Assembly: GCA_014905825.1 (NCBI GenBank)
Contig: JACGCN010000004.1
Coordinates: 1,860,001 to 1,924,000 of the forward strand
Direction: 5' to 3'
From: Lyophyllum atratum
Taxonomy: Eukaryota > Basidiomycota > Agaricomycetes > Agaricales > Lyophyllaceae
DNA length: 64,000 nt
In this document: one piece after another, positions 1-64,000 of the stretch
Layout of the letters: every line of letters starts with the position of its first letter
How positions within the stretch are numbered: position 1 is the stretch's first letter
Notes under the pieces: model-generated
Databases searched by the model: none
What the model was told of the DNA's origin: nothing
The model's input: the letters and a program-made list of their open reading frames with translations, nothing else
Position numbers and translations under genes: made by a program

Positions 1-785
1 GTTAGGTGTGTTTTCGATGATCGGGAGCTCGAGGGTATCGAGATAAGATAAAGTACGACCAGTGCCGCCAATGCGGACACCTTTGATCATCTGCAAACGA
101 CAGGAGACTGAGCCGAAACGAAAAGGCATCATGCAAGTATAAGCACCTCCTATGAAGTAAAGCATCAAAAAATGTCTGATATATGGGTTGCGCGGGTTCG
201 CTAGGGCTTACTTGGTGAGAGATCGTAAAAACGGGACCAGTCCAAAGGAGTGTAGCCATTACCGCATGTTGGGAATGGGTATGAATACAGCTCCCCGCGT
301 CACGAAGATCGAAGGAATTCCAGAATAACGGTGTGCAGGCTGATTCTTTGAGATTTAGAGCGGGCCGTCGGAGAAATACACGATTGGTGTAGGGAGAAGC
401 CTCAGGTTGCGGAAAAGGAAGAACGAATATATGTGAAGGTTCGATCCTTTCTTTCTGCACTCCTGACGGCGCGATATACACCTTGTCGCTTTTCATTGTC
501 ACCCACAGAAATCAGTGTTAGGTGACCTGACATACCCATCCCGGATACAGATACCACCACCGGTCCCTGTAACCCATCCAAGCTGTTGAATGCTATAAGC
601 CAATGCTTATCAGCAAAGCTTCGGCCTCTTCACCCACATTATAGAACGATCGACATAATTCAGGGATGAGATTTGCAGGCTAAAGAAATATCGATTCAAT
701 AACAGATTGAACCTCTAGATATCTCAACACTTACATGAAGAGGATCCGAAGATGCTATGAGGCTTTCATCTGTAATCGAAGGCAT
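1..785 (-). CDS. MDE1: Methylthioribulose-1-phosphate dehydratase (methionine salvage), 5' part; continues past the left edge
   Basis: Class II aldolase-fold, Zn-dependent enzyme that dehydrates 5-methylthioribulose-1-phosphate in the cytosolic methionine salvage pathway. The ATG at 785-783 opens a short exon (MPSITDESL...), followed by small exons that splice in frame to give [30 protein letters not shown] and [17 protein letters not shown], all signatures of the MtnB/MDE1 family. The large exon (about 494-215) holds CTPLFWNSF and the zinc-binding [16 protein letters not shown] motif. After one more intron the edge exon reads [12 protein letters not shown]...LPIIENTP, the usual following block. 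Introns are about 50-75 bp with GT-AG ends. About 170 residues are visible; the C-terminal third, with the last zinc ligand region, lies outside the window. It is divergently placed from the GH27 remnant at 1215. Identification is from remembered family motifs and is very secure. Confidence 0.93.
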
Positions 786-1214
786 CTAGCAGGGAGCGCT
801 GTAGGCTTGGGACGAAGATCTAAAGGGAGGATGGAGAAGGGCAATCAAATTTGGAATTGGTCGCCAAAAATTGCGCGTGATCATGATGCTAGATTCCGTG
901 ATTCGGCCGCACGGAATCAAATCTGTTTCCACCCCCTCATGCCTCTAAGCAACCTCTAAGGTCTATAATCCTCCACGATTTTTCCTACTATGTTTCACGG
1001 ATGTCGCTTTTCTGGATCTCGAATTGACTAGCGAACAACCATCAAGCATTAACGCGGCTGAGGGCGGCGCGACAATCCCATGCCTGGGTCATGCGACAGC
1101 CGTCGAGAAGACATTTGGGTTCTCCGAGCGGGCCGTAGGGAAGTGCTGGCACCAAGTGGGACATCCTAGAGGATAAAAGCGGCCAGAATCTGTGCATGGG
1201 ACTGTTCAATCATC
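786..1214. promoter_or_regulatory. Divergent intergenic region, MDE1 / GH27 remnant
   Basis: About 430 bp between the MDE1 start codon on the minus strand and the GH27 start codon on the plus strand. It should hold both promoters. I see no repeat, RNA gene or conserved motif in it. Confidence 0.4.
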
Positions 1215-2200
1215 ATGATGTTCACCTGGCCTTGGTTCTTTGCTGCAGTGTTCGCTTCGACCTGTCTAGCTCTCAACAATGGGGTCGCTGTAACACCTCC
1301 GATGGGGTGGAATCCTTATAATGCGTTTCTGTATGATTTACACCGCATCTGCTTGTCTTCGGGCATCCATCCTGACCATTCTCAAAGATGCACAACGACT
1401 GATTCTCAGTACCGCGCTGCTGCTCAAAGCCTCATAAGTTTAGGCCTCAGCACGCTGGGATATAAATATGTCAACCTGTGAGCCTAGTTGTAACTCGTGC
1501 TGTCATGTTTCCTGATACGTTCTGGCGACAGTGATTGCGGGTGGCAGGGGAAAACACGCAATTCAACTGGCGGTTTTACTTGGGACACGACCACGATCCC
1601 CGGTGGGATTCCGGCACTCGCTACATTCATTCACAACCTGGGACTCAAGTTTGGCGTATACTCTGACGGGTGCGCTCTAGCCTTTTCTGGTCTCTAGGTC
1701 CTACAACTCAATCTTATTGCAATGCCAATAGTGGTTTTCTTCGCTTGCGATTTTGTTGGCGGAACGGCCAAGTATCTAGGAAGCCTCGGTCATGAGACCT
1801 CTGATGCGAATACATTTGCATCGTGGGGAGCAGATTACCTGAAGGTGATTACTTGTTACACTCGAAGACCTAGATGGCACTAACTCACTTGTGCAAGTAC
1901 GATAACTGCTACGCAGGTAACCGGTTCTATCGATCCAAGATCATGCGATGTTGACAGGCAATTCAGTTAGCGAGTACGGTGGTCTTTACCCGCAAGGTCA
2001 AATTTTGGTTTCGGTGGCCATGTTTGACGGTCGGCCATTGTTTCTTGAGATCAGGACCCCAGTCACTCCGCTTGTATATTCTGGCCCTGACATTGTAACG
2101 GTGCCATGATATAGAATCCTTCAAACAGCCTGCTAAGTCGCGTTATTTAGTATGCACGGTACGCAATGACAAATGCCTGCCCTCAACTCCTCCCTGTAAT
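1215..2200 (+). pseudogene. GH27 alpha-galactosidase, N-terminal half only, frameshifted
   Basis: Starts with a secretion signal (MMFTWPWFFAAVFASTCLAL) and the GH27 opening VAVTPPMGWNPYNAF, then QYRAAAQSLISLGL, YKYVNLDCGWQG, FTWDTTTIPGGIPALATFIHNLGLKFGVYSD, and after an intron [19 protein letters not shown] and WGADYLK + YDNC, which carries the expected catalytic nucleophile Asp. The exon starting near 1732 has one base too many in a T run (TGGTTTTCTTC) for the frame needed by FFACDF, so the downstream exons are shifted. After YDNC the sequence degrades; a trace of YARYAMTN is readable near 2150 and nothing of the C-terminal half of the barrel follows. GH27 enzymes release terminal alpha-galactose from oligosaccharides and galactomannan. 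I call it a pseudogene; a single homopolymer sequencing error would repair the first lesion but not the missing C-terminus. Confidence 0.7.
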
Positions 2201-2963
2201 CCGCGCAAAACACGTCGACTCCTTCAGTTGCAAGAGTAGTGATATGTCTCACGATGGATGATCACTTTTCAGCGCAAAATTATCTACAGGGGGAAGAGGG
2301 GAAGAGGGCGGGTATGGGGCAGGCTGCCGCTGCTGACATCCTGGACGAGGCTACGAGGCTTGTGATCGTAAAAGGGGCGCAGTATGAAAAACGCATGGAG
2401 TTGATGTGGACGGGCGGCGGAGGCTTCTGGGGTGTATGGGTGGGAGTTGCTGCGGAAGGGAGGGTATATCCAATCTGATCAACAAGTTCTTCTAACTACT
2501 AAAATTGACTAGGTTCATTCAGATATGATTTTGAAAGAACATAACATTCCTATTGTAGGGTGTCTTTGGACTGTGGGATCTCCAAAGGGTGCGAGAACGA
2601 GGGACAAGGAACCTCGGACCGCATAGTCGATGATGCGCGAGACGAGAGAGAGACGCGACCCGGAACATGAACGAGAAGAGATGCGAAAACAGGATGTATT
2701 CGTATACGTAACGTAACACACGTAGACACGAATGAGAATGAGACGTAGAGATATGGAACAGAAAACAAGAGCCAAAAATATGGGGAACATGAGAAAAATG
2801 GGAACATGAGGTAGAGGAGATATATAATCTAATCTACATGTCGTGATGTCGTAACCGTGAAGATGTCGTGTCGTGTCGTGTCTGAGTCGTCGTCTCCGTG
2901 AATCTCTCCTCTGCTCGGCCAGCCCTGCTAGCCACCTCACCGGACAGTAAGGTGATACATAAT
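2201..2963. other. Gap without recognisable gene
   Basis: Between the GH27 remnant and the alpha-kinase stop codon. Open frames here have no recognisable domain. Around 2860-2890 there is a short simple repeat of CGTGT units. Probably decayed sequence plus the alpha-kinase 3' UTR and terminator. Confidence 0.5.
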
Positions 2964-5900
2964 TTAGACTGGGGACAGCTTCAGACCAAGGCAGACATTA
3001 TTACAGACGTGAGCCTTTCTAAAGTCTTTCAGCGCCTCAGACCCTCCATTTGTGGAGCTGAGATCATCCCGTTCACTGTCAATGAAACATGTTAGGAGCA
3101 GATTGAAGAGTAAATTAGATGGAACTCACGTATGCATCTTGAAATGAACGACGATATTTTGAGCGCTGTCTGGATGGAAGCAATCTACGCGGACATGTCA
3201 GTCTAGTATGAGAGGGGTCTTTGCAGGCATCGTACATTCAAAATCAGACAACAAAAACTCGCCGTCGTATTTGGAGTAGGCATAGTGGCTCAAGGCATTG
3301 AGAGCGGCGTCCATGAGGGGGGTCTTTGTTAGAACTGGATCAGGCATGCTGGGTGTACACAGGTCATCCATGAAACACCAGATGTCTCTTGATGCGGTAG
3401 GGTCACTGGTGGGAGGGCCATTTGAAGGGCGACGAAGTGCCAAGGATAGCTTTGCAATTGTGAAGGCTGAGGCTACGCAGTGAGCAGGAATAGATAATTC
3501 AGAAAGAAGGTACTCACCACAATACAGATCTTTAGAAACTGACAAGTCCGTCAAGGCCTTGTCAAAGTCGGCGAGTACATGTTGAGCTAGGGCATAGCGT
3601 GATACTTCTCTATGGCAATGGCCATCCATCTGCTGAGCTCGTGAGGTATCGACGCCATGAAGATCAGCAATTAAGATCCTCTTCTCTCCTCGAGGTGAGT
3701 TGATTACGGCCTGAGTAAGGGTTGGGGTTAAATGACACTCAAAACGGGATAAGGCAGCACTTACAATATGAATGGTGAAAGGGCCCCAAGTGAAGGTTTC
3801 ACCGGTCAGAGACATAGTCTGATCTTCGAGTTCAGGAACGTGAGCGGTGCATACGGCGCCATTAGGGATTTGAGGGGAGGTGACTTCTAAGTACTGGCTG
3901 GCGTCGGTCTCAGCAGGATCCACCGGCAGCACCTCACCAATACGAATAACAACTGGGATTGCCGGAATGACTGAAAGGTCATTCTTGGTGATAGGGGACC
4001 CATCCTGCGGGAGCTGCTTTTCACCTTGTGCTACAAGCACTTCGGCCTTGATTAAGCCCAGTGCCTTGCAGATCGAGTTGCATTTGTGCTGGGCTGCAAA
4101 ATTGCGCAGTCCTGTTAGACCTCTGTCACCAAGGCCCCCAGACTTGTTGGCGCTGAATTGCACGACATCCCTTAGTTAAGTCAATGATGTTCAGGAGTAA
4201 AGGACTGACGTGTGAACCATAAGGTCGAAGAGAACCAGATCATCAACACCTCGAACATGCTGTATGAATTTCGGTTCCAAAATGCCTATGAAAAGAGTTA
4301 GAGCCGCTATAAATCTTAGGCATGAAGAATAACAAACCTTGAATATCAGCAAACACAAGCTGACCACCCGAGTTCTCCAATGCGAAGTGGGCAAATGCAT
4401 CACAGGTTTTACCAAGCAGGGTGGTATTCCGCCCAGCATGCATAGTTCCAGAATATTTCTGGACATGGGTGTTACTTAGCATCGGGTCAACGAGCCAGGT
4501 TTGCCCCACGTCCGGCCCGCTGTCTACTGTGAGGATAAAGCCAGAAGCGACCCTGATGTCTAAGGAAGTTGTTAGGTATAGTTTACCATCTATCATAGCG
4601 TCACATACCAGCTGCTGAGATCCTCTTAGCCATGACTGCTACCATGAACTCCCCAACACATTGACTGGCTAGCTGTTGACGCCAGAGCTCCTGCTTAAGG
4701 TGGCGCTTGTTCTCTTCAAGTGATGGGAAGTGATTGGGTACTCCAATATCAAAAAATGATTTTGCAGCATAGTCTTCGCCGTCCATCATGAGCTACCGAA
4801 AATACAGATTAGCAGGGGGGCGCGTCATACAGAACTTTTAAAGGGCTTACCTTGTACATGTGTTTAGTTTTTCCTGATGCCATAGGTTGATCTTTAATGA
4901 GAGAGATCAGGCGAGGCCTTGCTTCATGAGTCCATTTGACAGCTCCGTCCAAGGTCACGGTACAAGTTCCACGAGTCGCCATGTATTGAGTCTCTTCTGC
5001 CTCAATGACTGTCAAGTAGGTCCGTCCTGTCAACAGACGTGATAAGTACAAGAGCTCGAGATATAAGCGAACTACGGGAACTTACGTTTAAGTGACGGCC
5101 CCTCAGTCTCAGAAGTTGAAAGCGTAGTGTTTGTTCGCTTACGCGGAGAGGGGCTGGGAGTAACATCATTCTGGAGCGCAAAGAATGAGTGAGGACGAGA
5201 AATGAGGGTAAGTAGCAATAACCTTAGGCGTGAACTTCAGCTTGACAGTGAAGTCAAGTACTTTCATCTTCAAGTTCTTTGCCGAGATCTGTGGGGCGCC
5301 GGGTGGGAAGGACGTCCATAACTCGCCTACACTCAGGCCAGTGTAATGGTCCTCAACCTTTGTATCGAAGTCTGCGAACCGAAGCACGAAGTCATTGCTG
5401 AAATCGTAGTCATAAATAAGAGACTAAACGATGAAGAGGAGCTGCGTAAGGTAGGTGCCATCCATACCTGTCCAACGTCACGTGCCAGCGTGACAATCGT
5501 CCAAATTAGTCTACAAATGTAAGATGTGGCCTCAGGACCTCCCTGAGGCACTCTATTGCTAATCGAAGTCGGTCACCTTAAGGAAATAGCATACACAATG
5601 GTACCTGGATACTCGGATCGGACCCAGGTTGTGAGAAAAAAAAGTAGATCCCGAAACACCAACGCGACACGTCAAGACGCGTCAATACAGTGCTCGAGGC
5701 GACTATTCCCGGTGTTGCTCGTTGATCCTACTATGCCCAAAAGGAAGGCTCACATATTATCGCGTCTCGCAAGCTTCTCCAATATGGCTACACGTACTGT
5801 GAAGGATATTGTTGTGGCATTGTCACCAAGGAAAAAGAGAAAAGTCCGAGTCAGCGAAGAAAAGGAGAATCTGCCGGTGAGTTTGCATTCTGATAATTCA

Positions 5901-8900
5901 GCACCCTGAAGTGTTGAAGCTCTATAGTCAATTATTCCTCAGCACGTAGAGACAAACAGATGCAGTCAAGATAATGATGTATTTTTGGACACATCACATC
6001 GCGAGAACGGCATCACAGGACTTTTCACCATTTTTCCTGCCGAAAAACAGCCTGCCACTGCCGAAACGAAGGCTTCTTACATCCAGTACTCACTACCTCC
6101 CCCACGGAAACGATCTGCTTGCGATGAAGAGGACGACAACATGTCAGTTTTGATGTCAAGTCAAAATGATGACAACATCTCTGTTCTCGCGTCTCGCGGC
6201 ATTGCCGATCCACGCGACTTGACCGATTATGACATGCGTTCTATCACATCAATCGAACTGAGAGGAGATGGAGCCGACACTCCCGAGATTCTGGAAGAGG
6301 TCCGAGAAGGGAAACTACGCGAGGCACCCAACGTGCTTCAGGCGTCACATGCATTAAAAGATCTGAACGAAAAGATCAAAGGACCTTCGAAAGGGAAGGG
6401 GGGAGGATATAAGGCACCCACTGACCTCGATCCTTTCGTCAGGGTTCGTTTGGAGGGAATGCGCACATTCCTCAACTTGTACACAGATCCCCGATCCAAC
6501 ACTTTTGAGAAATGGGGAGCGTCATCATATCAGGCAGCGCTTGGACTCGGGAGGGGAAGATATTGCGCTCGAACTCTCCGGCGCCTTTCCTGTGCTTACA
6601 TACGTGACCGTGAAGTGCTTCCTATAAATCCCTACGGCGACTGGAATGAGACGATGCTCGTTGACGAAGATCTAGTCAACGACATCAGTCTGTATCTGCA
6701 GGAGCTTGGCGTCAACATCACGGCAGCAAAGCTTGTCGAGTACCTCAGACGACCGGAGGTGAAGGAAAAACATGGTATCACAAGGCCGATCTCGATCCGC
6801 ACTGCCCACCGCTACCTTCAACTTCTCGGCTACCGCTTTCAGTCCACACCCAAGGGACAGTTCGCTGATGGACACGAGCGGGCTGATGTTGTTTACTACC
6901 GTGACAATAAATTCCTTCCTCAGCTCGCGGAACTCCAGAAACGGATGCGCGTCTTCGTTGACGCAAACCCTGAATATGGTCCTATTATCGGACTTCTCGT
7001 AATTCTTTGGCTCCATGATGAGAGCATCTTCTATGCTCATGACCGTCGCCGCCGCGCTTGGTATCACAAAGATGCGACTGCACGCCCGTACAAGAAGGGT
7101 GATGGTGCATCTTTGATGATTGCTGATTATGTCTCTGCGGACTTTGGATGGCTGCGATCCTTGGATGGAAAGCGCAGTGCACGTCGCATCATGCGCCCGG
7201 GCAAAAACAAGGATGGATACTTTACCAGTGATGACATACTCAAGCAGGCCGATGAAGCAATGGACATCGCGGAGCAGGACTATCCGGGCATGGAGCATGT
7301 GTTTATTTATGACAATGCACCGTCTCATTTGAAGCGCGCTGATGGCGCTCCCTCAGCCCGATACATGCCAAAGTTTACCCCAGCCGAGGGCAAAAACTGG
7401 GAGGTCGAGGTTACGAAGCGCACCCCCGATGGGAAGCCGGTCTACACAGCAGATGGCAAATATGCGAAGATCAAAATCCCGATGAGCGACGCGACACTAC
7501 CTGACGGACAGCCACAGTCACTCTATTTCGGACCCAGCCATCCCCGCGCTGGAATTTTCAAAGGAATGGCCGAACTTCTTACGGAGCGTGGATATGACCG
7601 CGAGAAGATGTTCAAACTGCGAGCTCAGTGTGACAAATTCAAATGTAAACCTGGTATTGTAGACTGCTGTTGCCGCCGACTTCTATTCACCCAGCCCGAC
7701 TTCGTGGATGCTCCGACACTCCTTGAAACACACTGTGGTGCCCGGGGATTCAAGATCATCTTCCTTCCCAAGTTCCACTGCGAACTGAATTTTATTGAAC
7801 AGTGTTGGGGATATGCTAAACGACTTTACCGGCTGTTTCCAGAGTCCTCGAGGGAGGATGCCCTTGAGAAGAATGCTCTTGAGGCTCTTGATGCCATTCC
7901 TCTTGTAACAATGCGCCGGTATGTGCCATATGTTCAACCCAATTACGGATCTGACCTTCTCACTGGTCATCAGATTTGCCAACCGTTCACAACGGTTCAT
8001 GTCAGCATATCAGCTTGGGCTCAATGGGAGACAGGCTGCATGGGCTTCCAGAAAGTACAAGGGTCACCGAGTACTTCCGGAGAAGATCTTGCAAGAGCTG
8101 GAGCGAGCCGGCGTGCAGTAGCTTTAACATCTACTCATTATCATAATCCTGACTAATGTTTTGCGATAGGCTCTATCAATTCTCAAGATATCTTAAATCC
8201 CTTTGTAATCCTACATTCTGGAGTACATATTTCTAATATGACCGTCTCTGATTTCCGTATTTCGAGTGTGATGTCCTTCAATGCTCCAATCTTCAGCCTG
8301 ATTCCCGTTTAGACTAAAAATGTCACGGTAAAGTAACCTCACGTGACGTTGGACAGGTATGGATGGCACCTACCTTACACTGCCTGGACCCGGTAGCCAT
8401 AATTGTCGCAGCAATGCAAGTCCAGATGAACTCGAATGTTCTCAAGGACCTCCATAAATGCTTTCTCGGGAGCAACGGTTACTGAAAAAGGGTCTAGATC
8501 CATATCCCGCTTCGCCTTGGGCAGCTTGTGATTGAATGCCTTTGAGACCTATTACTACAAGTTAAGATAAGCAAACCGGGACACGAGGCTTAACCCACCT
8601 TGATAGTAATGTTGCCCAGGGGCTTTCCCTCTCTGAGCTTCATGGTGGCTGCAGCGCCATGAAGGTTGCCCTTGGGGACACGTTGAGGATAGGCAGACTT
8701 GGCTCTGGCTCGGTCACCAGCGCTATGCATGCCTTCAACAATGGAGCTGGACAGGCCAAAATTCTGGTAGCATGTCAGCTATGCTAGTACTAAAATAACA
8801 AGGAGAATAGCGCACCTCCTGAGGGATATTCATCGCGCGTGCAAGAGGTGCTGGAGGTGGTCCAGGGTCTCTTGGGTTGGGCGCTTGCGCGAGAGCATTT

Positions 8901-11900
8901 CGAACCGAGGCGCCAACTGTGCCTCCTAAGCGGGACACTGTGACGGTGGTGTATTGGACTGGGCCACTGGACATGCCCAAAGGTCATGGACAACAGTAGT
9001 ATACAATTAGTCATCACAAGTTGTATTCCGAGATCTTCCTTAGAACACAACAAGCACACTTTTACCCCCTCGTCGACCCTCCCTAAGGATCTCCGAGCCC
9101 GTGCTCACCTACGGTACATCGCGTACACCGCCGCCCCTGTGTAGGGTGACAGCACCCCTCCTCTAGGGTCACAAGAGTCCTGCAAAGGACGACATTGCCC
9201 CTTAGCAGGGTTACAGCTAGGTGCGACCGCCATCGCGCCCGGAGCACGCGTGGGCAGGGAACCTCAACAGGTGGCCCACCCCGCAGCTCTGCCTTCCGGA
9301 CCCGGCTTCAACCAACGAGAAGTCCGTGGACGCCCGATGTCACCGCCCGGCATCACAATGGTGGGGGCACCGCGGACTTCAATCAAGTCGGTTGAAGTCC
9401 TGGTCTTCTATCTACCATCCTCAGACGTTGTTGCAGCTGCGTCGCGCAGCTTGCGACCTCTGAGGAGCATTTATATACTCTCGGGTGATGTTGCTGCATG
9501 CCTTGCGCTGCGAGCGACCCCCGAACACCAGCCCTTTCATCAGACGACGTTGCGGCATGCTCTGCATGGCTCGCGATCTCTGATTTCTTCTCCCACCGCT
9601 ATCCTCGGATGTTGTTACAGCTGCGTCGCGCAGCTTGTGACCTCTGAGAAAGGTTCATACATCCTCGGGTGATGTTGCTGCCCGCCCTGCGCTGCGAGCG
9701 ACCCCCGAGTATTCGTACTTTCCGTCAGATGATGTCGCGGCATGCTTTGCATTGCTCGCGACCTCTGACTTCTTTCTCTCGCGCGGATCGTGGTGCAAAC
9801 CTGCCGTCGCCGAGATTCCATCCCACAAATCCTTCATATTCAGTCTGCACCCCCGACGACCGCCGTAGTCGCATTCGACACTTAGACTCATGGCTCACTC
9901 TACTATACTCAATAATATATTCTTATGGGCTCTCGAAAGCTCGAAATCCCGCGAGATCTTCGTGATATCATTCAAGATTCATCTCGCGCCCCCAGTGCCT
10001 CGCTCCCTCGCACTCGCGAACTCACTCGCTGTGTTCCACTGACTTCAGCATCACTTTCGATGTTTACCACGGCGCCGAGCAACCTTATGTTAGGGTTACC
10101 TCATGCTGATCTCTGAACCGCATTCCTCTCCACTCTTCATCTTCCGGAGATGCAAGCCGCCGTACCTGACACCCACGGCGACCACCACGAACCCCGCTAG
10201 TGTTGGAAGAATTAGGAGAGGTTTGGGTAGGATCTAGATGTTGTGTTGAGGGGAAATTGAGTGGAGTTTATCATGAAGCAGAAACATCGGGTCATATCTC
10301 TGGAACCAGGGACCCTGGTCCTTAGGTCTCTTTTACACCTTCAAGGCATCGTGTTTCCCGTACTGCTGATGCCTGGATGGCCCCTTATAGTCACCTCCTT
10401 CTCCTCCATCAACACTTTTGGGCAGTTTCAGCATATTGTTCGTATCTCGGCAACCGGTATGTCGATACCTTCGATTCCTGATTCTTTGGATTCGCCTCGT
10501 CAAGCGCTACCCGGCAGTATACGGGTTTATGGCATTCCGTTCAGCCGTTCTCCCTCATCGACGATTTTGCGCGTTTTCAGCATGTTGATGATATCTTTGC
10601 ATCCGCTGGATCGATCTCCCTAAATCCTAGCTCATTCGACTCGCCTCGACGACCGCTTTCCGACAATATACGGATTTATAGCATTCCGGTCGTCCGTTCG
10701 TGCTCGACGTCACGCTCAACCTCGTTCACCCCCATCACCGAGCCCATACCGCGTTACGCCGTTCTTGCGACCCCGCCCTCGGCGTTGACGTTGCAGAAGC
10801 GGTTTGCTTTTGCTTTTCGACGGTCTGCCACTGCCGACAACACATCCCGAAGCAGCGCCCTCCTACGAAGTGGCTGCAGCTCGGGGTTCCTTGAGGTTCG
10901 AGCGCCCTTCGTGGCAGCTCCCTCTCACCCCTTTCCTGACGCACTCCTAGTGTCTCCTCGTCGCTTGGGACGGCCTGGAGGTCGGAAGCCTCCTGCCCCG
11001 CATTTTCGCACCATCAAACGTCGCCAGGACCGCCAGCCTTGGACTACAACTACGAAGTTGAAGTCTCAGCTTCGTCGGGACGTTCGCTCCTCATGCGCTC
11101 CTTGCCTGGAACGTCTCGAAGGCCACCTACGGTACCGGTACCTACCTCGCGGTTTCAAGCCCAATGACCCCGTTCTTGCGACCACGCCTTCGGCGTTGAC
11201 GTTGCAGAACCGCTTCCTCACCGAGATCGATGACCTCCCGTTTTTGGGCTTTAAGACTACCGCTCCTACTCGTCGCGCTCCTCATTTACCAGACCTCGAG
11301 TGGGTGGACGGTTTGACATCACGAACTCCACATATCGACCTGCCGTTCTGCGACCACGCCCTCGGCAGTGATGTTGCAGAACCATTCCTCCGCGCTGCTG
11401 CCAACTCCTGAGCGACGGCTTATCCTCGCCCTCGCCCCTCTAGCGCCTCATCTCGTTCCGAGCCTCTCAGCAGGCGTGGACGGGCTGCTTTGTGGACCTA
11501 TCCCCGAGACATAGAATGACTTACTCGAACGATGAGGAGCCCCGCGACCACAGACCAGGTGTTTTAGGGCCCAGGGTCGTCCTCACGACCACAGTTTACA
11601 TCGGCGGTTGTGTTCTGCTCATCGTCGCATCAGAAACAGCACCCTTCTGTGTTTTATAGGCCTCGCAACCGGGCCTTTGCCTTGGCTGTTCCTCATACAC
11701 ACCTGACACGCCGTCTGCCGCGCCAGCACGTCTCCCAAAGCTCCGTGACCCACGCCGAGCCTGTTGTTTGGTCGACCTCGCTACCGCCTGCATTGACGTA
11801 GCAAAAGCAATTTCGTTAGGTGGATGCTTAACGCGTGATGTGATCTCTGACAAGCTCAGCACTTGTCATGTCGCATTTCTGCACCTCCTGGTCATTAGCT

Positions 11901-14900
11901 GGGAGGCTTCCTCTATCTTTCCTGGCTCTCGCGACCACGCCCATCAGCGTCGATGTTGCGGAACCAAACTCGGAACCAACGGGCTCAAGGTACACTGCGG
12001 TATCCAGCAAGTTCATCGGATATCGCCAGTCCTTCTCCGCTAGTCCTTCTGCCCGACGCGCTTCTAGCGTACCCATAGCGTCTGGGACCGTCGTCGATGC
12101 CCAGAACAACCTGTTCAGACAACAGGAGGCTCTGCGACGCCGACTTCGCATTTCTGAACCTCAGGACACCCTCAAGATTATTGCTCGTACCCTTGCTTCT
12201 GTTCTTGTGCCATGCCCTGGGTGTTGACGTCGCAGAACGACCTCTCCCGTGCCCACCTAGCTCGCGTTTTAGGTCTCCAGGCATCCTTGAGAACCCCGGC
12301 TGCGCCTCGTTCGCTCACCGGCGATATTCGACTCCCAGCGCGCTCGTACAGATCCGTTCGCCTTGGACGATATCTCAGCAATCGCTGGAGCGATCTCCTT
12401 AAATCCTAGCTCTTTCAATGCGCATCGCCGTCCGCTTTCCGCCAATGTAAAGGTCTATGACATTTCGCCCAACCGTTCGCACTCAGCGTCGCGCTCAACG
12501 TCGTCCATATCCTCACCCTACCATTCTGACTGTATCTCGGCAACCGTTGGAGCGATTTCCGTAAATCCTGGATCGTTCGACTCGCATCGTCAACCACGTT
12601 CCGCCAATATGCGGGTTTATGGCATTCCGGTCGTCCGTTCGTGCTCAGTGTCACGCTCAAGGTCGTTCTCACCCTTCCACCAAGCCCCACCGCATTACAC
12701 CGTTCCTGCGACCACGCCCTCGGCGTTGACGTTGCAGAACCGGTTTATCTTTGCTTTTATAGCTCTCTTAGTGGGAGGTCACGAACTCTCAAGTCCCAAG
12801 TGGTTTACAGTGTTCATTGCTGGCATTCTAGCTCGTTGAACCCTCGGCTTGCGTGGATGGGCTGCCTCTAGCTACCCTGACCCGTGGGGTGGCATTCTAT
12901 GCCTCTGGGACCCGCCATTGCATCTTAGAACGACCCAGCCGGATGATCAGGACCTAACGACCGGCAACGACGCGTTCTAGAGCCCCGGGACGTCTTCAAG
13001 ACCCTTAGTCACCGTATCCACAGCGCCTGGGACCGTCGTCGACACCCGGAACGATCTGTTCGGACGATAGGAGGCCCAGCGACCGCTGACTTCGCATTTC
13101 TGGCCCCCGCGACATCACGGAGACAGCCTACCACAACATACGACCATAGCATCGCTCATTTACGCTGAAAGACGACTACCTCCGCTTAGGATACGGTTCT
13201 ATCGGGTCCCCGCGTCTCCCGAGCCCCTGAAGCTGTGTGGACGGACAGTCATGCGCTGTCCTGACCCATTGGGTAGCTCGGAGCTCATTCATACGTCTTT
13301 TGGGGCCTAGCTACGCCTCCAGAAGGCTGTTCAAGCTATTGGCAGTCCTGGCGCTTCGGCCAGCTCCCTCATCGCCGCCTCTCACGATTCGGCTGACTTT
13401 ACGACAGCCACCATGCACTACCAACCTCTTTCGAGCACCTAGCACCCTTGTCAGGGGTCAAGACTGACGCTCATGACGACTACATCGACCAAACCCTATA
13501 TACAAGGCTGAGAAGTTGTCAGATTCGTCGGCGGACCCTGCTCCGGCTTACTTCACGCTTCACCAAAATAACGACACTGTTCCTGCGACCACACCCTAGG
13601 CGTTGACGTTGCAGAACTGTTTCCTCCTCGCCTGACTCCCACAGCAGACATTGCCACTTCTCGAGCCTCGGCACTTGTTTCCAACCCTGTTCTGTGACCC
13701 GCGTCATCTTTTATCTACCCTGCGGCGTGTACCTCTGCAGCCAAGAGCGGCTCTTTCATGCGACGTCGATGGCCAACCTCACTCTTTCATGCCCCGAGAT
13801 GTCTTTAGGAACCCCAGGCATGACTACGAGACCAGATGCGCAGACTTTGGACGTTCTGCAACCGTGCGTTATGCATTGATGTTGCAAGACTGTCTCTCAC
13901 CTCGGCTGGGGGGCCCTCAACATGGAGATCCCATCCGTCTCTCAGCTCTCGCGACCACACTTTCGGTGTTGACGTTGCGGAGCTGTTCTCCACATATTCC
14001 ACTTATCCGTGACTGCAACAATGTCCTCTCGCGTTTCGCCCCTCCCAAGCTCCAGGACGTCTACAAGATTACGTTCCCTCTCAGACGGTCGCGCCGAACA
14101 GGTTTCCTAGCTGGACACCTGCGATAGTACGGCTCGCTGCCGTGTCAACATTGGCATCTCTTTGCTGTTTGGACCATATCTCGACAACGGCTGCACCGAT
14201 TCCTCCGATTCTCGATGTTCTTAGTTCTCCTCGTCAAACACTACCCGCCAGTATGCGAGTTTATGGGATTCCGCTTAGCAGTCCTCCCTCTTTCACGATT
14301 TCGCATGTTTCCGGCGTTTCGATGATATCTCGACAACTGTTGGCGCGATTTCCCTAAATCATGGCTTATTCGACTCTCCTCGTCGACTGCGTGCTGCCGA
14401 TATTGTTCACCTCCCCCCACATTCGTGCTGCATAGGATGTACCGACATTTTGTCAATTAACTTCAAGGTCATTTGTATCTTCGTACTTTTAGATGGGGTT
14501 GGCATCGAAAGGAGTGAAACATGTTCTTGCGACCATGTCTGCGGACACTGACGTTGCAGAAAATGTAATCCCTAATGACGCCTATGGATGAACGCTGCAT
14601 GCATATCTACTATGTCTCATGCGACTCGCTCCTTTCGTCTTGCGACCGCACCTTGGGTGCTGATGTTGCAGGGTAGTTGTGATACTTGTCACTCGACACT
14701 TTGCTGGATATGGTCAGGTACTCACTCTAGTACCACCTGAAGTTCCTTTTGATGTCACTGTCTCAACGGATACCCATGTCTTCACACATCCCAGTTGTCA
14801 GCTGGGGGGCTTTTGCGTTGACGTTGCGGGACTTTCTCTATCGCCGTCACGATGTTTACAGTCTACTCAACATTGGATGGACACAATATAACCTTGGCTC

Positions 14901-16797
14901 CACTCCTCACTCCCACCACGTCAAGATCATCATGTGGCTCATTCCTCACTCTTACCATGTAGAGACCATCGTGTGCCTCATTCGTCGCTCACGAGATGAG
15001 TTCCCGTGACCGCGCCCTTTGGTGTTGATGTCACGGAACTGGACTCCTATGTTCTCTCCTCCTCTGGAAGTGGAAACTGGAGAGCCAAATCCTGGTGATT
15101 GTTTTCATACCCGCCCGCCCCCCCCCTAGTCCCAGGATTGCTTTCTCTACCCGACCGCACCTTTTGTTGCCATGATTATGCCATATCCCAATCATTTTCC
15201 TTCAACCTTCAGCCCTCAGGTTTACCTCCACGTGTTTGGGTACTTATCTCGTGTACATCTGAACCACTTCAGTATGCACACGGGAGAAGTGGGGGGCTGT
15301 AGGGGGGAGGTATAGGTATCGAGGACTATATACCGTCTCCTCAGCCTGACGTAGCACAGCGGCCCCACTGGAGCCGCTAAAGGATGCAGCGATGGAAGAG
15401 ATACAATATGGAGGATCTCCGACCACCCTTCTGCTATCCTCAGTGTGATGGCAGGCACATATGGCAGTAAGGCTAGGACTGGCAAAGCCTCCGATGACTT
15501 ATCGCCTTTTCATTCTGACATGGCACGGCGGCCCCACTGGAGCTGCCCAAGGATACAGAGAATAGGGATAGGATATGGAGGATCTCCAACCACACATCTG
15601 CTATCCTCAGTGCAATGGCAAGTGCATATAGCCATAAGGCTACGACTGGCAAAGCCTCCAACAACCTAGCGCCTTCCCAGCCTGGCATGGCGCAGCGGCC
15701 CCACTGGACCCTCTGGAGGATATGAAGGGATGATAGAGGGTACAATGGATATGTAACCACCCTCCTGCTATCCTCATCGCAATGACAGATGGAGTGGCGG
15801 TATATTGGGGTTCAGGAGGCTTCCTTCAACTAGCGCTTCGAGCGCTTCTCAACCGTGGAACAGAAATTTTGGATGGAAATTTTTTCTTCTTTTTTCGAAA
15901 CTGGGGGGCCCATTGTTCTGGGTGAATTATTCTCTTTTACTTTGTCTTGACTTTCAACCTTAGCATTTGGGGGGCCATTGTATGCCTACTTTGCTTTCTG
16001 CTGCATGCCCTCTGGACATGGGGGGGCACTGTGACGGTGGTGTATTGGACTGGGCCACTGGACATGCCCAAAGGTCATGGACAACAGTAGTATACAATTA
16101 GTCATCACAAGTTGTATTCCGAGATCTTCCTTAGAACACAACAAGCACACTTTTACCCCCTCGTCGACCCTCCCTAAGGATCTCCGAGCCCGTGCTCACC
16201 TACGGTACATCGCGTACACCGCCGCCCCTGTGTAGGGTGACAGCACCCCTCCTCTAGGGTCACAAGAGTCCTGCAAAGGACGACATTGCCCCTTAGCAGG
16301 GTTACAGCTAGGTGCGACCGCCATCGCGCCCGGAGCACGCGTGGGCAGGGAACCTCAACAGGTGGCCCACCCCGCAGCTCTGCCTTCCGGACCCGGCTTC
16401 AACCAACGAGAAGTCCGTGGACGCCCGATGTCACCGCCCGGCATCACAGACACTTAGGTCATAAAAACAGCGGGATGACTTGAAAGGACGTACGATATTC
16501 GTTGCAACCTCCGCAGTTGGTACCAGGATATAGGAACTGGTAGACATCACCGCAGCTGCGACAAGAAGGCCATTCCTTGTCAGCCTGGTTCTCTCTGGCT
16601 TTGCAAATGCCGCATTGAGTTCCAGTCATCAGCTCATGAGACGCGCCGCAAGTATCGCAAGTGTTCACGCCTTCCTGGAAGGTTCCGTTGGCACGCTGAT
16701 TACAATGGCCGCAGTGACCATCCTTGTCAAGGTATGGATCAGAATAGTGAGAACAGCCAGAGCAACGACGGTTAAGGATCTGTGAATGCAGCGGCAT
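2964..16797 (-). CDS. Tandem alpha-type protein kinase with N-terminal CxxC zinc-ribbon region; two introns hold transposons
   Basis: Atypical (MHCK/eEF2K-like) Ser/Thr kinase. My exons, minus strand: 16797-16494, 8925-8816, 8763-8599, 8548-8379, 5397-5223, 5170-5086, 5026-4851, 4792-4609, 4559-4338, 4285-4210, 4152-3765, 3710-3518, 3472-3236, 3184-3130, 3075-2964; total 2652 nt, 883 aa, every junction in phase. Residues 1-100 carry six CxxC pairs (CSGC, CGHC, CDTC, CGIC, CRSC, CGGC). Alpha-kinase domain 1 spans about 350-588: AFAHFALENSGGQLVFADIQG, then FDLMVHT, the GGLGDRGLTG loop and the zinc motif HKCNSICKALGL. Domain 2, about 640-883, repeats the layout (ALSHYAYSKYDGEFLLSDF, FKMHT, HVCNNVCLGL) but lacks the DxQG and Gly-loop residues, so it is probably a pseudokinase. 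Two introns contain the LTR element and the DNA transposon. Substrate unknown. Confidence 0.86.
5449..5483 (+). repeat. Left terminal inverted repeat of the DNA transposon
   Basis: 35 bp, exact reverse complement of 8341-8375; TA target duplication directly outside (5447-5448). Confidence 0.9.
5733..8121 (+). CDS. DDE transposase of the Tc1/mariner (IS630) superfamily
   Basis: Catalyses cut-and-paste transposition of the surrounding element. Exons 5733-5876, 5943-7918 and 7974-8121 join in phase to 755 aa. The first exon (MPKRKAHILSRL..., ending in a basic stretch SPRKKRKVRV that could be a nuclear localisation signal) is spliced at CTCAG to the main exon. An N-terminal helix-turn-helix is visible (RPISIRTAHRYLQLLGYRF). 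The catalytic acidic residues fit LWLHDES (first D), IYDNAPSH (second D) and FHCELNFIEQCWGYAKR (third, E of the IE pair). A long insert between the second and third carries a Cys-rich patch (KCKPGIVDCCCRR). The last exon gives the family-typical tail FMSAYQLGLNGRQAAWA...HRVLPEKIL. I see no frameshift or stop, so it may be active. This lineage is common in basidiomycetes, where it is usually annotated only as 'DDE superfamily endonuclease'. Confidence 0.88.
8341..8375 (-). repeat. Right terminal inverted repeat of the DNA transposon
   Basis: 35 bp, exact reverse complement of 5449-5483; TA target duplication directly outside (8376-8377). Confidence 0.9.
8939..9357 (+). repeat. 5' LTR
   Basis: 419 bp, TG...CA ends, same length as and by eye identical to 16030-16448. 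Preceded by the target duplication GACAC. Confidence 0.93.
9359..9375 (+). other. Candidate primer binding site of the LTR element
   Basis: One base after the left LTR the sequence is TGGTGGGGGCACC, as expected for pairing with a tRNA 3' CCA end. I cannot name the tRNA. Confidence 0.5.
9421..9790 (+). repeat. ~61-bp tandem array with higher-order structure inside the LTR element
   Basis: Six units of roughly 58-65 bp, each with a GYTGY half (GATGTTGC type) followed by a GCGAC half and CTCTGA or CCCCGA. Units 1 and 4, 2 and 5, 3 and 6 resemble each other most, so the array is a ~184-bp three-unit block present twice. Units 1 and 4 contain the near-perfect inverted repeat AGCTGCG/CGCAGCT. Confidence 0.75.
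10440..14360 (+). repeat. Dispersed ~150-200-bp repeats of the LTR element interior
   Basis: A block containing CTCGGCAACCGTTGGAGCGAT, a CTCGCCTCGTCAA stretch and GGGTTTATGGCATTCCG recurs in diverged form near 10440-10600, 10640-10740, 12360-12500, 12530-12680 and 14160-14360. No reading frame is conserved between copies. Confidence 0.6.
10767..15034 (+). repeat. Recurrent ~29-nt covarying hairpin motif in the LTR element (about 12 copies)
   Basis: Copies at 10767, 11178, 11350, 11931, 12207, 12708, 13585, 13858, 13951, 14529, 14642 and 15006, each about 28-30 nt. Layout: a 5' GCGAC arm, one C, an inner 4-5 nt arm, a 3-4 nt loop, the inner complementary arm, TGAC or TGAT, then GTTGC. The outer arms pair (GCGAC with GTTGC) and the inner arms pair (ACGCC with GGCGT). 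Several copies differ by paired changes: GCACC/GGTGC at 14642, TGTC/GACA at 14529, ACAC/GTGT at 13951, outer GTGAC/GTCAC at 15006, outer GCAAC/GTTGC at 13858. Confidence 0.75.
15352..15860 (+). repeat. ~168-bp tandem repeat, three copies, 3' part of the LTR element
   Basis: GGCCCCACTGGA recurs at 15361, 15530 and 15697, each followed by similar text (GGAGGATCTCC, CTGCTATCCTCAGT, ACTGGCAAAGCCTCC). No open frame runs through it. Confidence 0.75.
16014..16029 (+). other. Polypurine tract of the LTR element
   Basis: A run of seven G (ACATGGGGGGGCAC) abuts the right LTR. Similar TGGGGGGC runs recur further inside the element (about 13907, 14804, 15292, 15903, 15970), so several PPT-like tracts exist. 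Confidence 0.65.
16030..16448 (+). repeat. 3' LTR
   Basis: 419 bp, by eye identical to 8939-9357; followed directly by the second GACAC. Identity of the two LTRs implies a recent insertion. Confidence 0.93.
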
Positions 16798-16840
16798 TCT
16801 GTTTAGATAAATGAGGGTGTTTGCATGCTAAGCTACTCAC

Positions 16841-17070
16841 CGGATTTTATGGGTTGAGGTAGGTGAGCGCTTTGGCTCAAATGTGCTGCTTTGACGGAAT
16901 CGCTTGGGCCGATTCGCTTTGGCGGTATAGCTTTGACGATAATCGCTTGGGCCGATTCGCTTTGGCGGTATAGCTTTGACGGAATCGCTTTGACAGAATT
17001 GCTGACGTCCGAGACTAATACTCAGCTGCTTGTCCCAGATGTTTTTGGATAGTAACGAGGACAAGAAGAC
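16841..17070 (-). promoter_or_regulatory. Probable non-coding first exon / leader of the alpha-kinase gene
   Basis: On the minus strand a good donor (CCG then GTGAGT at 16840) and an acceptor AACAG at 16803-16799 would remove an intron just before the ATG at 16797. The upstream exon stays open in frame but has no ATG before a stop, so I take it as 5' UTR. It contains a direct duplication of about 52 bp (around 16900-16985) built from CGCTTGGGCCGATTCGCTTTG-like text. Confidence 0.5.
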
Positions 17071-17088
17071 GCTTCGATTATTATGTAG

Positions 17089-18662
17089 CTAGGAAAGGCT
17101 ATAATCATGCTCCATCTGTTCAATCATACCCCTAAATATGTTCCATCCCTCCGATGCCACAAGATTTGGGCTCCCGATGACTTGGTATACTTGCTCGCAA
17201 ACCGCTACAGTTTCATCACTGCCAAACTGAAGTACTTCATGATCAGCATGCTCCGCAATAAGTCGATCAATGTCTGTCTCGGGGACCTTGATGAGACAAT
17301 GCGTCCCATTCCACTCCTCTGGTTGTTTATAGAAGTCAATGCGTCGTTTACCGCTTGGAAGTGACGTTTTTTTCTGCTTGCGGATAACGTGGTACTTGTG
17401 TTCCTCCAAGACTATGTCAAGGCGCGCTTGGACAATCTTGGCCCACAACCAAGTAGCAACAGCTCTAAAACTCGGTAAGTATCACTAAATGGAATATGGT
17501 AGGGATATGCTTACTTGTGGACTAGATCATTGGGATGATAGCCACCGTCAATTCGGCCATGGTGATACTCATGCTGAATATTGCGAAGGTGATTCTCAAG
17601 GAGCGGATGCCAGGCTCTCTCACGCGTAATGTTGTAGACACTCTTGACGGTTCTGAAGGGTGGCACCGTCTCGATATCGAGATCAGGAAGGTAGAGCTGT
17701 CTGTTAACGAGTCTAAGAAATACAGTAAGCATGAGGCATGACCATAACTCACCGTAGTACCCCTTGGGCAGCAAGGAGGGGTCCAAGTTCAGTACCCTTA
17801 TCAGCCGCAACGACAGATGGCATTCCTAGCAAACTATAAGCATCGCATATCAGCATAAGTAAAGAAACTCACCGCCGCATTCCTTGACAGTCTGTAAGTA
17901 TAACGCGATGGGGACTCTCGTATCTCGAGCATTGGGGACTGCCCTAAGACAAAGCTCTAGGCGAGACCACTTATCAACGATGCCCCAGATGGCGATCCCC
18001 ATGTCTGCGACCAACTTCTCATGCCCGTCAACGCACCACTCCTCATTTGGACCAGCGGACCAGAGCGTTGAAGTATGAACTTTTCGCGTCAAGGGATGAC
18101 GTGCAGCAACAGCAACAGGATCATGCTGCCGTTGGAAGGCATTGATGAATTCACTGTAGTGATGCAATAGTTAGGACCACGGGGACATAATGAATTGTTC
18201 AAGACTTACCGACTAACATGGTAACCTTGAAGCCTTAACTTCTCTTTCACACTACGGCTTCCCCATCGACCTAATGGGTCCTCCGCAATGATAGTCAGGA
18301 TTGCAGCACCTTTATCAATCTCTGTGAGCCCGCTTTGACGTGTTGTTCGCAATGAAAATTTCTTGATAATACTCTCTACTGAACGTAGGCTAAGGACGTG
18401 TCAGTGTAATCAGCGGGAGCTTATTAAGTCGGAATAGGACTCACCCGATTTGAATACCGTCGTCTTCTAGCAGAAGATTTGGAATGTCCTTCTGAAGGGC
18501 ATTTTGGTTGAGGTGTTGCTGGATGAGTTGAGGAAGGTTAGGGTGATTCTTGACTTCAATGCACAGGTCAGTAGTAGTATTTGGTGCATGAGAAAGTAGT
18601 CAAGACGCACGAAGGGATCCCTTAGAGTGTTGGTTAGTACCAGATGGGTTGTTACGAGGCAT
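17089..18662 (-). CDS. Integrase-core (DDE, retroviral-integrase fold) domain protein of the basidiomycete multi-copy family
   Basis: The ATG at 18662-18660 (MPRNNPSGTNQHSKGSL) starts a spliced gene of several exons. Recognisable blocks in order: LNQNALQKDIPNLLLEDDG; an HTH-like GAAILTIIAEDPLGRWGSRS; VKEKLRLQGYHVSR; HPLTRKVHTSTLW; WCVDGHEKL (first catalytic D) with GIVDKWSRLELCLRA; after an intron GMPSVVAADKGTELGPLL (second D); and SVYNITRERAWHPL (catalytic E) followed by HHGRIDGGYHPNDLVHK. The C-terminal exon (WLWAKIVQARLDIVLEE ... IEQMEHDYSLS) ends at 17089. This is the DDE integrase layout found in many uncharacterised Agaricomycete proteins; whether it is a domesticated gene or the core of a mobile element is not settled. 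I see no terminal repeats around it. Its stop lies close to the first exon of the alpha-kinase gene on the same strand. Confidence 0.78.
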
Positions 18663-20340
18663 AGTAGGACGAGCTAGGGGAGAATTAAGCAGCATATTTG
18701 CCTCAGGCAAGCTTATAAGGGCAGTGGACAGCATGACCCCATGCATTGGCCATTGTCGAGACAATTGAGGCATTGTATGTTGACGACGACTTGTATTGTG
18801 CTACTATTACAATGCCCTACTTCACGTGCCTTGACGCGTCAAGTTTGAGTTAGGATAGGAGAGAAGATAAGCTAAGGAGAATACACTTACAAGTTACTAT
18901 AGTGCGGCTCATAGCCACCTTAGAAACCCTGTCTATAATTCAAGTTCGAGTAACTTAGTAAATAAGATAAGCTACGGAGAATATACTTACAAGATGTTTC
19001 GATTTTTGGGACGCACTTGGTTCACTAACTTCAAAGTAGTGCTGTCTATAATTCAAGTTCGAGTAAGAATAGTAGTGGAGATAAGCTAAGGGGAATACAC
19101 TTACAAGTCACTAGAGCGGCTCATACTTACCGCTCTACATATGGCAAACCGACTTGTTTGGTCTTGTGGGTCCACGAAACGCGCGAGGCGTGAAAACAGG
19201 TGTCCACTATATCGTGTTCGGTGAGATGCGTAGCACCACAGTAGTTGGAGCCACAGAAACGGTCGGAATTGAAGACAGGTGGTTTATAGGTCTAATCTGG
19301 TAGAGAAATCGGGATATGAGAGGTCATCTGCATCGAGGTGAGGCTGTTCAACAGCACTAGAGTTAACCGACTTCAAATGGCTTATCAAAGCCTTATCTAA
19401 ATTAGTGATACGACCCTTCACTCCGACCAGTGACAACTATCAACCTATGCTCTCTCTCTCCTGACTCGCACTTCCTCTGTTATCCGCACCTTCAGTTCCC
19501 GAATATGGAATGTCTGGACTCGGCGTGGTTAGACTCCCACAGCAGCGCCAATGACATCGATTCACACGTCCTCAAATGCTAGAAGCGCTTAGAAGCAAAG
19601 ACAGGATATATGTCTTGAAGCTGGAAGAGCTTGGTCTCGTAAACGATAGGAGGTGAGCTTCTGCTCTTTTTCCTGCCGTCATGGCCGCCCAGCGAGAAAC
19701 TGGCGCGCGTTGTTCACTATACCGTCGTGGTCCCGATGCTGACCTTTTTCCGACCGAAACAAGACCCCGGGTCGATTTGCTCAGCGTTCTAGGAACTTGC
19801 GCCCGAAAGCGAACCCGCTAGCAAGGGCGTCATTGCCCTCCCAACACCCGACAGTCGAATGTACAGTTTCTTCTCTGACTTCACGCCCTTGGACTTGCTC
19901 ACACGATAACTGTTCCAGTCCTTTCCGAAACCCCCGGCGAATGCCTGTCGAACATCTACACCACTCCCTGGCACACGGAAAGCCCCTTTTCACCTACTCA
20001 GGACTCTCGTTCTTGATCTCGACGAGACTCTGATTCATTCGATGTCGCCGTCTTTACATTCAACTGGTAGTGGAGGATCTGGGCTGCTTCGTTTGGGCCC
20101 TGGGGTCGTTTAATAGCGGTAGAAGGGGGCCAGTCATCAGGCTACGCGTCTACGGAGATGTTGCAGGGAACCAGGGCGAAATGGGTGACTCAACAACGGT
20201 GGCCGCGTGTGGAAGGTTGACGAGGAACATGAACTCCCAAGGTGAGCTAGTACCAATCGACTTTAGTCCACGACCCGCTCAGCAGGATGCTACAGGAACC
20301 CATGTGTGACCTCACTCCCTCACACGTAGCCCATCTCGCG
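18663..20340. other. 1.7-kb gap with a repeat cluster
   Basis: No gene recognised. The part at 18860-19110 is repetitive (separate entry). The rest (19110-20340) has only short frames without domain signatures and probably includes the promoter of the ancestor of the following pseudogene. Confidence 0.5.
18864..19108 (-). repeat. Three ~100-115-bp repeat units with splice-like signals
   Basis: GATAAGCTAAGGAGAATACA-like text ends each unit at 18864-18894, 18965-18994 and 19080-19108; CTGTCTATAATTCAAGTTCG recurs at 18929 and 19042. On the minus strand every unit reads CTT followed by GTAAGTRTATTC (a consensus 5' splice site), and AATTATAG (an acceptor) ~60-65 nt later, leaving 40-55-nt exon-like segments between. 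It lies 5' of the integrase gene on the same strand, so it could be repeated leader exons. Confidence 0.55.
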
Positions 20341-20349
20341 GCCTACTAC

Positions 20350-22342
20350 GGACGCGACCGAGTCCGCAACATGTGATTGACCTTGTCTCGGTTGACGACA
20401 GCAAAATAATCCACGTCAGCTTGTACTCTGGCCGCGCAGAATTAACGCGCTTGTTCAAATTCCCCATCAAGATAGGCCAGAACCAGATCAACATCAACGG
20501 ACTCCCCAACGTGCTAGATCGCGATTCGATTCGGTGAAGTCCGTCTATGTTGACGAAGCACGAGAATGCTTACGCAGTGGATGTCGAATGTAGAGTGGAA
20601 GGACGCGGCGCTGCCACAATTCATGATGTGACGCTGTCCGACATGCCTCAGGCACCAGTCCCGTCGACGTCCGAGCACCTCTTAGAGCTAACTTCCGAGA
20701 AGGAGCTGGCGAAGAAGCTGGTGCGCGCTATGAAGGGCATGACCTCCCTCGAAGCGTACCTCTCCACATTTAATGTTCAACACACTGACGTAGCTACCCT
20801 CGACAAGGTTATCAAGCACTATGACGCGACGAGTGGGAGCAGACTGGACAAGAAAATCCTCGATCTGGAGAAGAAGATCACGAAACTCCGTGACGAGATC
20901 AAAGAAGAACAGGACAGAACTGCGGGCGCTCCACGGAACGGAAGCTCGGTGTCCGAGCGGCAATTGGTGTGTTCGCTGCGTCAGAGGGCGAGGTTGCTAT
21001 TGCACTCATCTACGGTACGCGTCCATGTTCCATGATTCATGGAAGACCTATATGAACTCCCCAAGTAGCTGTCAAGGTGGCGACTTGGAGTGCTGGATAC
21101 GATATTCGCGTCGACACGCAAACGAAGGAGAAGCCTGCGACGTTGATTTACAAGGCAGGAATCACCCAGGATACAGGGGAGGTTCGTCCACCTCGTGGTT
21201 ATTTGCTGAATATGACTGATGAGGATACCTAGTCATGGGACGCTGTACCTCTGACACTGGAGACAGCTTCGCCGACATCCGGGGTAGACATCCCGACCCT
21301 TCTCTCGGAATCTATCAGTCTATCGACCCGCCGCGTACAAGATGAAACCAGCTTCAGCTTCTGTTCTAGGTGGTCGGGGTCGGGATAGGGATCGAGGCGT
21401 CCTTGAGTATGCAGGCATGGGTGTGGAGAGCGATGACCATGGAGCTTTGGCACTTGAGTATGATGAGGACGTGGGTGGAGTGAGGGAGCACAGAGGTTCG
21501 ACCGTCACGTCCAAAGGTGGGATTAGCGCAACTTTCCAAGTGCCTGGCTCCATTACGGTTCCGAGCGACGTCGCGGCGCACAACGTGACGGTCGCGGAAC
21601 TGAAGCTCGATGCTTCCATGTCGTGGATGACCGTTCCCAAGGCTGATGCTAAAACACACTTGAAGGTACTTGTCTCCTCTATCGCCCATGTGCATGGAAT
21701 GTGACCCGAGATCTCCTAGGCGAAAATCAAGAATGCAGCTGATTACACACTCCTCCGCGGGGTCGCGAGCGTATACGTTGATGGTAGCTTTATAGCTCCC
21801 GGTCAGACGTGCCCCTTGTCTAATCTTCCGTTTCTCCTTTACTCCTCACTCCTTTCAACTTATCTTCGCCTTTCTAGACTCAACCACTCCATCCGCGTCA
21901 TTTACCACCCACGCGCCAAGAAGGTCTCCCACTCCGGATCCTACTCCGAAACCTCCAATCACGTCTTCTCCCAGCGTATCACAGTCTTCAACACGAAGGC
22001 CACCCTCATCTCCGACATCAAGGTCAGGTCATCGAGCAGTTGCCCGTCTCCGAGAACTCCCAGATCACCGTCATGCTACTCAGCCCAGGGCTCGTGCTTC
22101 CAGATCAGACCTCCAACTCTTTCAGTAAAGGAGCAGAGTTGCGTGTGCCATCGCCTGTTAAGGTTGGGGATGGTGTCTGGGCACAGTGGGAGGGTGCGAA
22201 TGAGCCAGATGTGGACGTGGAGGCGCTGGGAAGGGACGGGAAGTTTAATTGGGTGTGTGCGGTGCCGGCGCAGGGGAAGATCATTTTGTTGCTGCCGTGG
22301 GAGGTCGCAGCGCCCCTGCGAACGCAGATTGTGGGCCTTTAG
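20350..22342 (+). pseudogene. Mucoidy inhibitor A-like (DUF4140/DUF4139) protein, multiply frameshifted
   Basis: Family signatures appear in the right order but in changing frames: HVIDLVSVDDSKIIHVSLYS, GRAELTRLFKFPIKIGQNQI, after an intron VEGRGAATIHDVTLSD, a coiled-coil stretch (LDKKILDLEKKITKLRDEIK), AAIGVFAASEGEVAIALIY, KVATWSAGYDIRVDTQTKEK, ISATFQVPGSITVPSD, VAELKLDASMSWMTVPK, ASVYVDGSFIA, SIRVIYHPRAKKVSHSGSYS, then VSENSQITVMLLSPGLVLP, WEGANEPDVDVEALGRDGKF and LLLPWEVAAPLRTQIVGL to the stop. Shifts are needed near 20355 (the start codon also seems lost), 20950, 21300 and 21785, and a 5-bp duplication GGTCAGGTCA breaks the frame at 22029. Intron borders are otherwise preserved. Five independent lesions make a dead gene likelier than sequencing error. 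The cellular role of the family is unknown. Confidence 0.8.
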
Positions 22343-22855
22343 GTGCGAGGTCGTTGGTAGCCGCTCGTCGGTTTAGCATGTCGATTCTCGAATCCCCACG
22401 TTTTCTGGAATCCCCGAAGCCGAAGAAACCCTGGGTGGTCGTAGATGCCATGCATGGGCGGTACTAAGGCTGCGCCGGCTCCCCGCGGCAGCCTCGTCTC
22501 AGCGCCCACCACCTCAATCACCCGTTCTTCCACCGCCCTCATCGCTGTGCGTTCTCGTGCCTTGACGGAAGCGGTGTTGACGAACCCTGCTGCAGTGCCA
22601 TGACGGTACACACATGTATTAGCATCTACTTTACATAGTCCATGTAGTAAGCCCATAGGTCAATTTCACGCTATGATAGTCAATCTTCAGCATTAGCCTT
22701 CAAAGAGGTAAACCCCGGCGGCGCCGGGCTATGTTTGACATGACAATGGAGGAATACTCGAGTAATTACTTTGGCCAGACTTAGTGGCCATAGCCAAGGA
22801 GTGTACGGGGTCATGACCTATATTAGCAAATTCAGGCCACAGAAAACAAATTTTG
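22343..22855. other. Gap without recognisable gene
   Basis: About 510 bp between the two plus-strand remnants. The N-terminal half expected for the following GH27 gene is not here. Nothing else recognised. Confidence 0.5.
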
Positions 22856-24622
22856 ACCTTGCGGGTCTCGACTACCATAAGCGAGACGGATTTCGTCAAC
22901 TTTAACCCTCCTATCCAGGTTTGGCCTCATTTTTATCCTGTATCGTTCAACCGAGATTCATCGATTTTGACAGATTCAGGTGATTTTCTACTCTCAAGGA
23001 AATGTTGGACTACTCTGACGGGTAGTGTTAGCCGCATTATGTGACCATGAGAAATGCTTTGGCAGTTACGAAGCGCCCTATCGTGTTCTCCATCTGCGAA
23101 TGGGGGGTCCAAGGTTTCAACTCATCCCTGAAGGTCTTCTTATCAACTACTGACCACAATTTTTAGACCCTGCCAGGTGGCCAGCCAGTGCGGTTGGAAA
23201 TTCGTAAGTTGAAATTATGCCTCAACCCTGAATCCCCTGAGCTCCCGCCCTTAGATGGCGTATCTCGTCAGTCTTCCTACAGTAATGGGAAATCATGGCC
23301 ATCGAAGCGACGTTCTTTAACAGGAATGATATTGGTCCGCCAGCGTCTTGGGATAACCTTTTCAGAATTATCAACCAACTCGTCCCCATCACCCAATTCG
23401 CAGGACCCGGTGCTTGGAATGGTGAGATCTAATGTGTCGGGCCAATAGGCGGCTCCTGACATTGCGGTCTGCAGATTTGGATATGCTGGAGGTTGGAAAC
23501 ACTGGTCTCAACGCTGCGGAACAGCAAACACACTTCGCGTTCTGGGCAGCTACAAAGTATATCCGGGCCTTTCACACTGCCTCTGTTTCTCGCTTAACGA
23601 GGCCTGTAGATCGCCCTTGATCATTTCGACCGATCTGACCAACCCTTCGACCCAAACTCTCAACATCCTCAAAAACCCAAGGATGATCGCTCTGAATGCA
23701 AGTCCGATCGCTTTCTTTTTGGGATAAATCTCATAGCTTCCTCCAGCAAGATTCTCTTGGAAAATCTATCAGCTTCAAGCGCAGATACGCTAATGATCAC
23801 GACGTTTGGTCCGGACCTCTGGCAGATGGGTCTACCGTTGCATGTACGTCATAGGGATGGAGCTTTCATCCCCAGGCACTCATCGATCGTCGAGCAGTTA
23901 TCATCAACTGGTCAAGCTCATCCCGATCCCTTACATTCAATCTGGCCGATGTTGGCTTCGCTTCTGCAAACGCTGTGGATCTCATCACAGGCACGTCTCT
24001 GGGCAAACTCACAGCAATGTAAGTAGCATCCAATCCTGAACCCAATGCTCCCTGTCTGAATCGGTGCTTTCAGGTACACATCGACTGTGGCCGGCCATGG
24101 CTCTGTGGTCTTGAAGCTCAGCGGTGCTACTACCGTCGCCGCCCCGACATTCACGTTCTATAATGCTGCAGCCTCTACGAACACTCTTGCAGGTGGCGCC
24201 GCTACGCGTGTGGTCAGCTCTTCAGTGACGGTCGTAGGCTTCGTCGGCAATGGTGGCACCTTGACGTTCAACGGCGTTGACGGCGGCGCTTCAGGGGGGA
24301 CAAAAACGTTATCCTTGGACTACATAAATGGCGACTTCACCTTTACCAACGTGGCCTGCTCTAATTGCCGTAACGCATTCATCAGCGTCAATGGGGGTAC
24401 CGCCGTGCAGGTACAGCTGCCGATTTCCGCGCAGGTGAGGATATCGTAATCTCCTGATGCTGGTGATGTGACTGATTCATTTCAACGCAGACCTGGGATA
24501 TCTTGCTATCCGGCTTTCTTATGTCAATCGCCGGCTTCAAAGCGGGGAAGACCAACACAATCCAGATCTCGAATCCTAATGGGTTTGCGCCTGACTTTTT
24601 CCGTCTTGGTGTCTCTGTTTGA
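22856..24622 (+). pseudogene. GH27 alpha-galactosidase, 5'-truncated; C-terminal half otherwise intact
   Basis: From SETDFVNFNPPIQ (about 22880) the exons join in phase: PHYVTMRNALAVTKRPIVF, SICEWGVQDPARWPASAVG, NSWRIS, NDIGPPASWDNLFRIINQL, FAGPGAWNDLDMLEVGNTG (with the acid/base Asp), LNAAEQQTHFAFWAATK, SPLIISTDLTNPSTQTLNIL, DSLGKSISFKRRYANDHDVW, INWSSSSRSLTFNLADVGF, then a C-terminal beta-rich module (AGHGSVVLKLSG ... NGGTAVQVQLP, TWDILLSGFLMSIAGFKAGK, NPNGFAPDFFRLGVSV) resembling the CBM-like tail of fungal GH27 enzymes, to the stop at 24620-24622. The N-terminal barrel half with the nucleophile and the signal peptide is missing upstream, where the MuiA remnant lies. So it is a truncated gene, though no internal stop is seen. 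It belongs to the same family as the 1215 remnant, on the same strand, and covers nearly the complementary part. Confidence 0.72.
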
Positions 24623-25370
24623 GTTGAAGGAAGGCACAGGCTCCTGCTTTGTACTCGTCTTGGGGGCTTGGTGGTTGTTGTTCCGTAGTCCCTCAGATTC
24701 CTCGCACGGACGATGTACGTAGGGAAATAAAAGCGTCAGCACCCACGGTAGTGGCTCACATGGGCAGTGCGGCAGGGTCGCGATGTGTGCTTATGGCACC
24801 AGAGATTGCGTTTTCCTCACATTGTCTTCTCAGATCTGGCGCTCACACAACGAAGGAACCTTATACGCTCCCATCAGATTTCATTGTCAGATTTGAAGGT
24901 CTCCAGATCTCGCGTCTTTCTACCCAGGCCCTGGTCCCAGGGTCCACACGTTTGGGAATCTCGCGCCCATTTTCTGGGTCCCAGACTCCAGTCACGCGAA
25001 TATGACGACTCGGAAGTACTTTCTTCAATGTACATGCGTTACTGTATCAATGAGTACACACAAGATGCGGAAGACTCTAGAACAACAAGGTACATAGGAA
25101 ATACACGGTACATTTGGCCTTGGACAGTATAAGGGTATATGGACTTGCTAGGAGAACAGTGGCCACGGAGAACTACAAGCGACACAGCAAAAAAGCGAAG
25201 AGAGGAGAGAGGATAATATACATAACGAATATGAGTAGCGCAGAGTTGGATATCAAGATAAGGTATCGGGATTTGGGAGGGGGATTCGGTCGAGGTATGA
25301 AATCGGGGGCTGGAGACAATTGAAATGGACTCGGAGACGATTATGGATCAGATCGAGATACGGACATCGT
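24623..25370. other. Gap between convergent genes
   Basis: 750 bp between the GH27 stop and the PAS-gene stop. Short frames only; presumably two 3' UTRs and terminators. Confidence 0.5.
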
Positions 25371-26436
25371 CTACGAGTTCTCGCTTCGGCGGAGGATCAC
25401 CATGAGCCCATCAGAGTGAGCGGAAAAGATGGCATCGACGGGCACTTGGGGCGATAGGCCATCCGCTGGAGGCAGCATGGACATGTTACCAATATGAGTA
25501 CGGCCCGGAATGTGCGACCCGCGGCCTGCGTCTCGGGCATGTCGCGGTGCTCGATTCCTGCCTGCCCTGCCATGGCGCGACCCAACGGGTTCAGGCACCC
25601 GCTCGCTGTTCGGGGGTATCAGTGGTACTAAGAATGGTGGAGGCTTTGTGGGGAAAGGGGTTCGCGCACCTGGAGTCTCTGCCCTTGGTCAACAACGTAA
25701 AGCCCCCATAGCCGAAACCACCGTCGCTCGGCTGGCCAAGATCGTTCACGCCCCAGCCCTTGACTTGATCAATCCATCTCCTCACGGTCTCCTCGTCCTT
25801 CTCGTCCACGAAATCGAAGAAGCTGCGGCCCATCGCGGATAGGGTGGTGACTAAGTAGTCGTTGGAGCAGTACAAGATCGTCCCGTTCTTCGTGAAGCGA
25901 TCGAGGATGAAGAGTGTCCGGAGAGATTGATTGGGCAGGTGGTCGAACGTGATCGTGTCCTGTCGTCGTAATGCAGGGAGGGGACTCATGCTGTCATGTT
26001 CCTCGGAATCGCTGCTGTGTGTGCTTCTAGGACTGGACCCAGACTTCCATGATGAGGAGGGCGAGGTAGGGCTGGGGAGGGGATTAACGCGGCTAGAGGG
26101 GCTGATGGGAGACGGGTCGTGCCAGCGCTAGCCGGGTATTAAATGTGAGCGAATATTTGGGGCGTGGATGAAGACTCACTTTGAATTGAAAGTTCGTTGC
26201 GCTGGGTGTAACCACCTCTATCTCTTGAGCGGTCGATGCATTATGCATAGCTTTCCCGGGACTTGCGAAGGAAACACTTCCAACCAATACGTTATGAACG
26301 ACGGTTCTTGTGAGAGGGTCAGAAGGCAACTGTCGTGTACGCTCTGAGCATATCGACTAACCTTGACTGGATAAGAGAAAGCACCGATATGAGTAAACCG
26401 GGGAGTTAGAGGAGTTGCGTCCTTACCACTCCACAT
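25371..26436 (-). CDS. PAS-domain protein (white-collar-like PAS, no visible LOV or zinc finger)
   Basis: Modelled as four exons: MWSGKDATPLTPRFTHIG.. from 26436; SDPLTRTVVHNVLVGSVSF to AQEIEVVTPSATNFQFK; the main exon RWHDPSPISPSSRVN ... with a Ser-rich linker and the PAS core TLFILDRFTKNGTILYCSND, MGRSFFDFVDEKDEETVRRW and SDGGFGYGGFTLLTKGRDS; and a last exon ending VDAIFSAHSDGLMVILRRS before the stop at 25371. PAS folds bind small ligands or mediate dimerisation in signalling. The FFDFVDEKDE block and the IFSAHSDGLMVILRR tail match PAS proteins widespread in Agaricomycetes, often annotated after white collar-1, but the flavin-binding NCRFLQ motif of LOV domains is absent, so blue-light sensing is not supported. 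The N-terminal exons are less certain than the PAS exon. Confidence 0.72.
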
Positions 26437-27407
26437 AAGATATATCCACGACTAGGTATTTTGTGCTTCATACGGAGGTAAAGGACAACGGCGGCCTTGT
26501 CTTGCCGGATCGTTTCACTACGGAATCGTCAGCCTGAGTACGTCGTGGATGGTATAGAATTTTCCACACTAATGAACCATTTTGACTCTCGGAAACTCGT
26601 CTGGGTGAACGAGTTCCAGTGACGGCCTCCCGATTAGTTCATGAGGTTCGTAACCTGACGTAGTTCAGGGTTGAACTTGCACGACTTGAAAAAACGCAGG
26701 ACGGCCTCTCACCTAGCAATTCAACAACAGATTGGGTCATGAAAAGCCATTTCGCCTGACATTAAGACGATGTCAGGAGTGGCGCGGTCAAGGAAGTTCA
26801 TATTAAGGTTACCTGTTCCGAAAAATCAACGATTCCAACTGTATGGATATGGTCAGGTAAGTATTGACAACTTCCTATTACAGGAGAAACGCACTGAAGG
26901 ACACGCTTGGAGGGACACGGTCTGGCATGATGATGGGAGAGAAAGAAGAGGGGGAAGAAAAAAAAGAGTCTTCCAGACGCCTAGGTGTCGTTGATGGTTG
27001 AAGGCGGGGTGTGCGTAAGCTGAAAGGAACAGAAGCTTGATGCATTGGGTGATTATATGGAGTCTTCTATCTATTAGTATACTCCGATGGATGGTAGAGC
27101 TCCTGATGGGGCTGAATTCTCGTCCAACGACGATCTGACCGGGCCTGAAGCTTGTCATAGTGCCTCCGGCCTCCGGCACTCCTCTATAGATCGAAATGTC
27201 AAGGAAATGTCAGCATTGTCTCCGGGTTTTTATAATCGAATCGGTTTACTCACAGTCTCCGAATCCCAGTGACCTGAGTCGATGACAGCTTCTGCAAGAT
27301 AATACACACCACCGTATAGTGAACAAAATTCGCGGGATCTGATTTTTTTGGACGGCGATCTAGATTTGATTACCTTTTCGATCGCCTGTTCCTTACAATT
27401 TACCACG
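26437..27407. promoter_or_regulatory. Divergent intergenic region, PAS gene / TRM61
   Basis: About 970 bp. No RNA gene or repeat recognised apart from a short GACGGCCTC pair (near 26620 and 26701). Should hold both promoters. Confidence 0.4.
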
Positions 27408-29146
27408 ATGTGGTCAACTGCTCGAGAAATTGCGGCTGGCGATGTGGTTATTATCTGGCTTGTGAGTACCATACCTCTCATCCTAGTGCCCAGCTAACCC
27501 GACAAGTCAGACTCGCGACGTGATACAGCCTCTTCTCATAACTCCAGGCAAGGATTTCAATAGCAAGTTTGGACATTATCGACATGCAGACTTGATTGGC
27601 ACTCCCTATGGCTCCAAGGTGGCTTCACGCAAGGGAAAAGGTTTCATCCATGTGCTGCGCCCAACCCCCGAACTCTGGACCATGGCGCTACCGCATCGCA
27701 CACAGATTCTGTATCTAGCAGACATTGCGTTCATCACCTCTCACCTCAATATCAAGCACGGCAGTCGTGTCATAGAAGCAGGTGTGTATCCTTGTGCCGT
27801 TCCGAATCTTCTTCATAAAACCACGGGGTCATGCGATGGATCTGTATCCATCAAACACATTTTCGAATGATTACTCGTCTTTCTTCCCTTCTCCTTGTCA
27901 ACTGTCTACGTGCCACTCATGCTGAACAAACAATTGACCACAGGTGCGTGGAACTGGACATCTCCACAGTTTTTCTCGGCTTCTCAAACCTTGTGTGTGG
28001 AGTAAAGGTACTGGATCGGGGTCGTTCTCACATTCAGTTGCACGAACCATCGGTTCGTCAGGACATCTCTGGTCATACGAGTTCCACGAGGTAAGGGCAG
28101 GTAAAGCGAGGCAAGTCTAATCCGAATAGTACCGCGTTTCTCAACGTCATCTCAACTGACAATCATTGGTAGAGAAGAATTTGAACGACATGGGATGGAC
28201 GACGTCGTCACACTGACCCACAGAAACGTCTGCAAAGACGGATTCACGGTAGCAGACACTGTCGATGCCGGTACAGATCTATTTTTGCTGCAGTTTCTCA
28301 GAAGTTCATCCGCGTTGTCGCAGTATTCCTTGACTTGCCCGCGCCGTGGGAGGCTGTTGAGCACGCTAAGCAGGCGTTGAGAGTATGTGGTTCTATCGAT
28401 CCTATCGACACGGTCTAGGCCTTCATTCTTTCTCACCCTGATCCTTTCTTCTTGCTTTTTAAAGAAAGATCGCACCACCCGAATATGCTGCTTCAGTCCG
28501 TGCATGGAACAAGTTCTTCGAACTGTCAACGCCTTGAATGATGCGGGCTTCATAGGTCCGTAATACCCAACGCCAGTCCTCAAAGGGGCAATTATCAATA
28601 AAACCTGATTCTGAATTGACCCAAACAGAGATCACGATGTACGAGACCCTTATACGGCCGATCGATGTATCACACGTCCCCGTTCTCCAACCTATCGGCG
28701 AAATTAGCGAGAGGCTCAAGCAGGCGGAGCGGAAGCGTGAGGACAAGCGATTGAAGCAGATTGCCGCGGGTAGACAGAACACGAGCAAGCGAAAAAGAGA
28801 TGACGGCACGTCCCTGCAGGATCAACCAGAAGAAGAACAGCCTGCGGAGACTGCCGCGGGAGGCAGCAAACGGATGAAAACGGATGAAGAGGACGGTGAT
28901 GCAGAGCCCAAGCTAGCGATGGACTTCGATCCGCAGGATGAGGCCGATACCACAGCAGCGGGCGCGCCACCAGATCCCCGCCCTGCCGTGTTTCCCCCCC
29001 AAAAGATGAGCGTCTCCAAGATCATGTCAGAAGTGCGGGGACACACCTCGTACCTCACTTTCGCATCCCTTCAACCCTTCGAGCCCCCTCCAGAGACCGA
29101 GCCATCGACAGCAGCTGCAACACCCGCTCCTGAACCAGAAGCTTAA
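27408..29146 (+). CDS. TRM61: tRNA (adenine-58-N1)-methyltransferase catalytic subunit
   Basis: SAM-dependent enzyme that, as a complex with the TRM6 subunit, makes m1A58 in the T-loop of tRNAs, notably initiator tRNA, in the nucleus. The ATG at 27408 gives [18 protein letters not shown], spliced to [79 protein letters not shown]. The SAM motif [17 protein letters not shown] is split by an intron; then [45 protein letters not shown] and [20 protein letters not shown] follow. All borders are GT-AG and in phase. The C-terminal exon has a Lys-rich stretch ([24 protein letters not shown] type) and an acidic/Pro-rich tail not needed for catalysis, ending PAPEPEA. Convergent with RAD4, about 120 bp apart. 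Identification is secure. Confidence 0.93.
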
Positions 29147-29263
29147 TCCACAACAGGGTTGCAACATGTATTAATTACAGGGTAGACGGGTACTGGGGGT
29201 ATAGATGTCTGATACGGTAGAGTGGTGTATTATAAGCAACAAAAAATTCCATCTGACCTCGGG

Positions 29264-32200
29264 TTATTGGCCGATGGCACGTCGATAAGCCATCTCCTGC
29301 TCCTCCGCCTCCTTTACCTGGGCAGGCGTCTTGGACGCCCGCGGCCTCAACGTTCGTGTGGACGGTGCAGGTGTCGTCGTCGTGCTCGCTTTAGCCGCAG
29401 CGCCGGTAGCGCGCCTCTTTGGCGTCGGCGCAGACTGCTCCTCGCTGGCACTGGTCATGTCCTCCAAGTCATCATCCCTCGCTCTCTTCTTGGCCTTCCC
29501 TCGAGTGGACGCACGACGGGTAGGTGGGCGCGTATGGAACTTAGTCTTCTGCTCCTTGGGCGGCGAGGTTGGTGTTGCGTCAGCAAGGCCCGGAGTGGTG
29601 GCAGTATTGCCAGACAGTTTCAGGTTCACGCGGAGTGGCCGAGGCCGTATGTTTAGCTGATTTTCCGACTCGGACTCGATAAGCGCTCGGTCCCGTGTGG
29701 GCTCAGGCGAGGGCCGGTACGTAGCGATGTCCAGAATTTCGTCACCATCACTGTCATCTCCAGCAGGCCCTAGTCTGGCAGCATCCTCGGCGAGCTCCCG
29801 CATCGTCTTAGGGCCGGAACTGATGTCGGGTTGTTCCATTGACTGGGGTACAGCTATGGGGACTTCCTCGAGCTCGCTATCCGAATCCACGTCCATGGTC
29901 TCCAGGTCATATGCCCCAGCATCCCTATCTAGAGCTGTGTCTAGGCCACCAAAGCCTAGCTCCGACCCCACGGGTACAGTGATATCATCGTGGGGAGCAA
30001 AAGCCCCTGTGGGAGCTGCTTTCGACGCGGCAGGAGGCTGATATTTATACTTCGGCAGATGGAACGGCTGAACGACGTCGTCGGCGCCAACCAGGAAGCC
30101 GCCACCAGCACCCACACCGGGGTGCGACATCGTGACAACAATGTCCTGTTGATTTGTGTCCTAACACCTCGTCAGCATACCGCAGAAAGAAGCGATAGAA
30201 GCAAAGACTAAAGAGACAGACATCAGAGGTTCCCAATTGGGCGTCTTCAGTGTCATGGCTCGTTTTGAGATGAACATCCTGAGATGGTTGTTCCCCGTCA
30301 GGCTTCGTTGCGTACTGTGCTTGGAGGCGCTGGCGAATCCGGAGGCCGTGGACTAGCCGCGTCCATTGCTTTATAACACGCTCTTCTCTTTTGACACGAG
30401 CTTTCTCTTGCGCATTCTGCTCGGCTTCCCAGTACGCCTAGAAGAGTGGTCGATGAGTATGTAATGTCAAATCCTTTTCATGTGGGTCCTAGCTTACTTC
30501 CAGCAAAGCGGCTTCGTTTTCTTGAGCAACCACGACGCCTTCGATGACTGGGAAGGCTCGGCGTTTCTTGAACTCGAAGCCAGTCTGGTGGACCATGAGA
30601 AAAGCGCATTTGCACCGAAATGAAAGTAACCACGCACTACCGCCTCCGCGTAATCAAAGCCCAATTTCCTGGCTATCTTTGCAACACCTTTGACTGTCAG
30701 AGTATCTCGATCAGAAGCCTGGACAAGTAAGGAGGTGTTCGTGGAACCACTTACAGGGCACATGCACCGCCCCACGTGGAAGCATCGAGGGAACATACAA
30801 ATCAATGTTCCCAAAGTTGTTCTTGGGGACTTTACCCTGAGCCACAAGAAATAAACAAGATGACGGAATAACGGCGAAAGCACACGTAATGGAACCCAAC
30901 AACAACCAAAAAGCACAAATTAAAGGTATTTTCGTTAGAAAGTGAGAAAACTGATGTAGAAAGAAAACTTACGTTGATGATTGGATCGGGTTTATATTGC
31001 TCGGTCTGGCTCCTGGCGTACAGGCCTTGCATCGTCTCTTCAACGCTTGCACCTGGCTCCCCCGCCGCCTTAAGTTCATCCTTCATGACTTCGAGCTCGC
31101 GCATACGGCTAATCGTACCCGCGCGGATCTTCACCATCTTGAGCGGCTGCTCGCCCTCCTTCACCGTCCGACCCTCGCTGCGCATCCAGTTCTCGGCTGT
31201 CTTGAGAGAGACGACAGCAGAACGCGGGTATACGGACTCGCCACGGAACTTGCCAAGCTCAGGTGTATCTGGAGGGGGAGGGTGGATGACCTGGTTCTGC
31301 TTCAGATGCCGCGTAAGGACATATCTGTTCATCGATCACTTGTGTATTAGCTCGTTGCTGCAACTATTCAGAAGAAGAGAAACAGACAATGCGTGATCCT
31401 TGAAGCCAGAGATGGTCGTTGGCATCCCCTCCATCATTTGCGCTGTCTCGAGCTCTTCATCCTCCACATCGTCTCGGTGCTACGTATCAGTGAGAGACCA
31501 AGTCAGCGTCTTACTCTTGCAAAGGCCAAAGCGAGGACATAAGCATACCAGTCGATAAGGCCGGCTCACCAGACCCACAACTTTCTCCCACCATGCTTGT
31601 CTCCCCTTGCCTCCCCCAATCGTACTACTGCCCCCTTGCACCTTCGCAATCTTAGCGCTAAACTGCTTCGCATAGCGCCTCGTCACATCGCGCGCAAACC
31701 CGTCCTCCTCGAACGCCATCACATACATCATCCTATTCTCCTGCCGCACAGACCTCGCATTCGCAATGATGGGCCGTCGATCCAACGCAGCCGCATACGC
31801 CTGCGGAAAGAGTGGCGAGTGGGCGGCGGGCGCGTGGCCGGTGGTGGAGGGCGTGGGGTCAAAGACTTTGCGCTTGTTGACTAGAGAGCGAATGGGGTCC
31901 ACGGGAATCCATCTAGCATCGGGACGGGAGAAGACTTCAGTCCAGAAGACGGGTGGAGTGGTGGCAGGATCTGGCGCGGCTGTAGGGTTTTTTGTCCACT
32001 TCCATGGGATGTGCTGATGAGGATCGACTGACTCACCAAGTTTGCTTGAACTGGCACGAGAAGGTCCGGGGGTACTACCGAGGACGTTCCCTTTGTTCTT
32101 CGTCTTGCGGAGCGTTATGACAGGTTTCGCCTTTTCCTTCCCCTTAGCTTTGTCGCTCTTCGGAACAGGCGATCCGTCAAGACGCTGACCTTCGCCCGTA

Positions 32201-33214
32201 AAAAACTTCCCTTTCCCGCTGCCTAACGCTTCAGAAGCGGCTCTCGAAGTGGATTCTGAGTTGTCGACGTCCTCCGTGCCTAAGTCGCCGTTCTCTTCCA
32301 CCTCAGTCTCGACCACCTTGGCTTTGCTCTTCCCCTTGCCCACTTTCGGCTTCCTAGTGTACGTTGGCTTCGGCTTGCCCACGCTCGTTTGCCAGGGTAC
32401 ACTTTGTAAGCTCACAACTAATCGCGCAGGGATACCCAAGCCGCGACATAGCGCCGTGAACAGTTGAGCACTGACATCCCGCGACCCGTATCGCATAAGA
32501 GCATGCTTCATGAGGCTTTTAGCGCTTCGTATGACCTCGGGCTCCCCATCAAGCATGTCCTCGACGTCGTCGATGTCGAGGACGGCATCCGACTCTGTTG
32601 AAGGTGCTAATTTCGCAAGTTTAGCTTGGATGTCGTCGTAGGTCCTGTTCCGGATGTGACCATCCATAGTCACTTCAAAATAGGTATTAGACCACCATTC
32701 TGCGAGGTTGTTGACTGCAGCTTCAAACATCCGGCCACGTTGGTGCTGTTCTGGTACTCTAGACTTATGGATCATGGCGAAGGCGTTCTGCAGCGGCAAA
32801 GGCGTCACTGAGAGCAGACGGGCCTGAATTCGACATAAAGATTAGCGTCTTACAGATGAATCCAGACACGTACATGTAGTAGAGGGTCATTTATCCATTT
32901 GTTGCGGACTGACGCGTTCCCGAGCAGCACCACCGTGTGCACCTTGTGGACTTCTATTCGTCTAATGCGTTCCGCATGCGATATCCCCTTGAACCTGAAT
33001 CACGGCAAGATAAACACACGTCTAATAGCCAGACAACAAGAGTTGAGACGGACTTGCTGGCAGCTTCTTTCTTTAAACGTGAACCCGCTGCTTGAATGGT
33101 GATCTCGAGATGTTCTTGCTGCTGTTCGTGTTCGGGAACTTCAACTTCTTCCCAGTCAAAATCATCCTCGCTGTCTTGCTCGTTCAGTAGGTCGTTTTCT
33201 GAAATGGATGCCAT
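29264..33214 (-). CDS. RAD4: DNA damage recognition protein Rad4/XPC
   Basis: Lesion sensor of global-genome nucleotide excision repair, acting with Rad23 in the nucleus. The ATG at 33214 opens an acidic N-terminus (MASISENDLLNEQDSEDDFD); a spliced exon near 33000-32880 reads GISHAERIRRIEVHKVHTVV and NASVRNKWINDPLLH. The transglutaminase-like domain follows (TPLPLQNAFAMIHKS ... AQLFTALCRGLGIPARLVVS), interrupted by a basic low-complexity insert, then WTEVFSRPDARWIPVDPIRS and MMYVMAFEEDGFARDVTRRY. The beta-hairpin domains come next: FKDHALYVLTRHLKQNQVIH (BHD1), KNNFGNIDLYVPSMLPRGAV and GVAKIARKLGFDYAEAVTGF (BHD2/3), then EAYWEAEQNAQEKARVKREE. A disordered, acidic then basic C-terminal tail (288 aa in the last exon, with GKAKKRARDDDLED) ends at 29264. 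At about 1000 residues it fits fungal Rad4. Divergent from the MFS transporter gene. Confidence 0.93.
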
Positions 33215-33873
33215 AAATATTGAGGACTCGAGAGCCCTAGCTTGTCCTCAAGCAAGGAGGAGGCTGACTCTTGGCTGACTCCAAGAAATTTACACGGTGC
33301 GTCACACCCCGCTGACCAACGTCACTGTAACGGTGGTATTTCGGTGCCGAGGAAGCAACCCGCTCCGAGCTCGACAAAGCAAAGTCATCGAACACTGCTA
33401 GTGGACGAGAGATACGGTCTGTGAAATGGGAACGGAGGAGCTATGGGTAAGTATTAGCATGATTTCGACTTAGTTACCCCCATAGCAGATAAAAAAACCT
33501 TCTTACGATTACACACCTATAGTAATCACTCTGACAAGCTCTGATAGGATGAATGTACGAGTTTGACAATTGAATTGCATTGACGTACTCGAGTACACCA
33601 TGAAAGTATTTTACTTGCATCCCCGGAGAGTGGGAGACGAATGGAAGTTGACACCAGAAAAGAAACCTGGTGGTTCAATTGCAACGGACAGCTCGATCGT
33701 TGATATTTTTCTTTTTTCCAGGCGAGTCGTCGGAGGAAACTGCCGAGCGGGTCTAGGGGCGCAGTTCATAAAGCATGTTACCTAATCGGGGTAAACCTGT
33801 ACTGTAATTGAAGTCACCACATCCGCTAATTGCGCAATTACACCTCTTATAAACCGAATCGCTGACTGATGCC
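33215..33873. promoter_or_regulatory. Divergent promoter region, RAD4 / MFS transporter
   Basis: 660 bp between two start codons. No RNA gene or repeat seen; a TATAAA-like TTATAAACC lies about 25 bp before the MFS ATG. Confidence 0.45.
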
Positions 33874-36600
33874 ATGGCCACTATTGCCCCGCGCGCATCT
33901 GGCTTCTGGGCCGACGAGAGGATGACCAGCTACTTTCCTGACGACGAGGGAGATGAAGCGGACGTTGAACGACAGAACCTCATCGTAGGCGAGGACGTAT
34001 GCGACGGACGCACCCCGGTACGATTGGCAGCACTTGTGCGTTGGAAATGTAGCAACCTAACTTTTGATTATAGCTCGACAAAACTATAGATCGCATTGGA
34101 ATGGGGAGTTACCAGTGGACATTGCTGTCGTTATGTGGATTTGGTGAGTGTTGTCAGACTGTATCAGACATCGACGTGAAGTTTACTCAAATGCTGCGAA
34201 GGCTGGATGGCGGATAATGTACGTAGACTTATCATGCTTCTTCGGCGTTGTTGACGATATCACAGATGTGGATACAAGCAGTAGCAATAATCCTTCCCCG
34301 TATACAAAAGCACTATGACGGTTGGTCGTCTAGTCGCGAGACGTCATCACGCTGAACGTTATATGTAGTACCGGACAGCTACATCGGGAGTGTGTCTTCG
34401 TCGATGTTTGCAGGCATGATGTTCGGGGCAATAGGCTGGGGTACCTGTGCGTATTGAGCCATCCGGTGTATCATAACGGCTAATGTCTCTGACAGGTTCC
34501 GACATAATGGGACGCAGCGCAGCCTTCAACGCAACTCTATGCTTCACAGCCGTTTTCGGCCTCCTAGCATCTTTTGCAAACTCCTTCCCTACATTATGCG
34601 TCCTATTGTTTTTCCTCGGGAGTGCTGTTGGAGTATGTGCTTACCCTGAAATATGCCGTCCTCCATTTACACCCCTTTCTAGGGTTCTATGCCCACAGAT
34701 GGGACATTACTACTTGAGCACATGCCGAAGGCGAAGCAATACCTCGTCACCGCGTTGTCTGTCTTTTTCTCCGTCGGCGCTGTTCTCTCAGCCGTCGTCG
34801 CCCTCTTAGTCATACCCCACAACTCGTGTCTTCCTGATCGACCCTGCAACGTAGATACCGAAAATCAAGGATGGAGATATCTCCTCATTGCCCTCGGGCT
34901 CATCGTATGTCTGTCCCTTCCTCTTTCATATGTCGCAACTAAACGCGCCATACAGACACTCTCAATGTTCATCGCACGCATCCTCTTCTTCCGCCTACAC
35001 GAATCTCCACGTTACCTTGTCCACGCCGGTCGACCTCTTGAAGCCATAGAGTCACTTCAGCTGATATCCCGCTTCAACGGCTCCGATCTCTCCCTCGAAA
35101 TCGAAGACGTGCGGGACCATTATCACAATCCTACCCCCGTCGTTGCCTCCCCCGCTGCAGAAGCCACACGCTTCCCCATCCCGCGCCCTAACTACAAGAA
35201 GCATGAACAGCGCCCCCGCGCGACCTCTAGCACCATCTTCAGCGCCTTAGATGTTGATGGCGAAGCATTCCTCGCCGTTCCTCCCGTTCCAAGCGTAGTA
35301 GCATCACCTGCAGGCAGCGGCCGCCCCACCCTCGTCACGCAGTACAACTCCACTGACGCGTCGCCCACCGTCCTCGACGGCCACACCTTCGCTACGCCCG
35401 CAGTGGAGCACGCCTCTGCCTTCCCCGGGCTCAACGGGCTTGAAGATCAGTTACATCCTGCGACGGATAGCAAACCCTCTTCGCCTGTACAGACACCGAT
35501 TTCACCTCGAGCAACCCCCCGTCCACCCCGATTGGGTCCCTCGCTGTCGAGCCGCCGACGCCTTTCGGGCGCGTCGTCGCGTCGTGCTGAGTCGATCTAT
35601 GAGAAGCGCGTGTGTGGGGTACTGCCTCGGTGGATGAGGAAACCGCTGTCGGCGTGGCGGGACCGGGTGATGATGGTGCTGTCGCCGGAGTGGCTGCGGA
35701 CGACGGTATTTGTGTGGGCGACTTGGTTTGCTATGTCTTTAGGTATGTCTTGAACTCATTCCTCTTGCTTGCAATGGATACTGATGGTGGTGCGAATTAG
35801 CGTATACGATGTTTAACGTGTACCTCCCGAAACTGCTTGAGACTGGATCAACGAGCAAGAGCATGGCTGCGCCTGATGCAAAGACATTAGAGGATTCCCT
35901 GTGGGATGTCGTGATTTTCACCATCGGTGGATGTCCTGGAGCCATCGTGAGTTCCTTTGCCTACCTGCCAACCGCGATAATCTGACACGACATTCCCACA
36001 GCTCGGTGCATATCTGATAGAATCACCCGTAGGCCGCAGATGGTCGCTAGCGGGGAGTACCTTCATCACCGCCTTCTTCTGTGTTGTTTTCGTGATGGTG
36101 GAGTCGACGTGGGCTGTGAGGGCGAGTACGGTCGGGATCAGTTTGAGTGCGACGGTGGGTCTTCTTGCTATACTTTTCAAGTAAATGTGGAACTTATGCG
36201 TGATTCCTTGCCATAGGCCATGTGGGCTGTCTTGTATGGGTGGACCCCGGAGATCTTTGGGACGAAAGGTGCGCCCACCTCCGATCCTTCCATGCCACTG
36301 ACGCTAATGCGATACTTTTCAGTCCGAGGAACCGCATGTGGAATTGCCTCTGCCCTCTCGCGAATGTAAGCCGATAAATTCACCCCTTCCAGTGTCCTCC
36401 GTGACTTACAACTCTCCTTCAGAGGCGGCATGATTGCACCTATGCTCGGTGGGGGCCTCCTGATGATAGACCGCTCTATCCCCGTGTACACCAGCGTCGT
36501 CATTTTTACTATCGCTGGTTGCTGTGTATTGATGCTCCGAGAGGGTGAGGGCGACAGCGGGGACCGCACCAAAGGCGGCGAACGTGCCATCGTACACTAA
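33874..36600 (+). CDS. Major facilitator superfamily transporter (sugar-porter/SV2-like group)
   Basis: Membrane carrier of about 12 helices; substrate unknown. The ATG at 33874 (MATIAPRASGFWADERMTSY) leads to a soluble acidic N-terminus. Small spliced exons give LDKTIDRIGMGSYQWTLLSL, QAVAIILPRIQKHYD and SYIGSVSSSMFAGMMFGAIG, then SDIMGRSAAFNATLCFTAVF (loop 2-3 motif region) and FPTLCVLLFFLGSAVG. The main exon has SMPTDGTLLLEHMPKAKQYL, typical of the MFS group annotated as inorganic-ion or organic-ion carriers, plus LHESPRYLVHAGRPLEAIES after helix 6. A long cytosolic loop between helices 6 and 7 (about 35100-35640) is rich in Pro and Ser. Later exons carry helices 7-12 (VVIFTIGGCPGAI, GRRWSLAGSTFITAFFCVVF, MWAVLYGWTPEIFGTK, GTACGIASALSR, PMLGGGLLMIDRSIPVYTSV), ending at 36600. 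Confidence 0.85.
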
Positions 36601-36797
36601 ACCGTGTAGAAATAGTTTAAAGCCGTGTGTTATACACATGTATCCTGCAATCCTGCCCTGTATCATACGTCGTTTACTAGTTCTTTACATCCCGAATATA
36701 ATCGCATTCCAGAACGTTTGCATTCGCATATCATTATCGTCTGGCAAGTCGGGCGTCAGGCCTAGCGGGATCGAGGATCGTTGGCGTCTTTTACTGA

Positions 36798-37193
36798 TTA
36801 TAGCACCAATGCATCTGCCTCGATCTCGACCTTCATCTCAGGGCGCACAAACTTAGCGCCTATGATCATCGTCGCGGCTGGCTCAACCCCGCCAAGCGCG
36901 TCCTTCATCGCGCGCCCCACGTCGCCGCTGTCCTCATCGGCAGTCACGAACATCCTGACGCGCATTATGTCGTTACGCGTCCCGCCTAGCGCTTGGATCG
37001 CGAGCATGATCTCGGAGAAGATCTTCAGCGCCTGATTATACGCGGACTTGGGGTATAGAACGGTGCCATTCGCGGTATCAATGGACGTCGTGCCGGAGAC
37101 AAATATGAAAGGCCCGCGACGGACAGCTCTAGAGTAGCCAAACTGCGATTCGTAGGGGTTGGTGGTTTTATGTCGCTGGGTTGTCGATGCCAT
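36798..37193 (-). CDS. Rid-family (YjgF/YER057c/UK114) protein, single exon
   Basis: 131 aa, uninterrupted, which is unusual here. Starts MASTTQRHKTTNPYESQFGY and contains SRAVRRGPFIFVSGTTSID, a segment with QALKIFSEIMLAIQALGG and VRMFVTADEDSGDVGRAMKD, and the closing VEIEADALVL, all standard for the trimeric Rid fold. RidA proper deaminates reactive enamine/imine intermediates from PLP enzymes; its key Arg sits in the PARS/PART motif. Here that motif reads PAATM, so the Arg is replaced by Ala and imine deaminase activity is doubtful; other Rid subgroups also lack it. The start codon lies only about 20 bp downstream of the U6 snRNA terminator on the same strand, leaving no separate promoter space. 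Convergent with the MFS gene. Confidence 0.9.
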   Translation of the reverse strand: MASTTQRHKTTNPYESQFGYSRAVRRGPFIFVSGTTSIDTANGTVLYPKSAYNQALKIFSEIMLAIQALGGTRNDIMRVRMFVTADEDSGDVGRAMKDALGGVEPAATMIIGAKFVRPEMKVEIEADALVL

Positions 37194-37213
37194 CGTGGAA
37201 AGGTCAGACGAGG

Positions 37214-37279
37214 AAAAATAAATATTGAGATCCGTAGATCTACCACTCCGGGAAAGCGTGTCATCCTTGTGCAGGGGCC

Positions 37280-37310
<31 letters not shown>

Positions 37311-37334
37311 TTCGTATGTCACCCCGAAGGGGAC
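37214..37334 (-). ncRNA. U6 spliceosomal snRNA
   Basis: Minus strand. A 5' hairpin (GTCCCCTTCGGGGT) is followed by ATTGGAACGATACAGAGAAG with the ACAGAGA box, then ATTAGCATGGCCCCTGCACA with the AGC triad, and AAGGATGACACGC: the universally conserved U6 core that pairs with U2/U4 and the 5' splice site. The first T run long enough to stop Pol III is T5 at 37218-37214, giving at most ~121 nt; the mature 3' end may be earlier. No intron is seen. Confidence 0.95.
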
Positions 37335-37340
37335 AATGGT

Positions 37341-37440
37341 ATGTAGGGAGTTTCCATGGCGGAGAATCGGTTTTTGCATTTTGTTCAGCCCACGGGGTAG
37401 ATATTTGGCTCTATTTGCATGACTCTCGATCAGGCAAGGT
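37341..37440 (-). promoter_or_regulatory. U6 upstream promoter, copy 1
   Basis: About 98 bp directly upstream of U6, repeated almost gap-free at 37891-37989. Shared blocks on the minus strand, reading towards the start site: GCAAATAGAG, ATATCTRCCCCGTGGGCTGA, GCAAAAACC and CTCCCTACAT, the last ending 7 bp before the U6 5' G. Conservation between copies marks these as the likely Pol III promoter elements. Confidence 0.75.
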
Positions 37441-37494
37441 CGATGGTCGATCAACAGGCTCTCCGGGACTTCAAAGCTTCAACTGTCCAAGTCC

Positions 37495-37536
37495 TGGGCT
37501 TCGGATTCGCGAGCTACAAGCTTGGAAGCATGCCAA
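37495..37536. repeat. Distal part of the duplicated U6 upstream region, copy 1
   Basis: 42 bp identical to 38091-38132 (TGGGCTTCGGATTCGCGAGC...). Lies ~160 bp upstream of U6; the second copy lies ~207 bp upstream of the candidate RNA. Confidence 0.85.
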
Positions 37537-37771
37537 ACATTCTTCGTGGTTAAAGGAAATCTCAGGAAATATGGAAGGGAACTATGACACCAATTTCTTG
37601 AGACATATGTGAGGAAAGCTTTATCTATTTCTCAGATCTTTCTTGGGTAAAAGGCAAGGAAACATGATGTGTTCTCAACACATATTTTGGAAACACTCAG
37701 TCGTTTTATTTTATGTTTCTCAAGCATTGTAAGCCATTCCCAAGGAAAGACTGAAAATGCGCTGGCAGTGC

Positions 37772-37884
37772 AAAAACAAGTTTCTAACGAGTATTTCCCA
37801 AGACCAATCCCACACTGCCACGAGTATGGCTGGCGCTCGGCGATGAGCCGCGGGACAGAGCGCCTCTCCCAGAGGGAGGATGAC
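37772..37884 (-). ncRNA. Candidate novel Pol III RNA (~113 nt) under a duplicated U6 promoter
   Basis: Minus strand. Aligning the two promoter copies puts a GTC start at 37884, as in U6; a T5 terminator lies at 37776-37772. The body is not U6-like. It folds well: CTCCC/GGGAG hairpin near the 5' end, a 7-bp stem GGCGCTC/GAGCGCC enclosing a ~19-nt loop, then GCCA/TGGC. I could not match it to U6atac, RNase P/MRP, SRP, Y or snoRNA consensus from memory. Confidence 0.5.
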
Positions 37885-37890
37885 ATTAGC

Positions 37891-37989
37891 ATGTAGGGAG
37901 ATGCCATAGTCACAAACGGGTTTTTGCTTTTTGTTCAGCCCACGGGGCAGATATTTGACTCTATTTGCATTGACTCTCGAGCAGGCAAG
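37891..37989 (-). promoter_or_regulatory. U6-type promoter, copy 2
   Basis: About 80% identical over ~98 bp to 37341-37440, with the same blocks (CTCCCTACAT, GCAAAAACCCG, GGGCTGAACAAAAAG, GCAAATAGAG) at the same spacing relative to the inferred start at 37884. Confidence 0.75.
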
Positions 37990-38090
37990 AGGTGCTGGTA
38001 GTCTCCAAACAGACCTTATGTAACAGATGATAGTCGATCTGTTATTATAAGAGGTGCTGGGTCGATCGACCTCTCCACTTCAACAAGTTC

Positions 38091-38132
38091 TGGGCTTCGG
38101 ATTCGCGAGCTACAAGCTTGGAAGCATGCCAA
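38091..38132. repeat. Distal part of the duplicated U6 upstream region, copy 2
   Basis: 42 bp identical to 37495-37536. Between it and copy 2 of the proximal promoter lies ~60 bp of extra sequence absent from copy 1. The remaining stretch 38133-38444 has no gene. Confidence 0.85.
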
Positions 38133-38444
38133 CCGTTGTTGTGGGTCCTTTGAGAGGATGCGTTAATGATTAGCATTATGCAAGACTTCAAGCCGGGCTT
38201 CAAGACTCGTATGCCACTGTGATGAAGAAAAGAAAATCATAGATCTTCCTCCTCCTTTCATCTTAACATGAAAGGCTGTTTGTCCCTTTCGTTCGTAGCT
38301 TTTGCGCGAAGTACCGCTGGCACGCCTGTCGCAGCCCACTCTTTACCGAAGCTGAAGTCACGCGAGCGAGCAGACCGCAGACTGAGAGACCTTCAGAAAT
38401 CCTTAACAATTTTGATACAGCTTGAAATAAGGACGGAAAGGGTG

Positions 38445-40022
38445 CTATGTATTCAACTGGAAATCAACGACCCGGACTGCGGAGGGCGTCGTCCCAGTGC
38501 TCTTAACCTGATAGAGCACCGACAGCACCCCACTTGCCACCCTCGCGCGATCGACCGTAACCTCCCCAAACGCATTCAGACCCGCCGCTGAACCATCGTA
38601 CGCGAGTGTCCAGTCAGTCCATCCCGATGACTTGCTCGCGGTGACGATACGGACGTAGGGCAGGACGACGTAGACGTTGTCTGCGTTATCAATCACGATC
38701 TGGGAGCGCCCGACAGAGTTGATTGCGAAGGGGATCTCGACCTTCGTGAAGGCACCGCTGGATGAGCGGTAGACGTGGAAGGGGCGCGCATAGCTTGTGC
38801 GATCATTTTGGTAGCTCGTTACGCATTGGGTGAAGCGACCTGGTATGACGTCGGGGTCGGTCTGCTTTCTTCCATCTGGGAGAATTAGAGGGCGGACATA
38901 CCTGAGACGTAGGAGATGATTGCGTGGATCTGTCCACCGGAATCTACGGCTTGTGATTCTTGGTTCATCAAGCCATGGTCGGCGTTCAGCGAGTCAACAA
39001 TTATTCCTGCTGTGTTGACATTGACGGGGCTCGATCCCGATGTTCCAATAAAAGAGCCTGCGCTATTCTTCCATGTGCGACCTTGGAGAATATATTTGGC
39101 TTCCGTCGCACACCAGACAAACGTAGGATTGGCGCACCTTTGTCGTCTGAGTAGAAATAGGTCGTGTCATGGTTGGTCAGCCCTCCACTACTGCAGGAAA
39201 CACCTCCCACTTGTTCTCTCCACGTCCCCGTAACATGTAAGCGACTAGACCTGTACGTGAAACCGTGGATGTAGAGGTTGCGTGCGGCGCTCGTGACACC
39301 GTTAGTTGAGGTATAAGTTCCCGACGCAGACGCCCAGGACCCAACGTTCGACCACTTGCCGCCACTGTATTCAGCAAGTTGTGTGGCGCCATTTCCAGAT
39401 ACGCCAGAGCGGTAGACGAATTGCAACAGATTGTCGGGGGTGACGACAAACTGGGGGTAAGTGACGGTCCTATGTGGGTGGTGAGGCGATCAGCAATTCG
39501 GATCACCCTTCCATCAGAGAATGTGAAGATATGGACGTACGTCCCGATATTCAGACCCGCCAAAGTTGTGGTAATCGCAGCGAACCGACTAGCAGCCCAT
39601 GTCGCCCCATTCGTAGCCAACCCCGCCTCTGAGCTTGTATAATACAGCGTCGAGCTATGACAATCCATTGCTACATGAATCTTTCCATCAGCAGGCGATA
39701 CGCCCAGTGCAATCACGTTATGGGAGTCGCTTGTTGATAGCGTATGTGGTAATTGCAGCGTTGACCAGGCACCAGAAGGAAGTTGGCGGCGCGCGAGAAC
39801 AGCCGTGCGGGAGGAGGTGTACCAGGCAGCGAACTGGTAATTGGAGTATGTGAGGACACCAGAGAGCTGGAACGAGTTGACATTGACGACCCCGTCGTAT
39901 GAGATGAAAAAGACGCCGTTCGCGTCGAGAAGGGTATTTGAGGTGAGCGTGACTTTTGGTGCAGCCAAACAGAGGGTGGCCAGAAGACTCGCGAGCGAGA
40001 CAAGCACAAGTGGGAGACGCAT
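38445..40022 (-). CDS. Secreted BNR-repeat protein (BNR_4-like, sialidase-fold beta-propeller)
   Basis: The ATG at 40022 gives a clear signal peptide (MRLPLVLVSLASLLATLCLA), then PKVTLTSNTLLDANGVFFIS. Propeller strands are visible as repeated blocks: VLTYSNYQFAAWYTSSRTAV, SDSHNVIALGVSPADGKIHV with MDCHSSTLYYTSS, TVTYPQFVVTPDNLLQFVYR, LYIHGFTYRSSRLHVTGTWR, NHDTTYFYSDDKG joined across an intron to RTWKNSAGS, ADHGLMNQESQAVDSGGQIH, and RSQIVIDNADNVYVVLPYVR, ending VVDFQLNT at 38445. The H..MDCHSSTLYY and N(H)D.TYFYSDD blocks are typical of the BNR_4 family, whose members are extracellular polysaccharide-active or -binding proteins; substrate unknown here. At least four exons. A likely nutritional or cell-wall enzyme, not linked functionally to the neighbouring snRNA gene. 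Confidence 0.82.
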
Positions 40023-41024
40023 ACTTTTTTTCAATCGAAATCGGCAGGAGTACAGAGGCACATCGTCTTATACTAGCTGAATAGTGGTCCCATGGCCACG
40101 AAGAACCGTCAAAGAAGGCTAGGCCGCGTGAACTCCGGAAGTATTGACGCGGTCCGCTTCGACGTGCTTCGCGTGATGCGTGAAGGCAGCGGGCCCCAGT
40201 GTATTGTCAGATGGACATATTTCCTTGCGATGTCGGACCGCCGAAGAATTATACAGTATCATCTGTGCTGTAATGTGCGGGGTGACCAGCTAAAGCCGTG
40301 TTTTCGTCACAGTGCTGACAGTATAGATCCAGCGAAAGACGAGAAGGCAAAGAATAGATGGCGGTATGATTATTTTCAGGATGGGTCCTCCTGCAAATCT
40401 CTGCGAGCCATAATTGAAGACGTCAGTAGTGGGCGGGCTAAGATGCATATGGCTGCATCTGGCTGCATGGACGCTACATCAACTTTTGCGGCTCCGCTTC
40501 ATCTGATGTCACTCAGATGAGCTCCTCGTGCACATGCCTTGCTATGCCTTGTGCCACAGTGGGTGGGGTACAGTTACGTTACCATCTATACTACCACTAC
40601 TCACAGTCTACTATCAATATTTCGTTTGGTCACTCACCTACTTTCTGAACCCCATTTCCGGCCCCCGTCACCATCACCATACATATGTTTACCGTATGTT
40701 TACCGTCATGCTCTATATGAATTTAGACGCCACACCTTCTTGGGCAGTTAGGGGTGGGTCTAAGACCGAGCCTCTGTAACCAGTACAGAAGCGATAAATA
40801 GCATTGCGTAAGCTCCGTATACATAATAGATACAGGGCGCTGAAGGGAGCGTAGTTGGGATAAGGATCCAGTAGAGTACAGCGGGTAGTGAGAGGACGAG
40901 AGTCCAGTTCTGTGGCATGATACATAAGTCGAGAATAAGTTATATCCGAGTGCCATTGAGGGAATCGTCGTCGTTAATGGTCATCCAAATAGGCATGTGG
41001 TGATGAAGGGGTATCACAAAGGTA
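40023..41024. other. 1-kb gap without recognisable gene
   Basis: Upstream of the BNR gene and downstream of the next minus-strand gene. A 142-codon open frame at 40092-40520 (plus) has no domain, no intron signals and antisense-like composition; I do not call it. Short simple-sequence TATGTTTACCG duplication near 40685. Confidence 0.5.
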
Positions 41025-42262
41025 TTACTGGCGGCGGACGGTCAGGACGGCTACTCGTCCGTCTTGGGGAATGCCATGATTGACACCTAGAGCTCCTCGT
41101 CAATTGAGCGCCGATATTGGGTGAGAAAATTCTGACCGTCGTTTCCTGGGGTGAGCAGGTCGGTCCGCCACTCTACATCGGCCTTCCACCATTTGCCCTT
41201 CCACCTGCCTCCAGAAATAGCACGGTCTACGAGCCAATCGCGTCCTAGAAGACGTGTTAGAGCATTGGTCGTTAAACTTACGCTTCTATACCCACCTAAA
41301 TTGTAGCCATTTGGGACAATCTTGTGATGCTTGCGTGAGTTCTGTGATGAAGGGGATTCCTGAGTATCGGAGCAGAGACATCAGCAGGTTGTGTAATCAC
41401 CTCTTCTTTCGAAACGCTGTGAGGAAGGGGCGGCAACTTAGTTTCATCTAAATCGGGGACATGAGTCCTATTCGTACCCAAGGAACCACGCCCCACTATT
41501 GGCCTGTGTGCCGTTCTGTTTCCATGCCCGAAAGTGATTTCCTCCTATTCATGCACAATATATAAATAAATCTCTGGCGTGTAACCGAAGAACACACCTG
41601 CAAGGCTCTCCCAGCATGTTCCCCACACAGGAAAATAATACTGTCGAGCTAGGTATTGTTCGATCTTGCGACCGTCGCCGTCACCGAGATCGGCATCATG
41701 AAGTTGGCCATAGTGGAGTCCGAGACATTCCTCTGAAAATCCGATAGACCTGAAGTTCGATAGGGGGTCAGAAATGCATTATCATAGGCTAGGCGAATAA
41801 GGTTTACTTCGCATATTCGTGCAGACCATCCTCGGTCAGGATGAACGGGTCAGAGAGGCCTGAGAGGATGACATTCAGCGGCTCTCCGTGCGTCGGGGTC
41901 GCAAACTGATAGGTAGTTAGCAAGGTACATTGAGAAACATGGCAGACGTTAATCACATCCAGGAAACGTCCACCATTCAGCCGAGGGTCCAGCCATCCGG
42001 TTATCTCTGCCCGATTCGATTCGCTGGACAAAACCGCCTGCTGCATGGGTGATGCCGCAGCATTGAGCAGCAAGAAACCAACGATAAATAGGTATGCCGC
42101 CATAATCGGAGGGGTATAGGAAACCCTGGCCAGCCAATGAACTGGGGGTGCAGACGATGTCGAGGGAGTGCTGACACCTGCCCGCTCTGGCGCAGAGAAA
42201 ACCTGTTTTGATCGGCGGTCCGGGTGATGGCAACACTGATCGGGTGTAACGTCGCGTGACAT
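41025..42262 (-). CDS. Conserved basidiomycete single-pass membrane protein of unknown function
   Basis: The ATG at 42262 (MSRDVTPDQCCHHPDRRSKQ) precedes one hydrophobic segment (AAYLFIVGFLLLNAA), so probably a type II membrane protein with an extracytoplasmic domain. Blocks: GWLDPRLNGGRFLD; after an intron GEPLNVILSGLSDPFILTED with GLHEYAKSIGFSEECLGLHY and GQLHDADLGDGDGRKIEQYL; ARQYYFPVWGTCWESLAGGN with HFRAWKQNGTQANSGAWFLG; RDWLVDRAISGGRWKGKWWK; and a last exon VNHGIPQDGRVAVLTVRRQ ending at 41025. A competing reading without the last intron stops at TAG near 41089, but the spliced one gives the sensible ending. I recognise these blocks from uncharacterised proteins of mushroom-forming fungi only. 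The conserved G-W-L-D-P and HFRAWKQNG motifs suggest an enzyme or ligand-binding domain. Confidence 0.75.
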
Positions 42263-42318
42263 ATCTCATCTGCGGGTGCTGCGTGCAACCACTGCCCATC
42301 GCTGTGGCAAGAAATCCT
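42263..42318. promoter_or_regulatory. 56-bp bidirectional intergenic region
   Basis: Separates the start codons of the membrane protein (minus) and AVL9 (plus). There is no room for two independent promoters, so core elements must overlap the 5' ends of the opposite genes. Confidence 0.6.
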
Positions 42319-45300
42319 ATGGCTTCGTTCCTCCCAGAACCTTCTCCCGCTCCTATCCACGACATCCACCATTTCCTCAGCCACGATGCAGACGACGACG
42401 ACGCGGATACCGCCTCCCAGCGCTCTATATCCCTCTCATCACCCGACAAATCCCCCCGACATTCAGCGCTGAGTGATTTAGCTAGTGACACGGATTTTCG
42501 CAGCTCGGGATCGTTTTCAAAACGTGAATCAAATCCGTATACGGTGGACACAGAGTTTGGGTCGGATGCGGACAGCAACAGCATGTTCAGTCGCAGCATC
42601 GAGACACCTGATTCCTCCGCGGCACCATCCGTCTACGAGGAACCCAAGGATGCTGACCCTAACCCTTTGCCGACTTATCCACCGTCTCTTCCACATAGAG
42701 ATGATCGTGCGTCGGTGTCTTCGTTCGCCTCTGGCTCCTCGAGGAAGACACGTCCAGAGTCCTTGCTTGTGAATCTGCCTAATGGACCGATCATTCATGG
42801 TGTCGCTCTGGTAGACTTCAATCATTTGGTGTGTATACATTGGTGTTCATTCCATCACCTCTCGTTCTCATGGGCACTGTCGTAGATCGGACCCCGGATA
42901 GAGTATTCGCGGGGCGAAATATTTGAGGATGAGGAGGTGGCCAAGATTCTTCCATTCTTGGCGCTCCCAGATGGTGCTCATTTGGTGCGTGGCCCTTGTC
43001 TCGGAAAGTCACTCTCTTTCAACGTGAACTCCAGAGCTCCGAAGATTATTCGTACTTCCACCTTGTCCCTCCTGGACCCAACCCGACCACCATCTTCGGG
43101 ATATCGTGAGATCAATTCCATCTCTCCCAGTTTCACCATTGACGTATATATCACGCCAGATGTAATCAGCAAATAGCAGCCTCAGCACTGCTCGTAAAAA
43201 ATCCCGATGTAACGCGTTCTACAGTCCAAAAAGCTGTCGTGGTGTTGGCCTCTAAGCCTGTCTTTGGCCCAATAAGGTTTGCCATTGCTCGCGACGCGTC
43301 TCGCTGCTGGCTTGGTACTTATGGTTGCTCCCAGAGCTAAGCTGGGTGTTGTAACAACTGCATTGTTCAACCAGAGGTACACTTCGCTCCCTTTCTCTCG
43401 TCATTCCGTGTCTGAGACCCTTTTAGGGACTTCACAGACGCAACCATCCTCGACGACTTTGCCAGCTCACTTGAACTCTCATTACGGGGTCAGCTGACTG
43501 AAAGTGGGCTGTACATGGGTATGTTGCACACATTGCCGCCACCATCAATTCTGACTTTGTTGGCAACAGGCACAAGTCTGTATGTGACAGCGCTCATCTT
43601 TATGAGCTCTACTGATACGTACCAGACGCGAACTAGTCCATGTCTTCCGACAACGAACGCTCGTTCTTGTCAAGGCATTAATGCTACAGAAAAGGGTAAG
43701 GAAACACTTTTCCAGTCTCATCATGATCTTGACCTCGATTGCGTAGATCATGTTCTATGGACATCCCGTCGAGCGGCTCTGTACCTACCAATACTCCCTC
43801 GTATCCTTATTGCCTGGTACGTCTTAGTCACTAATTTTGTCAGCTTCGACGTTTATATTCTTGGGCTAGGCCTTCTACAAAACCTGGATGATTGCGGCTC
43901 TCCACCACTTGCTTCCCGGGCACCAACACTTTCGCGTCCGACATCATTGCGTACGTCAGACCACAAAAGTATGATGGCCTTCATGGGTCTTCCACTTGAT
44001 ATATTCGGGAAGGTGCGTGTCATAATCAAAGCTAATGAAATGAACGCGACATAACCTTGGGCAATTTCCCAGGACTCGTTTTTCCAGCCCTACCTTCCCC
44101 TGCAGCAGCTAGACGTATTGAAAGAAACCACCAGCTGGCTCTGCGGGAGCACCAACTCGATCGTGACGCACCAGAAGGAGATCGATCTTCTCGTCAATGT
44201 ATGTCTACTTTGCCTTAGCTCTGCCACGTAACAAACCTGAGCTCCTACCGCCTACAGATTGAGACCGGGACCTTCGAGTTCCGCAACCCGCACTTGGAGC
44301 GTGCAGCGGGCTTGACAGCAGCTGACCGCAAGTGGATGGACGACATTGTGACTGACGTTAACGAGGGCTGGGATGACGAAAACCCCACCCAGAGCATGCA
44401 GTGAGTGGTCTCTCTGTCTTGATTAGTTGATTTGTGTGTCCCGATTCAAGATCTCTCAGGTTCAAGGGAGGCGACGACTACTTGAGGACTAAGGTTCGCC
44501 TTACATCTTACCCTCTGATGACTGAACTCAACAAGGACTCTGTAGTTCGAGGAATACATGTCGGCTGCTTTGTCGACCGTCAAGTACCAGGATTTCGTCT
44601 CAAAGGGAGAGGGAAGTGGTGTAATGATAACTGGCGGGTCAGGTCGGTTGTCATCATAATGATATACGTGCAGATGCTGACGAAGATTCAGGAGGAGATT
44701 CGAGCTCTGCCGAAGACTTCAATCCCCTCTGGATCTCCGAGTTCAAGAGGACAAATGCATATGAGGTGTGGGACCGAATAACCGATCCGCTTATCTTTGA
44801 CATCGTGGAGCCTCGGTAAGTCCTACTCTCATGTACTTTGTTGTTTCGGAAGTCTGACAACTGTACTCCTTTATAGGCATCCATGCAATGAGAAGCCCTC
44901 AGTCGTCGCTGACATCGGTCTGCGCCTTCAAGAAGGCATTCAGGAGCTGAAGCTTGAGCAGCAGCTCGCGCCAGCCCGAGAAGCCGTTACCCGTGCTGTC
45001 ACCGTCGGCTCCACCAACTTCTTCAAGGCTGTGGAGGGCGTGCGTGACCGGTGGGCCCAGCGCACTGACGCAACCTCCTCTGGTAATTCTCGCTCGAGCA
45101 CTCCTGTGGAGGTGTCCAAGGCTGACCTGGACGGTGCCGATGGAACAGCGCCGCCGCCTCTGACAACACCTGGTGGCCTGCGTCCGTTCTCGCTCCTCTC
45201 GAGAAACACATCTCCAGCTTCCACGACCACACCAGCAACCACAGCCGCACTGTCACCAGGGGGCGCAACCACCGCCGCTCCACTTCTTCCACCACTGGCA

Positions 45301-45951
45301 AGCCCGTCGAAGAACATTGCAGCATGGGGTGCGGGGATCGGCTCCTTCCTCAACACGCACGCATCCAAGTTCACCATGGCACGGCGACCATCAGAAGACG
45401 GTAACGCTGCCGCGATGCCATCCACGCCAGCCGAGGCAAGGGCTGTCCCTGCACCACCACCCGAGCCCGTTCCCAAGGCCAAGCCGTCCCCACCGCCGCC
45501 GCTCCAGGTAGTGGACCCTGCGGATGACTATGAGGACCTGAATAGCGGCCCGCTGACGCCCATGCCCTTCAAGGCTAAGGCCCCTGCGATTAATATTACG
45601 TCGCCGGGCGGGACGACGCCGGGTGGGAAGCAGGGGCCGCCAACCCCTACTGCGGCGAGTGCGACGACACCTACGCCGAGGGCGAGGGTGGTGCGGCGGC
45701 CGACTCTGAGTGAGAGGCCGGCGGCAGGGGTGTGGGAGGACCATGGAGATGCGTTGGACGAGGTGCCGAAAGAAGGGTCCGGGGAGCAGCCGCTGTCGCG
45801 GAAGGTGGAGTTGGTGGACGCGATAGTTGAGAAGGAGAAAGTGAATGTGGGGAAGGAGGACAAGGAACTGAAGGGAGGCGATGATGCGCACTCGACACAT
45901 ACGAAGGATGAAGAGGAATTTGAGGATGCGTATACTGGGATGGCGGTCTGA
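42319..45951 (+). CDS. AVL9: AVL9 DENN-family protein (late secretory pathway)
   Basis: Avl9 proteins act in exocytic vesicle formation at the Golgi and carry a divergent DENN module that likely engages Rab GTPases. The start MASFLPEPSPAPIHD at 42319 is preferred over an in-frame ATG 63 bp upstream that overlaps the neighbour's promoter. After a Ser/Asp-rich N-terminus come GPIIHGVALVDFNHL, spliced to IGPRIEYSRGEIFEDEEVAK and ILPFLALPDGAHL, SSEDYSYFHLVPPGPNPTTI with FGIS, QQIAASALLVKNPDVTRSTV, KAVVVLASKPVFGPIR, KLGVVTTALFNQR, DFTDATILDDFASSLELSLR, KRIMFYGHPVERLCTYQYSL type sequence, and WISEFKRTNAYEVWDRITDP with LIFDIVEPRHPCNEKPS. A long Pro/Ser/Ala-rich tail (last exon) ends in EEEFEDAYTGMAV at 45951. 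More than ten exons; all splice junctions I tested are in phase. Confidence 0.9.
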
Positions 45952-46637
45952 TCGCTGATTCGTTCGAGATGATGATGATACCACTGGCATGAATATTTTA
46001 AAATTTCCCTCATTGAACCTTCTTTCTCATCTTTTTTGTTTCTGACTGGGCTGGGCCTGGCATGCGATATAGAGTAGAAGATGTGCGCACAATTTGTACT
46101 TGATACCACCATCGGCATGATCTTTTTGCATTGCTTCCGCTGTTGGCCAGTCGGACGCTTCTTTCTCATGCCAGTAGGACCCTGTAGGACCACAGCAGGA
46201 TCTGCGCTGCTCCCACTTTGAATGAATGGAGTCAAATCAATCAAGTCTTCTTTCAAAGCTCGCAAGCTCTGACAGGTCCGCACCCGGAGCAGGTTTCCAT
46301 TTACAAGTTTCGTCATATGTAGTCTCAAATGCGCCCTTGCTATGCCCAGCAACCCAATCTGGGATAACCTCTTGAACGCGATCATCAGAACGTGGGCGCC
46401 TGCGCTCCCGAAGCAGTCGATAAATCTGCCATATGCGAGCCGCGTGACTTGACATCCTCTCTGGCAGTAACTTCATGCGACTCGTGGCTTCTTTTGTATC
46501 ACACTGACGACGAGATGGCACTTCGCAACACTCCGCAACAGATTCCTAGGACGATTTGACGCGTATGGGAACGGTCCTTTATATATAAACACGGTGACTG
46601 GCAATCTTGAGTTCTGATTGCCCGCACACTTGCTCTC
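45952..46637. other. Gap: AVL9 3' UTR and promoter of the next gene
   Basis: 690 bp. A 94-codon minus frame (46237-46521) has no recognisable domain and I do not call it. TATATAAAC at 46581-46589 lies ~50 bp before the next ATG and may be its TATA box. Confidence 0.5.
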
Positions 46638-48579
46638 ATGACGGACGCTGGAGAAGTAACAAAGGCCGGCCGGACGCTCATACTCTGCTTCGACGGGACC
46701 TCGGGGGAATATGACGGAGATGTCAGTGGTCTTGTTCTGCTCTCTATAGCCCCACTGATATCCTTCACGAACACAGAACACAAACATTGTCAAGCTCTTC
46801 GCTCTGTTAAAGAAGGATGATTTTAACCAGCAGTTGTGCTACTACCAGGTACGTCCGCCCGCATTCAGACACGATGATCTTTATAGCAACTTGGCCACAC
46901 AGCCCGGCATAGGAACATGGTTCAACCCAGGTGTCGTCGCGCCTATCTTCCTCTGGGGTGCCAAAATCATGGATGAGGCCTTCGCATGGTACGTCCGCGT
47001 GCTTCCCCATGTCGTATCTTGAAGTTGTAATGACGCCCAGTGTGCCATAGGTACCTCGACGCACATGTAATCGAAGGGTACAAGTTCCTGATGAACAACT
47101 ATCGCGTCGGGGACAAGATCTGCATTTTCGGTAAGCCCGTTCGTTCCATCTTTCCCTAGACGATGTGTCTGAGTGTATTGTGCACGACGCACTGCAGGAT
47201 TCTCTCGAGGAGCGTACACCGCACGGTGAGGGGATCATATCATCTGACAGGTGGAATGTGGCTGATAGAATTCAATTCAAGGGCGTTGGCAGGGGCGCTG
47301 CACAAGGTTTGCATTACCCCTTCAATCATGACCAGATGGCATGGATCCTGACAGGGTCCCTGATGACGTCCTCGCGTAGATTGGCCTTCTCCCCAGAGAA
47401 AACGAGCAGCAGATCCCGTTCGCGTACAAGCTGTACAAGCGCGAAGACAAGGACGGACTCAAGCTCTCCGCCGGTTTCAAGCAGACCTTCTGCCAGGATG
47501 TAAAGATTGACTTCATGGGTGTCTGGTAGGCATTTACTTGCCAAGATATGATGAGGATATCCTGACCGCCTGGCTATGTAAAGGGACACGGTGTCAAGCG
47601 TCGGGGTGATAATGGGGCGGACGCTGCCGTTCACGAACTCAAACAAGACCATTAAGACCTTTCGACATGCCCTAGCGCTCGACGAGGTATATTTCACACC
47701 TCTCCTTTCCCATATTCTGTCCGGACTAACCTCTCTGCGATCGCATAGCATCGTGGAAGGTTCCGACCCAACAACTACCACAGGCCCGCCCCCGACGACA
47801 CCGCAGCCGCACTCGACCCAGAGCACGGTAGCCCCGTAGTCAGCAGCGGTAAATCCGACACGGCGCAACTGGTGTCGCCTAAGCGCAGTGGTCTCTTCTC
47901 CCGAATGTTCAAGCGGCCATTGAAGATCTTCCTCGACCCCGTGGAGGAGGAGGGGGAGGACACGGATGTCCTCGAAGTTTGGTTCAGCGGGTGTCACAGC
48001 GGTATGTTCCCCTATCCTCTCCCTCCCTCAGACTGCTGACGTGGTGCATAGACGTCGGAGGCGGCGCGGTTGACGATGCGGAGAAACACAGTCTCGCGAA
48101 CATTAGCCTACGGTGGATGGTGCAGGAGGTACAACGGGCGCGCTGTGGGATCCTATTTGACGATTACGCGCTCGAAAGGGCGTCGATCTCGCGCTTGATG
48201 TTCGCGGACACGCCGTTGGAGGTGTCGCCGGGGGAAGCGGAGCTGGATCTGGGAGATGCGCTGCAGCCGATCCACGACCAGCTCAAAGAGAATGTACTAT
48301 GGTGGCTGCTGGAGATCATCCCTTTGACATACTCGTGGCAGGATGACAAGGGGGTGTGGCATCGCGAGTTCAAGTGAGTCCCGCTTCTCTTGATATTTGA
48401 GGTTGCAAAGCATTGAACGTGGTTTTTCCCGTGACAGTTTTAACTTTGGAAGAGGGCGCCAGATCCGGGATGTCAACCCATATTTCCACGAGACCGTGAA
48501 GCAACGGATGGAAGACGCGAAGCTGAAATATAAACCTAAGGCGAAGTGGACGGCTGGGAGCGAGAAGTACACGCACTGA
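46638..48579 (+). CDS. Tle1-like (DUF2235) alpha/beta-hydrolase
   Basis: Predicted lipase/phospholipase-fold enzyme of the family that includes bacterial Tle1; fungal members are cytosolic and uncharacterised. The ATG at 46638 gives MTDAGEVTKAGRTLILCFDG with the family's N-terminal CFDGT; then NTNIVKLFALLKKDDFNQQL, GIGTWFNPG, AKIMDEAFAWYLDAHVIEGY, KFLMNNYRVGDKICIFG and the nucleophile elbow GFSRGAYTAR (G-x-S-x-G), formed across an intron. Further exons read ALAGALHK, IGLLPRENEQQIPFAYKLYK, VKIDFMGVWDTVSSVGVIMG, KTFRHALALDEHRGRFRPNN, then after a linker VWFSGCHSDVGGGAVDDAEK with the H-x-D catalytic block. The C-terminus has SLANISLRWMVQEVQRARCG, VLWWLLEIIPL and a terminal WTAGSEKYTH at 48579. 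About ten exons, in phase by my reading, about 500 aa. Confidence 0.86.
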
Positions 48580-50297
48580 TTGATAACGAGCTCCTGGTGA
48601 TGTGCTCCCCTGATGAACTCTTTCCTCCTTCCTTCGTATGGACTTTTACACGATACCACCCTCCGTATTCTTATTTTCGACACGATTTTGTACGATGGAT
48701 TTGCAACGACACTGTGAGACGAGTATTAGCTTTAGGTTCATATGAAATGTGTAATAGTTGAGGTAACTTACTTGGGACCTGCAATTTTGATGGATGCCCG
48801 GGCGCCCTACAAGAGACAGATCTAGCTAAAGTCGCAGTGTTACCAATTGGTCACGTCGGCTTATTCGTCCGCATACTCATGAAGGCCAAGCAGAGTCCTC
48901 TATAGTTGAAACTGGTGCTGTTAACCGTCAGATAGACTTGAAACGCGCTGTATGTAGTAGAGGTCTCCCGGCATGGCCAGATCACTGTCTGAAGTAAATC
49001 AGGCAGAGGCGTAACCAGAATTCAACGAATACACGTTCCAGGGGTATATGTCGTGACAATGTCAAGGCCACCATTGATGAGATGTTAGAGGTAGTTGGTT
49101 ATATTTGAAACGGAATCCAATGGACTGCCCAATACGCTCTCCGACGGGGCTTGACATCAGACGGGCGTCGCGTTCACAAGATAGCGAGCTGCGATATGAT
49201 ATGGTGGGACTGGGGTACGGTTGGTGCGTGCCGCATGTGTACTCGTGGGCGTGAGATATGCCATAGTTCCACGCCGTAGATTCCTGCGGTAAGCCTATCA
49301 GACATACGTCATCAAGTGTTCGGGGATGACTCTTGTAAATCCAGGGCTGCGTAAAGGGCGTCCAGATCATTTTATATGCTCTGCAGGAGAATTAGAAGCT
49401 AGCCCGGCCATCTTAGCCAAGTGATATGCTTCTCATCGTGTGTTGAATCAAGTGCCTGCAGAGATACCTCTACCCAACAGATTCCACGTGAAAAAGCCCC
49501 GGTTGCATCGTCAGGACTGAGGGCTGAGCGCTGAGGGGAAGGAAGGGGTCGAGAGTGAGCCTTGCCTCGTCCTTGGCTTCTGCATGCCTTGGTTATAGAG
49601 AGTGCTGGTCATAACTTCGAACCCCCCCATAGCCTTGATGTCATGGTGATGGTGGAGACTTTATCATCCACCCCCTACAGAGCCCGATATGAGGAACCAA
49701 AGGGGTCTGAGGTATTCCAAACCTTTGGGTTTGTTGGTCCTTTGCCGTCATCTACGCGACAGATATCTTAACCGGCCGGCGGGGGCTGGCGGGGGTGGAC
49801 AAGCTTCTGATAAATCATAAAGCAGCCTCTAAATTCAAAGGAAAAACGATTGTCAGATTCGCGATGCGCGATGAGCATAGAAATTCATGGCTTACTAGAA
49901 TTGTGATACTGGCCGACTGCCCGACGATGAAAGGGCCTTTCCAACAAATGAATCAAATTCTGTCAGATGAAAGGACAACCATCAAGCCTCCACCGGAGGC
50001 AGTGAACACCAAACCTGCGAGCGTCTATTTTCGTCTTCTGCGTAGGGGACTTGGATCAATCGTCATGGAACTGAGTCGGGATGACAGAGAGCGGCGAGAA
50101 ACCGAGCAGTCCCGCGGTACATATGTTCCCCTGTAAATCATATGTTACCATGACAGGCACCGTCCAGGACTCCAGGAGGAGGAGGGGAACTTGGCGAAAT
50201 TTGTTCCCACGTGGTCGCGTCGATAAAATATGATAAACAAATTGAGCAGTTGGACATTGCTTTCACCGACCACATTCCTTCCTTTCTTCACCCCATC
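48580..50297. other. 1.7-kb intergenic stretch upstream of the MAP kinase kinase
   Basis: No gene recognised. The two longest frames (49562-49771, 49795-50136) lack domains and intron signals. A long regulatory upstream region would suit a signalling gene, but I see no specific motif. Confidence 0.5.
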
Positions 50298-51953
50298 ATG
50301 TCCTCCCCGCTCTCCCCCATCTCTCCCATCCGCAAGAAGCGCAACTTCAAGGCCCTCCAGCTCGCCCCACCCCCGAAGCCGGCAGCCCCGCCCCCACCAG
50401 CACCGGAGCCAATCGCTGTACGCCCGGCACCTACTACGGCGGGAGTGGCTGGGAAGAAGCGACCGCCCCCAATGACCTTGAAGGCACCGAAGATTCCGTC
50501 CAACAGCGGCGCGGTCTCCGCGATCGAGCAGGAGACGCCCAACGTCCTTACGGTGGTAAGCAACGGGCCCAACTCAGCACCCAATACGGCGTCTCCGTCC
50601 ATGCGGCGGAACACATATCATGCCACACTCTCGAATACCCTCGCCAACCTGGACATGAATGCGGAGATGAAGTTCGACCTGCGGAACGAGGACCTGAAGG
50701 ACCTGCACGAGCTGGGACAGGGGAACGGCGGGAGCGTCAAAAAGGTCGAACACACGCCGACGGGGACATTCATGGCAAAGAAGGTGCGTTTGTACTCCTA
50801 TCTTCCATGTGCTCATCTCATGCTTCTTTCTTACATCTTAGATTGTGCTCATCGACGCAAAACCGTCGGTACGGAAGCAGATCCTCCGGGAGTTGCAGAT
50901 CATGCACGACTGCAAGTCCAAGTACATCATCTCCTTCTGGGGGGCCTTCCTCGCGGACCCCAATATCTGCATCTGCATGGAATACATGGACAAAGGCTCG
51001 CTCGACGGTATTTACAAGAAGATTGGGCCTATCGACATCGATGTCGTCGGGCAGGTCGCATTGGCTGGCCTCGAAGGCCTCACCTACCTCTACGACGTCC
51101 ATCGCATCATCCACCGTGGTACGTCGTGCTTTCCATCTGCACCACCACACGTGATGCCACCGACAGTGCCGTTCCATCGCTAACGAGCTGTCAATTCGCG
51201 TAGATATCAAGCCGTCGAATATTTTGTTCAACTCGCGCGGAGAAATCAAGATATGCGACTTCGGTGTCTCCGGCGAGTTGATTAACTCCATTGCGGACAC
51301 TTTCGTGGGCACTTCGACGTATATGAGCGTGAGTGCCATCTCGACTTCCTCCATGCAACCCGTACTCACGTATAAACCCACTTGGTGTTTCAGCCCGAGC
51401 GCATCCAGGGCGCGCAGTATACCGTCAAGTCTGATGTCTGGTCCCTCGGCGTTTCGCTCATCGAGCTCGCCCTGGGCCGCTTCCCCTTCTCCGAGTCGTC
51501 CGATTCCGATTCAGACCTCTCCGACTTCGAAGGCACACTCTCCCCCGCACGCCCCGGCTCTCTCATAATCCCACTGATGCCCCGCATCAAGACGCAGAAG
51601 AAGGATAAGAAGGACAAGAGGAAGAGTAAGGGCGTTAGCTTGCAGGGCGGGGGGATGACGATGAGCATTTTGGAGCTGCTGCAGCATATTGTGAACGAGC
51701 CTGCACCGCGGCTGACGCCGGAGGGCCGCTTCCCACGTGAGGCGGAGGAGTTTGTGGATAGCTGCTTGCTGAAGGATCCCGATGCGAGAAAAACGCCGAA
51801 AGATCTCCTGGTGAGTTGCTGCCTTTCTGAGCTTATTGCCTTTACGTGGCGCGATATTGATATATCTCCCGCCGTGTTTTATAGAAGGATGTATGGATAG
51901 AACAGGCACGCGTCTCGCATGTCGATCTTGAGACATGGGCCAGCACTTTCTAA
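50298..51953 (+). CDS. MAP kinase kinase, Ste7/Fuz7 type (pheromone/filamentation cascade)
   Basis: Dual-specificity kinase that phosphorylates a Fus3/Kss1-type MAPK in mating and invasive-growth signalling. The ATG at 50298 ([20 protein letters not shown]) is chosen over one 87 bp upstream. The N-terminus is Pro-rich with a basic docking-like stretch. Kinase domain: [20 protein letters not shown] (Gly loop), [20 protein letters not shown] (Lys and alpha-C region), [20 protein letters not shown] and [34 protein letters not shown] (catalytic loop), [20 protein letters not shown] with the S-x-x-x-T activation sites, [20 protein letters not shown], then [21 protein letters not shown] Lys/Ser-rich insert follows before [17 protein letters not shown] and [20 protein letters not shown], ending [12 protein letters not shown] at 51953. 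Four introns, all in phase. The [19 protein letters not shown] wording separates it from Pbs2 and Mkk1 types. Confidence 0.92.
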
Positions 51954-52494
51954 ACGCAACGCACGAATACCCCGCCGACCACCCACATTTTCGGTGTCCT
52001 GGAATGACAGCCGATGTTTCTCAATGATACCACTCCCGGCTCTCCCCCCCCATACCAGACTCCCTGTACCACCCCCCACTGTGAGACCTCCATATCCGTA
52101 CGAACAGTGCTTCACCGTGTTTTTTTTGGTGTTGTGTATGACGTTTCTGTACTGCTCCCGTTCGCCTTCTACTTGCTTTCTTTGATCGATGACGAAATAA
52201 AATGTATTTTAGACGCCCTGCTGATATGAACCACGTCAAACCCGATCATAAACAAAGGGCATTCGTCGTGAAGACTCTAGCAGAACACTGGTCGTCGCTG
52301 CCACTAAACTAGTACATACATAGTGTGCGTATAGGCACCGAATCCCACAACACAACTTCCAACTCAGTCCACTGTTGGGAAAGCACATCCACCATTAGCG
52401 ACTCCATCCCCCAATCCATAGCCTACACATTACTCTGACAAAAATACAACACAAATACCAATACAACGTGCGCCCGAACTCGAGTGTCCCACCA
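51954..52494. other. Gap between convergent genes
   Basis: 540 bp shared by the 3' ends of the MAP kinase kinase and ORC6 genes. Nothing recognised. Confidence 0.5.
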
Positions 52495-53790
52495 TCACGC
52501 ACGCAGAGCCTCGAGCGGATGTCCATGCAACTCCACCATATGCTTCTTATATCTCTCCGCCTGTTTCCAGATCCGTTTGACGCGCCTGTCGAGTGCGTAC
52601 CACTGCCGGTGGTCGGCATAGACAGGGCGGAAACGGCGTCTTGTCGGTGGGTGGCCATCGTTGCTCTCGTCGCGGTGCGCCGGGGGATTGTTCGTATCGT
52701 CGTCGACGTCCATAGGGATTACCTCGGGTTGAGAGCGGGAAGAAGGCTCGGCGGGGGCTTGGGGTGACGGGTCTTCATCGGCAGCATGGGTATCGAGAGT
52801 GACGCGGGAGGATGAGGCGACCGGGGGGAAGATGGACTTCCTAGGCGAGGCTGGGTGGGCAGATTTCGTTGACGACTCTGCTTTCCTTTTCTTGCTAGGT
52901 GTCTCAGGCAGGAGGGCGTCTACAACTTCCGCGTCGGACTCATGCTCGCTCGGTGGTGCTTCGTCAGCTTTGCGCTTCGCGGGGGAATCCCTGGTGGGTA
53001 AGATTCGTGTGGGTTTCTTCGGGGATCGGCGAGGCGTCATGGCGGGTTTGGCGGGTGAGCGCTGGGCTTTGATGTCGTTTTGGATCCGGGCTTTGACTGA
53101 GGAACAACACCTTGTGACCTTGTTGAGTAGCCTATTGAAGATCTTCAATGATATCTCCTGTTCCGCGGCGAACTCTTGCTGCGTCATCAGGTTCTTGCTC
53201 TGCAAACAAAAACTTCAACGGATATTCTGGTATACCAAAATGGACGACCGGTACGTACTGTGGCAGCGTTGTACGCCCAGTAGAATATAGCGTATTTCAC
53301 GAGCGGGTCATCAGAGTTGAATTTGTCGTCACTCTGGATGAGGGCTCTGTTCGCTGCGGCCGTCCATTCGTGGAATTGCTTCCGGTCGAGCGTAGGCGCA
53401 TACTCGCTAACGAGCTTCTCGTAGCTAACCTTTGGGGGGCGCTTCGTCTTCCGCGTACCCGCGATCGCAGCTTCGACCGTCTGGTGCGCCTTGTCGAAAT
53501 CGGTGGCCTTGAGGCACGACGCGACTTGCGCGTTCTTCCGCGTTACATCGTTGTTGTTCAATCTGTAAAGAATATGTGTATTTCAGTACATCGAGAAAGC
53601 AAGTTTTGGGGGCGCACCCCTTGGACGCGATGTACGCGCAGATAGCTGGCAGACCTGTTCTGTGAGGGCCAAGTTCGAAACCAGATCCGGCTCCAGTCTT
53701 TTGCTGTGCGAGACGAAAAACGGCTTGTGCCTCTTTGAGAGTCTCTTCTGACTGACAAATGGTTCTGAGGAGATCGTCGTGAGGAGCCAT
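52495..53790 (-). CDS. ORC6: Origin recognition complex subunit 6
   Basis: Component of the six-subunit complex that licenses replication origins in the nucleus. The ATG at 53790 gives MAPHDDLLRTICQSEETLKE, then GLPAICAYIASK, spliced to RLNNNDVTRKNAQVASCLKA-like sequence (TFIIB-like first cyclin fold; L-N-x-x-D-V is the family hallmark), AHQTVEAAIAGTRKTKRPPK, SYEKLVSEYAPTLDRKQFHE, WTAAANRALIQSDDKFNSDD, PLVKYAIFYWAYNAA, and after an intron KNLMTQQEFAAEQEISLKIF with NRLLNKVTRCC (second fold). The remainder is a long basic, Ser/Pro-rich tail (RSPAKPAMTPRRSPKKPTRI, with several S/TP sites that could be CDK targets) ending YKKHMVELHGHPLEALRA at 52495. The WYALDRRVKRIWKQAERYKK helix near the end may be the conserved C-terminal Orc3-binding helix. 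About 350 aa. Confidence 0.85.
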
Positions 53791-54225
53791 GTAAATCTTG
53801 GTGGTGGTCGAGAATTGAGGCGCGAATCAAGGATTGGCTACTGATCACATGATGAAAAAAATCTATTTTTACGGATAGGATAAAGTTGTCTTCACCATAT
53901 CGACAGCTAGTTCTAAGAGCCTGTTCCGAACCCCAGAGCTCAGACTTGCCGTTTGTCAGCCCACAGAACCCATTTACAGCTGGCGCAGTCAAATTATCTG
54001 ATACAAATACTTTAATACAAGCTGCAAATGCTCTGCCTACTATTCATAAATACAAGATACAAGGTAGGCTTCAAATATGTTTATGTTGGGGAGAATAGAG
54101 AATAAGAATGAGCGGAACTTCGAGATGTTCAACCTATCAAGATGCGCTCAGTAGGATTGGCCAGACGACGCGTCATATTGACCCGTCTAAAGTGAAGAAG
54201 ACGACGTTGAGTAACGCTCTAAGCA
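53791..54225. other. Gap without recognisable gene
   Basis: 435 bp between two minus-strand genes: ORC6 promoter and the 3' region of the Gly/Gln-rich gene. Nothing specific seen. Confidence 0.5.
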
Positions 54226-54977
54226 TCAAGAGGTAAACACACGAACCTTCCGCTCCTCTCCCCTCTCGGTAAGGTCGGGGTTCTGGGTAACCTTTCCAGC
54301 GGCTTTCTCGATGCCACCTACGAAGGGGTGAGATTCAGAATCGCAAGACAAAAGGTGGAAATGGAGAAAGGAAAAACAACTCACCGCGCATCTTCTCGCC
54401 GAACGACGCCCTCTGCTGTCCCTGTCCCCCAGCCATCCCAGTCTGACCCATCCCAGTCTGACCCATTCCGCTCTGCCCCATCCCACCCTGACCCATCCCC
54501 GTCTGCCCCATCCCACTCTGGCCCATCTCAGTCTGGCCGCCGCGGTCGCGAGCAGTGGCACCTACGCCCGTACCCATACCGGTGCCCGTGCCGTAGGACT
54601 CACCCCCGGACGATCCAAAAGTGTCGCGTCCGCCTCCGCCTCCGCTGGTACCGAACGGGTCGCCGCTCTGCCCGCGGTCGCTGCTGAGGAATTGCTCGTC
54701 GCCGGTGGAGCCGTACATGTTGGAGGTGTCCTGCTGGCGCTGGCCTTGGCCTTGGTTGAAGTCGCCGCCCATGTGGGGGTCGACGGTGCCCATGTTGGCT
54801 TGGCCTTGGCCGCGGCGCTGTTGGGTGGTGTCCTCACCTGTGGAAAGTGTCAGTAGAAGTCTGGAATGAGATACGCTATATGAACGCACCGAACTGGGCC
54901 CCTTGGTCGCTACCAAAGCCCGTAGGCCGGGTGGAGGTGTTGTACTCGTCGCTGGTAGTGTTGTTTCCGTAAGACAT
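54226..54977 (-). CDS. Gly/Gln-rich low-complexity protein with CsbD-like C-terminal motif
   Basis: The ATG at 54977 (MSYGNNTTSDEYNTSTRPTG) splices to EDTTQQRRGQGQANMGTVDP. The middle is low complexity: SGGGGGRDTFGSSGGESYG, then about eight M-G-Q-[ST/G]-G pentapeptide repeats (54430-54540), which at DNA level are a 15-bp minisatellite. The last exons read GQQRASFGEKMRG + GIEKAAGKVTQNPDLTERGE, which resembles the CsbD-like/stress-response motif (K-x-x-G-x-x-x-x-x-x-G-K-x-x-x-[ND]-P). The stop at 54226 assumes no further intron; a GTTCGT donor after GEERK could lead to another short exon. Such proteins are abundant, highly expressed and hydrophilic in basidiomycetes; function unknown, perhaps desiccation or stress protection. 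Confidence 0.7.
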
Positions 54978-55302
54978 GATGGTAATACTAGAAGGATGGA
55001 GGGCTGAGACGGTGCAGCCCCCGGGCTTTATATGCGTTTCGATGTGGCGCCATGACGAGAAACATGACGCAGGTGTTCCGATGGGATGACGGGATGTGAT
55101 CAGTCTGGGCTGCTTGTTTGGTGTGAGTCGTGGGGTAGATGAGACGACTCCTGAATCACGTCACGTCACCACGTCGATTCGCAGACGCGTACACATATAC
55201 AAACAAGTCCCTGGTTCGAAACGCCGACATGCCCACTGCATCGAGTCATATCGCGTCCTCGCGGGGTATACATACCCATCAGAAAACACGTCGCAAAAAG
55301 CT
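54978..55302. promoter_or_regulatory. Divergent promoter region
   Basis: 325 bp between the start codons of the Gly/Gln-rich gene (minus) and the 2OG oxygenase (plus). GGGCTTTATATGC at 55023-55035 (minus strand GCATATAAAG) is a good TATA box for the minus gene, 45 bp upstream of its ATG. Confidence 0.55.
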
Positions 55303-56252
55303 ATGGAGTCTACAACCCAATCAACGATAACCGTGACCCCAATCGATTTCGCTCAAACATCCCTAGCGGACCCCTACGGCCTCTTCTACGCCAAAATCAT
55401 CGACGGCCTCTTTACGCCCACTGACTGCGAACGCCTCCTCGCCCTCGCTTCCTCCTCTAACGGCTGGCAGCCGGCTGGACTTAGCACACGCGGAACCGAG
55501 CAGACTGTCCACGCAGGCTTTCGGAACAGTGACCGCGTCTTGGTGATTGACGATGAACATTCAGCGTGGATCTACGAGAAGCTCAGGCCGTACGTCGAAG
55601 AGATACACGAAATAGTTCCAGACGGGAGATGGGGGTGTATCACTGGAAAAGCAGGGAAGACGCAAGGCCCGACGTGGTCCCTCACTGGGTACGTTGCGAT
55701 CACACAGATACTCTATTATTGGATCCATGCTAACGACGAGTTATGTCCTGATGATGCAGTGTGAACCCCCGGCTCAGCTTCCTGCGCTACGGCCCAGGCC
55801 ACTATTTCAAACCGCACTGTGACGGCCTAATCGAAGTGGGCACCACCAAGTCCTTCGTCACGCTCCACCTCTACCTCAACGACTCCGCCCTAGGATCCGA
55901 GCCACTCCAACTCACCGCCACAAACCCACCTCCATCTACACCCACACCCGGAAATAACTTACCGTCTTCCACAACACCATTCCCTACAGCTCCATCCCCG
56001 GCGCCATTAGCAGGCCTAAACCAAGAACCGCCCGCAGCAGACGGCGTTCCGCTCCACGGCGGCGCCACACGATTTTGGACGCCGAACAAGAAGGCGTACC
56101 TCGACGTGCATCCGAAGCTTGGCCGTGTGCTGATATTCCAGCAGCGCATGCTTGTACACAGCGGGGAGGAAGTCACGCAAGGTATCAAGTACACGATGCG
56201 CAGCGACTTCCTGTTTGAACAAAAGGGGGCCCAGAAGAAGGGAAAGGCGTGA
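55303..56252 (+). CDS. 2-oxoglutarate/Fe(II) oxygenase, prolyl 4-hydroxylase type
   Basis: The ATG at 55303 (MESTTQSTITVTPIDFAQTS) is chosen because homologous sequence begins near PYGLFYAKIIDGLFTPTDCE. One intron near 55691-55761 joins WSLTG to VNPRLSFLRYGPGHYFKPHC. Iron ligands: H and D in PHCDG, distal H in FQQRMLVHSGEEV; the 2-oxoglutarate-binding basic residue is the R in KYTMRSDFLF. That is the complete facial triad, so it should be active. A Pro/Thr-rich insert (PPPSTPTPGNNLPSSTTPFP) sits between the two halves of the barrel. No signal peptide is obvious, so it resembles cytosolic fungal P4H-domain proteins rather than ER collagen-type enzymes; substrate unknown. An upstream in-frame ATG at 55096 is far away and unlikely. 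About 290 aa. Confidence 0.87.
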
Positions 56253-56444
56253 TCGTCATCGCTATAATCACTAGATACCATTGGAGTCAATTTAGATCAC
56301 ATAGCAATGATGATAACATTCGATGAGCCCCAAAATGTCGGTATCGAAGGTATTGAATGTACAGTACGTAGGGTAATATGCATAGACCGAAGTCGCATTT
56401 AACTGGTGAAGGTACGAGAATAGATGTCCGGAATCCAAATGTGC

Positions 56445-57029
56445 TTAACAACACATCTCGCAAGGGCAGCCTGCCAAAGTTTAGTAAATCGCGGGTATGC
56501 ATATAAGTGGGAAAGGACGCACATAGAATATCGGCAACGCAGTCGCAGCATCCCTGCAGTAGCATTATTCATTGAACACAGGCATGACGGAACGACCTGA
56601 TATGTACTTACCTCGCAGCATTCTAAAATAAAAGAGCGAAACCATCAGACCAGACGAAGAATGGAGAATGGAGAAAAGGAGTACGTACCGAAACATAGGA
56701 AGCACCCGAAGAGGCCCAAGAAGCAGTCCTAGACGCACAAGTTCAAATTCAAAATCTACGACAAGACTGGACGAGCGAGGACATACCTTCGCTGCTCCGC
56801 CACCACGAAGCCTCCGGGCCTTGTTGTGATCGTGGGCACAAGACTCGTGCGTTTCAGTCTGAGAGTCCAATGTCTCTACACAACCACAAGAGCGGTTAGC
56901 GAAAGTACCGGAAGAGGAAAGGAAGGAGCACGCACTCATCGTCATACTCTCGGCCTTAGGTTGCGCCGACACCGGTGCGGTCTTCGCTGCCAATGGGAAG
57001 GCAAGGGGTTGTTCGCTCGCTGCGTACAT
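56445..57029 (-). CDS. Small CYSTM-like Cys-rich protein
   Basis: Five or six tiny exons join in phase: MYAASEQPLAFPLAAKTAPV ... ESMTM, KTLDSQTETHESCAHDHNKA, RRLRGGGAAK, DCFLGLFGCFLCF, ECCE, GCCDCVADIL, CCPCEMCC and a stop at 56447-56445. The hydrophobic Cys-rich end with a preceding LRGGGAAKDC block is the hallmark of a fungal family of short membrane-associated, stress-inducible proteins (CYSTM-like), presumably with a palmitoylated or membrane-embedded Cys helix. The last acceptor (TTGGCAG at 56470) is chosen because it gives the CCPCEMCC ending; unspliced the frame would run on to 56290 with no family resemblance. About 105 aa. Convergent with the 2OG oxygenase gene. Confidence 0.75.
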
Positions 57030-58051
57030 CGTGCTTATACTTGGATAAGGGCGGGGCGTTGGTTTGAGATTAGCTAGACGGCGGCAATCCGAATCAAATC
57101 AAGTCAAGTCTGGGTATGAGTGTGAGTGAGAATGCAGGTCTTGAGAAAGACGTCTGATCCTAAAGCGAGACTATGTGCGCCATTCCACCTTTGTTGTGGT
57201 CTTTATATAACACCAGACCAGGGGTTGCGAGGTATTTTTAGTTCGAAGGCGCAGGGAATGACGTCCATGGGGGCTGTATCGTTATGCTATTCATAGCTTG
57301 ACTATAAATAGATGGACTGGGAGTTGAGAGGCAAGATTGCTATTGGCGGTGGTGGGAATGAGGCTCAGGAGAGGGCTGTGAGACAATTGAAAGCGACAGG
57401 GGACCGTAGAGGGGAGATGTAGTACTGCGCCGCGGTTGAGCAAGTAAAGGAGGCCGCAGTGTGCACTAGTAGTAGCAGGTGATGCGTCCGCGACGACGGA
57501 CAGCGACTGGGACGGAGTGGTTGGCTCGCCGTGGATTCGGCATGACACGGCGACAAACATTTTGTCTCCTCTTGTCCCCATCTTGCCAGGTTGCGATTTT
57601 TCGATGGTTATCACGCGTTTCCAACCCGAAATTCGAAATCCACCAACGGCCGCGGTCGTTTGATTCGTTTCAATCAAAGGCTTGTTGTCTCTGGACCACG
57701 TTCATCCCAGGAACGCACGTAGGACTTCTTCGCTGAATTCACCTGTTGGTCTGGAAGATCGGAGTCGTTGAAGGTGCGGGCGAGGTCGTTGCGTGTCGCG
57801 GGGGTAGGACTTACCGTTTGGAGGCCAGTCGGAGCCCCATCTGGACGGAGACGAATCGAAAACGTCGTTGAAGAGCGGCACAAGGAGCTCGGAGATCGAT
57901 GTTCTCGTCAGCGCCGAGCAGCCGTGCAACCGAGCGTCGATCACGGATTTTTAAGGTCCGACTCACCAACTCTCTACCTTAAAGTTACACTTGACCTTAC
58001 AACCGAGGAGGGCGGAATTATCGTACTCAACCTAGACGTTCACGGGATTGT
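57030..58051. promoter_or_regulatory. 1-kb divergent intergenic region
   Basis: Between the CYSTM-like gene (minus) and the hydrolase (plus). A TTATATAAC at 57205-57213 (GTTATATAA on the minus strand) lies about 180 bp upstream of the CYSTM-like ATG and may be its TATA box. Open frames here lack domains. Confidence 0.45.
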
Positions 58052-59397
58052 ATGTCTCCCAGTAACTTTGTGACCTTGTCGTACAAACAGGTCCCGACGT
58101 CCTTGAACCCCATCGACATCCAGCTAGATATTTACCCACCAGCGTTTACTCCCAATGGCACACATACAGCCATTCCTTCAGTACCTGCGGTAATCTACTT
58201 CCATGGGGGTGGCCTAACAGTCGGAAATCGTCAATCTTGGTTCCCTGACTGGCTTCAAAGTCAGTATATGTTACTTTTGCTCTTTCTCTATCCCTTGCTT
58301 ATCGTTCAGATGCTAATTCAAACATGAAGAGCGCACCGCGGCTGCAGGTTACGCTTTCATTTCTGCGGATTATCAGCTTATGACACCAGCAACGGGGCAT
58401 GATATCCTGCGGGATATACAAGATCTGCTGACATTCGTGACTTCACGAGACATTGAGTTGCCTTCTCTCACCGTGTCTGGCGATGCCACCCACGTTCTCA
58501 ACAATGGAAATCTTTCTTCGGTACCCAAGTCATTCAGCGTTGACCCAGATGCGATCGCGGTAGCGGGAACGAGTGCTGGTGGGCTTTGCGCATATCTCGC
58601 TGCTATGCACTGCGTTTCGCCAAAGCCTGCGGCCCTGGTTTCACTGTATGGGATGGGCGGAGACTACTTTGTGAGTTAGGATATCATCTTGCGGCGCGAA
58701 ACAGACTGATTGAAATTCGCAGACACCTCACTACCTCACCCCAAAGACGGAGCCCTTCTTCCGTGGAAGAGAGATCCTCGATCCCCGCGATTTCTTAGAT
58801 CTCCTCCACCCCAACCATCTTCCCGATAGCCCGACGGAGCTCACACATACCCCTTTCTCGTCTCTCCAGCCTGTTGCAGACTCGGGCCTTGTATACCATC
58901 CAGAGACATATCATACCCCTGGATTCCCAGCCAACCCACGCATGCTCCTCACGCGCCTCTATCTTCAACTCGGCGTCTTCCTCGACTACTACACCGGTGC
59001 ACACGAGGACGGCGGGATCACTGTTGTTCTTCGCGAAGCTCTGGAGTTGAAATCCGCTTCTCAGGAAGAATTCCTCAATGGTGTGCGCGCCCTAGTCCCC
59101 CCTCAGCACCATGGGCTCTTTCCACAATTCGGCGTGACTTCGGAATGGCCTCCGACGATTATGTTGCACGGGACCGCGGATTCAGCAGTACCGATTTGGG
59201 AATCAAGGAGCTTGGGACGGCAGTTGAGGGCGTGCGGGGTGCCCGTGGAGATCTATGAGGCTGAAGGCGCGGAACATTCATTTGATTATGAACCTGGGGC
59301 GGAGGAGAAGTTTGGGGACGCGTTTGATGCGGTGGGTCAGTTTTTAGAACGGTACATTGGGGGGAAGCGGAGTGCGGCGGGGACGGAAGTGCAATAA
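58052..59397 (+). CDS. Alpha/beta-hydrolase (HSL/hydrolase_3-like carboxylesterase)
   Basis: The ATG at 58052 gives MSPSNFVTLSYKQVPTSLNP, IDIQLDIYPP, then the oxyanion-hole motif VIYFHGGGLTVGN. After an intron KRTAAAGYAFISADYQLMTP and HDILRDIQDLLTFVTSRDIE; the nucleophile elbow is VAGTSAGGLCAYLAAMH (Ser in G-T-S-A-G). A second intron near 58675 leads to TPHYLTPKTEPFFRGREILD and a lid region with ANPRMLLTRLYLQLGVFLDY. The acid is the D of MLHGTADSAVPIW and the base the H of AEGAEHSFDYEPG: the full triad is present. End at 59397 (GGKRSAAGTEVQ). No signal peptide, so an intracellular esterase; substrate unknown. A GTATGT overlapping the start codon could be read as a splice donor, but the VTLSYKQV start matches homologues. 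Confidence 0.86.
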
Positions 59398-62300
59398 TGG
59401 ACGGTGGGTGACAGGTTCCGGATTATGTGGAAGATTAGAGCTGGTGAGTTGGCTAAGTTTACGAGACTTATCTATCCGACTCTAACCTGACAAAAGTTTG
59501 ATGTATTAGATTATGTGTATGTATATCATTATATGTCTCGTCCTCGCCCAAGCGATCTGAAAGATTCGCGTGGACTTGCATGCGCTTCAAGTTCTAAACG
59601 CACCACTTCTTGTCTTCGAACCATGAAGGCACCTAAGCAGCAAATCTGACAGCTTCTCCATGTACTCTTTATGTTCCAAGGCGGGTTTGTCACATAATTC
59701 AATCAATCCATCTAGCACGCTTCAAGAAGGCTTCAAGTGAATGTACGACCACGTTCATGGGAACGCTTCATCAGATTGCGTACACTCACAAGTCACAGCC
59801 CGAGTACGCCATGCGGCCTCGCGAACGCGAGTTGGCCTCCTCTGCTCGTGCGACGGCTTCAGCTTCCCGGCAGGTACTACGTCTCAATGATTGTTTGCCG
59901 ACTGCCAGTGAATATTAACAGTGCCGGTAGCAGGTGCGACTTAGTATTCGAATTTAAGTCCGTATCAGGTCTGTTTATATCTGTTGGACATGGGGCCATG
60001 GCCAGGGTAACTTGTTCCTTGTGCAATCACCATGAGGCAGAAGATGAACTGCAAGCGTCGAAGGCGGCATCACTCACGGTGTATGGAGGTTGGAAATTTT
60101 TGAAGGTAGGACACATGTTAGTCTTCCTGTAAGACTACTCATGAACGGAGAAAGCCCGTCCCCATCTCGTTGGTAAAGTTGGAACTGTGACCGCTAAGTA
60201 AGGAGACAGCGCCAACGGTCAGATTGCGGACCCTGCAGATCACTTGGCGGCTTTATTTTTGGAGCTCAATCGTTCAGCTTGTTTGAGGGAATCATTTAAT
60301 ACCTAATATGATTCTGCAGGAAAGCTTTGAGCATGCCGTGGTGTCAACATTATTTGTGGGGACCGGGTAAGTATCGTCCGTCCGGTTTCTTGTATGCACA
60401 GGGCATCGAGTATTAAAATTCCGGTGGTTGTTGGTCCAGGTGTTCTCATCGTTGTCGTTCTGACCAATGATCGGGCAAGCGTGGATCAGAGGCACAAGTG
60501 GATAGGTGAAAACCGGACCGTGCGACGGGATAGCTCTGGGAGCCTGTCCAGGTCCGGCTTATGTATTTTTCTGAACTTTAGGTACGGCACGTGTACTTAA
60601 AGAAAAACACAAAAAAGGGAAGTGGAGGGTGGGACTCGAAAAATCTCACAAGCCTCTGCAAAATCTATAGAGAGGTTCAGTGAACGAACCGAGGTCTCTA
60701 ATGATTCCGGTCTTACCTAGGAAGAGGTTGCAGTAGAAGCGAGGTCCCTAGGGGGTGTCTCGCTGGAACGCTCTTTCCTAGGCAAGGGGTACACGTGATG
60801 CGTGAGGCAGAGGCTTGCGAATTCTCATAATGTCGTAAGGCGCCGTGCCGTCGCAAAGCCTGCTACTTCTGCTCGGGGCCAATGTACAATTCTAATGCTT
60901 CCCCCTCGTGATATTATCTCTACCTCGCCGTCTGCCCGTCCTTGCCACTGGCTTTGTTCAACTCTGCTTATGCCACTCGCGAAGTATCTGATGAGGGATT
61001 GAGATCGCTACTTGAGTCTGTCGTTCAGACTCGTTCTACCATTCTAAATTGTTGATTTTCTGGCCTGATAAATAATGATATATAGACCCAATATATGTTG
61101 AACAGCCGACTAGACCATCGATGTCTGCCAAAAGAGGCACGGGATGTAGCAAATGAAGACATGGTTCATTAGAAACAGGAAACAGTTTGTTATTTACAGG
61201 AACGATGCGTGGGTCAACAGGAATTTCAACGGGCTAACATGGGTTTCAACATGGAGTTCAACGGGTGAACAGGGGCTTAACGATGACGCAGAGTCACTAG
61301 GGTTATTGGTAAGCTATGACAATTAGACGGGCATGAGAGGGGGACGGAGATACGCACATGAAGCGGGGACAAAGTCCGAGAATAACATGAGGTGCAAGAG
61401 TGATCATTTCGAAGTTCTGGACAGTGGTGAGAGTGAAAGCGGAGCTTGTGGTAACTAACAGTGGGAGAGCAAGACAGCCAGTGGCACCAGGAGAGCCTAG
61501 GGAGGCGACCAAATGCTGAGGCACGGAAGACTAAGGCGACAGGTGATGAAAGACAGCGGGAACGGGCAGACAGTCGATGGCGGCGAGCATTGGGGGCTGT
61601 AGTCTAGGACGAAGGGAGGGATAGGAGGGGTTTGAAACCGAGAGGGGTAAATAAATAGGAAGAATATGTTTGACCCACGGTCGCTCATGATGAAATCCAG
61701 AGTCTTGAACACGATTTGTTTCAGGCGACACAAACGCGACGGTCATCAAGTCTTGAATGCGATTTGTTTCATGTAACGGTTTGGGGACGCGAAGCGAGTC
61801 TGGGAGACGCGACGCGATTGATCACGAGACGTTTTTTTTAGGCACAGGTCACATGGGGTACCGGTGAGACCATATTAGAAATTCTTTTGGCCCGCAACTG
61901 CCCTTAAGAACCTACTACTAAAGTAGCAGGTATTGGACTTGTGTAATCACTCGATTAAACTCGATCAATCGTTGACTTGTCATCTGTTTAGGTCAGCGGC
62001 TGAAGATGGAACAAAATACACAAGCAAGCATGTGCAAATAATGATCTTTCACCTCCGTCACCAATACAGCTCAGCTGTATTCGCTTAAGGCTCCCTGAAT
62101 CCTGATCCAAGTCCTTGAATAGCGGGACTGTCTTATAATAGGGTTTCTTCCACGTTCCGAAAAGAAAAAATCTTTCGACTTTTTGCTGGGAGCTTAAGAT
62201 ACCAGCGTGCTGCTGACCTCATTGTTGCCCCTTGGTGGCGTAGATCTCTAATTTCCAGTCCAAACCGGAATACCAATTTTTTCGAGGGAACATAAATTGC

Positions 62301-63312
62301 TTTCCCCGACGAAAGGGCGATCTATGGCAAGGTTCGCGAATATGTAATTCAATACGTGCTTCTAGTTAGCGTCCGATACGTAGATTCCATCGCCCCTACG
62401 CAGCCCTTCCATTTACCTCAGTTTGCGTCACGGGTTTGTATTCATGTCTTCTTGATCAACAACAGATAACAACCACGCATCATGTTTTGCGTCCGGCTTT
62501 TGATATCGTGCGCCCTATGCCTGGATGGTGGACCTTCCATCCCCAATTGATCGTGGCATGGAGAGGAGATGGCAGAGCCGGGTACAGCGTGGGGGCCAGT
62601 AAGAGGGTGGGAGATAACCTTAGAATCACGGAAGTCTTGTGGTGTCACCGGTCCTATGATTGCCACGAGACAGAAATCCAAGACGGTCTTGGACGATAAG
62701 AAAAAAGTTTGCAGGACGGCGGTTACCAGTCTATCGTAGACTGAGAACACATCGAATCGCGGTGGCCGTCTATTTTGAGAGAACATGTGAACGAATAGGA
62801 CCGAAGGGGTTCATGTGCAGTTGTTTGGGTGCGCCGTTTTCTGTGCGACTTTAAGCAGTTCTTTGAAATCTTTGCGACGTGTTGTTGATGTCGGATGATC
62901 AGATCAGGCTTGCAGGTCTGTACTTAGAGAAAAGGGGGCGAGAAACCAGGTGCAGTGGAGATAAGGTTGCGGAGTTGTAATTAGCGGCCTCATTCAACGC
63001 CACATCAATGGGTCTCAGCCGTTTCTGGGCGAATGAGGCCCCATTTCGCGGCGGAAAAAGGGGGCAGGGTATAAGCATGAGGCGTCGAAGAGTGGAGAAG
63101 GCAGGGTTTCGATGGGAGGGTTCACAGCTGATGCATGATGGAAAGCGTGTACCGATCTTTGTTTGTTTGTAATGCATGGCATTGTGTTTACATTGTTTGG
63201 ATTTGTGCCTTCCGCCCACATCATCTTGGGTTTTGAGTCTCGGCACTTTCAGCGGCGCCCGCATCTCTGTCCCATACCTCCACCATCGACATAAACGGCC
63301 TTTGCCGTTCGC
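59398..63312. other. 3.9-kb gene-poor stretch
   Basis: No domain, RNA gene or transposon recognised on either strand. Small features only: a ~50-bp direct duplication at about 61701-61771 (GTCTTGAA..CGATTTGTTTCA twice) and TTCAACGGG/TTCAACATG repeats near 61220-61270. Frames such as 59737-60132 and 62442-62786 look random. The right end presumably holds the promoter of the next gene. Confidence 0.5.
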
Positions 63313-64000
63313 ATGAGCCGTCGTCGCTCAAGCTCCTCTGCAATGACCTCTGCAGCCGATAGAGATGTCGTTATGGGACCCCCGCCCGTTCCTGGGTCGT
63401 CGTCGGGTTCCCAGCTGAAGCCGAAGGACGGTCAGGAAATCAGCGAAAAGTATAAGAAGCTGAAAAGGCGCTTTTTTGAACTCGAGGAGGTCAGTGAACG
63501 CTTTACTCTTTTTCTCGTTACCGAGAGAAAGAGTCCTGATGAAAATATTGACGCTTGTTAGAAACACAAGGAAACGAGCACAGAACTTCAACGCTCTGGA
63601 GAACGCAACGTCAAAATGCGCGAAGAACGAAAGTAGGCCCCTCTCTTGATATACACCCAACTCAGTACCCCTTCCCGCGCTATCCTTACTGACGGGCTCC
63701 AACACAGTATCCTGTTGGATCGCATCATCGAGCTCGAAACGGAAGGAGAGCCGTTTAAGAATGGAAGTTCAAGTGCCTCTCCGCCGTCATTACAGCCAAG
63801 CTCAAGTGCATTCCCAAGAACTTTTCTAAATGCTCGCTCCCGTACGTCGCCTGTCGCAAACCTCCGCGACGCACATGCCGAGGATAATGCAGATAGCGAC
63901 CCCGACACCTCGCGTCATCTGGGGTCTGAAACCCACAGGCGCGGTGACGATGACTCTACGGACCGTTACGAGGAAGATTCTCGCGATTCACGGAATGGAG
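63313..64000 (+). CDS. Coiled-coil protein resembling the INO80F domain; continues past the right edge
   Basis: The ATG at 63313 gives MSRRRSSSSAMTSAADRDVV and a Pro/Ser-rich start, then EISEKYKKLKRRFFELEE, spliced across introns to KHKETSTELQRSGERNVKMR and EERNILLDRIIELE. The KYKKLKRRFFELEEKHKE...LxxSxxxxxKxREERxxLLDRIxELE pattern is like the INO80F domain of INO80 chromatin-remodelling complex-associated proteins, which lets me suggest a nuclear chromatin role; this is from memory and less certain than other calls. Downstream is Ser-rich and acidic (AEDNADSDPDTSRHLGS). The gene leaves the window in an open frame. Exons about 63313-63489, 63561-63633 and from 63709. Confidence 0.65.

What the first reader, a model, noticed from the sequence alone, without database searches (positions are those of the whole stretch)
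10767..15034. A dozen covarying hairpins inside a non-coding LTR element
Within the interior of the LTR element a ~29-nt motif occurs about 12 times with conserved layout (outer 5-bp stem, C opposite TGAC/TGAT, inner 4-5-bp stem, 3-4-nt loop). Differences between copies are often paired: inner GCACC/GGTGC, ACGCC/GGCGT, TGTC/GACA, ACAC/GTGT; outer GCGAC/GTTGC, GTGAC/GTCAC, GCAAC/GTTGC. Compensation in both stems argues for selection on an RNA structure, for example packaging, dimerisation or recognition by a helper element's Gag or RT. I know of no described LARD with such an array.
Basis: partly seen in the sequence, partly recalled or inferred. Interest (0 to 1): 0.87.

Follow-up and report, generated by a model that had tools for sequence, protein, structure and literature searches.

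The report
Shared hairpin tags of parasitic retrotransposons
A non-coding retrotransposon in the mushroom Lyophyllum atratum carries a dozen predicted RNA hairpins built on one conserved core, and the same core and predicted primer site occur in protein-coding retrotransposons of that genome, so the hairpins likely serve as tags by which the helper's proteins would recognise and copy the parasite.

Summary
Window 8939-16448 is a complete non-coding LTR element (LTRs identical, target-site duplication GACAC). A covariance model finds 12 hairpins in it and 61 in the five full-length family members, all in element sense. They lie in 39 sequence contexts at irregular spacing, so recent tandem duplication does not explain them. 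Covariation is real but modest: inner and middle stems pass helix-level tests, the outermost stem does not, and no single base pair passed my R-scape-like test.

(1) The hairpin core (X1 with C opposite UGAY) also occurs with its strands in reversed order in leader hairpins near the 5' LTR. (2) The same hairpins lie in the pol-ORF2 spacer of one Ty3/Gypsy subfamily (3 of 3 copies found; 0 of 20 more distant ORF2 loci by strict pattern). (3) The predicted primer site and the next 28 nt match upstream of 22 of the 23 ORF2 loci.

Best reading: cis-acting RNA tags for trans-mobilisation, most likely packaging. That the module is shared with a coding element is shown by sequence; that Gag or another helper protein binds it is inferred.

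The parts
8939..9357 (+). 5' LTR, starts TGTGAC and ends ATCACA; preceded by target-site duplication GACAC (8934-8938)
   Evidence: 419 nt, 100% identical to the 3' LTR; flank letters
9359..9371 (+). predicted primer binding site TGGTGGGGGCACC
   Evidence: position directly after the LTR; the 18-mer across the LTR/primer-site junction has 25 exact places = 5 family members + 20 places upstream of Gypsy-ORF2 loci; tRNA not identified
9374..9400 (+). leader stem-loop GGACTTCAA / TTGAAGTCC (9 bp)
   Evidence: present in all five elements and folds; window 9352-9399 matches upstream of 22 ORF2 loci at 83-92% identity; the letters there were not read
9418..9770 (+). six strand-reversed (type B) hairpins: outer stem - TGAT (three of six; CGTT, CGAC, TGTT in the others) - GTTGC-type - inner hairpin - GCGAC-type - C - outer stem; at about 9418, 9478, 9537, 9602, 9662 and 9722 (three kinds, twice)
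   Evidence: none on the antisense strand of the five elements
10758..10803 (+). type A hairpin 1
   Evidence: R1 57.5 bits
11169..11214 (+). type A hairpin 2
   Evidence: R1 63.4 bits
11341..11386 (+). type A hairpin 3
   Evidence: R1 51.2 bits
11922..11968 (+). type A hairpin 4
   Evidence: R1 50.6 bits
12198..12242 (+). type A hairpin 5 (diverged; not used to build the model)
   Evidence: R1 34.8 bits, E=1.7e-7
12699..12744 (+). type A hairpin 6
   Evidence: R1 65 bits
13576..13621 (+). type A hairpin 7
   Evidence: R1 58.4 bits
13849..13894 (+). type A hairpin 8
   Evidence: R1 43 bits
13942..13987 (+). type A hairpin 9
   Evidence: R1 58.6 bits
14520..14566 (+). type A hairpin 10
   Evidence: R1 47 bits
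14633..14678 (+). type A hairpin 11
   Evidence: R1 54 bits
14997..15043 (+). type A hairpin 12
   Evidence: R1 48.4 bits
15342..15784 (+). 167-nt tandem repeats; the first two carry a 6-bp hairpin with loop CCCACTGGA (15358-15378, 15527-15547), the third has lost the stem
16014..16029 (+). predicted polypurine tract GGACATGGGGGGGCAC before the 3' LTR
   Evidence: identical string before the 3' LTR in all five elements
16030..16448 (+). 3' LTR, followed by target-site duplication GACAC (16449-16453)

Best explanation
The hairpins are likely RNA recognition tags, most likely packaging signals, by which this non-coding LTR element would be picked up by the proteins of a coding Ty3/Gypsy element of the same genome that carries the same hairpins and the same predicted primer site. 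Shown by sequence: a core made of helix X1 (GCGAC/GTTGC), a C opposite UGAY, and an inner stem is repeated 12 times in the window element and 7-15 times in each of four others; in the non-coding family it also occurs in reversed strand order; and it is found 3-5 times per copy in the spacer between pol and the next ORF of one Gypsy subfamily. Predicted by folding: C pairs with the G of UGAY, leaving a bulged U on one side and a bulged A-Y on the other, so the recognition surface would be a short bulged duplex rather than the loop. Inferred: a helper protein (Gag, or the product of the ORF next to the hairpins) binds the bulged duplex; many weak sites along the RNA raise the chance that the transcript is packaged; the shared primer site and leader then let the helper's reverse transcriptase start on it.
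For: Sharing between otherwise dissimilar elements: blastn of the five non-coding elements against 9.9 kb of the C75 Gypsy locus gave nothing for four and one 30-bp match, a type A hairpin, for the fifth (C70). R1 scores four spacer hairpins in C75 at E=5e-8 to 0.035 and three in C86 at 3e-12 to 3e-6; a fifth in C75 and a fourth in C86 are pattern matches; the third subfamily copy (C90) has three pattern matches in the same place. The spacer is outside the ORFs. Between the two Gypsy copies read, four hairpins are 88% identical (98 of 111 aligned positions) against 76% (165 of 218) for the rest of the spacer and 83% (102 of 123) for the pol end (the last part of that alignment is poor). Predicted primer site and leader: upstream of 22 of 23 ORF2 loci. 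RNA level: one orientation only; X1 cells 65 G-U (51 at one position) against 3 A-C; mean folding z -2.12 sense against -0.98 antisense over 67 hairpins. Selection: LTR pairs show no mismatch within each of five elements over the compared 225-420 nt, so all five moved recently, yet each keeps 7-15 hairpins; cores are 87.8% identical (917 of 1045) against 82.4% (12132 of 14720) in alignable DNA outside the hairpins, higher in 8 of 10 element pairs. Dispersal: 61 hairpins in 39 contexts; 1 of 66 window pairs shares a flank above 75% identity. Precedents: BARE2 RNA, which lacks its own Gag, is found in BARE1 particles (PMC3735527, passages); multiple dispersed motifs act as packaging signals in RNA viruses (PMC6281560, abstract).
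Against: No protein binding is known. Per-pair covariation was not significant; the outermost stem shows none and its 9-nt flanks are no better conserved than the surroundings (479 of 593, 80.8%). In the inner stem G-U (32 cells) hardly exceeds A-C (25). In 2 of 10 element pairs the cores are less conserved than the surroundings. The hairpins were found in only 3 of 23 ORF2 loci by strict patterns, although 22 of the 23 share the leader, so most possible helpers would lack the tag or carry a form my pattern misses. The strand-reversed type was not seen near the Gypsy leaders with the strict pattern, and whole-leader folds form it as drawn in only about 12 of 21 cases by eye, in C119 in none. 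Pol was seen in two of the ORF2 loci only. The LTRs of the partner were not read, and an LTR search found only the non-coding family. RNA export or translation control fit the sharing almost as well.
Confidence: 0.5

Rival explanations
1. The hairpins are nuclear-export (or RNA-stability) elements bound by a host protein, comparable to the constitutive transport element of simple retroviruses, which (recalled, not looked up) presents the same internal loop twice in opposite orientation to the host export receptor. Both coding and non-coding elements would need it for unspliced full-length RNA.
For: The core occurs in both strand orders, as expected when a protein reads the bulged duplex itself. 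It is shared by coding and non-coding elements. Many copies, and no open reading frame is needed.
Against: By strict pattern only one Gypsy subfamily carries it, while all would need export. An intron-poor fungal transcript should need no special export signal (general knowledge).
Confidence: 0.2
2. In the Gypsy subfamily the array controls expression of the ORF downstream of pol (re-initiation, internal entry, or processing between the two ORFs); the non-coding elements inherited it passively.
For: In C75 and C86 the hairpins sit in the pol-ORF2 spacer, before the ORF2 start.
Against: No such ORF was found in the window element, yet the recently moved non-coding elements keep 7-15 hairpins each and have strand-reversed ones in the leader. 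The 20 more distant ORF2 loci lack the strict pattern.
Confidence: 0.1
3. The motif is a small selfish or recombinogenic DNA repeat that spreads inside the elements by template switching during reverse transcription, without a function in RNA recognition.
For: Interiors are mosaic, with blocks out of order and internal duplications; per-pair covariation is not significant; G-U hardly exceeds A-C in the inner stem.
Against: 39 contexts without close flanking similarity, one orientation only, G-U excess over A-C in X1, helix-level compensation, sharing with a coding element without other similarity found.
Confidence: 0.15
4. Chance hairpins in a GC-rich sequence, or products of recent tandem duplication with random changes.
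For: Several larger internal duplications exist; some hairpins are in duplicated or orthologous blocks (11 multi-member clusters).
Against: Shuffles give 0.06 against 6; no antisense match at E<0.01; irregular spacing of 93-877 nt and only 1 of 66 window pairs with a shared flank.
Confidence: 0.02

Closest known systems
Large retrotransposon derivatives (LARDs), e.g. Sukkula of grasses
   Same: LTRs and a core domain that encodes no protein; assumed to depend on products of autonomous elements; [quoted passage not shown]
   Different: In those passages (the only part I read) the conserved structure is not described as an array of one repeated bulged hairpin, nor as shared with a coding partner. 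Here the middle of the interior is poorly conserved between members; the ends are conserved and the hairpins recur.
BARE2, parasitic on BARE1 (barley)
   Same: A Gag-less element whose transcripts enter the partner's particles; conserved dimerisation and packaging signals (PMC3735527, passages).
   Different: BARE2 is a relative of its helper in overall sequence (recalled); here hairpins, predicted primer site and leader are the only shared parts detected. No packaging experiment exists here.
Multiple dispersed packaging signals of ssRNA viruses
   Same: Multiple sequence-structure motifs along an RNA sharing one recognition motif (PMC6281560, abstract).
   Different: There the motif is most often in the unpaired region of stem-loops (PMC9065705, start of abstract); here the conserved letters are in a bulged duplex and the loops vary. 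Not a reverse-transcribing LTR element.
Constitutive transport element of simple retroviruses (recalled)
   Same: One internal-loop motif presented in both strand orders.
   Different: Two loops in one long hairpin, not a dozen scattered short hairpins; sequence similarity not tested.

Membership tests
LARD (large retrotransposon derivative) | Two LTRs with TG...CA ends and a target-site duplication | tested here: met
   419-nt LTRs identical, TG...CA, GACAC duplication
LARD (large retrotransposon derivative) | Interior of several kb without gag or pol coding capacity | tested here: met
   about 6.7 kb interior; longest ORF there 208 aa; 10 of the 20 listed ORFs scanned, no Pfam match above cut-off
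LARD (large retrotransposon derivative) | Predicted primer binding site and polypurine tract next to the LTRs | tested here: met
   TGGTGGGGGCACC and GGACATGGGGGGGCAC, the same in five elements; the primer tRNA was not identified (one search gives 14 candidate places, unread)
LARD (large retrotransposon derivative) | Several copies with the same organisation | tested here: met
   five full-length elements plus two solo LTRs
LARD (large retrotransposon derivative) | Autonomous partner recognisable by shared ends | tested here: inconclusive
   Predicted primer site and leader shared with 22 ORF2 loci; no LTR-wide similarity found; 3' region not shared; partner LTRs not read
Dispersed packaging signals | Many stem-loops sharing a recognition motif along one RNA | tested here: met
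   61 predicted hairpins in five elements
Dispersed packaging signals | Specific binding by the capsid protein | not testable with these tools
   needs a binding or packaging experiment
Any of 4227 Rfam families | Score above the family's gathering threshold | tested here: not met
   only U6 in the whole window
Constitutive transport element | Binding by the mRNA export receptor | not testable with these tools
   no experiment; only the two-orientation layout was compared, from memory

The most novel reading that the evidence does not exclude
A strand-order-independent bulged-duplex tag is the recognition code of a retrotransposon helper-parasite pair. The non-coding element is in effect an RNA string of helper-recognition tags between a primer site and two LTRs, and selection keeps mainly its ends and the tags while the rest of the interior drifts. 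It would be an LTR-retrotransposon counterpart of the multiple dispersed packaging signals of RNA viruses.
Probability: 0.4. Interest if true: 0.86.

Novelty: new variant of a known kind. Interest (0 to 1): 0.74.

Why it matters
How non-coding LTR elements are chosen by the machinery of coding ones is, as far as I know, largely open. Here the detected shared parts are small and countable: a predicted primer site, a leader stem and a bulged hairpin core. Each can be mutated separately, and diverged loci that share the leader but lack the strict hairpin pattern sit in the same genome as natural controls. That makes helper choice directly testable.

Tried and rejected
Rejected: chance (shuffles), recent tandem duplication (a flank counts as shared only above 75% identity, so old diverged duplications would be missed), a known RNA family, hidden coding capacity (10 of 20 ORFs scanned), a kink-turn reading (considered by eye only: no GA/GA opposition that leaves X1 intact). 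Weak or against my reading: my own R-scape-like per-pair test, no significant pair and three unpredicted pairs ranked above the best predicted one; outermost stem, no covariation; two of five measures not unusual and the +2 slide close on one; inner-stem G-U 32 against A-C 25; whole-leader folds form type B as drawn in about 12 of 21 cases by eye. Rows dropped or chosen: hits outside the leader (two in C86, one each in C61, C70, C77) were not counted as type B; one weak C75 hairpin (E=0.035) fell below the threshold and is not in A4; A1 (47 rows) was picked by hand from the candidates, leaving out a few low-scoring ones and adding some core matches. Led nowhere: structure prediction of the 488-aa ORF2 fragment with six relatives, mean pLDDT 35.7, not used; Pfam on that ORF, nothing above cut-off; IMG/VR scan with part of the Gypsy pol, no relative; tRNA-length pattern for the primer, 14 places against 2 controls, not read. 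Literature: ten searches (two of them returned nothing); judged from titles and abstract starts, none shows a LARD or Gypsy with such an array; three papers were opened (passages of PMC7215508 and PMC3735527, abstract and outline of PMC6281560). Subscription journals are mostly not in that library, so absence there is weak.

Full report
WHAT IS THERE. The window lies in a 64.8-Mb assembly. A protein encoded on contig C75 is identical to one filed under Lyophyllum atratum, on a contig of the same length, 2,627,816 bases, so the genome is that of this mushroom. Window 8939-16448 is a complete LTR element: 419-nt LTRs without a difference, target-site duplication GACAC, a predicted primer site directly after the 5' LTR, a polypurine stretch before the 3' LTR, and an interior without recognisable coding capacity (10 of 20 listed ORFs scanned). 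The genome holds four more full-length members (C61, C70, C119, C77) and two solo LTRs. Within each of the five the two LTRs show no mismatch over the length compared (225-420 nt; two loci were cut before the end of the 3' LTR), so every one inserted recently.

THE HAIRPINS. The described layout is X1 - C - inner stem - loop - inner stem - TGAY - X1'. A strict scan finds 6 in sense, 0 in antisense, 0.06 expected. From 47 copies in five elements I built a covariance model; it finds 61 hairpins at E<0.01: 12, 13, 14, 7 and 15 in C86 (the window), C61, C70, C119 and C77. 14 of the 61 were not used to build it. All 61 are in element sense. The best match elsewhere in the window has E=0.29, the best antisense match in the element 0.24. 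In the window hairpins start 93-877 nt apart, and only 1 of 66 pairs has a 60-nt flank above 75% identity; over all elements the 61 fall into 39 contexts. That excludes recent tandem duplication as the source of the array; old duplication is not excluded.

COVARIATION, FOR AND AGAINST. On A1, 87.8% of cells pair against 84.5+-0.6 in shuffles and 41 cells have both sides changed against 19.2+-3.5 (0 of 500 each); the counts of pairs with such a change (10 against 8.4) and of pair types (27 against 24.7) are not unusual, and the +2 slide has 36 both-side cells. On a set chosen only by the X1/TGAY letters and an inner length of 13-14 (40 rows, 39 distinct), so without looking at inner-stem pairing, a tree-aware null gives 165 of 195 paired cells against 135+-12 (P=0.001) and 5 same-branch double changes against 1.1 (P=0.005); slid controls show no excess of paired cells; the outermost stem fails (P=0.33). 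On one representative per context (39; alignment fitted to the model), the inner stem (P=0.0055 and 0.0015) and X1 (P=0.011 and 0.0105) pass and the outermost stem does not (P=0.12). My re-implementation of the R-scape null on 38 rows gave no significant pair; the best inner pairs ranked 4th and 6th with E about 9-10. So structure is supported at helix level, not pair by pair. Independent of covariation, X1 holds 65 G-U cells (51 of them at one conserved position) but only 3 A-C cells, though the inner stem has 32 against 25; mean folding z over 67 hairpins is -2.12 in sense against -0.98 in antisense. That points to the sense RNA, not the DNA.

HOW MUCH ELSE IS CONSERVED. Between the window element and the others, blocks of 150 nt or more align about 28-60% of the middle region (element 900-6096; aligned columns), some out of order; leader and 3' region align over most of their length. 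Inside alignable DNA hairpin cores are 87.8% identical against 82.4% outside; this holds in 8 of 10 element pairs.

THE CORE IN BOTH STRAND ORDERS. Just behind the 5' LTR (9418-9770) are six hairpins, three kinds in two copies, in which the same core is turned round: outer stem - TGAT (in three of six; CGTT, CGAC, TGTT in the others) - GTTGC - unrelated inner hairpin - GCGAC - C - outer stem. Their outer stems differ in a paired way (TCAGA/TCTGA, TCGGG/CCCGA) and none was found in antisense; C61 has the same six, and two each pass the scan in C70, C119 and C77. In folds, 5 of the 6 type A structures printed pair C with the G of UGAY and leave a bulged U and a bulged A-Y, and type B hairpins that form show the same arrangement; whole-leader folds form about 12 of 21 as drawn by eye, none fully in C119. 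The conserved thing would then be a bulged duplex, whichever strand comes first. That is what a protein that reads the duplex would leave behind (inference).

A CODING PARTNER WITH THE SAME HAIRPINS. A genome-wide pattern gave 32 matches, 28 in the five elements (control 3); one of the other four led to C75. There R1 finds four hairpins, and a fifth is a pattern match, in the 422-nt spacer between a 1321-aa ORF with reverse transcriptase, RNase H, integrase zinc-binding and chromo domains and a further ORF of 488 aa. Two other loci have a 77%-identical downstream ORF. C86:1125350-1125850 was read: R1 finds three hairpins in the spacer and a fourth is a pattern match. C90 has three pattern matches there and was not read. 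Hairpins are 88% identical between C75 and C86, the rest of the spacer 76%. The other 20 loci with that ORF, at 31-44% identity, have no match of GCGACCN{8,18}GANGTTGC in the spacer (comparison; of the 85 matches, 41 lie in the five elements and the three Gypsy loci and 44 elsewhere; the reversed-pattern control has 26). Apart from the hairpins, blastn finds no similarity between the non-coding elements and 9.9 kb of the C75 locus.

SHARED PREDICTED PRIMER SITE AND LEADER. Searching window 9350-10250 gave, besides the five elements, 22 loci that match only its first 50-64 nt at 83-92%. Coordinates place each of them upstream, on the same strand, of one of the 23 loci of the Gypsy ORF (8.4-11.5 kb in 20 cases, 19-21 kb in two); the 23rd has none. 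The exact 18-mer at the LTR/primer-site junction occurs 25 times: 5 in the non-coding family, 20 among those loci. In the window the shared stretch includes nearly all of a 9-bp stem-loop; its letters in the Gypsy loci were not read. The 3' region 15044-16029 is not shared with them.

MECHANISM. Shown: recently moved non-coding elements keep a many-copy RNA-like module that also sits outside the ORFs of one coding Gypsy subfamily, together with a common predicted primer site. Inferred: the module is a recognition tag, most likely for packaging by the helper's Gag (or the protein of the ORF next to it); the leader and primer site then allow reverse transcription. An export-type element read by a host protein is the strongest rival, because a motif in both strand orders recalls the constitutive transport element (recalled). 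Translation control of ORF2 explains the Gypsy position but not the non-coding family.

COMPARISON AND NOVELTY. The element meets the tested features of a LARD; whether the partner's ends match in the LTR is open. LARDs with conserved RNA structure, Gag-less parasites packaged by a partner, and multiple dispersed packaging signals are each in print. An array of one bulged core in both strand orders, shared by a LARD and a coding Gypsy, did not turn up in ten full-text searches, in a library that lacks most subscription journals. I rate it a new variant of a known kind.

Noticed in passing
window 15342-15784 and the same region of L009-L012: 167-nt tandem repeats near the 3' end carry a second hairpin type: 6-bp stem with an invariant 9-nt loop CCCACTGGA; stems differ by paired changes (AGCGGC/GCCGCT, GGCGGC/GCTGCC, AGCAGC/GCTGCT); third copies have lost the stem.
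   Followed up: partly
window 10438-10728, 12366-12669, 14151-14350: A 142-nt repeat (TATCTCGGCAACCG...) in 4 copies, with further partial copies at 14151-14350; matching segments recur in the other family members.
   Followed up: no
five elements, interiors: LTR pairs show no mismatch within each element and LTRs of the other four are 96-98% identical to the window's, but interiors align only in blocks, some out of order, as if mosaics were made by template switching.
   Followed up: partly
L077 4817-5235 and L078 4838-5258: Solo LTRs with the same flanking GTTGG duplication in two copies of another repeat made of ~20-nt units: likely one insertion that was then copied together with its host repeat.
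   Followed up: partly
L076 5186-6652 and 22 further loci: A Gypsy lineage with a large ORF (about 1,100 aa in most intact copies) downstream of pol, without Pfam match above cut-off in the C75 fragment; relatives at about 30-38% in Agrocybe and Pholiota. The C75 copy appears cut near residue 463 by another repeat whose copies are often 11.3 kb apart.
   Followed up: partly
window 37220-37334 (-): U6 spliceosomal RNA gene.
   Followed up: no
window 16888-17003 and 54433-54535: Short tandem arrays (43/14-nt and 30/15-nt units) outside the element.
   Followed up: no
C49, C50, C67, C73: Pairs of 32-nt pattern matches about 2.1 kb apart on several contigs, probably another repeat family with a look-alike sequence.
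   Followed up: no
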